Below are positions 1 through 57,255 of a stretch of 57,255 nt of DNA, piece by piece. The number at the start of each line of letters is the position of its first letter. The first letter of the stretch is position 1. This stretch comes from Ignavibacteriaceae bacterium (lineage in GTDB: Bacteria > Bacteroidota > Ignavibacteria > Ignavibacteriales > Ignavibacteriaceae): contig JARLHC010000121.1 of NCBI GenBank assembly GCA_031292455.1, positions 1-57,255 of the forward strand, written 5' to 3'. The position numbers and the translations under genes were made by a program. The notes below the pieces were generated by a model, which did not search any database, was not told the DNA's origin, and was given only the letters and a program-made list of their open reading frames with translations.

Positions 1-1
1 G

Positions 2-2920
2 GATAATGCTGACACAATTTTTACTGATATAGATATTAAAGCGTTAAAGCTGATAAAACAGTACGGTATTAAAATCACACCGATGATATCAAATTATTAT
101 AACGAGAAATGGAACCCAGAAAATGTAATAAGGATAATATCCTCGAAGGAGCGGAAGCAGAAATTCATTGCAAGCATAATAAGAGTGCTGAAGGTAAACC
201 AATTCCAGGGAATTAATATTGATTTTGAGAGTATTGATGATAAGTACAGAAAAGAATTAGACGAATTTCAGAAAGATCTATACAACCAACTGCATAAAAA
301 AGGTTACACTGTTTCACAGGATATTACACCTTTTGCGAATTCATACGAACTGCCCGAGCTACAGAAATTTAATGATCTGATTGTGTTGATGGCTTACGAT
401 CTTCATTACATGACAAGTGAGCCGGGAGCTATTACCGATCCTGACTGGATAACTGAAATTCTTAATACGAGTCTTAAGGCAATCCCTGCAAGTAAAATTA
501 TTCTTGGGTTGGCAGCTTACGGATATGACTGGCCAAAAAATTCAGAGGCAGAAGACATTACCTATCTTGAAGCACTGGAACATGCATATGAAAATGAGAC
601 TGAGGTTATTTATGATGATCAAAGCAACAACCTTCAATTTTCTTATGAAGATGATAATGGCATTAAGCATAATGTTTGGTTTACCGATGCAGCTACTGCA
701 TTTAATGAAATAAGGATGGCAGAGGATTATGGTATCGGAGGTGTAGCCCTGTGGCGGTTGGGGGGTGAAGATCCACGGCTGTGGAAATTCTTCGAACTTG
801 ATATGAATTCCGATTCCTTAAAGAAAGAGCCTTTTGATATTGAGAACCTGCATATTATTAAATCATCGAACAATCTTGACTTCCAGGATGAAGGGGAAAT
901 ACTTGATATTGTTTCCACGCCACGGGAAGGAATAATTGATGTGGATTTTGACACTACTGACCAATTGATAGCCGGAGAAAAATATGTTCAGTTGCCATCA
1001 TCATATCTGATAAAAAGATTTGGGCTGCCTAAGGGAAAGCAGATACTGCTGACATTTGATGACGGGCCAAATGAAAAATATACACCTCAAATACTTGATA
1101 TACTGAAGAAAGAAAATATACACGCCACCTTTTTTGTTGTAGGGATAAATGCAGAGAACAACCTTAAATTGATAAAACGTTTATACGATGAAGGGCATGA
1201 GATTGGAAACCACACATTCCTGCATCCCAACCTTGCGGAGGTAAGCAAGGAGCGGGTAGAATTTGAATTGAATGCAACAAGAAGATTGATTGAAAGTGTT
1301 ACGGGACATTCAACGGTTCTATTCAGGCCTCCATATAATGCAGATTCCGAGCCAGAGAATATGCAGGAGATAATCCCTATAATCGAAGCTAAAAGCCATA
1401 ACTATTATACAGTAGGAGAATCGATTGACCCGCAGGACTGGGAGCCAAATGTTACTGCCGATTCAATAATGTCACGAATTATTGAAGACCGAAATTTAGG
1501 AAGTATTATTTTACTTCATGATGCAGGAGGAGACCGTTCTCAAACAGTAAAAGTGCTTCCGGAAATTATTAAATATTACAGGGACAGGGGGTATACTTTT
1601 GTTACAGTTTCCAGTTTATTAGGAAAGAACAGGGATGATGTAATGCCCGCCTTAAAAAACCGCGATGACATTCTTCTTGCAAAATTAAACTGGACAATTG
1701 TTTCTGTTATTTATTGGATTGAGCGTTTTATATACAGACTGTTTACAATCGGAATTATTTTAGCGCTAATGCGATTAATTTTTGTAGCAAGTCTTGCAGC
1801 ATTACAAAAGAGGAAAAAGAGAAAGTCGGCAATCAGTTTCAGCAAACCAAGGGTAAGTATTATTGTACCCGCATATAATGAGGAAGTTCATGCAGTAAGG
1901 AATGTGCAGAATCTGTTAAATAGTGATTACCCTGATTATGATATTATTTTTATAGATGACGGTTCATCTGATAATACTTATTCTTTAGTTAAGGACGCTT
2001 TTGCAGAGAATGGAAAAGTGAGAGTACTTACAAAACCAAACGGCGGAAAGTCAACCGCGCTAAATTACGGAATTGCAAACAGCGATGCTGATATTGTAAT
2101 CTGTATTGATGCCGATACGCAATTAATGCAAGATGCCATTTCAAAATTAGTAGAACATTTTAATAGTCCTGATATAGCGGCAGTAGCAGGGAACATTAAA
2201 GTTGGAAATACACACAACCTTCTGACAAAATGGCAGTCGCTTGAATATATTACAAGCCAGAACTTTGACAGGCGTGCATTTGACTTATTAAATTGTATAA
2301 CTGTTGTTCCCGGAGCGCTAGGTGCGTTCAGAAGAGAAATAATATCAGAAGCAGGGGGATTTACCACAGATACTTTAGCGGAAGACTGTGATTTGACGAT
2401 CAGGATATTACGTGCAGGGTATAAAATAAGATATGCCGAGACAGCGCTTGCATATACAGAAGCGCCAGAGGGGGTAAAAATGTTTTTAAGACAGAGGTTC
2501 CGCTGGTCATTCGGTATTATGCAGAGTCTTTGGAAGCACAGGGATGCATTATTTAATATCAAGTATAAGAGTTTGGGATTTATTGCCTTGCCGAATATTC
2601 TGTTTTTTCAATTCATGCTTCCAATATTCTCGCCATTTGCTGAACTTATGATGATAATGGGAATACTTGGGGGATATTTTCAGCAGTTGGTGGTATACTA
2701 TATAATATTTTTAGTAGTTGATCTTGTATCCGCAGGTATCGCAATTAGTTTTGAAAGGGAGAAATTATCACAATTATGGATACTAATCCCGCAGAGATTT
2801 TTTTACAGACAACTGATGTACTGGGTGCTATTAAAATCGATAATAATGGCAATAAAGGGGACGTTAGTAGGATGGGGCATTTTAAAGAGGACGGGAAATG
2901 TGCAAATTAAAACTGCATAG
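2..2920 (+). CDS. GH18-like / polysaccharide deacetylase / GT2 glycosyltransferase fusion, 5' end missing
   Basis: The frame is open from base 2, so the N-terminus lies outside the window; the first in-window ATG (83) is internal. About 972 residues are visible. The first third is GH18-like: INIDFES carries the catalytic Glu in the usual DxE position, followed by MAYDLHYM. The middle is a NodB-type deacetylase with TFDDGP, HTFLHP, RPPY and LLHD motifs, starting near nt 1045. A membrane segment (near nt 1735-1800) leads into a processive GT2 domain with VPAYNEE, DDGSSDNT, DADT, EDCD and QRFRW, then several C-terminal membrane helices. Together these suggest synthesis, deacetylation and trimming of an exported beta-linked amino sugar polymer such as poly-GlcNAc, at the inner membrane. 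Related fusions exist in Bacteroidota. Function is inferred from domains; substrate is unknown. Confidence 0.85.
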   Translation, partial: DNADTIFTDIDIKALKLIKQYGIKITPMISNYYNEKWNPENVIRIISSKERKQKFIASIIRVLKVNQFQGINIDFESIDDKYRKELDEFQKDLYNQLHKKGYTVSQDITPFANSYELPELQKFNDLIVLMAYDLHYMTSEPGAITDPDWITEILNTSLKAIPASKIILGLAAYGYDWPKNSEAEDITYLEALEHAYENETEVIYDDQSNNLQFSYEDDNGIKHNVWFTDAATAFNEIRMAEDYGIGGVALWRLGGEDPRLWKFFELDMNSDSLKKEPFDIENLHIIKSSNNLDFQDEGEILDIVSTPREGIIDVDFDTTDQLIAGEKYVQLPSSYLIKRFGLPKGKQILLTFDDGPNEKYTPQILDILKKENIHATFFVVGINAENNLKLIKRLYDEGHEIGNHTFLHPNLAEVSKERVEFELNATRRLIESVTGHSTVLFRPPYNADSEPENMQEIIPIIEAKSHNYYTVGESIDPQDWEPNVTADSIMSRIIEDRNLGSIILLHDAGGDRSQTVKVLPEIIKYYRDRGYTFVTVSSLLGKNRDDVMPALKNRDDILLAKLNWTIVSVIYWIERFIYRLFTIGIILALMRLIFVASLAALQKRKKRKSAISFSKPRVSIIVPAYNEEVHAVRNVQNLLNSDYPDYDIIFIDDGSSDNTYSLVKDAFAENGKVRVLTKPNGGKSTALNYGIANSDADIVICIDADTQLMQDAISKLVEHFNSPDIAAVAGNIKVGNTHNLLTKWQSLEYITSQNFDRRAFDLLNCITVVPGALGAFRREIISEAGGFTTDTLAEDCDLTIRILRAGYKIRYAETALAYTEAPEGVKMFLRQRFRWSFGIMQSLWKHRDALFNIKYKSLGFIALPNILFFQFMLPIFSPFAELMMIMGILGGYFQQLVVYYIIFLVVDLVSAGIAISFEREKLSQLWILIPQRFFYRQLMYWVLLKSIIMAIKGTLVGWGILKRTGNVQIKTA

Positions 2921-2960
2921 AAGTAAATAAGACGACATTAAAGTGTATCAGGAATATGCC

Positions 2961-2984
2961 GGCTGCTTACAAAAGCAAGCAGCC
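2961..2984. terminator. Stem-loop between convergent genes
   Basis: GGCTGCTT and AAGCAGCC form an 8-bp perfect stem with an 8-nt loop. It lies between a plus-strand gene ending at 2920 and a minus-strand gene ending at 3038, where a bidirectional terminator is expected. There is no strong T-run on either side, so efficiency is uncertain. Confidence 0.5.
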
Positions 2985-3037
2985 TTAACAAGAAGGTAAT
3001 ATTAGTTAATTGTTTGATCAGTCTTCACTTGAACTTT

Positions 3038-4165
3038 CTAATCATGTTTACTTAGTAAATATCCGAACAAACCATCGTTCTCATCGTTTGGTCCAGCAGT
3101 AAAATATATTCTATTTCCAACTGCAGGGATAGTACGGGAAGTAAAAAGAGCCCACAACCCCTCAATGGTAACCGGTTTTTCTTTTTCATCTCTAACCTGG
3201 CCCATAAATTCGCCAGAAGTTCTGAAGACATTTATTCTTCCATCGCCAAAATTACCAATCAGGATTGTACTGCCTAACTTTTCGTTATCGAAACCTTCGG
3301 TAATTCCCCAGGGAGAATTAAGTGCGCCCTGCGATGCAAATCTGGAAACAAATACACCGGCTGTTGTGAATATATCTATAAAACCATTACCAGGGCCTTT
3401 TTGGTCATCCATATTATCCGGGGCTTTATGGAGAGCATAAGTAATGAAAAGCATCCCATTAATTTCTTTAATATTAAAGGGAGCGAACCCCTGAGGTATC
3501 TTAGGATGGTTGAAGGGCATACCATTTACAAGATGGAAGCTTGTATCGAAAACATCCACCTTAGACTGTTTAAAATTAGTAGCGTACAGGAAATAGTCAC
3601 TGCCATTCCGGGCAAGTTCAATTCCTTTATAAACGGCGTTCCGGGCCGATTGATCAGCCACTACTGTGGCGGACGATCCTGATGAAGGAGCCCAGGCAGA
3701 TATAATTCCATCTTCACCGGCAAAGATGAATCTTGAGAGATTGCCATTTGGTAATTTAAAGAAAGACGTTGTATTGAAAACAACTCCTGAAGGTGCTCCT
3801 CCGGGCGCATTACCAACGGTAGGGATAGTGACAGGATTTATTCTCTGGTTGCCGGAAGAATCATAGATTGTGGACATACCTGAATGGTTAGCAGAGATCC
3901 AGAAAATGCCAGTTGGGGTAACTGTAAGTCCCCAGGCATTAGTAAGATTCGGATCCATTCTAGCGCCAGGAAATGAGATATCGGAAACAAGATTGAACTG
4001 TTGAAATTTAGTTTGTATACCTGGTTTAGGGAGAGCACTATTATTAGCATTTTGCATATTTGGTGAAGTAACGGGGCTTTTTTCAGCACAACCGGTTACA
4101 GTGAGCAGGACAACTATCAACGAAGCAAAGCTTATAAACAAACGAATTACAGGTTTCTTTCTCAT
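3038..4165 (-). CDS. TIGR03118-family beta-propeller lipoprotein
   Basis: A 375-aa protein. The N-terminus has a charged start, a hydrophobic stretch and a lipobox ending VTGC, so it should be a lipid-anchored envelope protein. The segment FNLVSDISFPGARMDPNL followed by TNAWGL and an FWIS.N.SG.STIYD.SGN pattern matches the TIGR03118 conserved family, whose members are NHL-like six-bladed propellers of unknown function. Length is close to the family norm plus the lipoprotein leader. It stands alone, convergent with the glycosyltransferase fusion on one side and divergent from the HEPN/MNT pair on the other. No catalytic residues can be pointed to; a ligand-binding or scaffolding role is only a guess. 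Confidence 0.75.
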   Translation of the reverse strand: MRKKPVIRLFISFASLIVVLLTVTGCAEKSPVTSPNMQNANNSALPKPGIQTKFQQFNLVSDISFPGARMDPNLTNAWGLTVTPTGIFWISANHSGMSTIYDSSGNQRINPVTIPTVGNAPGGAPSGVVFNTTSFFKLPNGNLSRFIFAGEDGIISAWAPSSGSSATVVADQSARNAVYKGIELARNGSDYFLYATNFKQSKVDVFDTSFHLVNGMPFNHPKIPQGFAPFNIKEINGMLFITYALHKAPDNMDDQKGPGNGFIDIFTTAGVFVSRFASQGALNSPWGITEGFDNEKLGSTILIGNFGDGRINVFRTSGEFMGQVRDEKEKPVTIEGLWALFTSRTIPAVGNRIYFTAGPNDENDGLFGYLLSKHD

Positions 4166-4596
4166 AATGACTCCTTTTATTTGTTAAAATTTATGTAGAA
4201 TGTTAAACACTAATGTTCCGGATAATTACCCGGAGTGAAGAGTTTAGTATCTGCGGGACAGTAATAAGGACAGGGGGTTATCCATAGTTAGCTTTGAATC
4301 ACTTTTATTTTTACGGATAAGGGAGGTTATACAGGGGAATGAGAATACACTGTGATTAAGAATAATTAGGGGGGATTTTAGGAACAATCCTCAATATCAA
4401 TAAACCAACCACTACTGAACGGATAACAAATGTACACGTTATCTTCACAAGCAAATGCGTTGGACTCTTTTGAGAAAGGATAAATCCTATATTGCTTAAT
4501 ATTCATTCGTGTGGTTCCAAAGAGATATTGCTTCTGTAAAAGAAACATTTTTTATTAATATTTTATTAGCTAAATTTGTAAAAATACTATTTATAC
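4166..4596. other. Intergenic region between divergent genes
   Basis: 431 bp with no convincing ORF. It must carry the promoters of the propeller lipoprotein (minus) and of the HEPN/MNT pair (plus). TAAATTTG at 4571-4578 fits the Bacteroidetes -7 element TAnnTTTG, about 20 bp before the HEPN start, but I see no good -33 TTTG. No long inverted repeat was found. Confidence 0.4.
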
Positions 4597-4983
4597 ATGT
4601 TAGGATTTAATAAAGATAAACAAATAGAGTATTGGAAAACCACAGCTATTTCTGATTTGGAACTTGCTGAAATTGTTATCCAAAACGGTAAAATCCTTCA
4701 TGGTCTTTTCTGTTGTCATTTAACAATTGAAAAGGCATTGAAAGCTCATTTTGTAAAAACGAATAATAATTTTGCCCCTAAAACTCATGATTTAACTTAT
4801 TTAATCGATAAGGCTGGTTTGAAAATTGATGATAAACAAAAACTCTTTTTATCAGCACTCATGCAATTTCAGCTTGAAGGCAGATATCCTGATTATTTGC
4901 TAAATTCTCCTACAAAAGAAAAGTCGTTAGATTATTTACAAAAAACAAAAGATTTTTTACAATGGTTAATAGAGAAATTGTAG
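4597..4983 (+). CDS. HEPN domain protein (putative toxin of MNT/HEPN pair)
   Basis: A 128-aa all-helical protein of the PF05168 HEPN type. It has the family's H-LTIEKALKAHF helix, the KTHDLTYLI segment and the E-G-R-Y-P-D motif around Arg96. HEPN partners of minimal nucleotidyltransferases act as ribonuclease toxins in several type VII toxin-antitoxin systems. The ribonuclease signature RX4-6H is not evident here: no His follows Arg96 within six residues. RNase activity is therefore doubtful. The MNT gene overlaps its 3' end by 22 bp, so the two are almost certainly co-translated. They sit next to tRNA-fMet, but no mobility genes are nearby. Confidence 0.8.
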   Translation: MLGFNKDKQIEYWKTTAISDLELAEIVIQNGKILHGLFCCHLTIEKALKAHFVKTNNNFAPKTHDLTYLIDKAGLKIDDKQKLFLSALMQFQLEGRYPDYLLNSPTKEKSLDYLQKTKDFLQWLIEKL

Positions 4984-5282
4984 ATGTTGTTAAAAAATAT
5001 TTGAGTGAACTTGAATTAAAAGGTTTACGCATTTCTAAAGCTTTTATCTATGGAAGCCAGGTTCATGGTACCGCTACATCCGAAAGCGACATCGATTTGA
5101 TGTTAGTATCACCTCAGTTTGATTTTGAATACGAAGAGTATTTACCTTTTATTTGGTTTTCGATGATAAGAAGTGATAATCATATTGAACCATTCATTGT
5201 GGGTGAAAAAAGATTCCTGACAGATGATATGTCACCAATTATTGGGATTGTAAAGCATGAAGGGTTCGAAATAGCCGCATAG
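4962..5282 (+). CDS. Minimal nucleotidyltransferase (MNT), putative antitoxin
   Basis: A 106-aa pol-beta-superfamily nucleotidyltransferase. GS at residues 31-32, ten residues, then DxD at 43-45 gives the exact GSX10DXD active-site motif (GSQVHG...SDIDL). A third acidic residue is plausible further on (HIEPF). In characterised MNT/HEPN pairs the MNT protein AMPylates the HEPN toxin and so neutralises it. Start at 4962 lies inside the HEPN gene, giving a 22-bp overlap that implies translational coupling. Length is normal for the family. Role as antitoxin is by analogy. Confidence 0.82.
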   Translation: MVNREIVDVVKKYLSELELKGLRISKAFIYGSQVHGTATSESDIDLMLVSPQFDFEYEEYLPFIWFSMIRSDNHIEPFIVGEKRFLTDDMSPIIGIVKHEGFEIAA

Positions 5283-5344
5283 TTCCTTTTACAATTTAAC
5301 TGCATTTTTTTTGTTTATGGAAGGTATTATAATTGACTGCAAAA

Positions 5345-5380
5345 GTAAAAAGCCCGAAAACTTTCATTTTCAGGCTTTAT
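5345..5380 (-). terminator. Rho-independent terminator of tRNA-fMet
   Basis: Read on the minus strand, AAAGCCTGAAAA pairs with TTTTCGGGCTTT around a short loop (one mismatch) and runs directly into a T-tract. It starts a few bases after the tRNA 3' end, exactly where the tRNA transcript should stop. Confidence 0.7.
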
Positions 5381-5383
5381 TAG

Positions 5384-5456
<73 letters not shown>

Positions 5457-5585
5457 ATATTTAGTTAATAAATATACTGATTTAATGGTGGTAAGTCAAA
5501 TAAGGGAGACAACGGGACAATATATGGGATATACATAGTAAGTGATTATAAATAAAGGAGTTAATACAAATTTCAGTATCGGTTG

Positions 5586-5662
5586 TTACTCAGCGCTTAC
5601 TCATTTATTACATGGTTGTTACTAAATTCAGTCTTGGCACTTACTAAAATGTTACCTGGTTT
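5586..5662. repeat. Degenerate 11-bp phased TTAC repeat array
   Basis: TTAC begins at 5586, 5597, 5608, 5619, 5641 and 5652, all exact multiples of 11 bp. Units include TTACTCAGCGC, TTACTCATTTA, TTACATGGTTG, TTACTAAATTC and TTACTAAAATG; the unit at 5630 has lost TTAC. A further TTACTAAA is at 5697. TTACTAAA (5641-5648) and TTTAGTAA (5660-5667) also form an inverted repeat. The array lies in the non-coding gap after the 88-aa gene. Function unknown. Confidence 0.6.
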
Positions 5663-5731
5663 AGTAATCCTTGTTAGAGCTGTGTCACTGCCGGGTTACT
5701 AAAATTGAAAAGGGAGGCCAGACGGAATTTA

Positions 5732-5998
5732 TCAGCTGTTATTGTTAAAGCTTGAATAAATACCATCGAGCGTTTGGGAGCGGGCATGGATTTCATTCAG
5801 TTTCTGAATGATGGTAAGGATCTCTTTACGTCTTTCTTCGACAAGGTTAATTACGAAATCGCGAACGTCAGGCTGGTTACATTCATCGAGAATTCCTTCA
5901 TAGAACCGAACAGTAGAAGCTTCTTTCCTTAATGCCTCATTAAGCATAGAGCATGTATTTTTACATGCGTGCAGGCATTTTACTTCTTTTCCTTTCAT
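5732..5998 (-). CDS. Small Cys-rich, possibly ferritin-like helical protein
   Basis: An 88-aa protein, the last gene of the 2-oxoacid:ferredoxin oxidoreductase operon (24 bp after the gamma subunit). The N-terminus carries C8-x3-C12-x3-C16 (CLHACKNTC). The rest is predicted helical: EASTVRFYEGILDEC then NLVEERRKEILTIIQKL resembles one half of a rubrerythrin/ferritin-like bundle, with the usual EExxH metal motif replaced by EERRKE. It could be a small accessory or redox-stress protein for the oxygen-sensitive oxidoreductase, but that rests on position only. I do not recognise a named family with certainty. Confidence 0.6.
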   Translation of the reverse strand: MKGKEVKCLHACKNTCSMLNEALRKEASTVRFYEGILDECNQPDVRDFVINLVEERRKEILTIIQKLNEIHARSQTLDGIYSSFNNNS

Positions 5999-6022
5999 AA
6001 CAACCTCTGAGATCTGATATAA

Positions 6023-6589
6023 TTAATGTTCAACCAAGTGTTCAATATCTTTTGCCAACTGCTGACCAAGGAGAAGCGCTTTTTCATTTAATGGAATAGT
6101 ATGGTAGTGTCTTTCAGGAAGCACTTTCTTAAGAGCTTTTAATATGTTTTCAATTTTAAGAATCGGGCGTTTCTGAAGGAAAGCGCCAACCATAATCATA
6201 TTAGCTACCTGTTTTTTATTCATCTTAAGAGCTTCTTCGGAAGCAGGTATTCCATAAACTTCTATATCATCACGTGTAGGAGGATTTATTATTGCGGAGG
6301 CTTCATACATTATGAGTCCGCCGGGTTTAACAGCTTGTTCAAATTTGTCAAGGGAGGGTTGATTTAATACGATTGCAGAATCGAACCTTGACACCATAGG
6401 GGAACTGATTTTTGTATCGGAGACAATAACAGTACAATTAGCCGTACCGCCTCTCATTTCAGGGCCATAGGAGGGCATCCAGCTAACTTCTTTATTTTCG
6501 ATCATGGAAGCGTAGGCGATAATCTGTCCCATAGATAGGACACCCTGTCCACCGAATCCTGCGAAAATTATTTCATGTGCTTTTTGCAT
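6023..6589 (-). CDS. 2-oxoacid:ferredoxin oxidoreductase, gamma subunit
   Basis: A 188-aa protein of the pyruvate/ketoisovalerate oxidoreductase catalytic (gamma) domain. EIIFAGFGGQGVLSMGQ is the diagnostic N-terminal glycine-rich motif and SYGPEMRGGTANCTVI is the second conserved block. It is the third enzyme subunit in the order ferredoxin, alpha, beta, gamma. The complex decarboxylates a 2-oxoacid to the acyl-CoA with reduction of ferredoxin, in the cytoplasm. Spacing to the beta subunit is 31 bp, and all subunits run on the same strand. Substrate cannot be told from this subunit alone: 2-oxoglutarate or branched-chain 2-oxoacids are both possible. Confidence 0.9.
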   Translation of the reverse strand: MQKAHEIIFAGFGGQGVLSMGQIIAYASMIENKEVSWMPSYGPEMRGGTANCTVIVSDTKISSPMVSRFDSAIVLNQPSLDKFEQAVKPGGLIMYEASAIINPPTRDDIEVYGIPASEEALKMNKKQVANMIMVGAFLQKRPILKIENILKALKKVLPERHYHTIPLNEKALLLGQQLAKDIEHLVEH

Positions 6590-6620
6590 TATAAATTTCC
6601 TGATTTCATTTCAAACTAAA

Positions 6621-7385
6621 TTATTTAGGCACTTTAATGTCGCCCAGCGGATACATGGGGAACATATTTTCTTCAATCCATGACATCGTTTCAATGGGAT
6701 TTAGTTTCCAGCCGGAAGGGCAATTGGATACAACTTCGACAAAGGATGTTCCCTTATTGAGTTTCTGATTTTCGAATCCAATCCTGATTGCCTTTTTTAA
6801 TTTCCTGCAAGAATTTACATTATTGATAGATTGTCTTGTAACGTAATAAGCGCCGGGGAGCATTGCAATCATTTCAGTAATTTTTAAGGGATAGCCGATC
6901 AATTTTACATCTCTTCCGTAGGGGGAAGTAGAGGTAATCTGACCTGACAAAGAAGTAGGGGCCATTTGTCCGCCGGTCATTCCATAAATGGCATTATTTA
7001 TAAATATCATGAGGATATTTTCGCCCCTGTTAATTGTATGGATAGTCTCGCCAGTACCGATAGCAGCAAGATCGCCGTCACCCTGGTAAGAGTAGACAAA
7101 TTTATCAGGACGAACCCTTTTAATTCCGGTAGCAACAGCGCTAGCCCTACCGTGGGCAGCTTCCTGCATATCGACGTTCATATAATTATATGCAAAAACA
7201 GAGCAACCAACCGGGGCAACGCCGATAGTATTTTCCTGAATTCCCATTTCATCAACCACTTCCATAATTATTTTATGAACGATGCTATGACCGCATCCCG
7301 GGCAGTAATGAAGGGGTGTATCAGTTATTGTAGAAGGTTTTTTGTAAACGCATTCCAGATCTTCAATTAATAATTCAGATTCCAT
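6621..7385 (-). CDS. 2-oxoacid:ferredoxin oxidoreductase, TPP-binding beta subunit
   Basis: A 254-aa thiamine pyrophosphate subunit. HYCPGCGHS near the start supplies the conserved CxxC cysteines, and GDGDLAAIGTGETIH followed about 20 residues later by INNAIYGMTGGQ is the TPP/Mg motif (GDG...NN). Length fits the short beta subunits of KorB/VorA type. It pairs with the alpha subunit 8 bp upstream. The protein carries the ylide chemistry that decarboxylates the 2-oxoacid before electrons pass to ferredoxin. No internal ferredoxin domain is present; that role falls to the separate ferredoxin gene at the head of the operon. Confidence 0.92.
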   Translation of the reverse strand: MESELLIEDLECVYKKPSTITDTPLHYCPGCGHSIVHKIIMEVVDEMGIQENTIGVAPVGCSVFAYNYMNVDMQEAAHGRASAVATGIKRVRPDKFVYSYQGDGDLAAIGTGETIHTINRGENILMIFINNAIYGMTGGQMAPTSLSGQITSTSPYGRDVKLIGYPLKITEMIAMLPGAYYVTRQSINNVNSCRKLKKAIRIGFENQKLNKGTSFVEVVSNCPSGWKLNPIETMSWIEENMFPMYPLGDIKVPK

Positions 7386-7393
7386 TATTTCTC

Positions 7394-8485
7394 CTAAAAT
7401 ACGCCGATAGTATGTTTTTCAATTATGCTCTCAATTTCTTCGAGGACATCATCCGGTGAGGGGATCATTCCGCCCATTCTGCCTTTAAAGTAAACCGGTT
7501 TAATTCCATTTACAGAAAGCATAACATCTTCGACCATTTGACCGGCGTTCATTTCAACAACGAGAAGGAAGTCGACCTGATCGGCCAACTCCTTAATTCT
7601 TACAGAAGGGAAAGGATAGAGAGTGATTGGCCTAAGGAGTCCAACTTTAATTCCTTTTTCCCTGGCAAGTTCAACAGTCTTCTGGCAGACGCGGGCAGAG
7701 AGACCAAAAGCGACAAGGAGGATGTCCGCGTCATCAGTCTGAAACTCTTCGAAGCGAACCTCGCTCTGGAGTTTTTTATAAACATCCTGGAGTTCAACAT
7801 TTATTTCTTCCATTTTCTCAGACTGCATATGGAGAGAAGTAATAATATTCCGTTGACGGGAAGCGGGTTTACCGGTAGTAGCCCAATCAGGAATAATATG
7901 CGGGAGAGAATCTTCTTCAGGAAGTTCGACTTTTTCCATCATCTGACCGAGAGCGCCGTCGGATAAAATCATAGCAGGGCAGCGGTATTTTTCGGCAAGC
8001 CGGAAGCCATCGAAAACAAAGTCGGCCATTTCCTGGACAGAGGAAGGGGCTAAAACAATGAGGTGGTAATCGCCATGTCCCCCGCCCTTAACAGCCTGAA
8101 AATAATCACCCTGAGAGGGTTGGATTGTGCCGAGGCCGGGGCCCCCGCGTACAACATTAACTACGAGGCATGGAAGCTGAGCGGCGGCAATGTAGGACAA
8201 ACCTTCCTGCATAAGGCTGATGCCTGGGCTTGAAGATGTAGTCATAACTCTGGCACCAGCACCTGCTGCACCATAGATCATATTTATTGCAGCGATTTCG
8301 CTTTCCGCCTGGAGAACAACTCCTTTTCGTTTAGGGATTTCAATTTCAAAGTATTCAAGAATTTCCGACTGAGGGGTAATGGGATAGCCAAAATATGCAT
8401 CCATACCTGCTCTGATTGCAGCTTCGGCGAGAGCCTCATTCCCTTTCATTAACCGGGTTTCGGTTTTTTTAATTTTTTCTTCCAT
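7394..8485 (-). CDS. vorB: 2-oxoacid:ferredoxin oxidoreductase alpha subunit (VorB-like)
   Basis: A 363-aa alpha subunit. RLMKGNEALAEAAIRAG, AYFGYPITPQSEI, SSSPGISLMQEG and RGGPGLGTIQPSQGDYFQ are blocks shared by VorB and KorA. Overall the sequence looks closest to 3-methyl-2-oxobutanoate dehydrogenase VorB, so branched-chain 2-oxoacids are the first guess and 2-oxoglutarate the alternative. It follows the ferredoxin gene by 9 bp and precedes the beta subunit by 8 bp, so the operon is tightly coupled. A sigma-54-type promoter stands upstream of the ferredoxin gene, implying that the whole complex is controlled by an enhancer-binding protein. Confidence 0.88.
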   Translation of the reverse strand: MEEKIKKTETRLMKGNEALAEAAIRAGMDAYFGYPITPQSEILEYFEIEIPKRKGVVLQAESEIAAINMIYGAAGAGARVMTTSSSPGISLMQEGLSYIAAAQLPCLVVNVVRGGPGLGTIQPSQGDYFQAVKGGGHGDYHLIVLAPSSVQEMADFVFDGFRLAEKYRCPAMILSDGALGQMMEKVELPEEDSLPHIIPDWATTGKPASRQRNIITSLHMQSEKMEEINVELQDVYKKLQSEVRFEEFQTDDADILLVAFGLSARVCQKTVELAREKGIKVGLLRPITLYPFPSVRIKELADQVDFLLVVEMNAGQMVEDVMLSVNGIKPVYFKGRMGGMIPSPDDVLEEIESIIEKHTIGVF

Positions 8486-8494
8486 AATTATTCC

Positions 8495-8746
8495 TTATCC
8501 AATTACTTCAGCAGAAGTTTTTTTCTTTGCTGTTTTTGGCTGCCTGTAAACAGTAATTGCTGATTCAGGACAGATTATTGCACAATTAACACATCCTGTG
8601 CAGTTATCTTTAATTAATTCCGCATATTTATAGCCATTCAGATTGATATGGGTTGATAAACCGAGGCTTTCCTGGGGACAAGCACTAATGCAAAGTTCAC
8701 ATCCCTTACAAACCTCTTGTTCAATAATCACAGTTCCTCTAATCAT
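8495..8746 (-). CDS. 2x[4Fe-4S] ferredoxin subunit of 2-oxoacid oxidoreductase
   Basis: An 83-aa ferredoxin, first gene of the operon. Two complete cluster motifs are visible: CKGCELCISACP and CTGCVNCAIICP, each CxxCxxCxxxCP. It is the delta-type subunit that takes electrons from the TPP/alpha core, or passes them to soluble ferredoxin. The C-terminus has a short basic tail (KTAKKK). Transcription probably begins about 30 nt upstream at the sigma-54-type promoter (8789-8805). Confidence 0.92.
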   Translation of the reverse strand: MIRGTVIIEQEVCKGCELCISACPQESLGLSTHINLNGYKYAELIKDNCTGCVNCAIICPESAITVYRQPKTAKKKTSAEVIG

Positions 8747-8788
8747 ACTAACTTCATTTTTATGAATATTAAATTTTTTGATAGGTTT

Positions 8789-8805
8789 TGCAAGTTATAT
8801 GCCAA
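8789..8805 (-). promoter_or_regulatory. Sigma-54 (-24/-12) promoter of the oxidoreductase operon
   Basis: On the minus strand TTGGCATATAACTTGCA has GG and GC separated by exactly 10 bp and matches the consensus TTGGCACGNNNNTTGCA except for CG to TA. It lies 43 bp before the ferredoxin start, in an A+T-rich gap, which is a normal distance. A sigma-54 activator gene is present at 28797-30167. Confidence 0.75.
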
Positions 8806-8975
8806 TTCATTAAATCATTTTAAGTAATGAATTTATTAGTTATTGTCATAAATAAGAAGCATATCGAACTAAAAGTTCTTGTTTCCGAGAAGAGGAAAAA
8901 TGTATAAAATGGAGTTAAGGCCGTAATATTATGAATATTATTAAGATATATACAGATTTGCCGGATTAATGAAGA

Positions 8976-9983
8976 TTAAGTTTGAGCAATGATTAGATTT
9001 TTTACAGCCTGAACCCAAGTGGGGTGATCGTTCAAGCTTTCAACCAATTGGAGATGCTGACCGCCGTTGAGTTTAAAGAGAGTTAAATAATCAATACCGA
9101 CTTCTACGATAGTTTCAAGGCAGTCGGCTACAAAAGCGGGGCTATATACGAGTACTCTTTTTGTTCCCTTTTTAGCAAGATCGATAATGATTTTATCTGT
9201 AAAAGGCTCAAGCCATTTTTTATCAAGGCGGGATTGGAAGCAGACAGTATATTTTTCTTTAGGTATATTCAATTTTGCAGCTAATAATCTTGTAGTTGCA
9301 TAGCAAGCTGCTTTATAGCAATACCGGTTAGATGAATTTATTTCAGTTTCGCAGTTATGATCGCTGCATGGTTTTCCGTCGGAATAGACTTTATCTACCT
9401 GTCTGACCGGTAAACCATGAAAGCTGAATAGTACATGATCATATTCCGCAGGATTATGTCTTCTCCCCTGTTCAACAAACGAATTGATATAACCTTCATT
9501 ATCAAAAAATTGATTTATTATTTTTAATTCAGGAATGACCCACCACTTTTTAATAATGCTCAGAGCTTTATCAATTGCAGAACCGGAACTTGCAGAGGCA
9601 TATTGAGGAAATAAGGGCAGAATGATCAAACGTTCATATCCTTTCTTTTCCATTTTTCCGAGGACAGCTTCCATCGAAGGGCTTTGGTAGCGCATTGCGA
9701 GTTCTACTTCAAAATTACTACCGAGAGCAGACTGTACTTTTTCTTTTAAACTTTCAGTATAAAAAAGAAGGGGCGAGCCTTTATCAGTCCAAAGCTGTTT
9801 ATATAGTTTTGCCGACTTGGGGGCGCGAAAAGGGACAATTATAACATTCACGAGAAATTTTCTCAAAAGATATGGAATATCAATAACACGCGGATCATTA
9901 AGAAACTCTGACAGATATTTTCTGACATCGTGAACTGAAGGGCTATCTGGTGTGCCTAATTGGATTAATAAGACTCCGATCAT
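8976..9983 (-). CDS. hemH: Ferrochelatase
   Basis: A 335-aa enzyme that inserts ferrous iron into protoporphyrin IX, the last step of protoporphyrin-dependent haem synthesis. It starts GVLLIQLGTPDSP and continues with the KYLSEFLNDPRVID family block. The metal-site His lies in SFHGLP, the C-terminal Glu in CLETIVE, and FQSR.D.KWL and SPAFV.DCLET are also conserved. Length is typical. A small cluster of cysteines (CSDHNC, then CYKAAC) may mark an Fe-S or structural site, as seen in some ferrochelatases. It is probably monocistronic here: 230 bp separates it from the oxidoreductase operon. Confidence 0.96.
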   Translation of the reverse strand: MIGVLLIQLGTPDSPSVHDVRKYLSEFLNDPRVIDIPYLLRKFLVNVIIVPFRAPKSAKLYKQLWTDKGSPLLFYTESLKEKVQSALGSNFEVELAMRYQSPSMEAVLGKMEKKGYERLIILPLFPQYASASSGSAIDKALSIIKKWWVIPELKIINQFFDNEGYINSFVEQGRRHNPAEYDHVLFSFHGLPVRQVDKVYSDGKPCSDHNCETEINSSNRYCYKAACYATTRLLAAKLNIPKEKYTVCFQSRLDKKWLEPFTDKIIIDLAKKGTKRVLVYSPAFVADCLETIVEVGIDYLTLFKLNGGQHLQLVESLNDHPTWVQAVKNLIIAQT

Positions 9984-10132
9984 TTTAGGCGAGCCTCAAA
10001 GAGATAAATTTCAAAATCAACCGGGTGCATGATATTTCTTTAAATTCTAATACCTGAATATACAAATGTAATTTTATTGAAGATAATTAAAAATATATTA
10101 GGTATTTTTTAGGAAGATCAAAATAAGGACTT

Positions 10133-10873
10133 ATGAGGATTACTGCCAACATTAAAGAATTGAAGCTGAGTACTTCGACTGAAGAAAAAGTTCTTTTAAA
10201 AGATATTAAATTTGCACTTGGTGAAAAATGCATTTACACAATACTGGGGAAGAATGGTAGCGGAAAATCAACATTAATAAAATCATTAGCGGGACTGCTG
10301 GATAAAAGATTTTATAAGGTAACCGGATCTATACTTGCTGATAACCTTGAGATTACAACTTTACCGGAAAACGAACTGATAAAGATACGAGGGAAAGGGA
10401 TTAATTATGTTTTTCAGGATGCAACGAACAGTTTTGATCCTTTAAGAAAGCTTGGATATTATTTTAGCAGATTCAAATTAGATAGAAATGAATCGGAAAT
10501 ATTGTTAAGCTATTTCCTATTACCCGGATTAAAGGAAATAAGCAGTATGTATCCCTATGAATTAAGCGGCGGGATGATACAGCGTTTTGGCTTTGTGCTT
10601 GCACTTTTAATGAAGCCGGAATTACTTATACTTGACGAGCCGACTTCGGGAATTGATCCGGTAATTGCAAACCTGTATTTATTGAAAATGAAAGAATTCG
10701 TATCGGATGATAAAAGAACAGTTTTACTGGTTACGCAGGACATGGATTTTGCAAAGTCAGCCGGAGGATTTACATCGCACATAAGGGAAAAAAAGTTATC
10801 TGAATTCATTCCAAGCAAAGTGTATTTCGATTCAGGAAAAACATTGTTTGAGAACCGATGGGAAGAATTATGA
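10133..10873 (+). CDS. Peptide-type ABC transporter ATP-binding protein (DppD-like), short form
   Basis: A 246-aa ABC ATPase. Walker A is GKNGSGKST (39-47), the Q-loop YVFQDATNSFDP carries the N-x-x-D/P pattern of oligopeptide ATPases, the signature is LSGGMIQR and Walker B LLILDEPTSGID. The switch position, normally His in a VTHD context, is Gln202 (VTQD), so this site may be weak. The usual C-terminal oligopeptide/dipeptide ATPase extension is missing. It overlaps the next ATPase by 16 bp. The likely membrane partners are the permeases at 33.7-36.0 kb, since none is encoded here. Confidence 0.88.
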   Translation: MRITANIKELKLSTSTEEKVLLKDIKFALGEKCIYTILGKNGSGKSTLIKSLAGLLDKRFYKVTGSILADNLEITTLPENELIKIRGKGINYVFQDATNSFDPLRKLGYYFSRFKLDRNESEILLSYFLLPGLKEISSMYPYELSGGMIQRFGFVLALLMKPELLILDEPTSGIDPVIANLYLLKMKEFVSDDKRTVLLVTQDMDFAKSAGGFTSHIREKKLSEFIPSKVYFDSGKTLFENRWEEL

Positions 10874-11649
10874 ACCCACTATTAAAAGCAGAAGAGATAT
10901 CATATTCGACAGGCAACGGACAACCTATACTTAGCAATATTTCTTTTGAAATAAATAATGGGGAAATCCTGGGAATTGCAGGCGAATCGGGGGGCGGAAA
11001 AACGACACTTGGGAAAATCATTGCCGGATTATTAACTCCAAGTACAGGAAGAGTTATTTTTAACAGGCCGCAGGGCTGGGAAAAGACAAGAGTATCACCT
11101 ATCCAGATTTTATTTCAGAATAACGGAGAAATACTGAACCCGTTCAGAACGATTGATTCCGTTGTAAAAGAAGCAATAAAGTTAAAGAATGGGAGAGATA
11201 CAGATATAAATAAGGATGCTGAGAGTATATTTAAGTCCATCGGCCTTGAAGAAAATTTGCGAAGGAGGAAAGGGTACGAACTAAGCGGAGGGGAACAGCA
11301 GCGGGGAGCACTTGGCAGATTGCTAGCGGTTAAACCTGAACTTTTGATACTCGATGAACCTTTCTCTGCACAGGATCCAGACTCACAATATAATTTTCTT
11401 AATCTATTTAAAAAGATAAACAGTGAAACCGGTTTAACATTAATCTGCATTTCACATAATCTCCGAATACTTAAAGAGCTCTGTAATAATTTATTGATCA
11501 TTTACAGGGGAACAATTGTAGAGAAGGGAGAGTGCGGTACTGTATTTAATAACCCTTCCCATCCTTATACAAAATTTTTATTTAAAGCGGACAGTTATAA
11601 ACTAACTATGATGAGATCGGGAAAGGAAGCGGGTTATAAAATCATATAG
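10858..11649 (+). CDS. Peptide-type ABC transporter ATP-binding protein (DppF-like)
   Basis: A 263-aa ABC ATPase of the OppF/DppF branch. Walker A is GESGGGKTT, the Q-loop lies in ILFQNNGEILNPF, the signature is LSGGEQQRGALGRLL, Walker B LLILDEPFSAQD, and the switch His is present in CISHN. The C-terminal NNPSHPYTKFLF block is the family's conserved tail. This half therefore looks fully competent, whereas its partner lacks the switch His, so the heterodimer probably has one canonical and one degenerate site. The 16-bp overlap with the upstream ATPase implies coupled translation. Confidence 0.9.
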   Translation: MGRIMNPLLKAEEISYSTGNGQPILSNISFEINNGEILGIAGESGGGKTTLGKIIAGLLTPSTGRVIFNRPQGWEKTRVSPIQILFQNNGEILNPFRTIDSVVKEAIKLKNGRDTDINKDAESIFKSIGLEENLRRRKGYELSGGEQQRGALGRLLAVKPELLILDEPFSAQDPDSQYNFLNLFKKINSETGLTLICISHNLRILKELCNNLLIIYRGTIVEKGECGTVFNNPSHPYTKFLFKADSYKLTMMRSGKEAGYKII

Positions 11650-11848
11650 ATTTTTTTATCTATTGTTTTTTTTGAAATTGTTTATTATGTTTTTTCTGTT
11701 GGTACTAACAAAAATTCTTTATGATACCTACTCACATTATAGGAGGCTAAGTGGAGAAAAAAACAATGGGATTATACATATAGATCTTATTAAAAATCTT
11801 CCGGTAACCCGGAGGATAATATGAGTAATATATAGTACAAATTACGAG
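11650..11848. other. Intergenic leader or small-transcript region
   Basis: No ORF of useful size. TCCGG-TAAC-CCGGA forms a small tetraloop hairpin at 11800-11813, and a GGAGG-like stretch follows. A strong terminator at 11849-11880 lies 200 bp after the ATPase stop. Either the ATPase mRNA has a long 3' UTR or a short non-coding RNA is made here. Confidence 0.35.
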
Positions 11849-11880
11849 ACCGGTTCAGCACTGCGCTGTACCGGTTTTTT
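11849..11880 (+). terminator. Rho-independent terminator
   Basis: ACCGGTTCAGC and GCTGTACCGGT pair over 11 positions with one T-T mismatch, around an ACTGC loop. Six T follow immediately. It ends transcripts running from the ABC ATPase side and precedes the coiled-coil gene. Confidence 0.85.
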
Positions 11881-11967
11881 ATTTTATAGTCCGAAAATAT
11901 CCTTTATAAAGATTGTTAATTGTTGGTTTAATCGCTATTTTAGACTGATTTGATAATCGGGATCAAT

Positions 11968-13968
11968 ATGTTTAATTCGAAAAAAATAAAAATTCTTCGT
12001 GAAGAAAATGATAAACTTAAAACAAAGTTCGAGGCGATCCATAGTAAAGAAGAAAGCATAAAAAGTCTTAATGGACTACTTTCAAATCTGCGATTAGAAG
12101 TAGCCAGGTTAAATGAGGAGAGAAAGGGGCTTAAAGAATCGATAGAAACAATTCATCTTGAAAAAGATAATAAAAAACAGGAAATCGAAGAATTAAACAG
12201 AAGAATCGGCCATCTGCATGAAATGAAGGATGAACTTCAGAATGATATCTTATCATATACAAGTCAGATTGATAATATTGAAAATACTTTAAAGGCAACC
12301 CGCACTACACTTCCCTCACAGGCATCTGAAGAGCAGAAGACGGATGGGTACGAGAACACAGATTCTATCCTTACAGATAAGAGAGAAGAGATTAAGCAAT
12401 ATATTATTGATGCTGAATATAAAACCAATATACTTGTTGAGGAAGAGGCGAAGCTTATAGAGAGAAAGGGGTCAATAGGCGAAGAAGTAATCCAGCTTGA
12501 GGAGAAATTATTAAAATTACAGGAGGTGTATTCCGATTTAGCTGAGAGGGTAGATAAGGGAAATGAACTGATCAAGTCACTTAAACGTGAAGAAGAAAAT
12601 TTAAGGAAGGAGCTTGAGAGAAAACAAACCGAGATTTCATCAGTTGAAAAGAAGCTTAACAAACTTAAAGAAGAAGAAAAAGTGTTGCTGGATAAAATCG
12701 GCGGGTTGAAAGAAAGTGAGAGTTTGTTATCAGGGAATATTGTAACACTGCAATCTGAAGAATCCTCAAAAACAAATAAAGTAAAAGAAATCGATTCCGT
12801 ATTATCTGAAAAGGTTGAAATAAAGAATACCTTAGAACAGGAACATTTGAAACTGATGAATGAGCTTAATGCAAAAAGAGATATTTTAATTCAGACGCAG
12901 GCAGAATACAATAAATCTTTTGAAGATTTAAAGCTCAGTAAAAAGGAACTTTTTGACACACAACAGACTTTGAGTATTAAAGCGCAGAAATTATCCAACA
13001 TTAATATTGAACTGCTTGATTACGATAAGAAATACGGATCGCTGAAAAATGAGATAACCGAGCTTGAACATTTCAGGAATGAACTTTTAAAGAATATCCA
13101 AAAGGAAAAAGAAGCTGCTGAAAAATTTGCAGATCAGAACAGGAAACTTACCGAACTTGTACCTTTACTTGAAAAAAGGAAACAGGAAATTGAGCAGGGA
13201 AATGAAGAACTGGAAGGACGTTTTACAATAATGTTCCAGAAATTCAATCATGAACTTAACCAGATAAATCGTAAAAGAAGCGTCTTAGAGCAGATAGTTC
13301 TTAAGAAAGAAAAGGACATAGATGAAAAAGATCAGCTTTTATTTGAAAAGATTTCGGCACTTGAAGAAAGTGAACGTGTATTGAATATGAGGCAGGTAGA
13401 GTTAGAGTCTCTTGAAAAACAAATCGAACAATTGGGCGAACATAAAGTCATATTCAAAAACGATCTTAATAAGATGGAAGAGGAGACTTTAGAAAGGAAG
13501 AACTATACTTCGGATATCCGGCTTGAAACAGAACTTCTCCTAAAGAAAAAAATAACTCTTGAAAAGAGCCTCCAGGAACTGATGGTATATATGAACGAAA
13601 GTTATGAACGAGCCAGGGGAAGGAATACCAAATTTGAAAATGAGCTAAATTATTATGAGGAACAAATTCAGGGATACAGGACCAGGATAGCCGAGTCATT
13701 AAATGAACTTGATGAATTAAAAGCATCAGTAGGATCTTTGAAAATAGAGCAGGAGGAATACAGGGGGAACATTAGCAGATTATCATCTTTGAAAAAGAAG
13801 CTGCATGAAGAAATAATCAAGCATCAGACAATTCTCCAGCGATATCAAAAGGTCAGGGAGAAGTTAAGGATAGATCAAACGACAGGCAAGAGTTTTGAGG
13901 AGATTGCTCCAAAAGGGAAAGCCGGTCGTACAAAAGAAGAAAAAAATCTTTCGATTTATAAATTATAA
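11968..13968 (+). CDS. Long coiled-coil protein
   Basis: A protein of about 667 aa that is almost entirely charged heptad-type coiled coil, rich in Glu, Lys and Leu from about residue 10 to 640. There is no Walker A, no signal peptide and no membrane segment, so it is not an SMC ATPase. The ATG at 11968 is preferred; a TTG at 11950 would add six residues without a better ribosome site. The C-terminus is basic (GKAGRTKEEK). Such proteins often act as cytoskeletal or scaffold rods; composition drives database similarity, so family assignment is not meaningful. It stands alone, between a terminator and tkt. Confidence 0.75.
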   Translation: MFNSKKIKILREENDKLKTKFEAIHSKEESIKSLNGLLSNLRLEVARLNEERKGLKESIETIHLEKDNKKQEIEELNRRIGHLHEMKDELQNDILSYTSQIDNIENTLKATRTTLPSQASEEQKTDGYENTDSILTDKREEIKQYIIDAEYKTNILVEEEAKLIERKGSIGEEVIQLEEKLLKLQEVYSDLAERVDKGNELIKSLKREEENLRKELERKQTEISSVEKKLNKLKEEEKVLLDKIGGLKESESLLSGNIVTLQSEESSKTNKVKEIDSVLSEKVEIKNTLEQEHLKLMNELNAKRDILIQTQAEYNKSFEDLKLSKKELFDTQQTLSIKAQKLSNINIELLDYDKKYGSLKNEITELEHFRNELLKNIQKEKEAAEKFADQNRKLTELVPLLEKRKQEIEQGNEELEGRFTIMFQKFNHELNQINRKRSVLEQIVLKKEKDIDEKDQLLFEKISALEESERVLNMRQVELESLEKQIEQLGEHKVIFKNDLNKMEEETLERKNYTSDIRLETELLLKKKITLEKSLQELMVYMNESYERARGRNTKFENELNYYEEQIQGYRTRIAESLNELDELKASVGSLKIEQEEYRGNISRLSSLKKKLHEEIIKHQTILQRYQKVREKLRIDQTTGKSFEEIAPKGKAGRTKEEKNLSIYKL

Positions 13969-14172
13969 CTTTTACCAGCAGGGAATTGCAATTAAATCAA
14001 AGAATCTAAGCATAATAGAGATAGTATAGTTCTATTAAGTAATTTTTTCAGGAGAATGGGGAAAGTCTCAGCATTCTGTCAAAAAGAAATTCAATGAAGG
14101 AAGAAATAAAGTATTTGTGAAACAGGAGTGTTATATTTGTTATTCAAATTTTGAAAATTACTGGAGAAGGAA

Positions 14173-16185
14173 ATGCCAGATAACCACGACATAGATCAAC
14201 TTTCAATAAACACAATTCGATTTTTAGCTATAGATGCAATCCAAAAGGCAAACTCGGGGCATCCCGGAATGCCTATGGGATGTGCACCCATTGGTTATTC
14301 TTTATTCACAAAGTATATGAATCATAACCCAGAGAATCCCAATTGGGTCAACAGGGACAGATTTATTTTATCTGCAGGTCATGGCAGCATGCTTTTGTAT
14401 TCCCTACTGCATTTAAGCGGTTATGGTTTACCTATGGAACAATTAAAACTTTTCAGGCAATGGGAAAGCTTAACGCCAGGGCATCCAGAATACAGACTCA
14501 CCCGCGGGGTGGAAACTACGACAGGTCCTTTAGGGCAGGGCTTAGCAAATGCAATAGGTATTGCATTAGCAGAAGCTCATGTTGCAGCCAATTTCAATAA
14601 AGAAGATATGAAGATAATTGATCATTATGTTTATGGAATCTGCAGTGATGGTGATTTAATGGAGGGGGTTTCACATGAAGCTGCGTCAATAGCAGGGCAT
14701 TTAGGATTAGGAAAGATTATTTTCTTTTATGATAACAACAGTATAACAATAGACGGCAAGACCTTACTAACATTTTCAGAAAAAGTGGGAAAAAGATTTG
14801 AAGCGTATAACTGGCATGTTCAATATATTGAAGATGTAAATGATCCGGATGCAATAAAAAAAGCAGTTAAGAAAGCTCAAAAAACAATTGATAAACCATC
14901 TTTAATTGTAACAAAAACACACATAGGATTCGGGAGCCCTAATAAGCAGGATACTTCAGAAGCACACGGGTCACCATTAGGAGAAGAAGAGATTAAATTA
15001 ACGAAGAAAAACCTCGGATGGCCTGAGGATAAGTCGTTTTATATACCTGAGGAAGTAAGTGAACATTTCAAGTCGGTTGTTGTGAAAGGAAAGAAGGCAG
15101 AGAAAAAATGGAATAAATTATATGCCTTATACAAAGCAAAATATCCGGAAGATGCGGCATTATTTGAGAAATACATGAACGGGGATTTCGGAGATGAATG
15201 GATAGCTCACCTTCCGAAGTTTGAAGATGACGGCAAGAAATTAGCCACACGATCAGCCGGAGGAAAGGTTATTAATTCAATTGCAAAATATCTTCCAAAT
15301 TTAATAGGCGGTTCTGCTGATCTTAATCCTTCGACCAATACCTATATAAAAGAATCAGGTGCAATAAATACCGGAGATTTCAAAGGAAGGAACATCCACT
15401 TTGGGATAAGAGAACATGGAATGGCAAGCATATTAAACGGAATGTCTTTATATGGCGGAATAATTCCTTTCGGATCAACATTCCTGGTCTTTTCAGATTA
15501 TTTAAGACCTGCGATAAGACTTGCCTCACTATCCCGTATAAAACCGATACTAGTTTTTACACATGACAGCATTGGGTTAGGAGAAGATGGTCCTACTCAT
15601 CAGCCTGTAGAACATCTATCATCATTAAGAGCGATACCAAATGTAGTTGTAATACGCCCGGCAGATGCAAACGAGACATCATACGCCTGGCAAGCAGCTA
15701 TTCAGCATAAAGGCAGTCCTGTAATAATTGTCCTGACACGCCAGGGACTTCCTATACTGGATCAGAACAAATATCCATCAGCCAGCAATTTATTAAAGGG
15801 GGCATATATTTTAAAGGAAGCAGATGGAGGAAAACCTGATATCATCCTAATGGCAACAGGGTCTGAAGTATCCATAACGTTGAAGGCAGCTGAAGAACTT
15901 GGTAAGGAAGGGATAAAAGCAAGAGTAGTAAGTTTTCCAAGTTGGGAGCTTTTTGAGCTTCAGCCTGATAGTTATAAGGAAATGATTCTACCTGCATCAA
16001 TAAAAGCAAGGGTATCAATTGAAGCCGGTGTTAAACAAGGATGGGAAAAATATACAGGTGACAAGGGCACCTCAATAAGCATAGAGACCTTTGGACATTC
16101 AGCTCCTGTAAATATAGTTATGGATAAATATGGTTTCAGCAGCACAAATATTAGCAGCATTGCCAAGAAAGTATTAGAAAAATAA
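14173..16185 (+). CDS. tkt: Transketolase
   Basis: A 670-aa full-length TPP enzyme that transfers two-carbon ketol units between sugar phosphates in the non-oxidative pentose phosphate pathway. Visible landmarks are [20 protein letters not shown] at the start, [14 protein letters not shown], the TPP/Mg motif from GDGDLMEG to DNN, and in the pyrimidine domain GIREHGMA with the catalytic Glu, followed by [15 protein letters not shown]. Everything needed for activity appears intact. A GGAGAAGG ribosome site precedes the start. TATATTTG at 14132-14139 fits the -7 element of a Bacteroidetes-type promoter, though the nearest TTTG upstream is too close. A clear terminator follows. Confidence 0.97.
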
Positions 16186-16273
16186 TTATTTATTTAAAGT
16201 ATATACATTAAATAAATAATTTATTTAATCATGTACCTTTATAAACTATTTAGTCCTTTAAGAAATTAAGGGA

Positions 16274-16313
16274 AAAACCGTCCAAAATGATTAAAATCAT
16301 GGGCGGTTTTTTT
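16274..16313 (+). terminator. Rho-independent terminator after tkt
   Basis: AAAACCGTCC pairs with GGGCGGTTTT over 10 bp (one G-T), with a smaller inner stem ATGAT/ATCAT, and is followed by TTTTTTT. It closes the tkt transcript. Confidence 0.88.
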
Positions 16314-16403
16314 AGTTATGAATGCGACTTCAGGTTTATTATATTTATTAATTATTATTGCGGAATAAAAGTATTTTATCGTAAAATATAATCAGAGGAT
16401 TCA

Positions 16404-17399
16404 ATGAAAAGACAGACGATGTTTTTTTTCAGTATATTATTAATTTTATTATTATTCAATAACATTAATTTAATTGCACAATCATCCGGATACAAAGTAA
16501 CAGGATCAATTGATATCGGGGGAGAAGGAAGATGGGATTATCTTTCTGTCGATACAACCATGCATAGGTTATATATATCACATGCGACAAAAGTACATGT
16601 AATTGATCTAACCGATAATATAGTGCTTGGAGAAATCGCTGGTTTACATGGCGTTCATGGAATAGCAATAGTTCCAAAGTCCGGAAAGGGATTTATTTCA
16701 AACGGGCAGGATAACAGCATAACTGTATTTGATATAAATACATTAAAAGTGTTAGATTCAGTAAAAATACCAGGTAAAAAACCAGATGCAATAGTATATG
16801 AACCCTTCTCGAACAGAGTATTTGCATTTAATGGTGGAAGTGCAAATGCAACTGCAATAGATGGAAGTACAGGAAAAATTGTTGGATCGGTAAAGCTAGA
16901 TGGAAATCCTGAATTTGCCACTTCTGATGAAAAAGGGGGAATGTATGTTAATCTTGAAGAGGAGAATGCTATTGAATTATTTAACCCGCTTACGTTGAAA
17001 GTCACAGCCAAATGGTCAATTGAACCCTGTAAAGGCCCATCCGGATTAGCGATAGATCTTATAAATAACAAATTATTCAGCACTGGCAGTAATCGTCTGT
17101 TAGCTGTAGTAGATACAAAGACAGGAAAGGTTATAACACTTCCGATTGGCGGGAGAGTTGATGGTTGCGCAGTAGATCAGACATGGCATTATGCATTTAG
17201 TTCAAACGGGGATGGAACAATGACAGTTATTAAAGAGGAATCACCTGATAAAATTGTTGTGGTTGACAATATACAAACAATTCAGGGAGCAAGGACAATC
17301 ACGATTGATCAGTCCACACATAAGATTTATAGTTTAGCAATGTTAGATAAGGGGAAAGATAAAAAGAGTTTCGGGGTCTTGATTATTGAAAAGAAGTAA
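16404..17399 (+). CDS. Secreted YncE-like (YVTN) beta-propeller protein
   Basis: A 331-aa protein with a clear signal peptide (hydrophobic FFFSILLILLLF, ending near LIAQS). The rest is repeating beta-propeller blades of the YncE type: RLYISHATKVHVIDL, ITVFDINTLKVLDS and RVFAFNGGSANATAIDGSTG. It probably faces the periplasm or is secreted. The family is often seen near transport or surface systems, but no substrate is known. It sits 3 bp before a TPR gene and likely shares its transcript. An upstream TAATCAGAGGA provides the ribosome site. Confidence 0.75.
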   Translation: MKRQTMFFFSILLILLLFNNINLIAQSSGYKVTGSIDIGGEGRWDYLSVDTTMHRLYISHATKVHVIDLTDNIVLGEIAGLHGVHGIAIVPKSGKGFISNGQDNSITVFDINTLKVLDSVKIPGKKPDAIVYEPFSNRVFAFNGGSANATAIDGSTGKIVGSVKLDGNPEFATSDEKGGMYVNLEEENAIELFNPLTLKVTAKWSIEPCKGPSGLAIDLINNKLFSTGSNRLLAVVDTKTGKVITLPIGGRVDGCAVDQTWHYAFSSNGDGTMTVIKEESPDKIVVVDNIQTIQGARTITIDQSTHKIYSLAMLDKGKDKKSFGVLIIEKK

Positions 17400-17417
17400 C
17401 TCTTGAAACAGAGATTT

Positions 17418-18206
17418 ATGAAGAAAATAAAGTTAAATACAAGAATTATATCTTTAGTCCTTATACTTTTTATATCTTATCCATATTTAGTTTATGGTGA
17501 AGGAGTTAGGGATTTTATTGAAAAGGGGGATGAATCATATAATAAGTTCAATAATGTTGAAGCCTTGAATTATTACGAAAAAGCTTATAGTATTACCCCA
17601 GATAATTTTGAAGTTTTATTAAGATTAGTAAAGACATACAATGCCGCGGGAGAGGAATATTATGAATACAGAAAAAGAACAGAAGCTGAATATTATATTA
17701 ATAAAGCTTTAGATTATGCAGACAAATTCAGGAATAAATTTCCAGATAGTTCCGCGGCGTATAGTTATTTGGCTATGTCAAATGGAAATATTGCTTTATT
17801 TAAAGGCGGAAAAGAAAAAATAAAATACGCCAACCTTGTGGAACAAAATGCAAAAAAATCAATATTGATGAATCCCAAGGCTTATCTACCCTATATTATT
17901 CTTGGAATCTATTACAGGGAGATAGCGGGATTAAGCTGGTTGGAAAGAGCTTTTGCTAATACTTTTTTAGGTGGTGTTCCGACCGGTTCATATGAAGAAT
18001 CGGAAAAAATGTTTAAGAAAGCCTTATCACTTGATCAGAATATGGTAGTGGCAAATTTCCAACTTGCTTTAACTTATAAAAAAATGAATAAAGAGCAGGA
18101 GGAGAAAGCTTTACTCAAAAAAGTTCTCATATTACCTATAAGAGATTTCAGGGATAAGTTTGCGAAAGAGAAGGCCACTAAATGGCTAAATGGTGTTTCC
18201 GACTAA
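17418..18206 (+). CDS. Exported TPR-repeat protein
   Basis: About 262 aa. After a signal peptide (ISLVLILFISYPYLVYG), helical TPR-like repeats fill the protein: SYNKFNNVEALNYYEKAYSI, EYYINKALDYADKF and YEESEKMFKKALSL. The pattern resembles periplasmic RMD1/TRAP-T-like TPR proteins, which scaffold other proteins. The ATG at 17418 gives a better signal peptide; a TTG at 17403 is possible. It lies between the propeller gene and the sensor ATPase gene, 6 bp from the latter, so the three may form an operon. Partner unknown. Confidence 0.7.
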   Translation: MKKIKLNTRIISLVLILFISYPYLVYGEGVRDFIEKGDESYNKFNNVEALNYYEKAYSITPDNFEVLLRLVKTYNAAGEEYYEYRKRTEAEYYINKALDYADKFRNKFPDSSAAYSYLAMSNGNIALFKGGKEKIKYANLVEQNAKKSILMNPKAYLPYIILGIYYREIAGLSWLERAFANTFLGGVPTGSYEESEKMFKKALSLDQNMVVANFQLALTYKKMNKEQEEKALLKKVLILPIRDFRDKFAKEKATKWLNGVSD

Positions 18207-18212
18207 CACGTC

Positions 18213-20087
18213 ATGGACCAAAACAAAAATATTTCGGCAGTCAGAAGTAATAATTTATTTAAGGGAGCACTTGAAAGCAATCTACAATTCAATTTCAATT
18301 CAAGGAATTTTATTGAAATAGGTGAAGGGGAGATAATATATCAGACAGGCGAGTCCAGTGATTACTTATATCTTGTTATTGAAGGGGAGGTTAAATTAAA
18401 GCTACCTCGAGGTTTTAGCAGCCCATCCTTAACATTAAAAAATAATGGTGATTTTTTTGGGGAAAAGGAGATACTTGAAAACTGTGTCAGAAAATCTTCT
18501 GCTGTAGCTAATAAAGATTCACTATTGTATAAAATCAGAAAAGCCGATGTAAATTCAATAGCTACGCTAAATCAAGATATAATGATTAATCTTTCAGGTG
18601 AAACAAAAGAAGGGATTGAAACTGAAGCAAATACAAATGTAGCGAATTATGATGAGCTATTTGAGAAAATATCCGAAACATCCTTTTTCAAACCAGAAAA
18701 TATAGCGAAAGTTGAAGGAGTAAATTCAGAAAAACACGAGTTAGCAGATAATGCCGAGATTAATCCAAGTATTCAAAAGAATTTAAATGATGAACCGATC
18801 TCATTTGAGATGAAAGAGGAAGAACCTGAGGCCGAATCGGAATCTGTGAGCGCACCAGATCTAGCAGATGAATTGAATAGCGCGGCTGAAGAACAAAATG
18901 ACAATGCTCCAATTAATTTGTTGAATATCAATAATGATAAATTACCAAATCTGATAAGTGCATTACTAAAGATATTTTCTAATACAATTCCTGATGAAAT
19001 ATTTTGCGCAGTTTCCGAGACTGTTGCGGGACAATTAGGGGCAGAAAAAGGGATGTTATATATTATCAATGATGACACTAGTGAATTTCAAACCAGAATA
19101 AAGGAAGTGACGGGATATTCGGATCATACCTTAAAATTAACGAGTAATCCAGTTGCAGAATCCATTTATGAAGATAAAATTGTAAGTTTAACCAGTCCTT
19201 CAAAAGAACAGACGTCAGATATTATTCCTGCTTTTAAAGAAGAAATCAGAAACCTGATTATATCTCCTATAAAAAATACGGATGGAAGAATAAAAGGTAT
19301 ATTAATACTAGTAAATGTTAAAAAGGATAATTTTGATTCAGAAGACAAAAAACTGCTTTCAGAAATATCTCCTTTGATTGCATTTGCATTTGAAAAATCA
19401 GAAAATACCCGAGAAATATTACATTCAGAGAGGCTGACATCTCTTAACAAAATTGCAAATTTTTTAATACAAGATATTAAAAGCCCTATACTCTCAATTA
19501 AGCAATATTCAGAACATATTAAAAAAGAGAATGTAAGCAAGGAAGTGAACCTTGTACTGGAAATGATAGTTGAACAATCAAATTACGTATTGGATATTGT
19601 ACAGACCACATTGGGATTTTCAGAGGGAAAGTTAATATCCAATCCCCAGCCAATATTACTTACTACAGCATTAGATTATATCCTCTTTATGCTTGCTGAA
19701 TATGTAGAGAGCCGAAATGTTAAATTATTTAAGAAATATGAAGTAGATGGAATGGTAAACCTAGACAAAAAAGAATTTTATCAAGCTTGTTTTCAAATAG
19801 CTAAAAATGCTTGCGATGCAATGCCAAAGGGAGGGAATTTATATGTTACAACCAAAAGAGAGGGAGACAATATCCTGATTGAATTAAAAGACAACGGATT
19901 TGGCATTCCAGACAGTATTAAGGAAAAGATATTTGAACCTTTTATAACTCAAGGTAAAATTAACAGAACAGGATTGGGGCTTGCCATAGCCGAAAAAATA
20001 ATAGAGGAGCATAATGGTGTGATCCGGGCAGAAAGTTACCCCGGGGTAGGGGCAGTTTTTACAATTGTAATACCTACTTTAGATTAA
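18213..20087 (+). CDS. cNMP-binding / GAF / histidine-kinase-like ATPase lacking the H-box His
   Basis: A 624-aa cytoplasmic sensor. Residues about 30-120 form a cyclic-nucleotide-binding fold (GEGEIIYQTGESSDYLYLVI). An acidic linker (125-245) leads to a GAF domain (about 255-400). The dimerisation helix reads FLIQDIKSPILSI, where a His kinase would have HD-L/I-R-x-P: the phospho-acceptor is Gln420. The ATPase domain is intact, with N-box NACDAM, G1 DNGFGIPD and G2 TGLGLAIAEK. It could be a kinase that cannot autophosphorylate, a phosphatase, or a partner in a heterodimer. Six bp separate it from the TPR gene and 6 bp from miaA. Confidence 0.8.
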   Translation: MDQNKNISAVRSNNLFKGALESNLQFNFNSRNFIEIGEGEIIYQTGESSDYLYLVIEGEVKLKLPRGFSSPSLTLKNNGDFFGEKEILENCVRKSSAVANKDSLLYKIRKADVNSIATLNQDIMINLSGETKEGIETEANTNVANYDELFEKISETSFFKPENIAKVEGVNSEKHELADNAEINPSIQKNLNDEPISFEMKEEEPEAESESVSAPDLADELNSAAEEQNDNAPINLLNINNDKLPNLISALLKIFSNTIPDEIFCAVSETVAGQLGAEKGMLYIINDDTSEFQTRIKEVTGYSDHTLKLTSNPVAESIYEDKIVSLTSPSKEQTSDIIPAFKEEIRNLIISPIKNTDGRIKGILILVNVKKDNFDSEDKKLLSEISPLIAFAFEKSENTREILHSERLTSLNKIANFLIQDIKSPILSIKQYSEHIKKENVSKEVNLVLEMIVEQSNYVLDIVQTTLGFSEGKLISNPQPILLTTALDYILFMLAEYVESRNVKLFKKYEVDGMVNLDKKEFYQACFQIAKNACDAMPKGGNLYVTTKREGDNILIELKDNGFGIPDSIKEKIFEPFITQGKINRTGLGLAIAEKIIEEHNGVIRAESYPGVGAVFTIVIPTLD

Positions 20088-20093
20088 AATTAA

Positions 20094-20999
20094 ATGGACT
20101 TTAATGCTATTACAGTTCTGGGACCAACAGCTACCGGGAAAACAAAACTTGCTGTACAAATAGCATATTATTTTAACGGGGAAATAATTTCTGCTGACAG
20201 CAGACAAGTATACAGAGGAATGGATCTGGGAACTGGAAAAGATTACGGGAATTATATTATAAATAATATCAAAATTCCCTTTCATCTTGTAGATATAATA
20301 GAACCCACAGAAGAATTTAATGTGTTTTTATTTAAGGATTTTTTCATAAAAGCAGCTTCGCAGATTATGGAACGATCGAAATTGCCCGTCCTATGCGGCG
20401 GATCAGGGTTATATCTGAGCGCAATAATTCAAGATTACAAACTATTCCAGATGTGTAATGTTTCAAGAGAAGAACTTGAAAAGCTTTCATTTGAAGAATT
20501 AAAATCTCTTTTACTGAAATTAAATAAATCACCTCATAATACGACAGACCTGCTTGATAAAGAAAGGACGATAACTGCGATTATGATTCTATGTTCGAAA
20601 TGTGATAATTATGCGGACACAAGTAAAATAATACCATTTATCATTGGGGTTAATCCTGGACGGGAACAAATCAAAAGAGGAATAACAGAAAGATTAAAAT
20701 CAAGATTTAATGCGGGAATGATTGATGAAGTTAAATTATTGATGGAGGATGGAATAAGTTTTGAAAAAATGATATTCTTTGGACTTGAGTATAAATATAT
20801 CGGAATGTATCTAACCGGAAAGCTTAGTTATAATGACATGTTCCAGAAATTAAACAGCGCAATACATAATTTTGCTAAAAGGCAGATGACATGGTTTAGA
20901 AAAATGGAGAAGGAGGGAATCAAGATTCATTGGCTTGATTCGAATGATTATCATAAGGCAAGAATATTAATTGAAAGCGCCGGATTCAGAAGTACTTAA
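20094..20999 (+). CDS. miaA: tRNA dimethylallyltransferase
   Basis: A 301-aa enzyme that attaches a dimethylallyl group to A37 of tRNAs reading UNN codons. The P-loop is GPTATGKT, followed by the diagnostic ISADSRQVYRGMDLGTGK block. PFHLVDIIEP, LCGGSGLYL and the late GLEYKYI and FAKRQMTWFRK segments are all typical. The 'LCGGSGLY' form differs slightly from the common VGGTGLY. Length is normal. It follows the sensor ATPase by 6 bp and its 3' end overlaps the next gene by 29 bp. Confidence 0.93.
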   Translation: MDFNAITVLGPTATGKTKLAVQIAYYFNGEIISADSRQVYRGMDLGTGKDYGNYIINNIKIPFHLVDIIEPTEEFNVFLFKDFFIKAASQIMERSKLPVLCGGSGLYLSAIIQDYKLFQMCNVSREELEKLSFEELKSLLLKLNKSPHNTTDLLDKERTITAIMILCSKCDNYADTSKIIPFIIGVNPGREQIKRGITERLKSRFNAGMIDEVKLLMEDGISFEKMIFFGLEYKYIGMYLTGKLSYNDMFQKLNSAIHNFAKRQMTWFRKMEKEGIKIHWLDSNDYHKARILIESAGFRST

Positions 21000-22314
21000 A
21001 TATATAAACAAATATTCGATTAAAGGAATTGAAATTGCATGGAATCCCAGCAATGAGATAACTTCGGCAGTTGTTATTCCCGCCATCAAGGAGTATGGTA
21101 ATATCAAGACACTACTCCTATCTTTAAAAAATAACGAATCAACCTATTTCAAAAATACGTTATTTGTTTTTGTAATAAACAATCTTCCTTCCTCAGATAC
21201 GGCAGTCAAGGAGGATAACAAAAAATCGCTAGAGCTTTTAAATAATATTGTATACAAATTTTGTAAAGATAAATTTATAAAAGAAATTATAGAATCAGGA
21301 TTGAAAATTGGGTACATCGATGCATCCTCAGAGGGGAAGGAATTGTCAGAAAAGACAGGGGGAGTCGGGTTAGCAAGAAAAATCGGCATGGATGCTGCCT
21401 TAATTATTTTTAATTACAAGGAGAGAAACCAAAAAAAATTACTTATATGTCTTGATGCAGATTGTACAGTTAAAAGAAACTACTTAACTGAAATTCACAG
21501 ACAATTCTATATGAATAAAATAGAGGCAGCCTCAATTTATTTTGAGCATTTGCTTACTAACAGAGAAGATGAGGATAATGCAATAATCTGTTATGAAATA
21601 TTTCTCAGGTATTACGTAATGTGTTTAAGATATGCAAAATCCTATTATGCTTTTTATACGATAGGATCATCAATGGCATGTGATCATAAGATATATATTA
21701 AGACAGAGGGGATGAATAAGAAGAAGGCAGCTGAGGATTTTTATTTTCTAGAAAAGATCTCGAAGCATACAAATATTTATAGTATAAAAAGTACAACTGT
21801 ATATCCTTCCTCAAGGAAATCATGGCGTGTGCCATTTGGAACTGGACAGAGAGTTACACGATTTCAAGAAAAAACACATCCTGAGTATATTTTATACAAT
21901 CCGGATATATTTGAAATACTAAAAAATTGGTTGAAAATATTTCATTCGGGAAACATTTTAAATCCAGATAAATATCTTTTACTTGCAAAAGGATTAAACG
22001 CGGGATTATATGAATTCCTAAGGCTCCAGAATTTTGTTCCGGATTTAACTTCGATATTAAAATCATCAAAATCGACAGAACAGGTAAAAATGCAGCAATT
22101 GCGGTGGTTTGACGGCTTCCGAACATTAAAGCTAATTCATTTTTTGCGAGACAATGGATATCCAAACATTAATATGTTTAAAGCGCTGGATATTATATTA
22201 ACGAAATGCAATATACCCGTACCTCTACACACGACAGAAGATGTTCCAGGAAAGGAAGTGCAATTAGAATATCTGGAGAAGCTAAGATTCCTTGATAATA
22301 ATTTAGAAATTTAA
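20971..22314 (+). CDS. GT2-like glycosyltransferase-fold protein
   Basis: A 447-aa protein. SAVVIPAIKEYGNIKTLL is the start of a GT-A fold, KLLICLDADCTV carries the DxD, and ASIYFEH and CYEIFLRYYV follow. There is no signal peptide and no clear membrane helix, so it is probably cytosolic. The donor and acceptor cannot be told. The start is a TTG at 20971 inside miaA (29-bp overlap); no better ATG exists before the GT motif. The overlap implies co-translation with miaA, and the next gene starts 30 bp later. Confidence 0.7.
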   Translation: MKAPDSEVLKYINKYSIKGIEIAWNPSNEITSAVVIPAIKEYGNIKTLLLSLKNNESTYFKNTLFVFVINNLPSSDTAVKEDNKKSLELLNNIVYKFCKDKFIKEIIESGLKIGYIDASSEGKELSEKTGGVGLARKIGMDAALIIFNYKERNQKKLLICLDADCTVKRNYLTEIHRQFYMNKIEAASIYFEHLLTNREDEDNAIICYEIFLRYYVMCLRYAKSYYAFYTIGSSMACDHKIYIKTEGMNKKKAAEDFYFLEKISKHTNIYSIKSTTVYPSSRKSWRVPFGTGQRVTRFQEKTHPEYILYNPDIFEILKNWLKIFHSGNILNPDKYLLLAKGLNAGLYEFLRLQNFVPDLTSILKSSKSTEQVKMQQLRWFDGFRTLKLIHFLRDNGYPNINMFKALDIILTKCNIPVPLHTTEDVPGKEVQLEYLEKLRFLDNNLEI

Positions 22315-22344
22315 TTATTTTTAATTAAACGAATGAGGTTTTTA

Positions 22345-23829
22345 ATGATAGTAAAGACAAGTAAAGATGAAATACAAAATTTCCTTTCGGATGCTTCAAA
22401 CTTTAAAGGGTTCTGTGAAGCGGTATATTTTCCAGAGGACCGAAATGATGTATCCCAGATATTAAAAGAAGCAAATGATAAAAAAATACAAGTAACTATT
22501 GCAGGAAATGGGACAGGATTAGCCGGGGCCAGAGTCCCGGAGGGCGGTATTGTTATTTCTACAGACAGGTTAAATAAAATAATAGAAATAAACAAACAAA
22601 AGTTTTATGCTATTGCTGAACCAGGTGTATTATTATCGGAACTCCTTATAATTTTAAGGAAGAATGACTTACTTTATCCACCGGACCCTACTGAAAATAA
22701 TTGTTACCTGGGGGGCACTGTTGCTACTAATGCAAGCGGTGAGAAAACATTTAAATACGGGCCGACAAGAAATTTCATAATTGAAATGGAAGTAGTCCTG
22801 GCAGACGGGGAAATTCTCACTCTTAAAAGAGGAGAAACCCTTGCAGATAAATTTGATCTTTATCTAAAATGCGAATCCGGAAAGGAAATTAACATTCATC
22901 TTCCTGATTATAAAATGCCATCCGCAAAGAATTCAGCGGGATATTTTGTAAAGCCAGGAATGGATGCTATTGATCTGTTTATCGGATCCGAGGGGACACT
23001 TGGTGTAATAACAAAAATAAAGATACGGCTACAACCAAATCCAGAAAAAATTATTTCGTGTGTTGTGTTTTTTAACAGCGAAGAAGATGCGTTAAATTTT
23101 ATTCAAAAAGGGAGAGAAGTTTCTTATACCTCCCGAGCTTACAATAATATCCAGGCTATTGATGCTTTATCTTTGGAATACTTTGACGAAAATACATTAG
23201 ATTTCATGCGAGATGATTACAAGCAGATACCTGCTTTTGCAAAAGCCGGGGTATGGTTTGAACAGGAAGTTAACAAGGCAAATGAGGAATATTTCCTGGA
23301 TGAATGGCTTACGCTAATAAGGGAATTTAGCGGGGATGAAGAGAGTGCCTGGTTTGCATTTACTGAGGCAGATAAAGAAAAGCTGCAAATTTTCCGTCAT
23401 GCAATTTCACAGAAAATCGTTGAATTTATTGCTAAGAATAACGTAAGAAAATTAGGTACTGATGTGGCAGTGCCCGATATAAAATTCAAGGAGTTATATT
23501 ATTTTAGTAAAAAGGAAGCCATGGAATCAAAACTAGATTTTTTAATATACGGCCATTTCGGGAATTCCCATATGCATCTGAATATTCTTCCAAAGACTGA
23601 AGAAGAATACCTTAAAGGAAAAAAGATTTATAATACGATTTGTGAAAAGGCAGTGGAATTAGGGGGAACGATCTCAGCAGAACATGGTATTGGAAAGTTA
23701 AAGACAGAGTATTTTAAATTAATGTATGGAGAAGAAGTTATTAAAAAGATGGCGGAGTTGAAGAAAGTATTTGATCCCAATTTGATTTTAGGATCAGGAA
23801 CTATATTCAAAGCTGATATTATTAAATAA
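22345..23829 (+). CDS. FAD-binding oxidase, GlcD/D-lactate dehydrogenase family
   Basis: About 494 aa. The PCMH-type FAD domain is clear: TIAGNGTGLAGARVPEGGIV, AEPGVLLSEL and the GGTVATNASGEKTFKYG block. The C-terminal FAD-oxidase domain ends with YGHFGNSHMHLNILP and AEHGIGKLKTEY. This family oxidises D-2-hydroxyacids such as D-lactate or glycolate. No Fe-S C-terminal domain or partner GlcE/GlcF is nearby, so the electron acceptor is unknown. The ATG at 22345 has an AGG seven bases upstream; an ATG at 22333 would add four residues. It is the last gene of this plus-strand run and is convergent with the next. Confidence 0.87.
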   Translation: MIVKTSKDEIQNFLSDASNFKGFCEAVYFPEDRNDVSQILKEANDKKIQVTIAGNGTGLAGARVPEGGIVISTDRLNKIIEINKQKFYAIAEPGVLLSELLIILRKNDLLYPPDPTENNCYLGGTVATNASGEKTFKYGPTRNFIIEMEVVLADGEILTLKRGETLADKFDLYLKCESGKEINIHLPDYKMPSAKNSAGYFVKPGMDAIDLFIGSEGTLGVITKIKIRLQPNPEKIISCVVFFNSEEDALNFIQKGREVSYTSRAYNNIQAIDALSLEYFDENTLDFMRDDYKQIPAFAKAGVWFEQEVNKANEEYFLDEWLTLIREFSGDEESAWFAFTEADKEKLQIFRHAISQKIVEFIAKNNVRKLGTDVAVPDIKFKELYYFSKKEAMESKLDFLIYGHFGNSHMHLNILPKTEEEYLKGKKIYNTICEKAVELGGTISAEHGIGKLKTEYFKLMYGEEVIKKMAELKKVFDPNLILGSGTIFKADIIK

Positions 23830-23831
23830 TA

Positions 23832-25346
23832 TCAGTGAATTATTGGACCAAGCTCATAAATAGCATTCAGCAATTCAGTTTTTGAAAAAGGTTTCATAAG
23901 AAACTTATCAGCTCCTGCATCAAAGAAATTTCTGGCCTTATCCTCTAAAAACTCACTGGATATAATAAGAATAGGTTTATCGGTCAACTCTTTAATTTGC
24001 CTGCAGTAAATAATACCTTCCTGCCAAAGATTTTGATCAACATCAAAGATTATCATTTCATAATTATCCGAACGAACAATTGCCGGGTCAAAGCTGGTGT
24101 AGCTAAAGGGTTTAATGTTGTAAGTAGACTTAAGAAATGCATTTAAAAGTCCCAATGTTTCTCTTGAAGAGTCAAGCATTAATATCTTTTTCCGATTATC
24201 CTTTTTTAATACTATAGTATTGTCATTTTTAGTATTATTTTGAGCCAAGGGGAGAGTAAAAGTAAAGGTAGATCCAACACCTTTAATTGAATCGACAAGT
24301 AGAGAGCCTCCCATTTTTTCTATATATCTCTTAGCAAGGGCAAGACCAAGCCCGTTACCCTCATAACTTCTGCCGATATTAAGATCTTCCTGACTAAACG
24401 GCCTAAACAAGTGATCCAAATATTCTGCTGAAATTCCAACGCCAGTATCTTTTATTTTGCAGATTGCCAATTCTCTGTCTTCAAGGACATTAAGTTCAAC
24501 CTCAATAAATCCCTGTTTTGTAAATTTTACGGCGTTATTAAGAAGGATATTAATAGCATTTTCAGTTGACTGAATATCGGCAGAAACATTGATGGGACAA
24601 GATATAAAACGTGTTTTAATATTTAATTTCTTTTCATTAGCATATTCTTTGACAACAGAGATGCTGCTTTTTAAAACGACTGACAGGTCAAAGGTTTCAA
24701 CATTTAATTTATAAATGCCGGCCTCAATCTGGGCAAATTCAAGCATTTGAGTTATGCTTTTAAAAAGCCGCTCACTTCCGCTATAAAGATTATCAAGATA
24801 AATTCTGTCCTCAACATTGATTTTGTCACGCATGCTATCTTTAATAATGGAGGAGTAGCCAAGAACAATATTTAAGGGAGTTCTCAATTCATGAGACAGA
24901 ACGTTCAGAAATGTATTTTTAAGTCTTTCTGCTTCTTTATTTCCGTCACGTGCCTTACGGACTTCTGCTTCAGTTAAGATTATTTCTGTCTGGTCCTCGT
25001 GAAAAAGAACAGCAAAAGATTCCCCATCAATTTCCAGAGAAAAGATTTTAGTTCTGAGAAAAGGAAGCGTAGAGGCTTTACTTTTAAGAAGTGAATCGCT
25101 AAAGTTATTGATAAATAGTTCAGATTTTTTTTTCAGGACTTCACTAATTTTTAAGCTAATATTTATTTTTTTTAAACCGGGATCATCGAACAGGTTATAC
25201 TCTTTGAGTTCATCGATTCCGAATCCCCAGACAGAGATAAAGGCTTTATTTACAAAAACAACCGATCCATCAGCCAAAATAATCTGAATAGGAAACGGAA
25301 TAGAATCATAGAGAAGGGAAAAATATTTAAAAGCTTTACTTTTCAT
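23832..25346 (-). CDS. PAS / histidine kinase / receiver hybrid sensor
   Basis: A 504-aa cytosolic hybrid kinase. A PAS domain fills residues about 10-110 (YDSIPFPIQIILADGSVVFV). The H-box is complete, SHELRTPLN at about 152, with N-box NILLNNAVKF, G1 KDTGVGIS and G2 GNGLGLALAKR. The receiver (about 385-500) has MLDSS at the acidic site, the phospho-acceptor Asp in IIFDVD and the Lys in LMKPF. Of the sensors in this stretch, this is the only one with a normal His. Three bp separate it from the upstream GAF kinase, so phosphotransfer between the two is plausible. No DNA-binding output is attached. Confidence 0.88.
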   Translation of the reverse strand: MKSKAFKYFSLLYDSIPFPIQIILADGSVVFVNKAFISVWGFGIDELKEYNLFDDPGLKKINISLKISEVLKKKSELFINNFSDSLLKSKASTLPFLRTKIFSLEIDGESFAVLFHEDQTEIILTEAEVRKARDGNKEAERLKNTFLNVLSHELRTPLNIVLGYSSIIKDSMRDKINVEDRIYLDNLYSGSERLFKSITQMLEFAQIEAGIYKLNVETFDLSVVLKSSISVVKEYANEKKLNIKTRFISCPINVSADIQSTENAINILLNNAVKFTKQGFIEVELNVLEDRELAICKIKDTGVGISAEYLDHLFRPFSQEDLNIGRSYEGNGLGLALAKRYIEKMGGSLLVDSIKGVGSTFTFTLPLAQNNTKNDNTIVLKKDNRKKILMLDSSRETLGLLNAFLKSTYNIKPFSYTSFDPAIVRSDNYEMIIFDVDQNLWQEGIIYCRQIKELTDKPILIISSEFLEDKARNFFDAGADKFLMKPFSKTELLNAIYELGPIIH

Positions 25347-25349
25347 AAT

Positions 25350-26651
25350 TTATAATACAGGCAATGAAAACTGAACCGCAGTTCCCTGTTCTTTGTTTAG
25401 AAATTTAATTTCCCCTTTATGCCTGTCAATGATGCTTTTACACAGAAACAATCCATATCCGGTTTTATTTTTGACAGGAAGTTCAAACAAATCATTAAAA
25501 ATATCTTTCGAAATACCGGGACCATTATCATCAATTTCCACAAAAATATTACTTTCAACAAAAAAGGTTTTAACTTTTATTGTAGCATCATTTCGAGCTT
25601 CAGCGGCATTGGAAAAGAGGTGAACAATAAGATTTTGAATCTGTTCAGAATCATAGACACAAAGCGGGATATTATTAAATTCTGTCTGAAATATAATTTT
25701 ATTGAATTTTTTCATATGAGAAATATATTTAATAACAGATTGAATAGTCTGGTTCAAATCGCCACTATCTTTATTCAGATACATAATAGAGGTTTCGAGC
25801 AAAACCTGGGCATATTTCTGAATACTCCTGATGCTATCGACAGCAACCTTGGATTTTAATTTCAAACGATCAAAGAATATTGAATCTGTATTAGGGAATT
25901 CGATTTCAAATTCTTTCTGAGATTTTTCAATATTTCTCATGAGACTTTCAGTCTCCAGAAGAGCTAAATGAACGAGTCCCTGCAAAGACTGTCCGATCTC
26001 GGAATCAATACTTGATTTCAGAGCTTTTCTTTCTGCCTTAATCAGAAGTGAATTAGCCTCCTGAAGTGCATTATAAGCTTTAACCTGTCCATTATAGAGC
26101 TGGGCATTTTTAATAGCGGTAGCGGCCTGTCCGGCAAGAATTTCAAAAGTGTCTGTCAATTCTTTAATTTTAATTTTATGCAGATGTTTGCTATCAACAT
26201 AAACGACACCGATCTTTTTTTCCTCAGTAATAAGAGGAGAACAGAGGATTGTCTGTAATTCAAGTCTTAATATACTTTTGCTTGGGTCGTGGTTAGTATC
26301 GCTTTGAGCGCCTTCGATAAATTTTGACTGGCCGGTATTAAAAACATCTTCCACAACTGTTGTACTGACATTAAATGAATTTTCATTCAGGGAATTATTC
26401 TGAGAATCAATTCCTAATTTATATTCAAGGCGGCCTTCCGAATTTTTCAATACTATAAACCCACGGTCAGAACCTGAAAGCTTAATAGCATATTTAAGAA
26501 CAAGTTCGAGGACATCTTCGAGAATAAGGGAACTGTTAATACTATTAACAATATTTAAGATAACTTCCAGGTTCTTGATTTTTTCATTTGAACTGTCAAT
26601 AACGGAGGTTTCTTTCTTTTCGAGTTCTTTTTTCAGGTCAGAGAATTTCAT
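25350..26651 (-). CDS. GAF sensor with histidine-kinase-type ATPase, degenerate H-box
   Basis: A 433-aa cytosolic protein. A GAF domain spans about 28-185 (GSDRGFIVLKNSEGRLEY, then CSPLITEEKKIGVVYVDS). The helical region where the H-box belongs reads SSIDSEIGQSLQG, with no His in the acceptor position. The ATPase domain keeps N-box SNAAEA, G1 DDNGPGIS and G2 GYGLFLCKSIIDRHKG. It may rely on the hybrid kinase encoded 3 bp downstream for phosphorylation, or act as a modulator of it. The gene lies 96 bp after a TPR gene in the same direction. Confidence 0.78.
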   Translation of the reverse strand: MKFSDLKKELEKKETSVIDSSNEKIKNLEVILNIVNSINSSLILEDVLELVLKYAIKLSGSDRGFIVLKNSEGRLEYKLGIDSQNNSLNENSFNVSTTVVEDVFNTGQSKFIEGAQSDTNHDPSKSILRLELQTILCSPLITEEKKIGVVYVDSKHLHKIKIKELTDTFEILAGQAATAIKNAQLYNGQVKAYNALQEANSLLIKAERKALKSSIDSEIGQSLQGLVHLALLETESLMRNIEKSQKEFEIEFPNTDSIFFDRLKLKSKVAVDSIRSIQKYAQVLLETSIMYLNKDSGDLNQTIQSVIKYISHMKKFNKIIFQTEFNNIPLCVYDSEQIQNLIVHLFSNAAEARNDATIKVKTFFVESNIFVEIDDNGPGISKDIFNDLFELPVKNKTGYGLFLCKSIIDRHKGEIKFLNKEQGTAVQFSLPVL

Positions 26652-26747
26652 AAGATATAATCATAATACTGATGTTATTTTAATCGAGTTTTTAAATGCA
26701 AAATAATAAATGATTAACTATAATATAAGTTAAATTGAGATTGATTT

Positions 26748-27962
26748 CTATTTAAGCTGAAAGATTTCTTCCTTCAGTTTTCTGACCATATCAGAGGAGT
26801 TAATATTACGGAAGTACTCAAGAGAAGATTTGAAAACTTCAAGTGCATTCTTTTTTTGATTCATATCAACATAAAGTTTTCCCAATTCATACAAAGTTTC
26901 CGCTTTATTTAAGGCATTTGACAACTCCTCATTAATTCGTTTGCTAGTTAAGAGGTAGGTTTCTGAGAGTTTATAATTATTCAGACTTCTTTCGATAATA
27001 CCCTTTATCTTATAGATATCAGCTATAGAAAGCCGGTCATTTAAATTATTACATATTTCCATCGCTTTATCGGAAAAAGCAGAGGCAAGGTGATAATCTT
27101 TCAATTGAGTATAAATAAAGGCTTTACTAAGATAAGCAATTCCAATTTTAGACAGAACTCCTAATTCAATTGAAAGAGCAATACTTTCATCAAATTCAGA
27201 TAATGCAGATTCATACTCACCTTTTTGGGTAAACAACATTCCGATATTATGCCTCAATTCAGCAATACGATTAATATCATGCAGCTGTTCAAATTTTACC
27301 AAAGCACGATGGAAATAATTGAAAGCTTCATCGAAATTACCCTGCATATTACTGAGAATTCCCAAGTTAATTTCAATTATTCCTACCAATGCCTTATCCT
27401 TTGCCGGATTCAGCAAAGAAAGGCTCAACTCGAAATGAGCTTTCGCCCTTTTAATATTACCTCTTTCGCCATAGACAGTCCCGAGGAAATTTTCACAAAA
27501 AGCAATTCCCTTGTTATCTTTTTGAAGTTTATAGGCATTCCTGGCTTTATTTACGACGGTTAGGCATTCCTTCCAATAAGCCTGTTTTTCATAAATATCG
27601 GCAATTGCGAGATAGCAATTTATTTTTATACCGGCTAACTTATTCTCATCACCTGCATTTTTCACCAAGGAGTTAAACAAGCTAACTGCAGAATCATATT
27701 GACCGTTGCTTTTAATAGATTCCGCAAGAGTCAGAAAGAACTGAATTCTTCTAATACGAGGGAGTTTTTTTTCAGCGTAGGTAATTAAAAGGTCGATTTG
27801 GGCACGCGGTATGAATGTCCAGGCATCGACCTCTTTATTTTGAGTAGATCTATCAGTAGAAGATACTAACTGTTTTTGCTCAGTTACAAGCAAAATCTTT
27901 TTGAGTTCATCGATTTCATCTGAACTGAAATAAGGGGCTAATATCTTCTCGATTGTTTGCAA
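26748..27962 (-). CDS. Cytosolic TPR-repeat protein
   Basis: A 404-aa protein made mostly of tetratricopeptide repeats: YDSAVSLFNSLVKNAG, NIKRAKAHFELSLSLL, GNFDEAFNYFHRALVKFEQL and GEYESALSEFDESIALS. It has no signal peptide or membrane segment. The repeat style (Rap/PknK-like, about 40 residues per unit) matches the TPR part of the kinase at 30167-33724. It lies between the lipoprotein and the two sensor kinases in one minus-strand run, so a regulatory adaptor role is likely. No enzymatic motif is visible. Confidence 0.8.
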   Translation of the reverse strand: MQTIEKILAPYFSSDEIDELKKILLVTEQKQLVSSTDRSTQNKEVDAWTFIPRAQIDLLITYAEKKLPRIRRIQFFLTLAESIKSNGQYDSAVSLFNSLVKNAGDENKLAGIKINCYLAIADIYEKQAYWKECLTVVNKARNAYKLQKDNKGIAFCENFLGTVYGERGNIKRAKAHFELSLSLLNPAKDKALVGIIEINLGILSNMQGNFDEAFNYFHRALVKFEQLHDINRIAELRHNIGMLFTQKGEYESALSEFDESIALSIELGVLSKIGIAYLSKAFIYTQLKDYHLASAFSDKAMEICNNLNDRLSIADIYKIKGIIERSLNNYKLSETYLLTSKRINEELSNALNKAETLYELGKLYVDMNQKKNALEVFKSSLEYFRNINSSDMVRKLKEEIFQLK

Positions 27963-28014
27963 AATAAATACAACATTTTAAATGAATAAATAAGTCATAC
28001 CGCTTTTACAAAGA

Positions 28015-28590
28015 TCACGGATTATCAATATTCGACCACCCATATCTGGAAAAGTGGCTTATTTGAGCACCAGTGATCGTGAGTAAACCTTGTCTGGTAT
28101 TAACATATACCTGGCCAGAAGTGACCGGTACAATATTGCTACCGTCCAAGTAAGCAAAGCACAACTGAGAATTCCGATATCCGGAAAGATTAATGCCCTT
28201 AAAAGTAAGATCTAAAGATAGATTCTTTAGAAAACTCGTAGGGCTTGGTGAAAAATCTATACTTGCATCGTCAGTATTGACAGTATAGGAAATCACCTTT
28301 GTTCCGGAAAAAGCACCTTTGGGAATCGATAAATAGGCAGTGACCAAAGCCCAATTGCCATTATTTCTAAAGGCCTGGCTTAAAGCGATCGAGCCGCCCT
28401 TGCTTCCGTCAATAGTCTTGGAAGCAGTATATGAATTCTCTACTGCGATACTCGCAGTGGTGCTAGTTTTTATCCATGTGCTTTTAGCCTGAGTTTGCTG
28501 CTGCGTAGGAGGACCCATAATGGTGTTCTCTTTTGCGCAACCCACCAGAATAAAAGCTGCCAGGATGGGCACTAGAAAATAGTACTTCAT
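28015..28590 (-). CDS. Small lipoprotein under sigma-54 control
   Basis: About 191 aa. A short signal ends in the lipobox ILVGC; the mature protein starts CAKENTIMGPP. The body (about 75-160) looks like a beta-sandwich with an SIPKGAFSGTK block of the kind seen in ZU5-like surface domains, but I do not claim homology. The ATG at 28590 has GAGAGG seven bases upstream; a TTG at 28605 is less likely. A near-perfect -24/-12 promoter lies about 80 bp upstream, and the sigma-54 activator gene ends only 207 bp upstream. It is the first gene of a run that includes the TPR protein and two sensor kinases. Confidence 0.72.
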   Translation of the reverse strand: MKYYFLVPILAAFILVGCAKENTIMGPPTQQQTQAKSTWIKTSTTASIAVENSYTASKTIDGSKGGSIALSQAFRNNGNWALVTAYLSIPKGAFSGTKVISYTVNTDDASIDFSPSPTSFLKNLSLDLTFKGINLSGYRNSQLCFAYLDGSNIVPVTSGQVYVNTRQGLLTITGAQISHFSRYGWSNIDNP

Positions 28591-28669
28591 CGTAACACCT
28601 CTCAATTAATTAAATAGAAAATAGAATTAATTCTCCCGCTGGGATAGCACACCCAGGGGCTACAATAGA

Positions 28670-28685
28670 TGCAATGTCCGTGCCA
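28670..28685 (-). promoter_or_regulatory. Perfect-consensus sigma-54 promoter
   Basis: On the minus strand TGGCACGGACATTGCA matches TGGCACG-N4-TTGCA at every fixed position, with GG and GC 10 bp apart. Transcription should start near 28659. The 5' end of the RNA would then carry a small stem-loop (CTGGG/CCCAG, 28639-28656). The downstream gene is the lipoprotein at 28590. The upstream neighbour is the sigma-54 activator gene. Confidence 0.85.
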
Positions 28686-28796
28686 TCACAATAAGATCAA
28701 AAAAACAGTCATATATTAATATATAATTACTAATTTAAGTAAATATTACTTAGAACGTTAAGTAAAAAGAGGGAATGTTGTAATATTATATTACAA

Positions 28797-30167
28797 TTAA
28801 TTAATTTTTAATTTTAATAGTATGTCTAATTTAGGTCTGGAAATCCCTAATATTTTAGCAGTTTTTGATTTATTTCCATGCATTTTTTTAAGAACTTCCA
28901 CAGCATAAAGTCTATTAACATTCTTTAAATCGACCTTTTCATATTCGAAATTTAATTTAACATACTGAGGGGGTAAATTATCGTCTATTTCTCTTTTAGG
29001 GAGGTGGTTATACAGATAGGAAAAATGATTTAACCCCAAGATATTTTCTTCACTTAAAAGTACAGCTCTTTCAATCGAGTTCCGAAATTGTCTGATATTT
29101 CCTGGCCAGGAATATTTAAGTAAAAAATCCTTAAGGTCAGGGGTTATTTTAGAGACATTTTTATTAAATATTTTATTGAAATGTGTTATAAAATGATCGG
29201 CAAGAATAAGAATGTCATCCCCACGATCTTTTAAAGAAGGTAATTCAATTGTAACGGTATTAAGGCGGTGAAACAAATCCCGCCGGAAGAGATTGTTTTC
29301 CATTTGTATTTTGAGATCTTTGCTGGTAGCCGAAATAATACGTGCTGAAATGGGAATATCTTTTAATCCGCCAAGTCTTCTAATAATTTTATTTTCAATT
29401 GTTCTAAGAAGTTTGGATTGAATAGTATTACTTAAATCCCCAATCTCATCAAGGAACAGGGTTCCATGATTGGCAAGTTCGAAGAGGCCTTGCTTCTTAT
29501 TTTTAGCATTAGTAAAGGCACCCGGTTCATAACCAAAAAGTTCGGATTCCAACAAAGTTTCAGGTATTGAGGTACAAATAATATCAACAAACGGTGATGC
29601 ATCACCGAAAGCATATCTATGAATTGCTTTTGCCAGAAGGCCTTTGCCGGTACCAGTTTCCCCCAGTATGAGAATATTTATATCTTTCTTATCAGCAATC
29701 TTTTTCGATAATTCTATAATTTTAAGAATTTCCGTGGAATTGCCCAATATAGAATCAAGGCTTGGGTTTTCTATTGATTCAGGCGAGGAAGTTTTCGAAG
29801 TCAAATAGGAATTATTCAGAATAATTTCCTGAAGGTATGCAATCATCTTAAAGTATTCATAAGGAAAGACAAAGAAATCAGAATACCCCCATTTAATAAT
29901 TGAGCTAGCTAATAAAGCATCCTTTTCATTAATTATAAAAATTATTTTATTCTTAATCTGCTCTTTTTTTTCCGCCAAATTTTTATAGATGATGGAATCA
30001 ATATTTCCTTCCTGGACAATAACTATTTCATCCTGGTTAACTGAAAAGGAATCGGGAAAATTATAATGAATCGTATAATTATCCAGATTAATCTGATCGA
30101 GAGCTGAAATAATGGAAGATGTGTCTTCAGAAGAGTACACAGATATATTAATTGTTGGAGTCTTCAT
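28797..30167 (-). CDS. Sigma-54-dependent activator with pseudo-receiver and GAFTNA motif
   Basis: A 456-aa bacterial enhancer-binding protein. Residues 1-115 resemble a receiver but lack the phospho-acceptor Asp (VIVQEGNID at that strand). The AAA+ core has Walker A GETGTGKG at about 173, LLESELFGYEPGAFTNA, and Walker B GTLFLDEIGDL. The sigma-54 contact loop reads GAFTNA instead of GAFTGA, an unusual change. The C-terminus is a Fis-type helix-turn-helix (NKSKTAKILGISRPKL). It overlaps the upstream Ser/Thr kinase by one base (TGATG), so the kinase or its TPR domain may regulate it. The best local target is the promoter at 28670-28685. Confidence 0.88.
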   Translation of the reverse strand: MKTPTINISVYSSEDTSSIISALDQINLDNYTIHYNFPDSFSVNQDEIVIVQEGNIDSIIYKNLAEKKEQIKNKIIFIINEKDALLASSIIKWGYSDFFVFPYEYFKMIAYLQEIILNNSYLTSKTSSPESIENPSLDSILGNSTEILKIIELSKKIADKKDINILILGETGTGKGLLAKAIHRYAFGDASPFVDIICTSIPETLLESELFGYEPGAFTNAKNKKQGLFELANHGTLFLDEIGDLSNTIQSKLLRTIENKIIRRLGGLKDIPISARIISATSKDLKIQMENNLFRRDLFHRLNTVTIELPSLKDRGDDILILADHFITHFNKIFNKNVSKITPDLKDFLLKYSWPGNIRQFRNSIERAVLLSEENILGLNHFSYLYNHLPKREIDDNLPPQYVKLNFEYEKVDLKNVNRLYAVEVLKKMHGNKSKTAKILGISRPKLDILLKLKIN

Positions 30168-33100
30168 CAGTAATTTTTCTGCATCATTAATAGTTTTTGG
30201 TAAACTTCTCTCCTTTCGGAGCTTTCGATTACATATGATTGGATTTTTTTATTATTAATATTATTAAAAATATAATTCAAAACAGATAGGGCAAAAGTAT
30301 TATATTCTTCTGATTTCGGATAATTTCCTCTTTCAAAATAAATATCAGCTAATTGATAAAGGACTTTCCAGGATAATTCAGTAATACTTGATTCATTAAT
30401 ATAATTTAAAGCTTTTAGAAGATAATCGACCGGATTTCCAAAAGCTTTGTTATTTATTGTAAGGACGGCAAAAAGGTAATTCCTTTCTGCATTATATAAT
30501 TTATTTTCGGAGCATATTTTAATAAATGATTTATCCTCCAGTTCCGACAGCACCTCTTCATAGTTCCCATTTTGAATCAGGAGTTTTATTAATTGGGAAG
30601 ATACAAAGAAATAATTTATTTTATCTTCCTGCTCCAAGTATTGACCTTTAATTACACGGAAAGTGTTTTCGGCTTCATAAAAATCTCCGTTAGAAATTGA
30701 ATAAAGCTGCGATAATAAATTACAATTTAATTTATGTTTTTCGACAATTTTCTCATCTTCCATCTTTTCCTTCAGCTCCTGGATTACAATATTCAAGTCC
30801 TGTAAATCGCAGATAGTAAAATATAATTTGCCGAGCAGAAAGAGGGATTCCATTTCCTCGTTAAGGTTCTTAATATTCTGAAAGATTTTTATAGATTTAT
30901 CGATAGCCTCTATTGATTTTTCATATTCACAGGTAAAGAGATAAATCTCGGCTAAATTGTACTGCACCAGCCCTTCGCCGCTGCTATTTCCCAGACTGAC
31001 AAAAATTGACAGAGCCCGGTTATAATTCTCAAATGCTTTTTCAAAATTAAGTTCATCAAAATAATAAATGCCATAGCTAAGGAGAAGTTTTGCCTCAAGT
31101 TCAAGATTACCGATTGATAAAGTTATTTCAAGAGATTTATTCCAATACTCCTCCGCCCTGCCATGATCCCCTTTTATATTATAAATGTTGCCAATATTCG
31201 TCTGCATTTGGGCAACTTTATAATTGAGTCCCTTCTCCTTATAGAAATTTTCCGCAAGTTCAAGATAATACAAGGCGTTTGTTAAATTATTCTCTGTGAA
31301 AATGGAGATATGCCCCAGAAGACTATAGCATTTACCTTTTTCAATTCCATCGGTCATATTATCGTTAATAATTTTAGTACATATTTTCACTGTCTCACTG
31401 AAATTACTTAGTTCATATTCCGCATTTGCCACTTCAACCAGAAGTTTAATCCGTTTTGCATTATCTTCTATTTTATTAATGAGATTAATCAGCAGGTTCT
31501 TACCCGCTTCAATTTTACCTATACCGATAAGACAGCTTCCCTTTAATAATAAGAGCTCGTCATTTACCCCGTCCCGTAATTTTTCTGTCAACAAGTCATC
31601 TATTAATTCTACAGCATTACCAAATTCGCTAAGATTATATAATACGGACACAAGATCCTGTTTAATTTCAGATTTGATTTCATTCCCAAACGGAAAGCCG
31701 AGATATTTTTGAAGTAGCTTCTTTTTATAACTGTAGGCAGATATCTTTTCGGCTGCAGTCAGTTCTTCTTTAATTACATTATAGCTTTCGTTAAATTCTG
31801 CTGATAATTCAAACTGCCTTGCAAGTTCCACGGCATTAAAGCCACTAATAGAAGACTGAATTTTATGTGCAGTTTTATAATGCAGATTCTTTTTATCAAT
31901 AATATGAGTATAAATATAATTTTTTAACCCGGCTGAAGTAAAATTAAGTGTATTGCTAAGATGAGGAGGTAAAATAATATTTTTCTGAAGCAGCCCTGAT
32001 ACAATTATTTCCATATCCTGGGGAGAAATATCCAACAGAACAGCGGCTGCTGCCTGATCTATTGAGATATCAAATAATGAAATCAGCTGTGCGGCAGACG
32101 TTTCCGCCAGAGAAATAGAAGAAATCCTGAGTCCATAAATTTCCTCATGTGAACTTTGAAGTAATTTTTTAGAGTTTTTACCGGAAGCAACCTTTATTCC
32201 ACCGGAATCATATTCTAAAATTCCCAGGAGCAAGATATCTTTAATGAATCCTTTAATGTTTCCCGGGAGTAAATCTGCAAATTGCAGTATAACTTTTCTT
32301 AATTCCTCTTTAGGGAACTCCTTAAAATAACTTTTCTCAAGATATTCATTCAATTCAGGTTCAGAAAAGGATGTCAGGTTAAATTCACGAAGTTCATAGA
32401 TACCCGGGGAAAGGGAGGGAATAAAAGAATCTTCAGCAAGAATAAATTTTCTTTTATTAACCTGCAATATGGGTATAATATTTTTAATAACCGCGTGTGT
32501 TAGTTCATCTATTTCATTAAAATTGTCGAACAGAAGAAAGAAATTACAGGTCTGAGATATTTTAGAAAATACTGCATTAATTTGATCTATAATATCTTCA
32601 GGCGGGTTTATGATTAGCTGCTTTATTTTAGACTTCAGCTCAAAAGGGATAGAGTTAAATATAATTTGATTATAAAGGATTCGAAGGAGTAACTCTTTGA
32701 TAAAATCGAGTCCGGATTTAGCTTTTGTATAGGTAAGTAAAACAGCTTCATCAAATTCAGCATGGATCCTATCAAGCAAAAATGATTTACCTGATCCCTC
32801 CGGGCCCTTGATTGCAAATATTTCACTGCTTGTTTTATCTTCCAGATAACTTACAAGTGCGGTATATATATCCTCTCTATCAACAAATATCTTAGCAGGT
32901 GACCAAGATTTTGATATGTTTTTTAAGAGAGATACATCAATTTCACCGATTATCTGAGCTGAATTCAGGTACCGATCTTCCGGATTTTTCGAAAGAAGTT
33001 TTTTAACAATACTTATAAGTTGGGGAGAATATCCTGAATCCGGGAATTCAAATATTTTTTCAAGATGGGCTTTATATATTTCAATTTCATTATTCCGGTC

Positions 33101-33724
33101 AAAAGGAAAGCTATTATAAATAAGTCTATAGATAAGAATTCCGAACGAATATAGATCCACCCGATAATCATGTGTTTCTTTTCTCAGCAATTCCGGAGCA
33201 ATATATTCAGCTGTACCGAAAATGTAATTCTCCTTCATTTCCGAAACGTACCTGGCAAGTCCAAAATCAATTAATTTGATATGGGGGATGCCATTAGAGT
33301 AGGATATTAAAATATTTTCCGGTTTAAGATCATAGTAAATAAAATTAGACTGATGGAGATAGAAGAGGACAGAAGAAATCTGAATAATTATTTCTAAAAG
33401 ATCTTTTTCAGAATACTTATTTACAGACAGCAGGTCCTTACCGGAAAAATATTCCAAGGTGAAAAATTTTGATCCAATAGAGATATTAGCATCATTACTT
33501 TCAAGGACAGTTCCTTCTTCTATAGCATTAATAATAGAAGGGTGTTCAAGATTTTTCAAGTGAAGAAATTCGTTTCTAAAGGATGCAAGTTCAGCTAAAT
33601 CCTGAGAATTAGAGAATATTTTTAGCGCAATCTTTTTATTAAAACTTTCCTTATCATAGCAAAGAAAAACGCTGCTTCTCCCCTCCCCAATTTTCTCAAT
33701 TATTTCATATCTATTATTTATCAT
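30167..33724 (-). CDS. Ser/Thr protein kinase - P-loop ATPase - TPR regulator
   Basis: An 1185-aa cytosolic protein. Residues 1-265 are a Hanks-type kinase: GEGRSSVF glycine loop, Lys in IALKIF, catalytic loop YYDLKPEN, DFG in IDFGLAR, and APELLRKE. The HRD motif is YYD, so the catalytic Asp is kept but the regulatory Arg is lost. A P-loop NTPase follows (GPEGSGKS near 308, LLFDNFNEID). From about 600 to the end are TPR repeats. The layout matches PknK-like integrators. It overlaps the ABC permease gene by 4 bp and the sigma-54 activator by 1 bp, physically coupling peptide uptake to gene control. Confidence 0.88.
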   Translation of the reverse strand: MINNRYEIIEKIGEGRSSVFLCYDKESFNKKIALKIFSNSQDLAELASFRNEFLHLKNLEHPSIINAIEEGTVLESNDANISIGSKFFTLEYFSGKDLLSVNKYSEKDLLEIIIQISSVLFYLHQSNFIYYDLKPENILISYSNGIPHIKLIDFGLARYVSEMKENYIFGTAEYIAPELLRKETHDYRVDLYSFGILIYRLIYNSFPFDRNNEIEIYKAHLEKIFEFPDSGYSPQLISIVKKLLSKNPEDRYLNSAQIIGEIDVSLLKNISKSWSPAKIFVDREDIYTALVSYLEDKTSSEIFAIKGPEGSGKSFLLDRIHAEFDEAVLLTYTKAKSGLDFIKELLLRILYNQIIFNSIPFELKSKIKQLIINPPEDIIDQINAVFSKISQTCNFFLLFDNFNEIDELTHAVIKNIIPILQVNKRKFILAEDSFIPSLSPGIYELREFNLTSFSEPELNEYLEKSYFKEFPKEELRKVILQFADLLPGNIKGFIKDILLLGILEYDSGGIKVASGKNSKKLLQSSHEEIYGLRISSISLAETSAAQLISLFDISIDQAAAAVLLDISPQDMEIIVSGLLQKNIILPPHLSNTLNFTSAGLKNYIYTHIIDKKNLHYKTAHKIQSSISGFNAVELARQFELSAEFNESYNVIKEELTAAEKISAYSYKKKLLQKYLGFPFGNEIKSEIKQDLVSVLYNLSEFGNAVELIDDLLTEKLRDGVNDELLLLKGSCLIGIGKIEAGKNLLINLINKIEDNAKRIKLLVEVANAEYELSNFSETVKICTKIINDNMTDGIEKGKCYSLLGHISIFTENNLTNALYYLELAENFYKEKGLNYKVAQMQTNIGNIYNIKGDHGRAEEYWNKSLEITLSIGNLELEAKLLLSYGIYYFDELNFEKAFENYNRALSIFVSLGNSSGEGLVQYNLAEIYLFTCEYEKSIEAIDKSIKIFQNIKNLNEEMESLFLLGKLYFTICDLQDLNIVIQELKEKMEDEKIVEKHKLNCNLLSQLYSISNGDFYEAENTFRVIKGQYLEQEDKINYFFVSSQLIKLLIQNGNYEEVLSELEDKSFIKICSENKLYNAERNYLFAVLTINNKAFGNPVDYLLKALNYINESSITELSWKVLYQLADIYFERGNYPKSEEYNTFALSVLNYIFNNINNKKIQSYVIESSERREVYQKLLMMQKNY

Positions 33725-34992
33725 TTCTTCAGTCGAGGATTAAACATTACTTTAACAATGTTCCCGAGGCTATTAGTCATAAACAAAGTAAAGAAAAGTG
33801 CAAGCCCAGGAAAGAGAATCATCCACCATGCGGTAGTGATATAACTCTGGCCAGACTGAATCATACTTCCCCAGGAGGGATAGATGCTGCCGGTACCGAG
33901 GCCCAGATAGCTTAATGCAGATTCAGCAAGAATAACATTACCAAACTGAAAGATAAGGTTGACAATTACAGAAGCTGAAATAACTGGCAGCATTTCTGAA
34001 AATATAAGATTAAAATTAGTGACTCCGAGAAGTTTAGCAGTTAAGAAATAATCTTTTCCTTTTAAGGCAATTATCTCACTACGTACGATTTTAAACAAGC
34101 TCATCCATCCTGAAAATCCAAGCACAATGATAATAGAAAAAATAGAATTCCCGAAGAGGGCTATAATTAAAATAATAAGGAAAATAACCGGGAAAGAGAG
34201 AAACATTTCAGAAATGTGGCTAAGGAAAGAATCGATAATACCACCGGAGTAACCGGCAAAAAATCCAAGCAGTGAGCCTAAAATGAAAGTTAATAAAATA
34301 GATAAAATGCCTACGCTAACAGAAATACGGGCCCCATATACAAGACGCGCGAAGATATCCCTTCCAAATTCGTCAGTACCAAGGAGGAAAAACTTTTTAG
34401 TGATGACATAATCCTTTTCCAGATTGAACGGTACAGATGAAGAAAGCAGATAGGGGCGGCCTTTCTGATAATATGTGATAACAGAATCTTTTTTAATACT
34501 ATCAGCAAAAACGAGGCGATCATTATAAGAATTTTTAACCACTTTTTCTTTTAATATAAAATAAGAAGCTGTCTTCTCAAGATTCTTTAAAGAGTAAACT
34601 GCATTTACAGAAGAAAGAGGAGGAAGAAGCTTAGTTACGCTTATATTCTTTTGAAATTCGGGATTAGTATTTGTAATTAATGGCGCAAATACGAAAGAGA
34701 TAAAAAGGATCATTGCACTAAAAGATGCAAATGATACGCTGGAATCAAGAAAGGAAAAACTTTTCCGTTTAAACAAAATAACAGCCGGAAGGATAATAAT
34801 TAAAACGGAAGAGAGGAAATAATCAAACAGTCCAAAGTCGATTTGTCCTAGTGCAACAGAATAATTTGAAAAAATCAATTTAGTAAAGAGGAACAATAGG
34901 TGAAAAGAATTAAATACAATTCCGAATCTAATAATAAGTATCAGCAGGAGAAGAGAATAAAGGAGCCAACGATTTGTAATACGAATATTCAA
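33721..34992 (-). CDS. Peptide/nickel ABC permease, DppC/OppC type
   Basis: A 423-aa permease. Three N-terminal hydrophobic segments precede a long extracytoplasmic stretch (about 105-210). The DppC-type core follows: GTDEFGRDIFARLVYGARISL-like block, FLGSLLGFFAGYSGG, and the EAA loop EMLPVISASVIV. ILAESALSYLGLG is a family signature. At 423 aa it is about 120 residues longer than ordinary DppC, mainly through the N-terminal insertion, as in YejE-type permeases. It overlaps the DppB-like gene and the kinase gene by 4 bp each. It should form the membrane channel with DppB and use the ATPases at 10.1-11.6 kb. Confidence 0.9.
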   Translation of the reverse strand: MNIRITNRWLLYSLLLLILIIRFGIVFNSFHLLFLFTKLIFSNYSVALGQIDFGLFDYFLSSVLIIILPAVILFKRKSFSFLDSSVSFASFSAMILFISFVFAPLITNTNPEFQKNISVTKLLPPLSSVNAVYSLKNLEKTASYFILKEKVVKNSYNDRLVFADSIKKDSVITYYQKGRPYLLSSSVPFNLEKDYVITKKFFLLGTDEFGRDIFARLVYGARISVSVGILSILLTFILGSLLGFFAGYSGGIIDSFLSHISEMFLSFPVIFLIILIIALFGNSIFSIIIVLGFSGWMSLFKIVRSEIIALKGKDYFLTAKLLGVTNFNLIFSEMLPVISASVIVNLIFQFGNVILAESALSYLGLGTGSIYPSWGSMIQSGQSYITTAWWMILFPGLALFFTLFMTNSLGNIVKVMFNPRLKK

Positions 34993-35978
34993 TTCAGCAT
35001 TCCCCGGATTAATCTTTTATCAATTTTAGCTTTGAGCAGATCGGCGATAAGATTACAAATAATAATCAGCAAACCTGACATAAAAGTACATCCAACCACA
35101 AGAGGATAATCGCGGGAAAGGATAGCATTAACAGTTAGTCTGCCCATACCCGGAAGTCCGAAAATAACCTCCGTAATAAGCGCTCCGCTGAAGAGCACGC
35201 CCAATTCCACACCAGCGACAGAAATTAAAGGGCTTATAGCGTTTGGGATTACATGTTTCTTTGTAATTTCTTTTGGTGAAAGACCGAAAGCGGATAAGTT
35301 CAGGATGAACATTTTATTAAATATCTCATCAAGATTATCCCTTAAATATTTATAGAAGACAGCGATTCCTCCAAGTGATAAAGTAATAACGGGGAGAATC
35401 ATATGGAGCAGATAGTCTGCATACCTTTCACCAGCCGATAATGAATCAACATCATAGGATGAGAGTCCAGAAGCAGGTAGAAGATGCAGCTTTTCAGAGA
35501 AAATAAATATCAGGAAAACGCCGATAACAAATGAAGGGAGGGCATAAAAGACAAGGCTTGTCTTAGAGAGAAGTCTGTCGACAAATCCGTTCATTTTTTT
35601 TATAGACCAAATCGCGAGGAAATAACTTACACTCAGTTGGATAATAAAACTGATAAGAGAAAATATAATAGTAAAAGGAAGATGATTACTTATCACTTCA
35701 GTAACGGGTTTCCTGAAATCATATGAAACACCGAAATTACCTGAAAATATATTTGAGATGAACTGGACGAACTGTTCAGGAATTGGTCTGTTCAGGCCAA
35801 AAGAATCTTTTACTTTCTGAGCCAGTACGGGGTTTAATTCCGGAGATACAAATTTAAGGGAGGGATCGCCGGGAGAAATCCTTAGCAGAATAAAGACAAA
35901 GCAGACCATTAAAAAAAGCACTATTAATGATGAGAGAAGTCTTTTCATTATTAGCAGTGTTATACTTTTTTGCTGCAT
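34989..35978 (-). CDS. Peptide/nickel ABC permease, DppB/OppB type
   Basis: A 329-aa permease with six predicted membrane helices. FILLRISPGDPSL near the start, YDFRKPVTEVI, the EAA-loop region NAISPLISVAGVELG and LITEVIFGLPGMGRL are standard for DppB. Only 4 bp separate it from the solute-binding protein gene, and its stop overlaps the DppC start. It should import short peptides or related solutes from the periplasm. Everything in the module is present here except the ATPases. Confidence 0.92.
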   Translation of the reverse strand: MQQKSITLLIMKRLLSSLIVLFLMVCFVFILLRISPGDPSLKFVSPELNPVLAQKVKDSFGLNRPIPEQFVQFISNIFSGNFGVSYDFRKPVTEVISNHLPFTIIFSLISFIIQLSVSYFLAIWSIKKMNGFVDRLLSKTSLVFYALPSFVIGVFLIFIFSEKLHLLPASGLSSYDVDSLSAGERYADYLLHMILPVITLSLGGIAVFYKYLRDNLDEIFNKMFILNLSAFGLSPKEITKKHVIPNAISPLISVAGVELGVLFSGALITEVIFGLPGMGRLTVNAILSRDYPLVVGCTFMSGLLIIICNLIADLLKAKIDKRLIRGMLN

Positions 35979-35982
35979 AATA

Positions 35983-37641
35983 TTAATTCTTTACCGACCA
36001 GTTCCAGCAATGGTGTACTGATCCAAGGGGAGTAATTCTGAAATTTTCGATTCTATCGCTATGTGCTACAATATTATCTATCCAGTAAAGGAATGTTACC
36101 GGATTATCCTGATAAATAATATCCTGGAATTGCCTATATAAAATATTTTTATCGTTACCTGCTTTTGATTTATCTATTTTATCCAGCAACTTATCAACAT
36201 CGGGGTTTTTATAACCGGCAAGATTAAAAGGGGCCTGGATGAGATCAGAAAACCAATATGGTTTAAGATCGATGGGTATGGGAACGGTCCATCCTGCAAG
36301 CCAAGCATTGAGTTTATGCGTAAATATTTTTTCCATCAAGACCCCAGGTTCCATAGGTTCGGCCTGCACATTAATACCAATAGCTTTAAGGTTATTTTTG
36401 ATGATTGTGGCTGCGAATTCCCTTCGGGGATTTCCGCCAGCGTAATTTAATATAAAGGAGAACTGTGCTCCATTCTTTTCGATGATGCCGTCTTTATTGA
36501 GATCTTTCCACCCGTCTTCAGCTAATAATTCTTTTGCTTTTTCCGGGTTATAGGGAATAGGTTTGAGGTTATAATTATATGAATCTTTAAAGATAGGGGC
36601 AACCGGTCCAACAGCCAGGGCGCCATTATTGCCAAGATACTCATCAAGAATTTCTTCCCTATTAATTGCATAGGTAAGTGCAATACGAACTTTGGCACTG
36701 CTAAATAATTTATTGGGCGAATCTTTTTTATTATTGAAAGCAGCGGGATCTAAATTATTCCATCCGGCATAATCATATTCCCTCCCTTTAACAGCTGAAA
36801 TCTTAATTTTATTAATAGCTGTAAGTTCCCTTAGCTGATCATTCCTTACATTTTCCATTAAATCAATTTCACCATTCTTAAGCTGAGTAATACGAGAATT
36901 ATAATCAGGGATAACTTTGAATATCAGTTCCTTAACGGTAGCCGGCTTATGAAGAAAGGATTTTTCATCTGCTCTTAAAATGATAGATTGGGTGGGATTC
37001 CATTTATAGAGATAGAAAGGTCCGCAAGTAACCGAATCGTTTCCTTTTTCGAGCTGAGCGAATTGTTTCCTATTGAATTTTGAGAATACATGCCTGGGAA
37101 GAATAGGAATATCGATATCGAAGAGTCCAGGATTACTATGAGGTCTAAAATTAATTACCAGTGAATAAGGATTATTGATTACAAAAGATTTCTTAAGATC
37201 GATATGCTGATCTTTATCAAGATAAAATTTATTAAATGTTCCGAAGAAACGGCTTTGGATATCCGGATCGGAATAGAGATCGAAGGAGAAAACGACATCC
37301 TCAGAAGTAAGCTTATAACCATCCCGCCAATTTATATCATTCCTCAGGTTTACAGTAACCGATGTGGAATCATTATTCCATTTCCATTCTTTAGCTGCCA
37401 TCGGATAAGAGCGAACATCGTCGGCAGAATCATTCCATTCATGCTGAACGAGGCTAAGGTAGAGGAGTTCGGAAATATTAACCTCCTGGAAAGAGAAGGC
37501 AAAAAGAGGGTTAAGAGATTGAGCGTCTGCCACAATGGCCACAACGATCCTATCGTTCTTTTCATGCTGATTTCTATTACATGAAGGGAGAACTAACACG
37601 AAAATTAAGATAACGAAAAAGAGAGTGTATTTTTGATTCAT
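35983..37641 (-). CDS. Family 5 peptide-binding lipoprotein
   Basis: About 552 aa with lipobox VLPSC, so it is a lipid-anchored solute-binding protein of SBP family 5. RIVVAIVADAQSLNPLFAFS, SVTVNLRNDINWRDGYKLTSEDVVFSF and RIALTYAINREEI are canonical. Ligand is probably a peptide, but DppA-like proteins also bind haem, nickel or sugars. The ATG at 37641 is chosen over a TTG three codons upstream. It heads the row SBP, DppB, DppC, Ser/Thr kinase, sigma-54 activator, where the gaps are 4 bp or overlaps. The SBP is 45 bp from the next upstream gene. Confidence 0.92.
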   Translation of the reverse strand: MNQKYTLFFVILIFVLVLPSCNRNQHEKNDRIVVAIVADAQSLNPLFAFSFQEVNISELLYLSLVQHEWNDSADDVRSYPMAAKEWKWNNDSTSVTVNLRNDINWRDGYKLTSEDVVFSFDLYSDPDIQSRFFGTFNKFYLDKDQHIDLKKSFVINNPYSLVINFRPHSNPGLFDIDIPILPRHVFSKFNRKQFAQLEKGNDSVTCGPFYLYKWNPTQSIILRADEKSFLHKPATVKELIFKVIPDYNSRITQLKNGEIDLMENVRNDQLRELTAINKIKISAVKGREYDYAGWNNLDPAAFNNKKDSPNKLFSSAKVRIALTYAINREEILDEYLGNNGALAVGPVAPIFKDSYNYNLKPIPYNPEKAKELLAEDGWKDLNKDGIIEKNGAQFSFILNYAGGNPRREFAATIIKNNLKAIGINVQAEPMEPGVLMEKIFTHKLNAWLAGWTVPIPIDLKPYWFSDLIQAPFNLAGYKNPDVDKLLDKIDKSKAGNDKNILYRQFQDIIYQDNPVTFLYWIDNIVAHSDRIENFRITPLGSVHHCWNWSVKN

Positions 37642-37695
37642 TGCTAGCAATTTATCATTTAGTTAAATAAATTGAAACAGCAGCAACGTACATAT

Positions 37696-38151
37696 TTATT
37701 TAAAATTCCAATAAGTTACAGAGCTATAAATTTTCCTTTCAAAGAGCTTGAGGAATGAGGCGCCCCGGATCCTGAACTGGTGTCCGGCAGGATAGGCAAG
37801 GTAATTATCCTTAGGAGTACAGGTAATTACCCACCTGACGATAACCATTTCACCCTCGGCATAACTCCATTCCGATTTAAAACTGACACTGCTGAAAGAG
37901 TTCAGGAAGCTTGAGATTGAATCAGCGATTTCTGATCTACCCCGGAGAGTATCCCCTTTAGCAGAGAGAGCTTCCACATTATTGGTAAAATCATTAACAG
38001 ATTTGACAGGATTTTTTTCATTAAAAGCATTGTTAAAAAAAGATAAAACAACTTTCTTATTCGCATCAGTTTCTTTAATGATCTGCGGGTTATGGCGCAT
38101 ACAGCCGGACAAGAGAATAGCAAAGGGGATAAAAAGTAAAAGAGTTTTCAT
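37696..38151 (-). CDS. Small lipoprotein with NTF2/SnoaL-like fold
   Basis: A 151-aa protein with lipobox LLSGC. The mature part starts CMRHNPQ, then VVLSFFNNAFNEKNPVKSVND, and later GDTLRGRSEIADSISSFLNSF, MVIVRWVITCT and HQFRIRGASFLKLF. This pattern (helix, then G-x-x-x-I and a beta sheet) fits SnoaL-like/NTF2-like proteins. Most members are small ligand or ester-cyclase folds; no active-site assignment is safe here. It is 18 bp after the VOC gene and 45 bp before the peptide-binding protein, so a common transcript is likely. Confidence 0.65.
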   Translation of the reverse strand: MKTLLLFIPFAILLSGCMRHNPQIIKETDANKKVVLSFFNNAFNEKNPVKSVNDFTNNVEALSAKGDTLRGRSEIADSISSFLNSFSSVSFKSEWSYAEGEMVIVRWVITCTPKDNYLAYPAGHQFRIRGASFLKLFERKIYSSVTYWNFK

Positions 38152-38169
38152 AAAATCAAACTTAAATTG

Positions 38170-38664
38170 TTAATAATCTTTATCAAGTTCAGAAAGGAGA
38201 TTCATGAGATCAAGCGGTTTAGTAATCATTAATAAATTTCCTTCATCATCGACGGGCCACAGTCCGGAGGGGCGGTCGGCATAGAGTTCTACGCCATTGC
38301 CATCGGGATCCTGGAGATATATAGATTCAGAGACACCGTGATCGGAAGCTCCTTCGATTTTATAATTGACCTCAAACAGTCGTTTAACAATTCTAGCTAA
38401 TTCAAGTCTATTAGGGTAAAGGAGTGCGAAGTGATATAGACCGGTATGACCCTGTGGGGGAGGAACAGCTTCTTTACCAGCCCAGGTGTTGAGCCCGATA
38501 TGGTGATGGTATCCTCCGGCAGACAAGAATACGGCCTGATCGCCAAAGTTAGAAGTAATTTCGAAACCAAGGAGACCCCTATAAAATTTTAATGATCTAT
38601 CGAGGTTAGCAACAGTTAAATGAACGTGACCGATTTTAACTTCGGGATGAATTCTGATATCCAC
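38170..38664 (-). CDS. VOC-family (glyoxalase/extradiol dioxygenase-like) metalloprotein
   Basis: A 164-aa two-repeat VOC protein. Metal ligand candidates are a His in IGHVHLTV, a His in GLYHFALLYP and Glu in NGVELYADRP, in line with CatE-like dioxygenases. YLQDPDGNGVELYADRP is highly typical, as is SLKFYRGLLGFEI. Substrate is unknown; the CatE-like look suggests a catechol or similar, but many members are uncharacterised. It lies between sodA and the SnoaL-like lipoprotein, so it may be part of an oxidative-stress or detoxification set. There is no signal peptide. Confidence 0.82.
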   Translation of the reverse strand: MDIRIHPEVKIGHVHLTVANLDRSLKFYRGLLGFEITSNFGDQAVFLSAGGYHHHIGLNTWAGKEAVPPPQGHTGLYHFALLYPNRLELARIVKRLFEVNYKIEGASDHGVSESIYLQDPDGNGVELYADRPSGLWPVDDEGNLLMITKPLDLMNLLSELDKDY

Positions 38665-38731
38665 AAATGCCTTAATGTATAATGGGAAAAATTATATCCA
38701 AATTTATAAAAGTATTAGACAAAATATGAAT

Positions 38732-39373
38732 TTATTCCCGTTGAAATGCCTGATAGGGGTCTACGGTATCATACATTGCAAATCTTCTTGAAACTTCATC
38801 CCAGTTTACAATATTCCACCAGTTTGCGATATATTCTGTGCGCCGGTATTTATATTGAAGGTAATAAGCATGTTCCCAAACATCCAAAGTTAAGATAGGA
38901 TTACCTTTAACCGGGGCTATATCCATTAATGGATTATCCTGATTGGATGTAGAAGTTATATACAGTTTATTATTATCGACAATGAGCCATGCCCATCCCG
39001 AGCCAAAGCAAGAAGCAGCGGCATTGCTAAATTTAATTTTAAAATCTTCAAAAGTACCAAACGCAGAATTTATAGCATCCGCCAAAGAGCCTTTTGGTTT
39101 TCCTCCACCATTCGGTTTGAGCAGGGACCAATAGAGGGAATGGTTATAATGGCCGCCGCCGTTGTTTCTAACAGCAACCGGGTATTTAGAAATATTTTTA
39201 ATGATTTCATCAAGGGAAGTTTCTTCAATTTTAATATTTTCCAAAGCCTGATTAAGGTTCATAACATAAGTATTATGATGCTTGGAATAATGCAATTCCA
39301 TAGTGGTTTTATCGATATAGGGTTCAAGTGCATCGTAATTATAAGGGAGGGGCGGAAGTTTATATTTCAGCAT
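38732..39373 (-). CDS. sodA: Superoxide dismutase, Mn-type
   Basis: A 213-aa Fe/Mn-family SOD that converts superoxide to hydrogen peroxide and oxygen. Metal ligands are the first His of HHNTYV, His in NHSLYW, and Asp and His in DVWEHAYYL. The outer-sphere Gln lies in SNQDNPLM, as in Mn SOD, rather than in the N-terminal half as in Fe SOD, so the Mn form is more likely. FGSGWAWL and [14 protein letters not shown] are conserved. No signal peptide, so it is cytosolic. It is flanked by VOC and STAS genes on the same strand. Confidence 0.93.
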
Positions 39374-39461
39374 CTAATTAATTCCTTTTATCAAATTGAT
39401 TAAACGTAATTTGCAATAATCCGGATGGAGACATCGTGAAGAAAGATTGAACTGCCAGGAT

Positions 39462-39824
39462 TTATAAATGTTTATGCGAAATCTCGGTTTTGTAGCTTTT
39501 AATTGCATCGTCTTTTGTTTTGAATACTTCAAAGACCCTATCCATCCTAGTAAGATGAAACATAGAATTGACTGCGGGATGGAATCCAATTAACCTTAGA
39601 TCCCCTCCTAATTCAGTAACCCTTTTTAGGGAAACGACAAGGGCGCCAAGGAAAGTAGAGTCAATAAATTCACAATCTGAAAGGTCCACTATTAACTTTG
39701 TACAGCCACGTGCAATATCGTAATACAGGACTTCTTTAAATTCAGTCGCTTCACCAAGAGTAGCTCTTGTAATGTTAACAACCTCGACAATAACATCGTC
39801 ATATTTTTCCTGAGTATAATCCAT
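39462..39824 (-). CDS. STAS-domain protein (anti-sigma factor antagonist-like)
   Basis: A 120-aa single STAS domain. CEFIDSTFLGALV holds the conserved Asp-Ser pair that is the phosphorylation site of SpoIIAA/RsbV-type antagonists. LRLIGFHPAVNSMFHLTRMDRVF is the usual last helix. Such proteins bind anti-sigma kinases and release sigma factors. No anti-sigma kinase or PP2C phosphatase gene is next to it, but the window has several HATPase proteins lacking their own His, and these are possible partners. It is the last core gene before the tRNA-Lys integration site. Confidence 0.85.
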   Translation of the reverse strand: MDYTQEKYDDVIVEVVNITRATLGEATEFKEVLYYDIARGCTKLIVDLSDCEFIDSTFLGALVVSLKRVTELGGDLRLIGFHPAVNSMFHLTRMDRVFEVFKTKDDAIKSYKTEISHKHL

Positions 39825-39960
39825 AATAATTCCAATAATTTATTAATAAACAAAATTCAATATTTAATCCATTCATTCACCGGAATACTGTATTCTATTT
39901 GCAAAACCCAGCTACGCAAAAATATACAATTATTTTCTAATCCCTAAGGAGTTATTGGGC

Positions 39961-40056
39961 AAAAAGCGGGTTTATTAGCTTTGAAAGTGAATTGAAATTT
40001 TAGTAATTTTACCCTGCATCCATAGCTCAGTTGGTAGAGCATCTGACTCTTAATCA
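39961..40056 (+). repeat. Left attachment repeat (attL)
   Basis: 96 bp from AAAAAGCGGG to CTCTTAATCA, repeated at 45695-45790 with two mismatches (40013 and 40015). It includes the tRNA promoter (TTGAAA-N17-TAATTT) and the tRNA 5' half through the anticodon loop. Sequence to the left is chromosome; sequence to the right (TAAGAATTCC) is element. Crossover probably took place in the tRNA part. Confidence 0.9.
40016..40056 (+). pseudogene. tRNA-Lys 5' fragment
   Basis: GCATCCATAGCTCAGTTGG through the anticodon region CTCTTAATCA is identical to the intact tRNA-Lys, then the sequence diverges. The 3' half (variable loop, T-arm, acceptor 3' strand) is missing. Its promoter is intact, so it should still be transcribed into the element. 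Confidence 0.9.
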
Positions 40057-40698
40057 TAAGAATTCCCCTATTAAATAACAAGTTACGCCCCTCTGATTCC
40101 GTTTTTGATTCCCAAATTGTGTATTTAAGTCAAGTTTTTTCATTTTTTCAAGGTGTTGAATTTCAATGAAAATTTACAAGACATTTGGGATTTAAACAAG
40201 GAAAAGTCACCTGACTAAACGGTAAGAAATATTAATGCCAGAAATGGGGGATGGTTTACAGAAAGAATTGAGAATATTTTGAAATTTATCACCATTGATT
40301 CAATTATAATTCAAGCCTATAAGTCATTAAGCGACGATAGCGACAGTTTATGTAACACCCCTGAATGTTAGATGGGCGGGAACTACAATTACTTAATATA
40401 TTCTTTGATTGTGTTATATTACTTTTCTAATTTTACCAAAAATTTAATTGGAAATAATTATTTTTATTTAGAATGATTCTTGAAAACAATTAACAACATA
40501 AACTAAATAATCATTTCATTTCCCTTTAAGATTAAATTTCTTTAATTTCAACATTAAGTTTATAAAGAGTTGAAATGATACTTTTCAGACTTCCTTTCTT
40601 ACTTGTTGTCCAGTTTTTTCACACCCCGTTAAATAATTAGATTTACATGAAACAAATTCTATTAATAATTTTATTTATAACAACCTGAGGGATAATGA
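40057..40698. other. Non-coding left end of element 1
   Basis: 642 bp, A+T-rich, with no ORF that I would defend. A short open stretch encoding ...AYKSLSDDSDSL then a stop at about 40369 lacks a start and is interrupted by stops upstream; it may be the tail of a decayed gene. The expected tRNA-promoter read-through would cross this region toward the gene at 40699. A Bacteroidetes-type promoter is not obvious. Confidence 0.35.
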
Positions 40699-41526
40699 AT
40701 GAGAATAATCAAGGTTTTCTTTTTTTCTTTTTTTGTAATGATTAATATAAATGCTCAAGATTATAACATTATAAAAATAATTGATTGTAATTTGTTTGAA
40801 ATTAATACCGGTGAATTCATTAAAATGGGGGATATTGTTACTCCTTCCTTAAAAGATAATGACTTTAAAACAAAGGAGCTGGCAAGAGAAATAATTGCTT
40901 GGGCAGAATTTAATTTTCTCAATAAACCTATTACTATAAAAGAGGGCTTTCATTTTAAAGATACAATTGTAGGTTATATTATGAAAAGCAGGGATTCAGA
41001 TATTGCTATTGAATATCTTAATAAAGGATATGCCCTATACAATGGTAAATATGGCGATAAAAAATTTAATGAGTATTCTGTGAATATGATATTTGCAAAA
41101 AGAAATAACCTCGGAATTTGGTATGCTGAAAATAAAAAAGACAATATTCAAGAAACTATGCAAAACAATTTAAAATATAACGTTTCAAGCAATAGTTATA
41201 ATAAGCTAGTTCTATTTAAAGACCCTACTCTTGCAGGAATTTTATCATTTTTATTCACTGGAACGGGTCAAGTTTATGATACCGAAGTGGGCAAGGGAAT
41301 ATTATTCTTGGTAGGTTCTTATACCTGCTATTACTTTTCTTTAAGACCGATTATTCAAAATAATTCAGAAAAAATTAATTATACATGGTTAGCTTTGGGA
41401 GTAGCCATACAGATATGGTCGATTATAGATGCGGTAAAAGACGCTAATAAATTTAACAACCAAAATAATTTTAATATAGAGCTGTCATCAAAGGGGTTAA
41501 AAATAAATTATTTGTTGAATTTATGA
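40699..41526 (+). CDS. SNase-like / TM2-like membrane protein
   Basis: A 275-aa exported protein. After a signal peptide (VFFFSFFVMININAQ), residues 22-150 resemble a staphylococcal-nuclease fold: IIKIIDCNLFEINTGEF, then AIEYLNKGYALY and KRNNLGIWY. In active SNases this segment would read DGDT and carry two catalytic Arg; here the Asp-Gly-Asp is Asp-Cys-Asn, so it is probably inactive. Residues about 175-255 are a TM2/DUF5683-like pair of membrane helices (LAGILSFLFTGTGQVYDTE, then IWSIIDAVKDANKFN). The fusion puts the SNase-like part outside the membrane. First gene on the left side of element 1, with GAGGGATAATGA before the start. Confidence 0.65.
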   Translation: MRIIKVFFFSFFVMININAQDYNIIKIIDCNLFEINTGEFIKMGDIVTPSLKDNDFKTKELAREIIAWAEFNFLNKPITIKEGFHFKDTIVGYIMKSRDSDIAIEYLNKGYALYNGKYGDKKFNEYSVNMIFAKRNNLGIWYAENKKDNIQETMQNNLKYNVSSNSYNKLVLFKDPTLAGILSFLFTGTGQVYDTEVGKGILFLVGSYTCYYFSLRPIIQNNSEKINYTWLALGVAIQIWSIIDAVKDANKFNNQNNFNIELSSKGLKINYLLNL

Positions 41527-41568
41527 TATATATAGTACAATAGCCTTAATGTTTACAGGAGTACTTTT

Positions 41569-42123
41569 ATGAAGTTACAATTATTAATAGCTTTATTGTT
41601 TTCTATTTTTATTATAGGTTGTGCCGGAAGCTATAAATCAAGCGTAACGCCTGGATATGATCCCCCGAAATCAACAGAGATAGCGATTATATATCTAGAT
41701 TATCCAGATGTCAATATTTCCTCCATAGCAACGAAGGTATTACAAGAAAATCTAAAAAGATGTAGACTCTATGATTTTTTGTCAGCAGAAAAAACAGAGG
41801 ACTTGTTGCAAAAAAATAACATCACTATACCTAAAAGATTTACTAAAACATTTATCCAGAATTTAAAAGGATTGTTAAATGTAAAATACCTTTTAACTGG
41901 TGGAGTAACTATGTGGAAAGAGGGTTCCGCTGGATATCCCATTGCAAGTTCTACTGAATTCGGAGCATCATTAACTATGTATGACCTTGAGAGTGGTGAA
42001 GTTGTTTGGGCTGTAAGTGGTGAATCAACTGGGGGTTCTGGTATATTTTCAGACCCACCTGATGCTAAAGCCTATGAAGTATTTAGAGGAATGCTTAAGA
42101 AATGGGATGGCTTCTGTAAATAA
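41569..42123 (+). CDS. CsgG-like outer-membrane lipoprotein
   Basis: A 184-aa lipoprotein with lipobox FIIGC. IAIIYLDYPDVNISSIATKVL and RCRLYDFLSAEKTEDLLQ resemble the CsgG/DUF799-type fold, followed by LNVKYLLTGGVTMWKEG and SLTMYDLESGEVVWAVSGES, which are the usual secondary features. Other CsgG-like lipoproteins are involved in curli export or related surface assembly, but no export partners occur in this element. A GGAG site stands before the start. It follows the SNase-like gene by 42 bp and is convergent with the RepA-like gene. Confidence 0.65.
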   Translation: MKLQLLIALLFSIFIIGCAGSYKSSVTPGYDPPKSTEIAIIYLDYPDVNISSIATKVLQENLKRCRLYDFLSAEKTEDLLQKNNITIPKRFTKTFIQNLKGLLNVKYLLTGGVTMWKEGSAGYPIASSTEFGASLTMYDLESGEVVWAVSGESTGGSGIFSDPPDAKAYEVFRGMLKKWDGFCK

Positions 42124-42270
42124 AGCCAATTACGAATTTTAGTTTTGTTTGCATAAATTATTTCCAGAATTTTTATTCACTCACGCAAGTTCGTCACACA
42201 CCACTAAATTTTTGATTTTTACAGAACAAATAATAATTAATTCAATTACAGAATAACTAGTAAAAATTTG

Positions 42271-42523
42271 TTTATAGTATTTATAGTTATTATTTGATTT
42301 AGAAAAAAGATTTCTAGATTATTTCCCTATGGGAAATAATCTCAGAATAAAAATTTTTGGAAAAAATATTTCCAAAAATATTATTCTGAAATAATATCAC
42401 ATAATAAAATTTTATTATCTATAAACAGATTTTATTGATAATTAATTTTTACACTATAAATACTATAAACACTATTTTGTATTCAATTGATATTTAATTC
42501 TGTAAATACTATAAACACTATAA
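42271..42523. repeat. Palindrome and iteron cluster (candidate origin)
   Basis: Three consecutive palindromes: AGATTATTTCCC-TAT-GGGAAATAATCT (42316-42342); CAGAATAA..TTTTTGGAAA with its complement (42343-42388); and the perfect 18-mer ATAATAAAATTTTATTAT (42401-42418). Flanking them are ACTATAAAT/ACTATAAAC repeats at 42453-42475 and 42508-42523, with an inverted copy TTTATAGTATTTATAGT at 42271-42287. The cluster is directly beside the RepA-like gene. It may be an origin, or a strong bidirectional terminator between the convergent genes. Confidence 0.55.
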
Positions 42524-43587
42524 TTAAATTTTATTGATATACTCATCTGCCATTCTATAAGCCCCAAACGTACTACCCGAAACCAAAAATCCTTCCTTTT
42601 TAAGCCCTTTCAATTGGCTTGAAATATTAGGTTGACTTTTCCCTAGTTGTGCAGCAATGAATCCCGTCTTTAGTTCTGTATCTGGATAGAGTTTAAATAC
42701 ATTTAATATTTCCTTTCTTTCCGGTGTTGTTTCTATTTCAATTTTGTCTCCAATAAATTTCCATTCCATTAATTGTTTGTCAAAACTCAAATTATATTGG
42801 CCATCCTCCCTCTCTCTACCCTCAACATGAAGAATAGCTTTCCCTGATAATCCGGACTTTTCCAAAATCCACACAGAATCAGCTGGTGCAGTTATTCCTT
42901 GTGTCCCAGAAACTGAATGGAAAATGTTGTTATCTCTCCCCTTCCTAGTGTGGTGTATTGCAAGAATTCCAATTTGTAAGCTCATTGCTATTTTCTGCAA
43001 TTGCAACAATATTTTGTAGTCTTTATGAAAACTATAATTTTTTATGTTATCAGAGGACATACTGCCCCCTAAGGGATCAATGACAATTAATTTCAAATTC
43101 GGAATATCTTTATGGAGGTCTGTAATAAGGGCTTCTAAATTCAAACCGATCTCTAAGCGACCCTTCCCATATTCAAAAAATATATTTTTCATTTCTTTTT
43201 GAACTATACTTTTTTCAATCTCTCTGTTCTCTAAAAGTCTTTCTATTTGATTTTTAACATTGCCAATGCTTTCTTCATAAGGAATATAAAGGATGCTTCC
43301 TTTTTCAGTTTTGAACGATTTAAATAAATCATTGCCTAAAACTATTTCTACCGAGATTAATCTAGCAAGTCTTGATTTTCCAACTTTTGGATCACCACAT
43401 AGAATTGTTAATCCTACCGGTATTAATGGATCTATTATCCATTTGGAACTATTCCCTTCATAACTTAATAATTCATTACCATTAATAGTCCGGGACTCAT
43501 AATCACTATAATGTTTTTGCAGGTTTACTTGTAGTTTATCCTCAGTTGCTTCATATACTATTTTCTTAACTTTGGGATATATTCCAT
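42524..43587 (-). CDS. RepA-like replicative ATPase with frame break near its start
   Basis: An AAA/RecA-fold plasmid RepA-type protein, about 354 aa if the break is crossed. In the main frame (open from 43588) are Walker A GDPKVGKS at about 65-72, ILYIPYEES, LKLIVIDPLGGSMSSDN (Walker B), ILAIHHTRKG and HSVSGTQGITAPADSVW, then a C-terminal winged-helix (AAQLGKSQPNISSQLKGLK). Yet that frame has no ATG, GTG or TTG before the Walker A. The well-placed ATG at 43587 (AAAGAGG, 4 bp after the previous stop) reads nine codons, MEYIPKLRK, then TAG. A -1 slip on AAAA before TAG would restore the frame. Either a programmed frameshift or an inactivating indel; an ATG at 43192 would give a fragment without Walker A. 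Confidence 0.7.
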
Positions 43588-43591
43588 TTTA

Positions 43592-44029
43592 TTACCTCTT
43601 TGAATATGAAATTAATTTATTTTGGAATTCGGTTATTTGATTATCGAATTCACCTTTGGAATATTTATTAACCAAGGGTCTAAAATCTTTTCTGGTTAAT
43701 TGAAAAACTAAAATTTCCAATACTTTATCAGTAAACCTAAATATCAATAACTGGTTATGGGTTACTAATCTGGTTGCTCTTACAAATTCATCTAAGTCTG
43801 AATTCTTAAATAATGCATATTTTTCTTTCATAGCAGTACAGAACCATAAATCTGAATAACCATATTTAAATGATTTTGGAATTTGCTGTAAATGAATATT
43901 CAACCAAATCATTTCAGGATTAATATTTCCAATGGAATGATACTTCACTAAATCATAAATGCCTGTCCTGTCTTTATTCTCATATTTAGGATTTAAAAGA
44001 TAAATGCTAATTAATTTTTCGGCTTTCAT
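43592..44029 (-). CDS. Hypothetical protein encoded before RepA
   Basis: About 145 aa, no recognised domain. It is Lys-, Phe- and Asn-rich, with predicted helices and strands (KAEKLISIYLLNPKYENKD, then RATRLVTHNQLLIFRFTD). The ATG at 44029 has GGAG six bases upstream; an ATG at 44041 is possible. It ends in TAATAA, the second stop being in the same frame as RepA. Its 3' end contains the ribosome site for the next ATG, so translation is likely coupled. By position it may regulate or prime replication, but that is only a guess. Confidence 0.6.
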   Translation of the reverse strand: MKAEKLISIYLLNPKYENKDRTGIYDLVKYHSIGNINPEMIWLNIHLQQIPKSFKYGYSDLWFCTAMKEKYALFKNSDLDEFVRATRLVTHNQLLIFRFTDKVLEILVFQLTRKDFRPLVNKYSKGEFDNQITEFQNKLISYSKR

Positions 44030-44041
44030 TTCAATCTCCAT

Positions 44042-44412
44042 ATTTGGTTATTAGTTAATTAATAACGTACCCTCACTAGGGACTCTCCTATGATGATATA
44101 CCGAATGCAAAAAAAAGTGCTCAAATTTTCACAATTATTTTCGGTAATTATTACCTTCTGTGGTTTGAATCACAAAATAAATATGCTCAATTTGGTTTAT
44201 TTTGGGGGAAAAAATTAATAGGATGAAAAATGATGTGATTTAGCTTGTGATTTAAAATACTTATCCCCTTTTCAATAATTTTTTTTGATTGTATTTCGAG
44301 AGGGAGCCCCGGGCTTCAGTTTTTTGAACCTGGTCTGGGAACACCATGGGTGACTCTGTGCAATCTCTCCACGTTTTATTAGGATTTCTTTTTTAACAGA
44401 ATATAACAGGAC
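44042..44412. other. Intergenic region between RepA operon and integrase
   Basis: 371 bp without an ORF. It should contain the promoter of the 145-aa gene and RepA (minus strand) and the integrase 3' end. Two short G+C-rich words, AGGGACTC (44078-44085) and GAGCCCCGGG (44304-44313), recur on the other side of the integrase (45505-45512 and 45576-45585). They could be recombinase arm-type sites. Confidence 0.4.
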
Positions 44413-45423
44413 TCAATCAAGCATTAAGATAGCTTGATTCATGGATTCTTGATTAAGGTGGGAGTACTTTTGAGTTATTGATATCTGTGAATGGCCTAAT
44501 AGTTTTTGTAATATATAAAGACTTGTCCCCCGTTGAACTAAGTGACTTGCAAATGAATGTCTCAATGTATGGAAATGAATTGATTCAGATAGATTTGCTA
44601 GTCTTACACACTTTTTGAATTTCTTAGATACCCAGACCAACCCAAGTCTTTCCCCTGCTTTATTGAAAATATAATTGGAATTCATATACTCTGGATTTTC
44701 TTTAATACCATTTAGAATTTCCAGAACTACTTTACCAATGGGAATTATTCTTTCCCTTTTACTTTTTGTAGTAAATGATTCCTTGTTCCTTACCCTAATA
44801 ATATTTTGAGTTAAGTCTAAATCACTCCATTCCAAATTCATGATTTCTGATAACCTCATGCCTGTATGGAAAGCCCACAAATAAATATTCTTTAACATTA
44901 AATCCTTTTCATTTGCTACAATGGTATTTAATTCCTCTTTAGTAATGAAAGTGGGATTATTTTCTGGAATCCTTAGTTTAATTCCTTTGAATGGATTCTT
45001 TTCAATAAATCCCCATTCGATTGCTCTATTGAATGCAGCCTTTAAATGCCTTAATTGAAGTGCAGCATTATACTTTGCCCTTTGATATGTACTAAGGATA
45101 AACGATTCCGCCATATTCTTATTGATATTTTTTAACAAAACATCACTCCCAACAAATTCCTTAAATTTCTCCAATATCGATTTGGCCATTCTTTGACTAT
45201 TGTCTGTGTGGGTTATCCTTGAAACACCAAGGTATTTAATGGTGAATTCATTTAAAGTAAAATTTACATTTGAAATCTTTTTCTTTTCCTTATCAAAATC
45301 TTTAAGAAAGTTTAATGCTTCATTCTTAAAAGTTGTTCGGGTACTCAGTCTTGTTTTTTTCCTTTCCTCATTTCGGTAATAGACATACCAAATACCTGAC
45401 TTCTTGTTTTTAGACAGATACAT
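44413..45423 (-). CDS. Tyrosine recombinase (site-specific integrase)
   Basis: A 336-aa integrase. An N-terminal SAM-like core-binding domain (about 55-150) precedes the catalytic domain. The catalytic residues are all visible: Arg in HTGMRLSEI, Lys in TTKSKRERIIPI, HTLRHSFASH for the HxxR pair, His in LLGHSQISIT, and Tyr in QKYSHL. A GGAGG ribosome site precedes the ATG. It lies 270 bp from attR and reads away from it. It should catalyse insertion and excision at the tRNA-Lys repeat. No excisionase was recognised. Confidence 0.93.
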   Translation of the reverse strand: MYLSKNKKSGIWYVYYRNEERKKTRLSTRTTFKNEALNFLKDFDKEKKKISNVNFTLNEFTIKYLGVSRITHTDNSQRMAKSILEKFKEFVGSDVLLKNINKNMAESFILSTYQRAKYNAALQLRHLKAAFNRAIEWGFIEKNPFKGIKLRIPENNPTFITKEELNTIVANEKDLMLKNIYLWAFHTGMRLSEIMNLEWSDLDLTQNIIRVRNKESFTTKSKRERIIPIGKVVLEILNGIKENPEYMNSNYIFNKAGERLGLVWVSKKFKKCVRLANLSESIHFHTLRHSFASHLVQRGTSLYILQKLLGHSQISITQKYSHLNQESMNQAILMLD

Positions 45424-45694
45424 TCTTGCCTCCAGATATAGTTGTTTGTTAAATAATAATTTTTGAATTGTTGATTTGTTATTGAATAATGCAGGGGATA
45501 TCCCAGGGACTCCAAGGGATTGAAAGTAATATTAGCTTGATATAATTGATGGGTAAATAACTCGATTGCCCCAGTGAGCCCCGGGAATTGATTGACTACT
45601 GATTCCATTTCTGATTTCGAATTAATGAATTTGAAATGATAATAATGGATGGGGTTTGACGGAATTTCGGAATAAATATTGCTATCAATTGAAT

Positions 45695-45790
45695 AAAAAG
45701 CGGGTTTATTAGCTTTGAAAGTGAATTGAAATTTTAGTAATTTTACTCCGCATCCATAGCTCAGTTGGTAGAGCATCTGACTCTTAATCA
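45695..45790 (+). repeat. Right attachment repeat (attR)
   Basis: The second copy of the 96-bp repeat, with ACTCC in place of ACCCT just before the tRNA. Here it runs into the full 3' half of tRNA-Lys, so the working tRNA gene now has a promoter and 5' half carried by the element. The 272 bp between the integrase start and this repeat hold no gene I can defend. Confidence 0.9.
45715..45743 (+). promoter_or_regulatory. tRNA-Lys promoter inside the att repeat
   Basis: TTGAAA, exactly 17 bp, TAATTT, with the first tRNA base at 45750. It fits a housekeeping sigma promoter. The same promoter is present in the left repeat in front of the truncated tRNA. Confidence 0.65.
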
Positions 45791-45822
45791 GCAGGTCGGC
45801 GGTTCAAACCCGCCTGGATGCA
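45750..45822 (+). tRNA. tRNA-Lys (CUU)
   Basis: A 73-nt cloverleaf. GCATCCA pairs with TGGATGC, the D-arm is AGCTCAGTTGGTAGAGC, the anticodon loop CTCTTAA gives CTT (reads AAG), and the T-loop is GGTTCAAACC. The 3' CCA is not encoded. It is the integration target of element 1; its 5' half is now element-borne. A terminator follows at once. Confidence 0.96.
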
Positions 45823-45828
45823 CGAAAC

Positions 45829-45862
45829 GGCGCAAAATCGAAAGATTTTAGCGCCTTTTTTT
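45829..45862 (+). terminator. Terminator after tRNA-Lys
   Basis: GGCGC-A-AAATC and GATTTTA-GCGCC form a long stem closed by a GAAA tetraloop, followed by TTTTTTT. A second inverted repeat GACCAA/TTGGTC follows at 45865-45884. Confidence 0.9.
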
Positions 45863-46015
45863 GTGACCAAAACTAAAATTGGTCTACTTTGACCTAGGGT
45901 TTTAGATAAAAACTATGTAAAAACTATGTAAGGTTTGATATTCAAGTATTCTGCCAGCTTTGCAACTCCACATTCTTGCCCCGAAATACTAGACAATATT
46001 TATTTTTACTTGCTC

Positions 46016-46069
46016 TTGACTCCTCACTTAATAACCAGTATAATGTAATAGATGCAGATAGTGCATCTA
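46016..46069 (+). promoter_or_regulatory. Consensus promoter with operator-like inverted repeat
   Basis: TTGACT, 17 bp, TATAAT is almost the ideal housekeeping promoter. Just downstream TAGATGCA-gatag-TGCATCTA (46049-46069) is an 8-bp inverted repeat at the start site, as expected of an operator for the RHH protein encoded at 46088. A tandem TAAAAACTATG pair lies further upstream (45907-45928). The near-consensus form differs from the host-type promoters nearby. Confidence 0.75.
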
Positions 46070-46087
46070 CAATAAATGGAGGAGATC

Positions 46088-46267
46088 ATGTTTGAGCTTA
46101 TCATTCCAGAACGTCCAAAAACAGAAACTAAACAATTTACTATTACTATGAAAATCGAGCACATAGATGAACTAGTAAGACAAGCAAAAGAACAAGCTAT
46201 TACGTTTCATAAACTTACCAGAGCGATTTTAATAAGTTACATTGAGTATATAAAAGGAAGAAAATAA
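46088..46267 (+). CDS. Small ribbon-helix-helix-type regulator
   Basis: 59 aa. A beta strand (KQFTITM), a helix (KIEHIDELVRQAKEQ) and a second helix (TFHKLTRAILISYIEYIK) are in the order of an Arc/CopG-like RHH fold, so a DNA-binding dimer is likely. The ATG at 46088 is used because GGAGGAGA stands just before it; an ATG at 46076 lies upstream of that site. The consensus promoter and 8-bp inverted repeat directly upstream suggest autoregulation and copy or lysogeny-type control of the primase-helicase gene. Homology itself cannot be proven at this length. Confidence 0.6.
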   Translation: MFELIIPERPKTETKQFTITMKIEHIDELVRQAKEQAITFHKLTRAILISYIEYIKGRK

Positions 46268-46590
46268 AACTTGACCTGAATGAGTAAAATGGCTTACATT
46301 TAATTAGAAACATAAAACACCGAAACAGCATACTCTACCAATAGAAACATTTTTTTACCTACTCGAAACAGCCAACACTAAAACCCGAATATTATATAGG
46401 AGTAGGAGTTGTTTTAGGCTCCACTCCCTCTTTACTCCCAAACCGACAACTTAAAAACAATCTCCCTTAAAACTGTAAAACAGAATTATTTATTAACCTC
46501 AGAGCGAGTGACTCTGCGGTATATAGAACATAACTGATGAACCAGGGCTCATATAAGCAATGAAGGTTTATCATAATAGAGGAGAAATCC
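46268..46590. other. Leader region with GAAACA repeats and hairpin
   Basis: 323 bp before the primase-helicase gene. GAAACA occurs at 46307, 46322, 46344 and 46365. A strong hairpin GGAGT-A-GGAG/CTCC-ACTCC lies at 46399-46427 with a 10-nt loop. GAGGAGAAATCC then forms the ribosome site. The hairpin may be an attenuator or antisense target; the repeats may be a protein binding site. No ORF. Confidence 0.5.
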
Positions 46591-49083
46591 ATGTATAATG
46601 AAATAGAAGTTTCATGGCAGGATAGAGTTTTTAACTCGAAGGGTTTGAAATTAAACTCATTAAATAAAATTTTAGATACAATACAAACATCAGATGATAT
46701 AAGAAGAAAAGTTATTGAGTTACGGAAAATTAAAGACGAAAAACAGCAGAAAAAATATAAAGAAGAAAACTTCCCTTACTTTAACCTAGGTACTTTTAAG
46801 GACGGCCATAGAAAAAATGCAAACTTAATTAGTTCATCGCATTTCATTTTTGACTATGACAATCTAGATGAGAAGCTTGATGTTATGAGAACTCAGCTCA
46901 AAAAAGATAATCGAGTATTTGCTTTCTTTGTTTCGCCTCGGGGCAATGGATTAAAAGTTATTTATCGTTTAGATAAAGCAATAACTGATCCAAATACCTT
47001 TTCAAAATTATATAAGCACTATGCGAAAGAGTTTAAGCTTGATTTAGGAGCCGACCCGGATAAAACTTCCGATGCTTCCAGGCCATGCTTTTTTAGTTAT
47101 GATGCATTTACATATGTAAATAATGATTCCATTCCTCTTAGAACGGAGATAATATTTGATGATGTAGAGTGCGCTAAAGTTGCTTCCACAGAAAAGAGAG
47201 CTGAACTTATTTCCAACTTATCCGGTACTAATTCAGGAAACAGGACTCCTACAGCAACGCAGCTTCTAGGTAACTTTATTGTTAAAGGAGTAGACAGAAT
47301 GATCTCTCATGAAATACTACAGATGTGGAATAAACAAAATATGCCGCCGCTGCCAGTTGAGAAAATCACTTACATTGTAAATGATATGTATGATAGGTAT
47401 GAAGAAAAAGAAAAATATCTTTCTGTAAAATTTGTTGAAAGGAATAATTCCTATGTTAAAACAATAAAACAAGGGAAGGACTTTGTTCAGACAATGGTAA
47501 CATCTTTTAAGATCATACCGAAGGAACTACTTGTACTAGACAACAGCGACTGCTTAAAGTGTGACATCATTTCTTCGCAAGATAATCATTATGAGGACGT
47601 ACTTATTGAAAATACAGATTGGCATTCTAAGCAGAAATTCCTGAAGGCACTGGGACACCAGGACTGTGTATTCCTTGGATCCGATAACGATCTTCAGGCA
47701 CTATGCCAGTATACGCAACTAAACATCCCCTTAAGAAAGAAAGGAACTAAAGTAATTGGTTTACATAATGATGTTTGGGTTATTGAAGACATAAATATAA
47801 CTAAAGCAGGAAAAACTGAAGAGTTACAAATAGTTCCTTATGACAAGGGTTCTGATGCATTTTATCATAGAATAAGCTATAGGTTTTTAGATGATAATAG
47901 TAAACAGGATATGCGTCGTATACTCTATGAAAACATTCTTAATATAAATGAAAAAAGAATTATTCTGCCGTATATAGGTTGGCTGTTTGCCACTCCGGTT
48001 AAATGCCAGCTTGAAAAGATAACAGGAGCATTTCCTTTATTATTTAATCATGGTGGTGCAGGTTCAGGTAAGACCAGCACTGCAAAAGTATTTGCTAGAC
48101 TAGGAGGCTACAAGGACCCTGCCCCTATGAGTGTCACAATGAAAACCTTCCCACTACTAAAAATGCTTTCCAGTACGAATAGCATTCCTCAATGGTATGA
48201 TGAGTTCAAGGTTTCAGATATGAAGGAAACAGATGTTGACAATATTTTAAGGTTTATGAGGAAAGTTTATTCCGGAGAACAAGAATCTAAGGGCCGGGCA
48301 GATCAGACAATAGAAAATTATAAATTATCTGCTCCCATGGTCGTTATGGGTGAATGGAATATTAACCAACCCGCTATTATGGAACGAGTTGTGTTGGTTA
48401 GGTGCACAGATGTAGTAAAAAAGAACCTGGATATGCAGAAGGCTTTTCAAAATATTGAAGCCCTAGAGCTGGAAGCTTTCATGCCAGAATATATTCAGTA
48501 CTGCTTGAACACCGATGTTAAGGAATTGTTTACTGTAGCCAAAGAATTTATTATCGATCATTTCGGTCAGATAAAGGTAGCTCCAAGAATTATAAACAAC
48601 CTGTCTGTAATGCTTGTTGGGTTGGAGTTGTTTAGGGGTTATGCTGGTTACGCACATTTACCAGTGCCTGACATTGACTATGAAAGACTTATAGAGGATC
48701 AGCTTAAAGAGATAACTGGTTCGCAACGTGGAATGGTTAGGTCCGCAGTGGATCAACTGATTGAGGAATTGTCCATTATGGCAGAGAAAAGTGAAATAAC
48801 TCCCCTTGAGGATTATAAATTCGCGGATGTTGATAACAATAAGAATGTCCTGGCAATCAGGTTTAATAAAATATTTCCTGACTTTAAGGTATATGCTAAA
48901 AAAACTAATTATGAGGGAGACTTGTTAGATAAATCCTCATATCTAAAATTGTTTGATGAATGCGATTATATTATAAATAAAAACTGGAATGTTAAATTCG
49001 GATTAGTTACAAACAGATGTATTTGCATAGACATTGAAAAAGCCAAGAATGCAGGATTAAACCTTGACGGGTTCCGCCTTTAA
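46591..49083 (+). CDS. Primase-helicase (BT4734/VirE-N-type primase-polymerase plus AAA helicase)
   Basis: 830 aa. The N-terminus (about 15-200) resembles BT4734/VirE-N proteins, an archaeo-eukaryotic primase relative: SSSHFIFDYDNLDE supplies a DxD pair, and SPRGNGLKVIYRL is the other typical block. A middle linker (250-470) leads to a DUF927/D5-like AAA domain with Walker A GGAGSGKT at about 489, WYDEF as Walker B, and an RVVLVRC arginine-finger candidate. Such proteins prime and unwind DNA at the origin of phages, satellites and plasmids. The origin-like repeats lie just downstream. The gene is preceded by a GAGGAG ribosome site. Confidence 0.78.
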   Translation: MYNEIEVSWQDRVFNSKGLKLNSLNKILDTIQTSDDIRRKVIELRKIKDEKQQKKYKEENFPYFNLGTFKDGHRKNANLISSSHFIFDYDNLDEKLDVMRTQLKKDNRVFAFFVSPRGNGLKVIYRLDKAITDPNTFSKLYKHYAKEFKLDLGADPDKTSDASRPCFFSYDAFTYVNNDSIPLRTEIIFDDVECAKVASTEKRAELISNLSGTNSGNRTPTATQLLGNFIVKGVDRMISHEILQMWNKQNMPPLPVEKITYIVNDMYDRYEEKEKYLSVKFVERNNSYVKTIKQGKDFVQTMVTSFKIIPKELLVLDNSDCLKCDIISSQDNHYEDVLIENTDWHSKQKFLKALGHQDCVFLGSDNDLQALCQYTQLNIPLRKKGTKVIGLHNDVWVIEDINITKAGKTEELQIVPYDKGSDAFYHRISYRFLDDNSKQDMRRILYENILNINEKRIILPYIGWLFATPVKCQLEKITGAFPLLFNHGGAGSGKTSTAKVFARLGGYKDPAPMSVTMKTFPLLKMLSSTNSIPQWYDEFKVSDMKETDVDNILRFMRKVYSGEQESKGRADQTIENYKLSAPMVVMGEWNINQPAIMERVVLVRCTDVVKKNLDMQKAFQNIEALELEAFMPEYIQYCLNTDVKELFTVAKEFIIDHFGQIKVAPRIINNLSVMLVGLELFRGYAGYAHLPVPDIDYERLIEDQLKEITGSQRGMVRSAVDQLIEELSIMAEKSEITPLEDYKFADVDNNKNVLAIRFNKIFPDFKVYAKKTNYEGDLLDKSSYLKLFDECDYIINKNWNVKFGLVTNRCICIDIEKAKNAGLNLDGFRL

Positions 49084-49086
49084 GTT

Positions 49087-49313
49087 GGTTACTAAAGGTT
49101 ACTTATGGTTACATCTGTAAGTAACCTTAAATACTTAGAATTTTGACTGAATTATAAATAAAAATGAATAATAATGATATGGTTACTAAGTTACTTAAAA
49201 ATATATATACACTACTTTACACAACACTGTGCCCTTATAGAGCTCTTAATATAGCTATCATCGTAAAAGTAAGGTGTGTATAAATTTCGAGTAACTAAGT
49301 AACCGAAGTAACC
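49087..49313. repeat. GGTTACT iteron-like repeat field (candidate origin)
   Basis: GGTTAC starts at 49087, 49097 and 49107, exactly 10 bp apart, followed by inverted GTAAGTAACC (49117-49126). AAGGTTACTTA and TAAGTAACCTT form an 11-bp perfect inverted repeat (49095-49128). Further GGTTACTAAGTTACTT is at 49181, and AGTAACT/AGTAACC at 49290, 49298 and 49307 in inverse orientation. The space between is very A+T-rich. It follows the primase-helicase gene and precedes the clamp-loader-like gene. Confidence 0.65.
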
Positions 49314-49370
49314 AAGGGGTTGGTTGGGCAAGTGCCCGGCCTAAGTGCCACTGTAGCGAATAACGATTTA

Positions 49371-49389
49371 GCCTACACAACCCTACCCC
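49371..49389 (+). repeat. Dispersed repeat, copy 1
   Basis: GCCTACACAACCCTACCCC. 17 of 19 bases match copy 2 at 50291-50310. It lies in the leader of the clamp-loader-like gene, 30 bp before its start. G+C-rich in an A+T-rich region. Confidence 0.55.
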
Positions 49390-49421
49390 ACCAGGAAACA
49401 AAAAAATTAAGAAGGAATAAA

Positions 49422-50288
49422 ATGAATTTTCAACCAGTTTCGATTACAGATCAAGTAATGAGATCATTACTACAGAAAGCAGTGAGACGTGGAAACACTA
49501 CAATGGTGAACTCTGTGCTACAATATTTTATACAAACAGGCCAGGATAAATGGTTACGCAACCGGCTTGCAGTAATTACAGCGGAGGAATGCTGGCCATA
49601 TCTTGGTAGTCCTACGCATGATTATATAACGCTCACTACAGCTATTAAAAATAAAGATGCAGCCGGGTTAGGTAGTGTTGCACTAGCATATAAGAATAAA
49701 AGTTATTACGTCCCCCCGGATGCTGCAACAGTGGAAGTAGCAGAGTTGCTAGAACGCCCCAACTACTTCTTTGAAAATACCAGGAACTATAAACTAGATT
49801 ATCCTCAGCACAAATTTATGGAAAAAGCTAAGGAGGCCTATCATAAAAGCACGCATGAAGGGGACAAAGCTACAGCACTCGCAGCAGCATACCTGGTAGC
49901 TAAGCATGGAGTTCCGCAAGTGCAACACACTACCCAACCTACCCAACCCGAATTTCCCATATGGGTTGCATTCGATAAGCATACTACGTTAGGCGGTGAT
50001 GCAATTATAGAAGCTGCCAGATCAATTGGAGTTGATGCTAGTAGTGCGTTATGGATCGCATTTTATATTGAAGGCTCGAAGTGTAGCAACCTTGCACCAT
50101 CTCCATGGTGGGATAAATATTTACAATGCCGATACTATGCTCATAACATATCTCCTGAAGAAGCACAAGATAAATGGGAAAGGCTAGTACCGGTACTTAA
50201 AGACTTGCTTAAAAATCGGGTGGAAGATATTAAAGATGTACTTAGCAGATACTCGCCGGTGGAAGAGGCGCAGATGTCATTATTTTAG
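49422..50288 (+). CDS. Clamp-loader (MgsA/RarA) C-terminal-like protein
   Basis: 288 aa. The N-terminal segment LLQKAVRRGNTTMVNSVLQ, later LRNRLAVITAEECWPYLG, resembles the C-terminal helical domain of RarA/MgsA and replication clamp loaders (L.KAIRRGD...RLL.IA.ED.G). No Walker A is present, so this is a stand-alone collar domain. TLGGDAIIEAARSIG and WIAFYIEGSKC form a second conserved-looking block. GAAGGA precedes the ATG at 49422; an ATG at 49320 lacks such a site. The context with a primase-helicase and origin-like repeats supports a DNA-replication role, perhaps bridging host clamp loader to element DNA. Confidence 0.5.
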   Translation: MNFQPVSITDQVMRSLLQKAVRRGNTTMVNSVLQYFIQTGQDKWLRNRLAVITAEECWPYLGSPTHDYITLTTAIKNKDAAGLGSVALAYKNKSYYVPPDAATVEVAELLERPNYFFENTRNYKLDYPQHKFMEKAKEAYHKSTHEGDKATALAAAYLVAKHGVPQVQHTTQPTQPEFPIWVAFDKHTTLGGDAIIEAARSIGVDASSALWIAFYIEGSKCSNLAPSPWWDKYLQCRYYAHNISPEEAQDKWERLVPVLKDLLKNRVEDIKDVLSRYSPVEEAQMSLF

Positions 50289-50310
50289 GTAGGCTACGCA
50301 ACCCTACCCC
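50288..50310 (+). repeat. Dispersed repeat, copy 2
   Basis: GGTAGGCTACGCAACCCTACC then CC, beginning at the stop codon of the clamp-loader-like gene. Similar to copies 1 and 3; partly self-complementary (GGTAGG with CCTACC). Confidence 0.55.
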
Positions 50311-50373
50311 TGCTCTTAAGGTGCGGGGGGTTAGTTGGGCAGGTAGCAACTAATGGGATTAGCGGAGATATAG

Positions 50374-51888
50374 TTAAAAATCATTATCCCTGTCTGGCAT
50401 CTTATTTCCTGGCTGTCTGCTATATTGGAATAGTATGCATCTTAAGTCTGTTGCTGTAAAGTTTATATCTTCATATGATAATTGGCTATTCCAAACGCTT
50501 GGGATATCATTGCTTCTTCCTACAAAGCTCATGCCCGAGCTTAACTCATGTATTGTTGCATAGTCATTAGTGTAAGGATCCAATAGGTTATTGTATATCG
50601 ACTCTGCATATAATATGTTTCCTGTTATTGTGTCAGAAAGGTTGTAGGTTAACCCCACATCAGTTCCTACATCTCCCCAACTTATTGTGTAATACCCAGG
50701 TGTTTCTCCTGCAGGTGGATTTAATCCTACTTCTATCTTATAATCTTTTAAGAATCCTTCAGGATATAATGGCGTCGTGTATGCTGGCGCAAGTACTGTA
50801 TCTATCTTTGCCTTCTGCTGTAAGAATCTTGCTTTACCAGTCGCATCATTTGTATCTGCGACAACGTAGAATATCGGTGGCTTAATCCATCGTGCATCTT
50901 TGTATCCGAGCCCAGGCCATATTCTTCCGAATATGTCATTGTAGAAATCCATCAACGACTGTGGAAATATGAATGTATCTAGGACATATTCTGTATGTGT
51001 GCTATCGTTCTCTAATTTCAGCACTGCTTCTCGTTTATAAATTCTCGGATCGGTTATCACTAATGTGTTTCTTCCTGACGGGACGAGCAATGTCGCTTGC
51101 CCGTTCGCATCTGTAATTGCGCTTTTTCCTGAAACGCTCACTTGTGCGTTGCCTAGTTGATTATTTGGCTGTTTCCAATACATTAACTTCTTCACATTAA
51201 GAATTAAGTTTACAAAATTGGAATCCACTTGAATATTTCCGATGTTGTAATCAGTGTTAGGGATTGGCATTCCATAATAAACAGATTTCTTTTTAATAGC
51301 GTCTCCGCTAACGGTGATACTATCCAGCATTATTAAAGTGAATTGTTTCTTAAGTTGAGGAATACTAATAATGGCGGACTCATTTGCATGCTGAGAACCA
51401 TAAAGCAGAAGCATTTTCCTGGTAATAAAATATTTATCATCGATATTTATTCTCGCTATATAAACCCCATTTGAAAAACCGTTAAGTTCTACAACCAGTC
51501 TATTTAATCCTGTAGGATATTCTTTCTTCTTTATAGTTAATACTCGTGTTCCAAGAATTGTAAATACATCGATTGATATCTGTGCTTTAGTTGGAAGTGA
51601 AATATTAAAAGATGTTTTGGGATTAAACGGTTGTGGATAGTTAAGAGAGACTTCATATCCTTCAGGCAATAGATTTTTATCTTTTACATTACTTATATAA
51701 TTTACTGAGAAATATCCATTGGCGTCTGTCCTACCAGAGTGTCTTAAATAAGTTCCATCTATTGTTAAATGAACCTCAACGTATTTATCTTCGAGGCCTT
51801 GTGAAAGGTAGTTTACAATTTTACCTTGAACCGTTTGAGGAAATGAAAGATTAGAAAATAAAGTAAGTATAAGTAACAGTTTTTTCAT
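50374..51888 (-). CDS. Secreted degenerate metalloprotease with internal T9SS-type sorting-like domain
   Basis: 504 aa with a signal peptide (LLLILTLFSNLSFPQ). A carboxypeptidase-regulatory-like beta domain (25-75) is followed by a Por/T9SS sorting-like domain (75-165: GYEVSLNYPQPFNPKTSF, FSNGVYIARI). Another beta domain (245-300) follows. The last part resembles a metzincin with IHELSSGMSFVG in the HExxHxxGxxH position, PSVWNSQLSYEDINFTATDL matching the Met-turn region. The second and third zinc His are replaced (Ser, and no His), and the Met is Trp, so it is probably inactive. The sorting-type domain sits in the middle, not at the C-terminus. Opposite strand to its replicon-like neighbours: likely cargo. 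Confidence 0.65.
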   Translation of the reverse strand: MKKLLLILTLFSNLSFPQTVQGKIVNYLSQGLEDKYVEVHLTIDGTYLRHSGRTDANGYFSVNYISNVKDKNLLPEGYEVSLNYPQPFNPKTSFNISLPTKAQISIDVFTILGTRVLTIKKKEYPTGLNRLVVELNGFSNGVYIARINIDDKYFITRKMLLLYGSQHANESAIISIPQLKKQFTLIMLDSITVSGDAIKKKSVYYGMPIPNTDYNIGNIQVDSNFVNLILNVKKLMYWKQPNNQLGNAQVSVSGKSAITDANGQATLLVPSGRNTLVITDPRIYKREAVLKLENDSTHTEYVLDTFIFPQSLMDFYNDIFGRIWPGLGYKDARWIKPPIFYVVADTNDATGKARFLQQKAKIDTVLAPAYTTPLYPEGFLKDYKIEVGLNPPAGETPGYYTISWGDVGTDVGLTYNLSDTITGNILYAESIYNNLLDPYTNDYATIHELSSGMSFVGRSNDIPSVWNSQLSYEDINFTATDLRCILFQYSRQPGNKMPDRDNDF

Positions 51889-51917
51889 GCACTCCTATTT
51901 GCAGGGCTGTTATAATT

Positions 51918-51949
51918 CAAACATAAAAAATTATGAAAAGGAAAGCAAA
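51918..51949 (-). promoter_or_regulatory. Bacteroidetes-type promoter
   Basis: On the minus strand TTTG, exactly 20 bp, TATGTTTG: the -33 and -7 elements of Bacteroidetes promoters at the right distance. Transcription would start near 51911, 22 bases before the ATG at 51888; AGGAG lies just before that ATG. Confidence 0.75.
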
Positions 51950-52082
51950 CAGGATCAAAATAAATTTGCATCATATATAATTAAAAGTCTATACTATACA
52001 TACAAAACAATCAGATCCCTCGCCGATAATGCCAATTCTTAATAGCAGAACTACCGTGGGATCTTGAAACAGGAGGAGAACC

Positions 52083-52382
52083 TTGAAGCATAAATATCCT
52101 AAAAACAGAAAGCCGAATGAAAAATCGGTTACACAGATACTCATTAAGAAATACGGAGAAAAGGAATTATACAAATTGTGGGTAAAATTTAATGGCATGT
52201 ATAAAATGAGTGATCATCTTAGCCGAGATATGGGCTTTTATGTTTCGCCTTACACCATTCGATATATCTCAAACAAGCTAAACTTCGTCCGGGTTATCAC
52301 GGATAAGAATTTACCGATATATAAAGGAATATTAAACGGCCGTGTAAAAGCTGAGTACTACAAACATTTACAATTCGAATAG
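52083..52382 (+). CDS. Hypothetical HTH-like DNA-binding protein
   Basis: 99 aa, basic. SVTQILIKKYGEKELYKLW, then KMSDHLSRDMGFYVSPYTIRYISNKL, looks like a helix-turn-helix: helix, turn at DMGFYVS, recognition helix PYTIRYISNKL. Start is a TTG at 52083 with AGGAGGAG seven bases upstream; no closer ATG. It starts a plus-strand run of small genes and could be the run's regulator. No named family recognised. Confidence 0.55.
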   Translation: MKHKYPKNRKPNEKSVTQILIKKYGEKELYKLWVKFNGMYKMSDHLSRDMGFYVSPYTIRYISNKLNFVRVITDKNLPIYKGILNGRVKAEYYKHLQFE

Positions 52383-52391
52383 GAAATAAAA

Positions 52392-52610
52392 ATGGAAAAC
52401 CGAGTAAATAAATTACATGGCAAGTATTTCAACGAAACAATAACACCCGAAGAGCTAAAAGAATTTATAAACACAAGTATGGCCCAAAGAGGCAATGTAA
52501 GTCTTAAGGAGTTTGCCAACAGATTTAGAAATTTCAAAACTACAAAACCGGTGGGAACAGATGACCACCAAATTATAAATGGAGAACTTTATGACGCTTT
52601 CACAAATTAA
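52392..52610 (+). CDS. Hypothetical small protein
   Basis: 72 aa, 9 bp after the HTH-like gene. It starts NKLHGKYFNETITPEELKEF and is otherwise helical and charged. The KLxGKYF start is shared with the gene at 53138 (KTKLSGKYFG), suggesting a common short motif or paralogy. The ribosome site is AGGAAAT. The end of the frame overlaps the start of the next gene. Function unknown. Confidence 0.5.
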   Translation: MENRVNKLHGKYFNETITPEELKEFINTSMAQRGNVSLKEFANRFRNFKTTKPVGTDDHQIINGELYDAFTN

Positions 52611-53037
52611 ACAGCAGCAAGAAAACCTGGTGAGATTATCTCTGCAGTATGCACAGCAGGACCTGGATATGGTTCTATTACAAAACAAAAATATAACTTA
52701 CGCAGGCATCCAGTCCTTAAATCATCCATTGTATGCTAAATGCCGTGTTGATCTGAAATCCGCATTAAATGAGTTCCAGTTAGCCTGTGCATTTCTGAGC
52801 CAGTGTAAAAAATCAAAGGCAATAAACAAAAGGAATAATAGCTACCACTTAAAACATAAACTGGAACGTTTTGTTGGTATGTACATATCAAATGGATCTA
52901 TTATAGCTGGTGCAATTGCATTAGGTATTAAATATGAGGTAGATGGTCCAAACGTATGGCTTGCAATAAGCAAGGAATTGCCAATTACTGATGAGGTAAA
53001 TGAGATTGCAATGGCTATTAGGAAGAGTGCGGCTTAA
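52591..53037 (+). CDS. Hypothetical helical protein
   Basis: About 148 aa (from MTLSQIKQ; GGAG eight bases upstream of 52591). It is helical with a central hydrophobic segment (NEFQLACAFLSQCKK, then SNGSIIAGAIALGIKYE). SIIAGAIALGIKYE resembles the first half of a helix-turn-helix in some phage proteins (G-A-I-A-L-G), so DNA contact is possible. It overlaps the previous gene by 20 bp in another frame. No family recognised. Confidence 0.5.
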   Translation: MTLSQIKQQQENLVRLSLQYAQQDLDMVLLQNKNITYAGIQSLNHPLYAKCRVDLKSALNEFQLACAFLSQCKKSKAINKRNNSYHLKHKLERFVGMYISNGSIIAGAIALGIKYEVDGPNVWLAISKELPITDEVNEIAMAIRKSAA

Positions 53038-53049
53038 TTGTCGTTCAGG

Positions 53050-53080
53050 GGTCGTGCAAGACCATTTAATCTGCACGACC
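53050..53080. terminator. Strong hairpin after the small-gene run
   Basis: GGTCGTGCA and TGCACGACC form a perfect 9-bp stem with a 13-nt loop. No T-run follows, so it may be a terminator, a processing site or a protein binding site. Confidence 0.45.
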
Positions 53081-53137
53081 TACATTCTAACGAGAACATT
53101 TTAAGCACATAATATTTTCCTAAAAGAAGGATGAACA

Positions 53138-53416
53138 ATGATAAAAGTAAAAACCAAATTATCCGGTAAATATTTCGGCACGTTAAATAAAGACATAAAT
53201 AAAAAACGAGAAGGTTTTCAAGGTATTCGTGAGTTTATGAGTATTTGGCGGAATGGCATGAATAAACCAGTAGAAAAACTAGTGATATATTGTATGAGGC
53301 TTTTAAGTAATATTCATGGGGAATGGTTGGGTAGGTTACGCATCTATACTACCCCATTTAGTAGAAATGTCGTTGTGTACCAACGATGGAATAAAATTGA
53401 TGGTGCAGTGGGGTAG
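53138..53416 (+). CDS. Hypothetical small protein with shared KLxGKYF start
   Basis: 92 aa, AGAAGGATGAACA before the ATG. It begins IKVKTKLSGKYFGTLNKDIN, like the 72-aa gene upstream. The middle, EKLVIYCMRLLSNI, is a short amphipathic helix. Its 3' third contains copy 3 of the dispersed repeat, so the C-terminus may be a later read-in. Function unknown; it is the last gene of the replicon-like run. Confidence 0.4.
   Translation: MIKVKTKLSGKYFGTLNKDINKKREGFQGIREFMSIWRNGMNKPVEKLVIYCMRLLSNIHGEWLGRLRIYTTPFSRNVVVYQRWNKIDGAVG
53329..53355 (+). repeat. Dispersed repeat, copy 3
   Basis: GGTAGGTTACGCA (12 of 13 match copy 2) followed by TCTATACTACCCC. GGGTAG and CTACCC form an inverted repeat. Lies inside the 92-aa gene. 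Confidence 0.5.
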
Positions 53417-53540
53417 AAATATTATAAAAAAATATTCGGTCGGCCTTAGGTACATTTTATAATATAAATATTAACCTTTTAATATTATATTTATTAAATT
53501 GTCGAGTAGTTTCTACAAACAAATAATAATCGAGGGATTC

Positions 53541-53939
53541 ATGAAAATATTTTTTCTTTTTTTAATGTTAGCGAGTGTGGCTCTGTTCAATGGTTGTAAA
53601 AAGGATAGTCCTACAGCTCCAGTAAATGTTACATTTACAACACAAGGAACTGGAGAAGCTTCTTTCGAGCTCATTCCGAGTCAAGCAAGCGGAACGATCG
53701 TGGTAAATACTATTACTATTACTATAACTCAAAATGGAACTACACAAGGCCCTATATCATTCAATCCAACCCAATATCAAGGAACGACTTGTTCATATAA
53801 CTCTCCTTTTGACATATGGATATCGCTTTCGGGAGCGAATTCGTTTCCAAGTGGAATACAATTTAACATTACAATTACTGGTAATGTCGGTAGTGCTTCA
53901 GGACCAACTTTCACAGCCACCACAAACTACAAAACCTGA
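53541..53939 (+). CDS. Small lipoprotein of the CKKDSPTAP type
   Basis: About 132 aa. Signal peptide and lipobox ALFNGC, mature start CKKDSPTAPVNV. The rest is Thr/Ser/Gly-rich beta (NTITITITQNGTTQGPISF). This lead sequence is common in Ignavibacteria surface lipoproteins. The ATG at 53541 is preferred; an ATG at 53499 would add a non-signal extension. A clear terminator follows, so it is a stand-alone unit. Function unknown. Confidence 0.7.
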   Translation: MKIFFLFLMLASVALFNGCKKDSPTAPVNVTFTTQGTGEASFELIPSQASGTIVVNTITITITQNGTTQGPISFNPTQYQGTTCSYNSPFDIWISLSGANSFPSGIQFNITITGNVGSASGPTFTATTNYKT

Positions 53940-53960
53940 CAATTTAGTCTCCTCTGATAT

Positions 53961-53987
53961 GCCGTCATCCTATATGACGGCTTTTTT
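53961..53987 (+). terminator. Terminator after the lipoprotein
   Basis: GCCGTCAT and ATGACGGC form an 8-bp perfect stem with a 5-nt loop, followed by six T. Confidence 0.9.
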
Positions 53988-54136
53988 ATTGAGCCTCAGC
54001 AACTAACCGTGCCCTTTGAACCAGGGACTCCGAACTCGATTAGAAAATGAAGTAAAATATTTTTTAAGCGGGTATTTTGTTTTGTCCTTATATGCCGATA
54101 ATTTAATTATATTTGATACTCAATGAGGATAATACA

Positions 54137-54382
54137 ATGCACATAATTGGTACAATTATAATTGGTTTTGTTGTCGGGGCACTTGCAAAATTCATTATGC
54201 CCGGTAAAGATCCTGGCGGATGTATTATTACAATATTACTTGGTATTGCAGGTTCATTTGTATTTGGTTATCTCGGAAAATACTTTGGTATCTATCGTGC
54301 TGGTGGGGTTGAAGGATTTATTGGAGCAGTAATAGGAGCTATAATTCTACTTGTACTTTACAGAGTAATTAAAAAGAAATAA
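54137..54382 (+). CDS. GlsB/YeaQ/YmgE-type membrane protein
   Basis: 81 aa, three hydrophobic helices. IIIGFVVGALAKFIMPGKDPGG is the hallmark of this stress-linked (transglycosylase-associated) family, followed by the second motif LLGIAGSFVFGYLG and a short basic tail (VIKKK). GAGGATAAT precedes the ATG at 54137. TATATTTG upstream (54108-54115 region) fits a -7 element. Function of the family remains uncertain; it is common next to stress genes. Confidence 0.88.
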   Translation: MHIIGTIIIGFVVGALAKFIMPGKDPGGCIITILLGIAGSFVFGYLGKYFGIYRAGGVEGFIGAVIGAIILLVLYRVIKKK

Positions 54383-54419
54383 TTCGCTATAGTCAAAAAT
54401 CTAAACTAGCGCACCCGTC

Positions 54420-54830
54420 TCAAGGTTCCGGAGTTCCGGTGTCTTTAGTTCCACTTTTTAAGGCTTCTCGGGCAGATGCCGCAAGACTTTGATACTTTTG
54501 GCGGAAGTCCATAAGTGATTTATCTTCCAGTTCTTCCAAATCCAGTAGCGCGTTGTGCGCTCCCTTCGTTGCCCGAATCAGTTCATCAAGTTTAATTTGT
54601 ATAGCTTCGGTATCTCTGTTTTGCGTGTTCTGAATCAGGAAGACCATTAGAAACGTGATTATTGTAGTTCCCGTATTAATAACGAGCTGCCATGTGTCGC
54701 TGAACTTAAAGACAGGTCCAGTTACAACCCAAAACAGGATCAACGCGACTGCCATCATAAATGTTCTTGGGCGGCCACAAAAGTGAGATGCCGATTTTGA
54801 AAACCGAGCGTAAACGTTGGTTTTGTACAT
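54420..54830 (-). CDS. Low-affinity iron permease family protein
   Basis: 136 aa with two N-terminal membrane helices. GRPRTFMMAVALILFWVVTGP, FSDTWQLVINTGTTIITF and VFLIQNTQNRDTEAIQIKLDEL are the conserved blocks of the PF04120 low-affinity iron permease family. Bacterial members are much shorter than yeast Fet4, and whether they transport iron is unproved. A helical tail follows (AHNALLDLEELEDKS). It is on its own between a GlsB-like gene and a methyltransferase gene. Confidence 0.88.
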   Translation of the reverse strand: MYKTNVYARFSKSASHFCGRPRTFMMAVALILFWVVTGPVFKFSDTWQLVINTGTTIITFLMVFLIQNTQNRDTEAIQIKLDELIRATKGAHNALLDLEELEDKSLMDFRQKYQSLAASAREALKSGTKDTGTPEP

Positions 54831-55041
54831 TTGAAAATTCCTTTTTCTATTACTTAACTACTTATTATTATACAGAATCACCCTTTACTATCACTTGTTT
54901 TTTTTGCTGAATCACTTTCCGTGATACTACTTTGTTTGTTCTGCCGTTATTTAATCTGCAAAGGGAAATTTTCCCCATAAATGAATTCCCAAATCTATTC
55001 CTAATTTATTCAAAGCCAATGTCCATTTTAATAATTTTTGT

Positions 55042-55893
55042 TTATGTTGCTGCCAAAAAAAATACTTCTCCGCTTGCGGGTATAAGACCATCGTCTCTGC
55101 CAGTAAAATAATATTGTACCATGTCTGTTGTTGATATTGTTTTTGCTTTCTTAAAACCGGCATTATTAGCTAAAGTCAATATTTCGTCTGGCGTGAAAAA
55201 ACTAACCATTGGAGTTCCAGCTTCACGTGCACCCTTTTCTGCTATTTCTTGCATAAATTTGTCTTCTTCATCAAGAAGTTTCATTGGTAAATAAAATGTC
55301 ATAGCAAGTTTTGAACCTGACATAAGTGTTGCAATTTCATTTAGCGTAGCAGTGATGGCCTCTTCTGTTAAGTACAAACTAACTCCCGTACAGGCAACAA
55401 AAGCCGGTTTATTGGTATCGAAGCCAGCTTTTAATAAATGCATAAACCAAGAAGAAGTTTCAAAATTAACAGGTACAAAATGCAAATAATTCTGGACTCC
55501 GAAACCAAGCTCAGTTAATCTTTTTTGTTTCCAGGATAAAGTATCTGGCTGGTCAATTTCAAATATTTGAAGTTTGGAAGCAATATCAGGTCTGCGCTGG
55601 GCAAAGGTGTCAAGTCCTGCACCAAGAATGACATACTGACTAATGCCTCGTTTACTTTCTTCAATAATCAAATCTTCAATAAAACGGGCACGAGCTATAA
55701 TAGAAGCTCGAAGGCGCCTGGTAAATTTCATATCAGGACGTTGCTGCCAACCATCGGGCGGAGATATCAATTTCAAACCAATTTCATCTTCAAGTATATG
55801 AGGTTTTGCATCTACTTTAACGTGCAATGCTCGCCATAAAGCTGTTCTTACTGCTGTACTATCTGGTTCATTTATTTTTTTACCTTGCTCCAT
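55042..55893 (-). CDS. Class I SAM-dependent methyltransferase, TcmP/PPM1-like
   Basis: 283 aa of the leucine-carboxyl/TcmP (TIGR00027) type. Motif I is VILGAGLDTFAQR, IFEIDQPDTLSWKQKRL is the next strand with the acidic ribose contact, VPVNFETSSW follows, and TGVSLYLTEEAI is the late family motif. Members O-methylate diverse metabolites; a substrate cannot be assigned. No biosynthetic genes are alongside. It may be cargo. Confidence 0.9.
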   Translation of the reverse strand: MEQGKKINEPDSTAVRTALWRALHVKVDAKPHILEDEIGLKLISPPDGWQQRPDMKFTRRLRASIIARARFIEDLIIEESKRGISQYVILGAGLDTFAQRRPDIASKLQIFEIDQPDTLSWKQKRLTELGFGVQNYLHFVPVNFETSSWFMHLLKAGFDTNKPAFVACTGVSLYLTEEAITATLNEIATLMSGSKLAMTFYLPMKLLDEEDKFMQEIAEKGAREAGTPMVSFFTPDEILTLANNAGFKKAKTISTTDMVQYYFTGRDDGLIPASGEVFFLAAT

Positions 55894-56008
55894 ATTCAGC
55901 CTTTCGTTTTATAATCACCGCCGACTGCCTTGTTTATACACTACCTAATAATTCATTAAATCACCAACAGCAAACCGGTCGGCTGAAGAACGGATTAAGG
56001 CTTTTTTA

Positions 56009-56524
56009 TTATATATATCTTTTTTCTTCTTCAAAAAATTCAGTAATTTCTTTTTGTGACAATAATTCTGGTTCTTGCTTCCCTGTTCTTGCTCTTTCAA
56101 TTTTCAGAAGCTTGTTGTGCAACCATTGGAAATCTTCGTAAAGTGTATCATCTTTTTTTTCTTTCCGCATTATTTGAATATCTTCTTTGCCCACAGACCA
56201 ATAGCCATGAAGCCAAACATAAAATGTATGCCAGACGATTTTTTTATTAAGAGCGTTGTGCTTCACAAAATAACCTACCGTTTCAAACAAATCGAAGACA
56301 TCTTCGATATCATCAATTATTTGTTCCTTACCGTGTTCTAGTATTGACTCTGCTATTGTTGCACGCAGTCTCTTAAACTCGGCACTATTAAATCTGTCAT
56401 CCAATTTTAGAACCAAATCGAGATTCATTGAAAATCGTGAACGAAGTATTTGGTAATAAACTGCAATTGCGGCAACAAGAACTCCGAGCGCTGGCACAAA
56501 TTCTAAAAGGTATTTAGTATCCAT
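56009..56524 (-). CDS. DUF4760-like membrane-anchored protein
   Basis: About 171 aa. One N-terminal membrane helix (FVPALGVLVAAIAVYYQIL) then a cytosolic helical domain (LKLDDRFNSAEFKRLRAT, DVFDLFETVGYFVKHNAL, HTFYVWLHGYW). This resembles the DUF4760 type, single-pass proteins of unknown function. The ATG at 56524 is preferred, with AAAGAGATG close upstream. Acidic C-terminus. Confidence 0.65.
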   Translation of the reverse strand: MDTKYLLEFVPALGVLVAAIAVYYQILRSRFSMNLDLVLKLDDRFNSAEFKRLRATIAESILEHGKEQIIDDIEDVFDLFETVGYFVKHNALNKKIVWHTFYVWLHGYWSVGKEDIQIMRKEKKDDTLYEDFQWLHNKLLKIERARTGKQEPELLSQKEITEFFEEEKRYI

Positions 56525-56616
56525 AATCATCTCTTTCAAAGGCCTAATGGCGTTGTTTAGCTGCCTCAAAATTAAATTAAAATATTTATCACTTTCTATT
56601 GAGCATATTAAATATC

Positions 56617-57255
56617 TTAAACTCTAACATCATTAACTATTTGTTTTAAGGTTATTCTATCTTCGCTTTTAATCCTTCTGTAATCAAAAAATGGAGCTAG
56701 TATAATATTTTGATCAGGATACTTTATTAAGCTCGAACCGGGGAGGTTAATAAACCTTGAATGACCTAAGTTGAATAGATTTATAAATTCATTCCAGTAT
56801 GACGAGCCCAAACAAATTGTTAATGAGGGCTTTACTTCTATCCATTTCTTATAAATAATTGGATAACGAAAAGAACGGACATCGGATAAATACTTTTTAT
56901 AATCATCCTTACTATAACCAAATATTTTATTATAATCTTCAGACCAACTAGAAGTATTTGGTCTTGGTAGAGGAAATAATTCTGCTAAAAAGAAATATGA
57001 GTAGTCTTTATTGAACATATTTTGACGGTACTCTTTTTTACCAAGCTTATGTTCTTCTAAATATTTATCATATAATAAGTCTGCTATTATACCCCATACG
57101 GGGGTTTTACTTGAAGCATCCTTAAAATATTGAGATTCATTTCTGCATATAACTAATTGTTCCTCTAAATTCTTTTCAGTAATGGGGTCGCCACCTTCCT
57201 CAATTCCTACAAACCATATTTTGCTATTTATATTTCCAGAACCTATGTACTTGCA
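56617..57255 (-). CDS. Uracil-DNA-glycosylase-like protein, N-terminus outside the window
   Basis: The frame is open from the stop at 56617 to the window end, so at least 212 residues belong to it; the ATG at 57018 is internal. Near the visible N-terminus, SKIWFVGIEEGGDPIT resembles the FVGxEPG strand-loop of uracil-DNA-glycosylase-fold proteins. KPSLTICLGSSYWNEFINLF resembles the second Rossmann-like block. No clear catalytic His/Asn pair could be assigned. Function is therefore only a fold-level guess. Confidence 0.55.
   Translation of the reverse strand, partial: CKYIGSGNINSKIWFVGIEEGGDPITEKNLEEQLVICRNESQYFKDASSKTPVWGIIADLLYDKYLEEHKLGKKEYRQNMFNKDYSYFFLAELFPLPRPNTSSWSEDYNKIFGYSKDDYKKYLSDVRSFRYPIIYKKWIEVKPSLTICLGSSYWNEFINLFNLGHSRFINLPGSSLIKYPDQNIILAPFFDYRRIKSEDRITLKQIVNDVRV

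Follow-up and report, generated by a model that had tools for sequence, protein, structure and literature searches.

A frame break at the start of a helicase gene in an apparent tRNA-Lys element of an Ignavibacteriaceae bacterium

Organisation of the locus

The contig JARLHC010000121.1 of an Ignavibacteriaceae bacterium was analysed as one stretch of 57,255 nucleotides (the window), and within it a region of approximately 5.7 kb reads as an element integrated in a tRNA-Lys gene. This reading is drawn from the sequence: a gene of a tyrosine integrase is found beside the tRNA gene, and the region is flanked by direct repeats that contain part of the same tRNA (Table 1). The integrase sequence shows the residues R, K, HxxR, H and Y, which we take to have catalytic-type roles. 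Between the repeats there are also a gene of an ATPase, an ORF of 149 amino acids lying upstream of it and two putative passenger genes on the opposite strand.

Table 1. Features of the putative integrated element and of the broken ATPase gene (positions are those of the window)
Feature	Position	Strand	Evidence or remark
Left 103-nt direct repeat	39954..40056		95% identical to the right copy, 5734 bp away; ends in the anticodon region
Passenger gene, 275 aa	40699..41526	+	weak SNase similarity (E 0.01, below cut-off)
Passenger gene, 184 aa	41569..42123	+	lipoprotein-like N-terminus; weak CsgG similarity (E 0.025, below cut-off)
AT-rich intergenic stretch, possible iterons	42262..42525		four GTTTATAGTATTTATAGT-like matches (two overlapping), in both orientations
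RepA/DnaB-type helicase ATPase, open frame of 354 codons	42524..43588	-	AAA_25 E 1.8e-18, HTH_5 E 3.2e-5 (Pfam)
C-terminal winged-helix segment, residues 289-334	42587..42724	-	HTH_5 match
Walker A GDPKVGKS, residues 65-72 of the open frame	43373..43396	-	
Nine-codon ORF MEYIPKLRK and TAG	43558..43587	-	out of frame with the ATPase
C_CCA_AAG, canonical in-phase X_XXY_YYZ -1 slippery heptamer	43570..43576	-	listing of in-phase heptamers
Upstream ORF, 149 aa	43592..44041	-	no family found; same frame as the ATPase
AAGAGG, Shine-Dalgarno-like	43595..43600	-	7 nt 5' of ATG 43587
Tyrosine integrase, 336 aa	44413..45423	-	Phage_integrase E 9.2e-37
Right 103-nt direct repeat, putative att site	45688..45790		5' half of tRNA-Lys and upstream sequence
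tRNA-Lys (CTT), putative integration target	45750..45823	+	

Pfam, NCBIfam and PHROGs contain no family that matches the 149-aa ORF at E 0.001. The ORF is present in one of the 391 genomes of the class, that is in its own, and no tblastn match (E up to 0.01) was obtained in 69 loci, those of the ATPase relatives included. Its fold predicted without an alignment reached a pLDDT of 40.6 and is not interpretable. In the DNA between the ATPase and the passenger genes the G+C content falls to 0.203 (42100-42499), and of five matches to the 18-bp repeat GTTTATAGTATTTATAGT in the window, where 0.20 were expected, four are situated in 42262-42525. By its composition and repeats this AT-rich stretch is possibly an origin of replication with iterons. 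Promoter and terminator scans stayed at chance level.

The ATPase protein

The Pfam matches to both ends of the protein (Table 1) are accompanied by a match of a four-sequence profile to RSF1010 RepA (1g8y, E 4.6e-4); the same profile also matches ArsR-type and other regulators through the winged helix. An AlphaFold2 model was prepared from an alignment of 25 sequences, drawn from 24 of 52 loci after repeats, partial and weak loci and those of the genome samples had been left out, and shows a mean pLDDT of 79.1 with values below 50 for residues 1-28. In Foldseek the model resembles Twinkle, DnaB, Rad51/Dmc1 and RSF1010 RepA, with a TM of 0.74 normalised by 1nlf and 1olo. Walker A, Walker B and the RecA-type core fold are all present, the residues G59, K71, E105, D171 and H213 are invariant in the 25 sequences, and homology to the relatives starts only at about residue 33. 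By its sequence and its modelled fold the protein is a RepA/DnaB-type helicase ATPase, for which a hexamer and unwinding activity are predicted; the description RepA-like ATPase, given in an earlier note on this DNA, thus agrees with the AAA_25 match, the 1g8y match and the fold comparison. With RSF1010 RepA (1g8y, 1nlf, 1olo) it has in common the fold of RecA-type hexameric helicases. It differs from that protein in having 14% identity with it, in the additional C-terminal winged helix and in the frame broken at its start.

The frame break

When the minus strand is read base by base, the AAGAGG is followed by TAATAA (43594-43589), by an ATG (43587-43585) with a spacing of 7 nt from AAGAGG, and by TAG (43560-43558), which closes the frame of this ATG after nine codons. 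A ribosome starting at ATG 43587 must therefore switch frame before the TAG in order to read the ATPase. The frame that carries Walker A begins after TAATAA and has its earliest ATG, GTG or TTG at codon 133 (43192), from which an ORF of 222 aa would be annotated, beginning downstream of Walker A and so missing it. All three of these points, the well-placed ATG with its nine codons, the Walker A frame devoid of a start in front and the defective annotation from 43192, had been put forward in the earlier note and were borne out. The upstream 149-aa ORF lies in the same frame as the ATPase, with TAATAA between them, and its 3' end reads AAG AGG TAA before the second TAA. Well-placed ribosome sites are found at 18 of 44 ORFs in the window, and the one of ATG 43587 sits at the junction with the upstream gene.

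Codon usage was scanned over the window, keeping segments of at least 50 codons with a score of at least 7 and flagging those in which the first start is preceded by more than 25 coding codons. Four of the 58 segments kept were flagged. Two of them are at the ends of the window (bases 2-2770 and 56617-57255), and the apparent lack of a start in the latter belongs to a segment that runs off the end of the contig. The integrase comes third; its ATG stands behind GGAGG and the loss amounts to 3.9 nats over 36 codons. For the remaining one, the ATPase, the loss is 29.8 nats over 132 codons. The ATPase is thus the sole internal coding segment of the window with such a start defect, and as no other internal gene is broken in this way, the assembly is not generally rich in frame errors.

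Within the gene, the ATPase frame has the highest score of the three frames in every 15-codon window computed from 43590 to 43302; frame 0 is at times slightly positive, with a maximum of 2.86. Over the ten codons before 43558 the ATPase frame is weakly favoured (1.7 versus 0.1 for the frame of the ATG), and after this position it is clear (4.6 versus -5.5 and -15.5 over 22 codons). Since the coding signal is clear from about 43558 and weak before it, the change of frame is placed between ATG 43587 and TAG 43558. A late internal start was considered as well and is disfavoured by codon usage. It is therefore confirmed that the frame break at the start of this otherwise open helicase gene is real and isolated.

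Relatives of the ATPase

No close relative of the ATPase was found in the collections searched, the best being 40% identical. With the single ATPase protein as a query the genome contigs gave no relatives, and with a four-sequence alignment they gave seven loci, all distant, three of which are on the contigs of loci L002-L004. In viral contigs, single-protein queries with the integrase, the ATPase or the 149-aa ORF found nothing, and alignment queries found 29 and 4 loci, all of them distant. Seven distant records were found among phages and nine among plasmids, and these 16 lie outside the comparison of starts. In the genome samples, which overlap and in each of which the own genome is included, matches were present in 10 of 196 (E up to 1e-5), and in 10 of 391 and 4 of 395 (E up to 1e-20).

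The Walker A frame was recognised in 36 of the 52 loci examined; some of the 16 misses are truncated or divergent. An in-frame ATG precedes Walker A in all 36 (three of them repeats of the same contigs, and all at no more than 40% identity), and it follows that the break does not characterise the family. Over 300 codons precede Walker A in 26 of these loci, a length in which an ATG can hardly fail to be present, so that they say little about the start. The comparable rows are ten (eight distinct), namely L003-L007, L012 and L045-L048. Some 64 codons separate ATG 43587 from Walker A. This agrees with the stand-alone relatives L003, L005, L006, L007, L012, L047 and L048, in which Walker A follows the first in-frame start at a distance of 37-101 codons; L004, with 159 codons, is outside this range.

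The loci from Ignavibacteria (L002/L044, L003/L045 and L004/L046) encode ATPases 35-40% identical to the present one over the core. Integrase matches accompany several ATPase relatives: L002/L044 and L003/L045 also carry tyrosine-integrase matches, L002 having the best of all, with 38% identity over 343 residues. The groups of L002, L003 and L004 differ from the present locus by the in-frame ATG and by having no relative of the 149-aa ORF; Walker A is 445 codons into the frame of L002 and 167 codons into that of L004. In L008, from a genome of the same order, an ATPase without Walker A (1489-2319) directly adjoins a tmRNA gene (2340-2694), and this locus is apparently a decayed integrated element.

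The slippery heptamer and its surroundings

An in-phase slippery heptamer, C_CCA_AAG, is present upstream of the 0-frame stop. After a -1 slip the codons CCC AAA GTT would be read and the ATPase frame entered, with a predicted product of 354 aa and an N-terminus of MEYIPK. All 64 heptamers of this kind were measured in E. coli, and in the available part of that report C_CC.A_AA.G is in the top three for efficiency, reaching 54% with the IS3 pseudoknot, the maximum of the 64; without stimulators the best three motifs gave about 0.3%, a value that may rise to as much as 3.7% in the most favourable 3' context (PMC4066793). The motif is also rated highly shift-prone in the accessible text of PMC5009743. 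It is absent from the heptamers that the portion of PMC4066793 at hand names as frequent in IS1 and IS3 elements, 72% of which are A_AA.A_AA.G or A_AA.A_AA.A. The earlier note had placed the slip at AGA-AAA just before the stop, and this looks wrong: the A_AAA tetramer is weak in E. coli, being the weakest of six clearly responsive tetramers in the same partial source (PMC4066793), in a tandem slip the tRNA that reads AGA would be mispaired on AAG, and the strongest heptamer is just upstream. Transcriptional slippage was ruled out, the longest run of A in the stretch being 4.

The classical stimulators were sought around the heptamer. Downstream hairpins gave no candidates under the rule taken from the available part of PMC4066793, as coded here for hairpins, pseudoknots being outside the scan. 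A looser scan gave a fold of 79 nt with -5.3 kcal/mol closed by A-U, a fold of 29 nt with -0.3 kcal/mol and nothing else, and in five stretches the folding of the RNA was no better than that of shuffled sequences (z from +0.23 to +1.38). The sole candidate for a Shine-Dalgarno-like stimulator is a GAGG situated 19 nt before the second base of the motif; the stimulatory range given in the consulted part of PMC4066793 is 6-17 nt before that base. Some proven cases of frameshifting are described there as lacking stimulators (PMC4066793).

The chance that a lesion leaves such a motif was estimated with one-base deletions simulated in 42 genes of the window and kept if a stop followed within 5-15 codons; the set of 42 excludes the ATPase ORF, which is truncated, and a spurious one that overlaps the tRNA. 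Any in-phase X_XXY_YYZ appeared in 73 of 769 deletions at real starts and in 204 of 6518 in gene interiors, i.e. in 3-9% (82 of 831 for any heptamer when the two ORFs are included, making 44). A top-three heptamer appeared in 0 of 769 and 10 of 6518, respectively, and CCCAAAG itself in 0 of 769 and 2 of 6518. Some slippery heptamer by chance is thus not rare and one of the strongest class is rare, so that its presence here is unlikely by chance, a conclusion softened by the fact that the class was weighed post hoc.

Interpretation of the break

The earlier note had left the choice between programmed frameshifting and a damaged gene. The evidence leans to damage, and programming stays as a live minority reading; the degrees of probability given below for the four explanations are a matter of judgement and were not computed. 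Most likely the break comes from ordinary damage or from an error of assembly, and its one unusual trait is the C_CCA_AAG in exact phase. Under this explanation, which we consider probable, ATG 43587 would be the true start of the helicase gene, now or until very recently, and a single base would have been gained or lost between it and TAG 43558, either as a recent indel of the lineage or as an error of the draft assembly. If the lesion is real in the cell, most ribosomes would make nine amino acids and stop, and a small fraction may slip by -1 on C_CCA_AAG and give a low level of the 354-aa helicase, in which case the loss would be leaky; the ATG with its ribosome site, the break, the open frame, the heptamer and the element are seen in the sequence, and both the lesion and any slippage are what we infer. 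Because an integrated element is passed on as part of the chromosome and would need no replication helicase of its own for that, the lesion could persist. The well-placed ribosome site of ATG 43587, its distance to Walker A, the lead of the ATPase frame in codon usage from 43590 on, the in-frame ATG in the recognisable relatives, and the failure to find a stimulator of either published type or folding better than in shuffled sequences argue for the same explanation, the truncated ATPase beside the tmRNA gene in L008 offers a parallel for decay of a helicase in an apparently integrated element, and frame-broken genes that are singletons are expected to be indels or sequencing errors according to the available part of PMC3711429, where 4302 of 206,991 predicted frame-broken genes are classed as programmed. 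Against a lesion, no second break is seen in the 354 codons and the ORF of the integrase is intact, so that an indel would need to be recent; frame errors are not general in the assembly, judging by the other internal genes of the window; no homopolymer longer than 4 occurs in the critical stretch, hence a read error is not specially expected there; and the in-phase C_CCA_AAG is unlikely to be there by chance.

Programmed -1 frameshifting, which we find rather unlikely, would have translation start at ATG 43587 and slip at codons 5-6 from CCA AAG to CCC AAA into the ATPase frame; ribosomes that do not slip would end at TAG 43558, and the rate of the shift would set the level of the helicase and hence the replication of the element. 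The direction and the phase are correct for this and the remaining gene is open, the heptamer is the highest of 64 in E. coli in what is available of PMC4066793 and its class was met so seldom in the simulated deletions, and mobile elements hold most of the predicted frameshift genes in the accessible part of PMC3711429. The odds of programming are raised considerably by the heptamer and lowered by the lack of stimulators and by a location so close to the 5' end: no hairpin satisfies the published rule, the GAGG is too distant and the shift would come after six codons only. To this are added the absence of the heptamer from the frequent IS1 and IS3 ones named in the available text (PMC4066793), the lack of any relative found with the same arrangement, the distant ones having in-frame ATGs, and the fact that the motif class was weighed after the sequence had been seen, with a chance of 3-9% for any heptamer. 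The full form of the proposal, in which the tRNA-Lys element gates its own helicase by a -1 shift on C_CCA_AAG six codons in, nearly all ribosomes that initiate abort after nine and helicase comes from slipped ribosomes only, would be a minimal gate on replication of the element that employs the strongest bacterial heptamer with no classical stimulators; it is judged slightly less probable still.

Two further explanations leave the frame of ATG 43587 aside. Code 11 lists ATA, ATT and CTG among its starts, and such non-canonical starts are rare. Use of one of them in the ATPase frame, e.g. of the ATA codons at its front, would make ATG 43587 a decoy or the start of a leader peptide; a slightly shorter N-terminus could still fold, as homology begins at about residue 33 and the first 28 residues are modelled with low confidence, and ATA at 43582 or 43561 is compatible with codon usage. 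The ribosome site, however, suits the ATG (7 nt) and not ATA 43582 (12 nt), and the coding signal that is clear from about 43558 speaks against later starts such as CTG at residue 23, so that this explanation appears very doubtful. Readthrough of TAATAA from the 149-aa ORF into a fusion protein is favoured by the common frame of the two, but it would have to pass two UAA codons in succession at a junction with a ribosome site and an ATG of its own, and the 149-aa ORF is without a match in the 69 loci mentioned above; it is considered extremely improbable.

With the -1 frameshift sites of dnaX, the IS3/IS911 family and lambda G-GT the present site has in common the in-phase X_XXY_YYZ of the V_VVA_AAG class, the -1 direction and the location in mobile DNA. 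It differs from them in having no rule-meeting hairpin, a Shine-Dalgarno-like element out of range, a shift after six codons and no relative found that shares it. The +1 frameshift of prfB (release factor 2) is similar in that a short ORF comes first and the bulk of the protein is read in another frame, as described in the available part of PMC5009743; the present case differs by its -1 direction, by TAG as the stop and by showing no evident logic of autoregulation. No published case of such early, stimulator-free frameshift control of a helicase was seen in a limited search of literature available in part, which makes this a weak statement of absence. If the break is programmed, the replicative helicase of an integrative element would here be controlled by a frameshift that falls in the first six codons and lacks the classical stimulators. 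If it is a lesion, it calls for caution in annotation, as the canonical start gives a helicase without its ATP-binding motif.

Other observations at the tRNA-Lys gene

In the usual integration into a tRNA gene the repeat holds the 3' end of the tRNA. Here the repeat consists of the 5' half of tRNA-Lys and upstream sequence, the left copy is a truncated tRNA, and integration seemingly took place in the anticodon region. A search for the empty site found the flank genes in relatives and no tRNA gene among the nine loci scanned. Antisense to tRNA-Lys (45750-45823, minus strand) there is an Rfam match to Plastid-ycf2 (E 2.6e-8, below the gathering score), which looks like a cross-match to the tRNA. 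Just past the 3' end of tRNA-Lys, at 46076-49083, a 63-aa ORF is found together with an 830-aa protein that has BT4734-like_N (Pfam) and a similarity to PrimPol_Db (E 1.2e-34, below the curated cut-off), and this segment is perhaps a second mobile element at the same tRNA-Lys.
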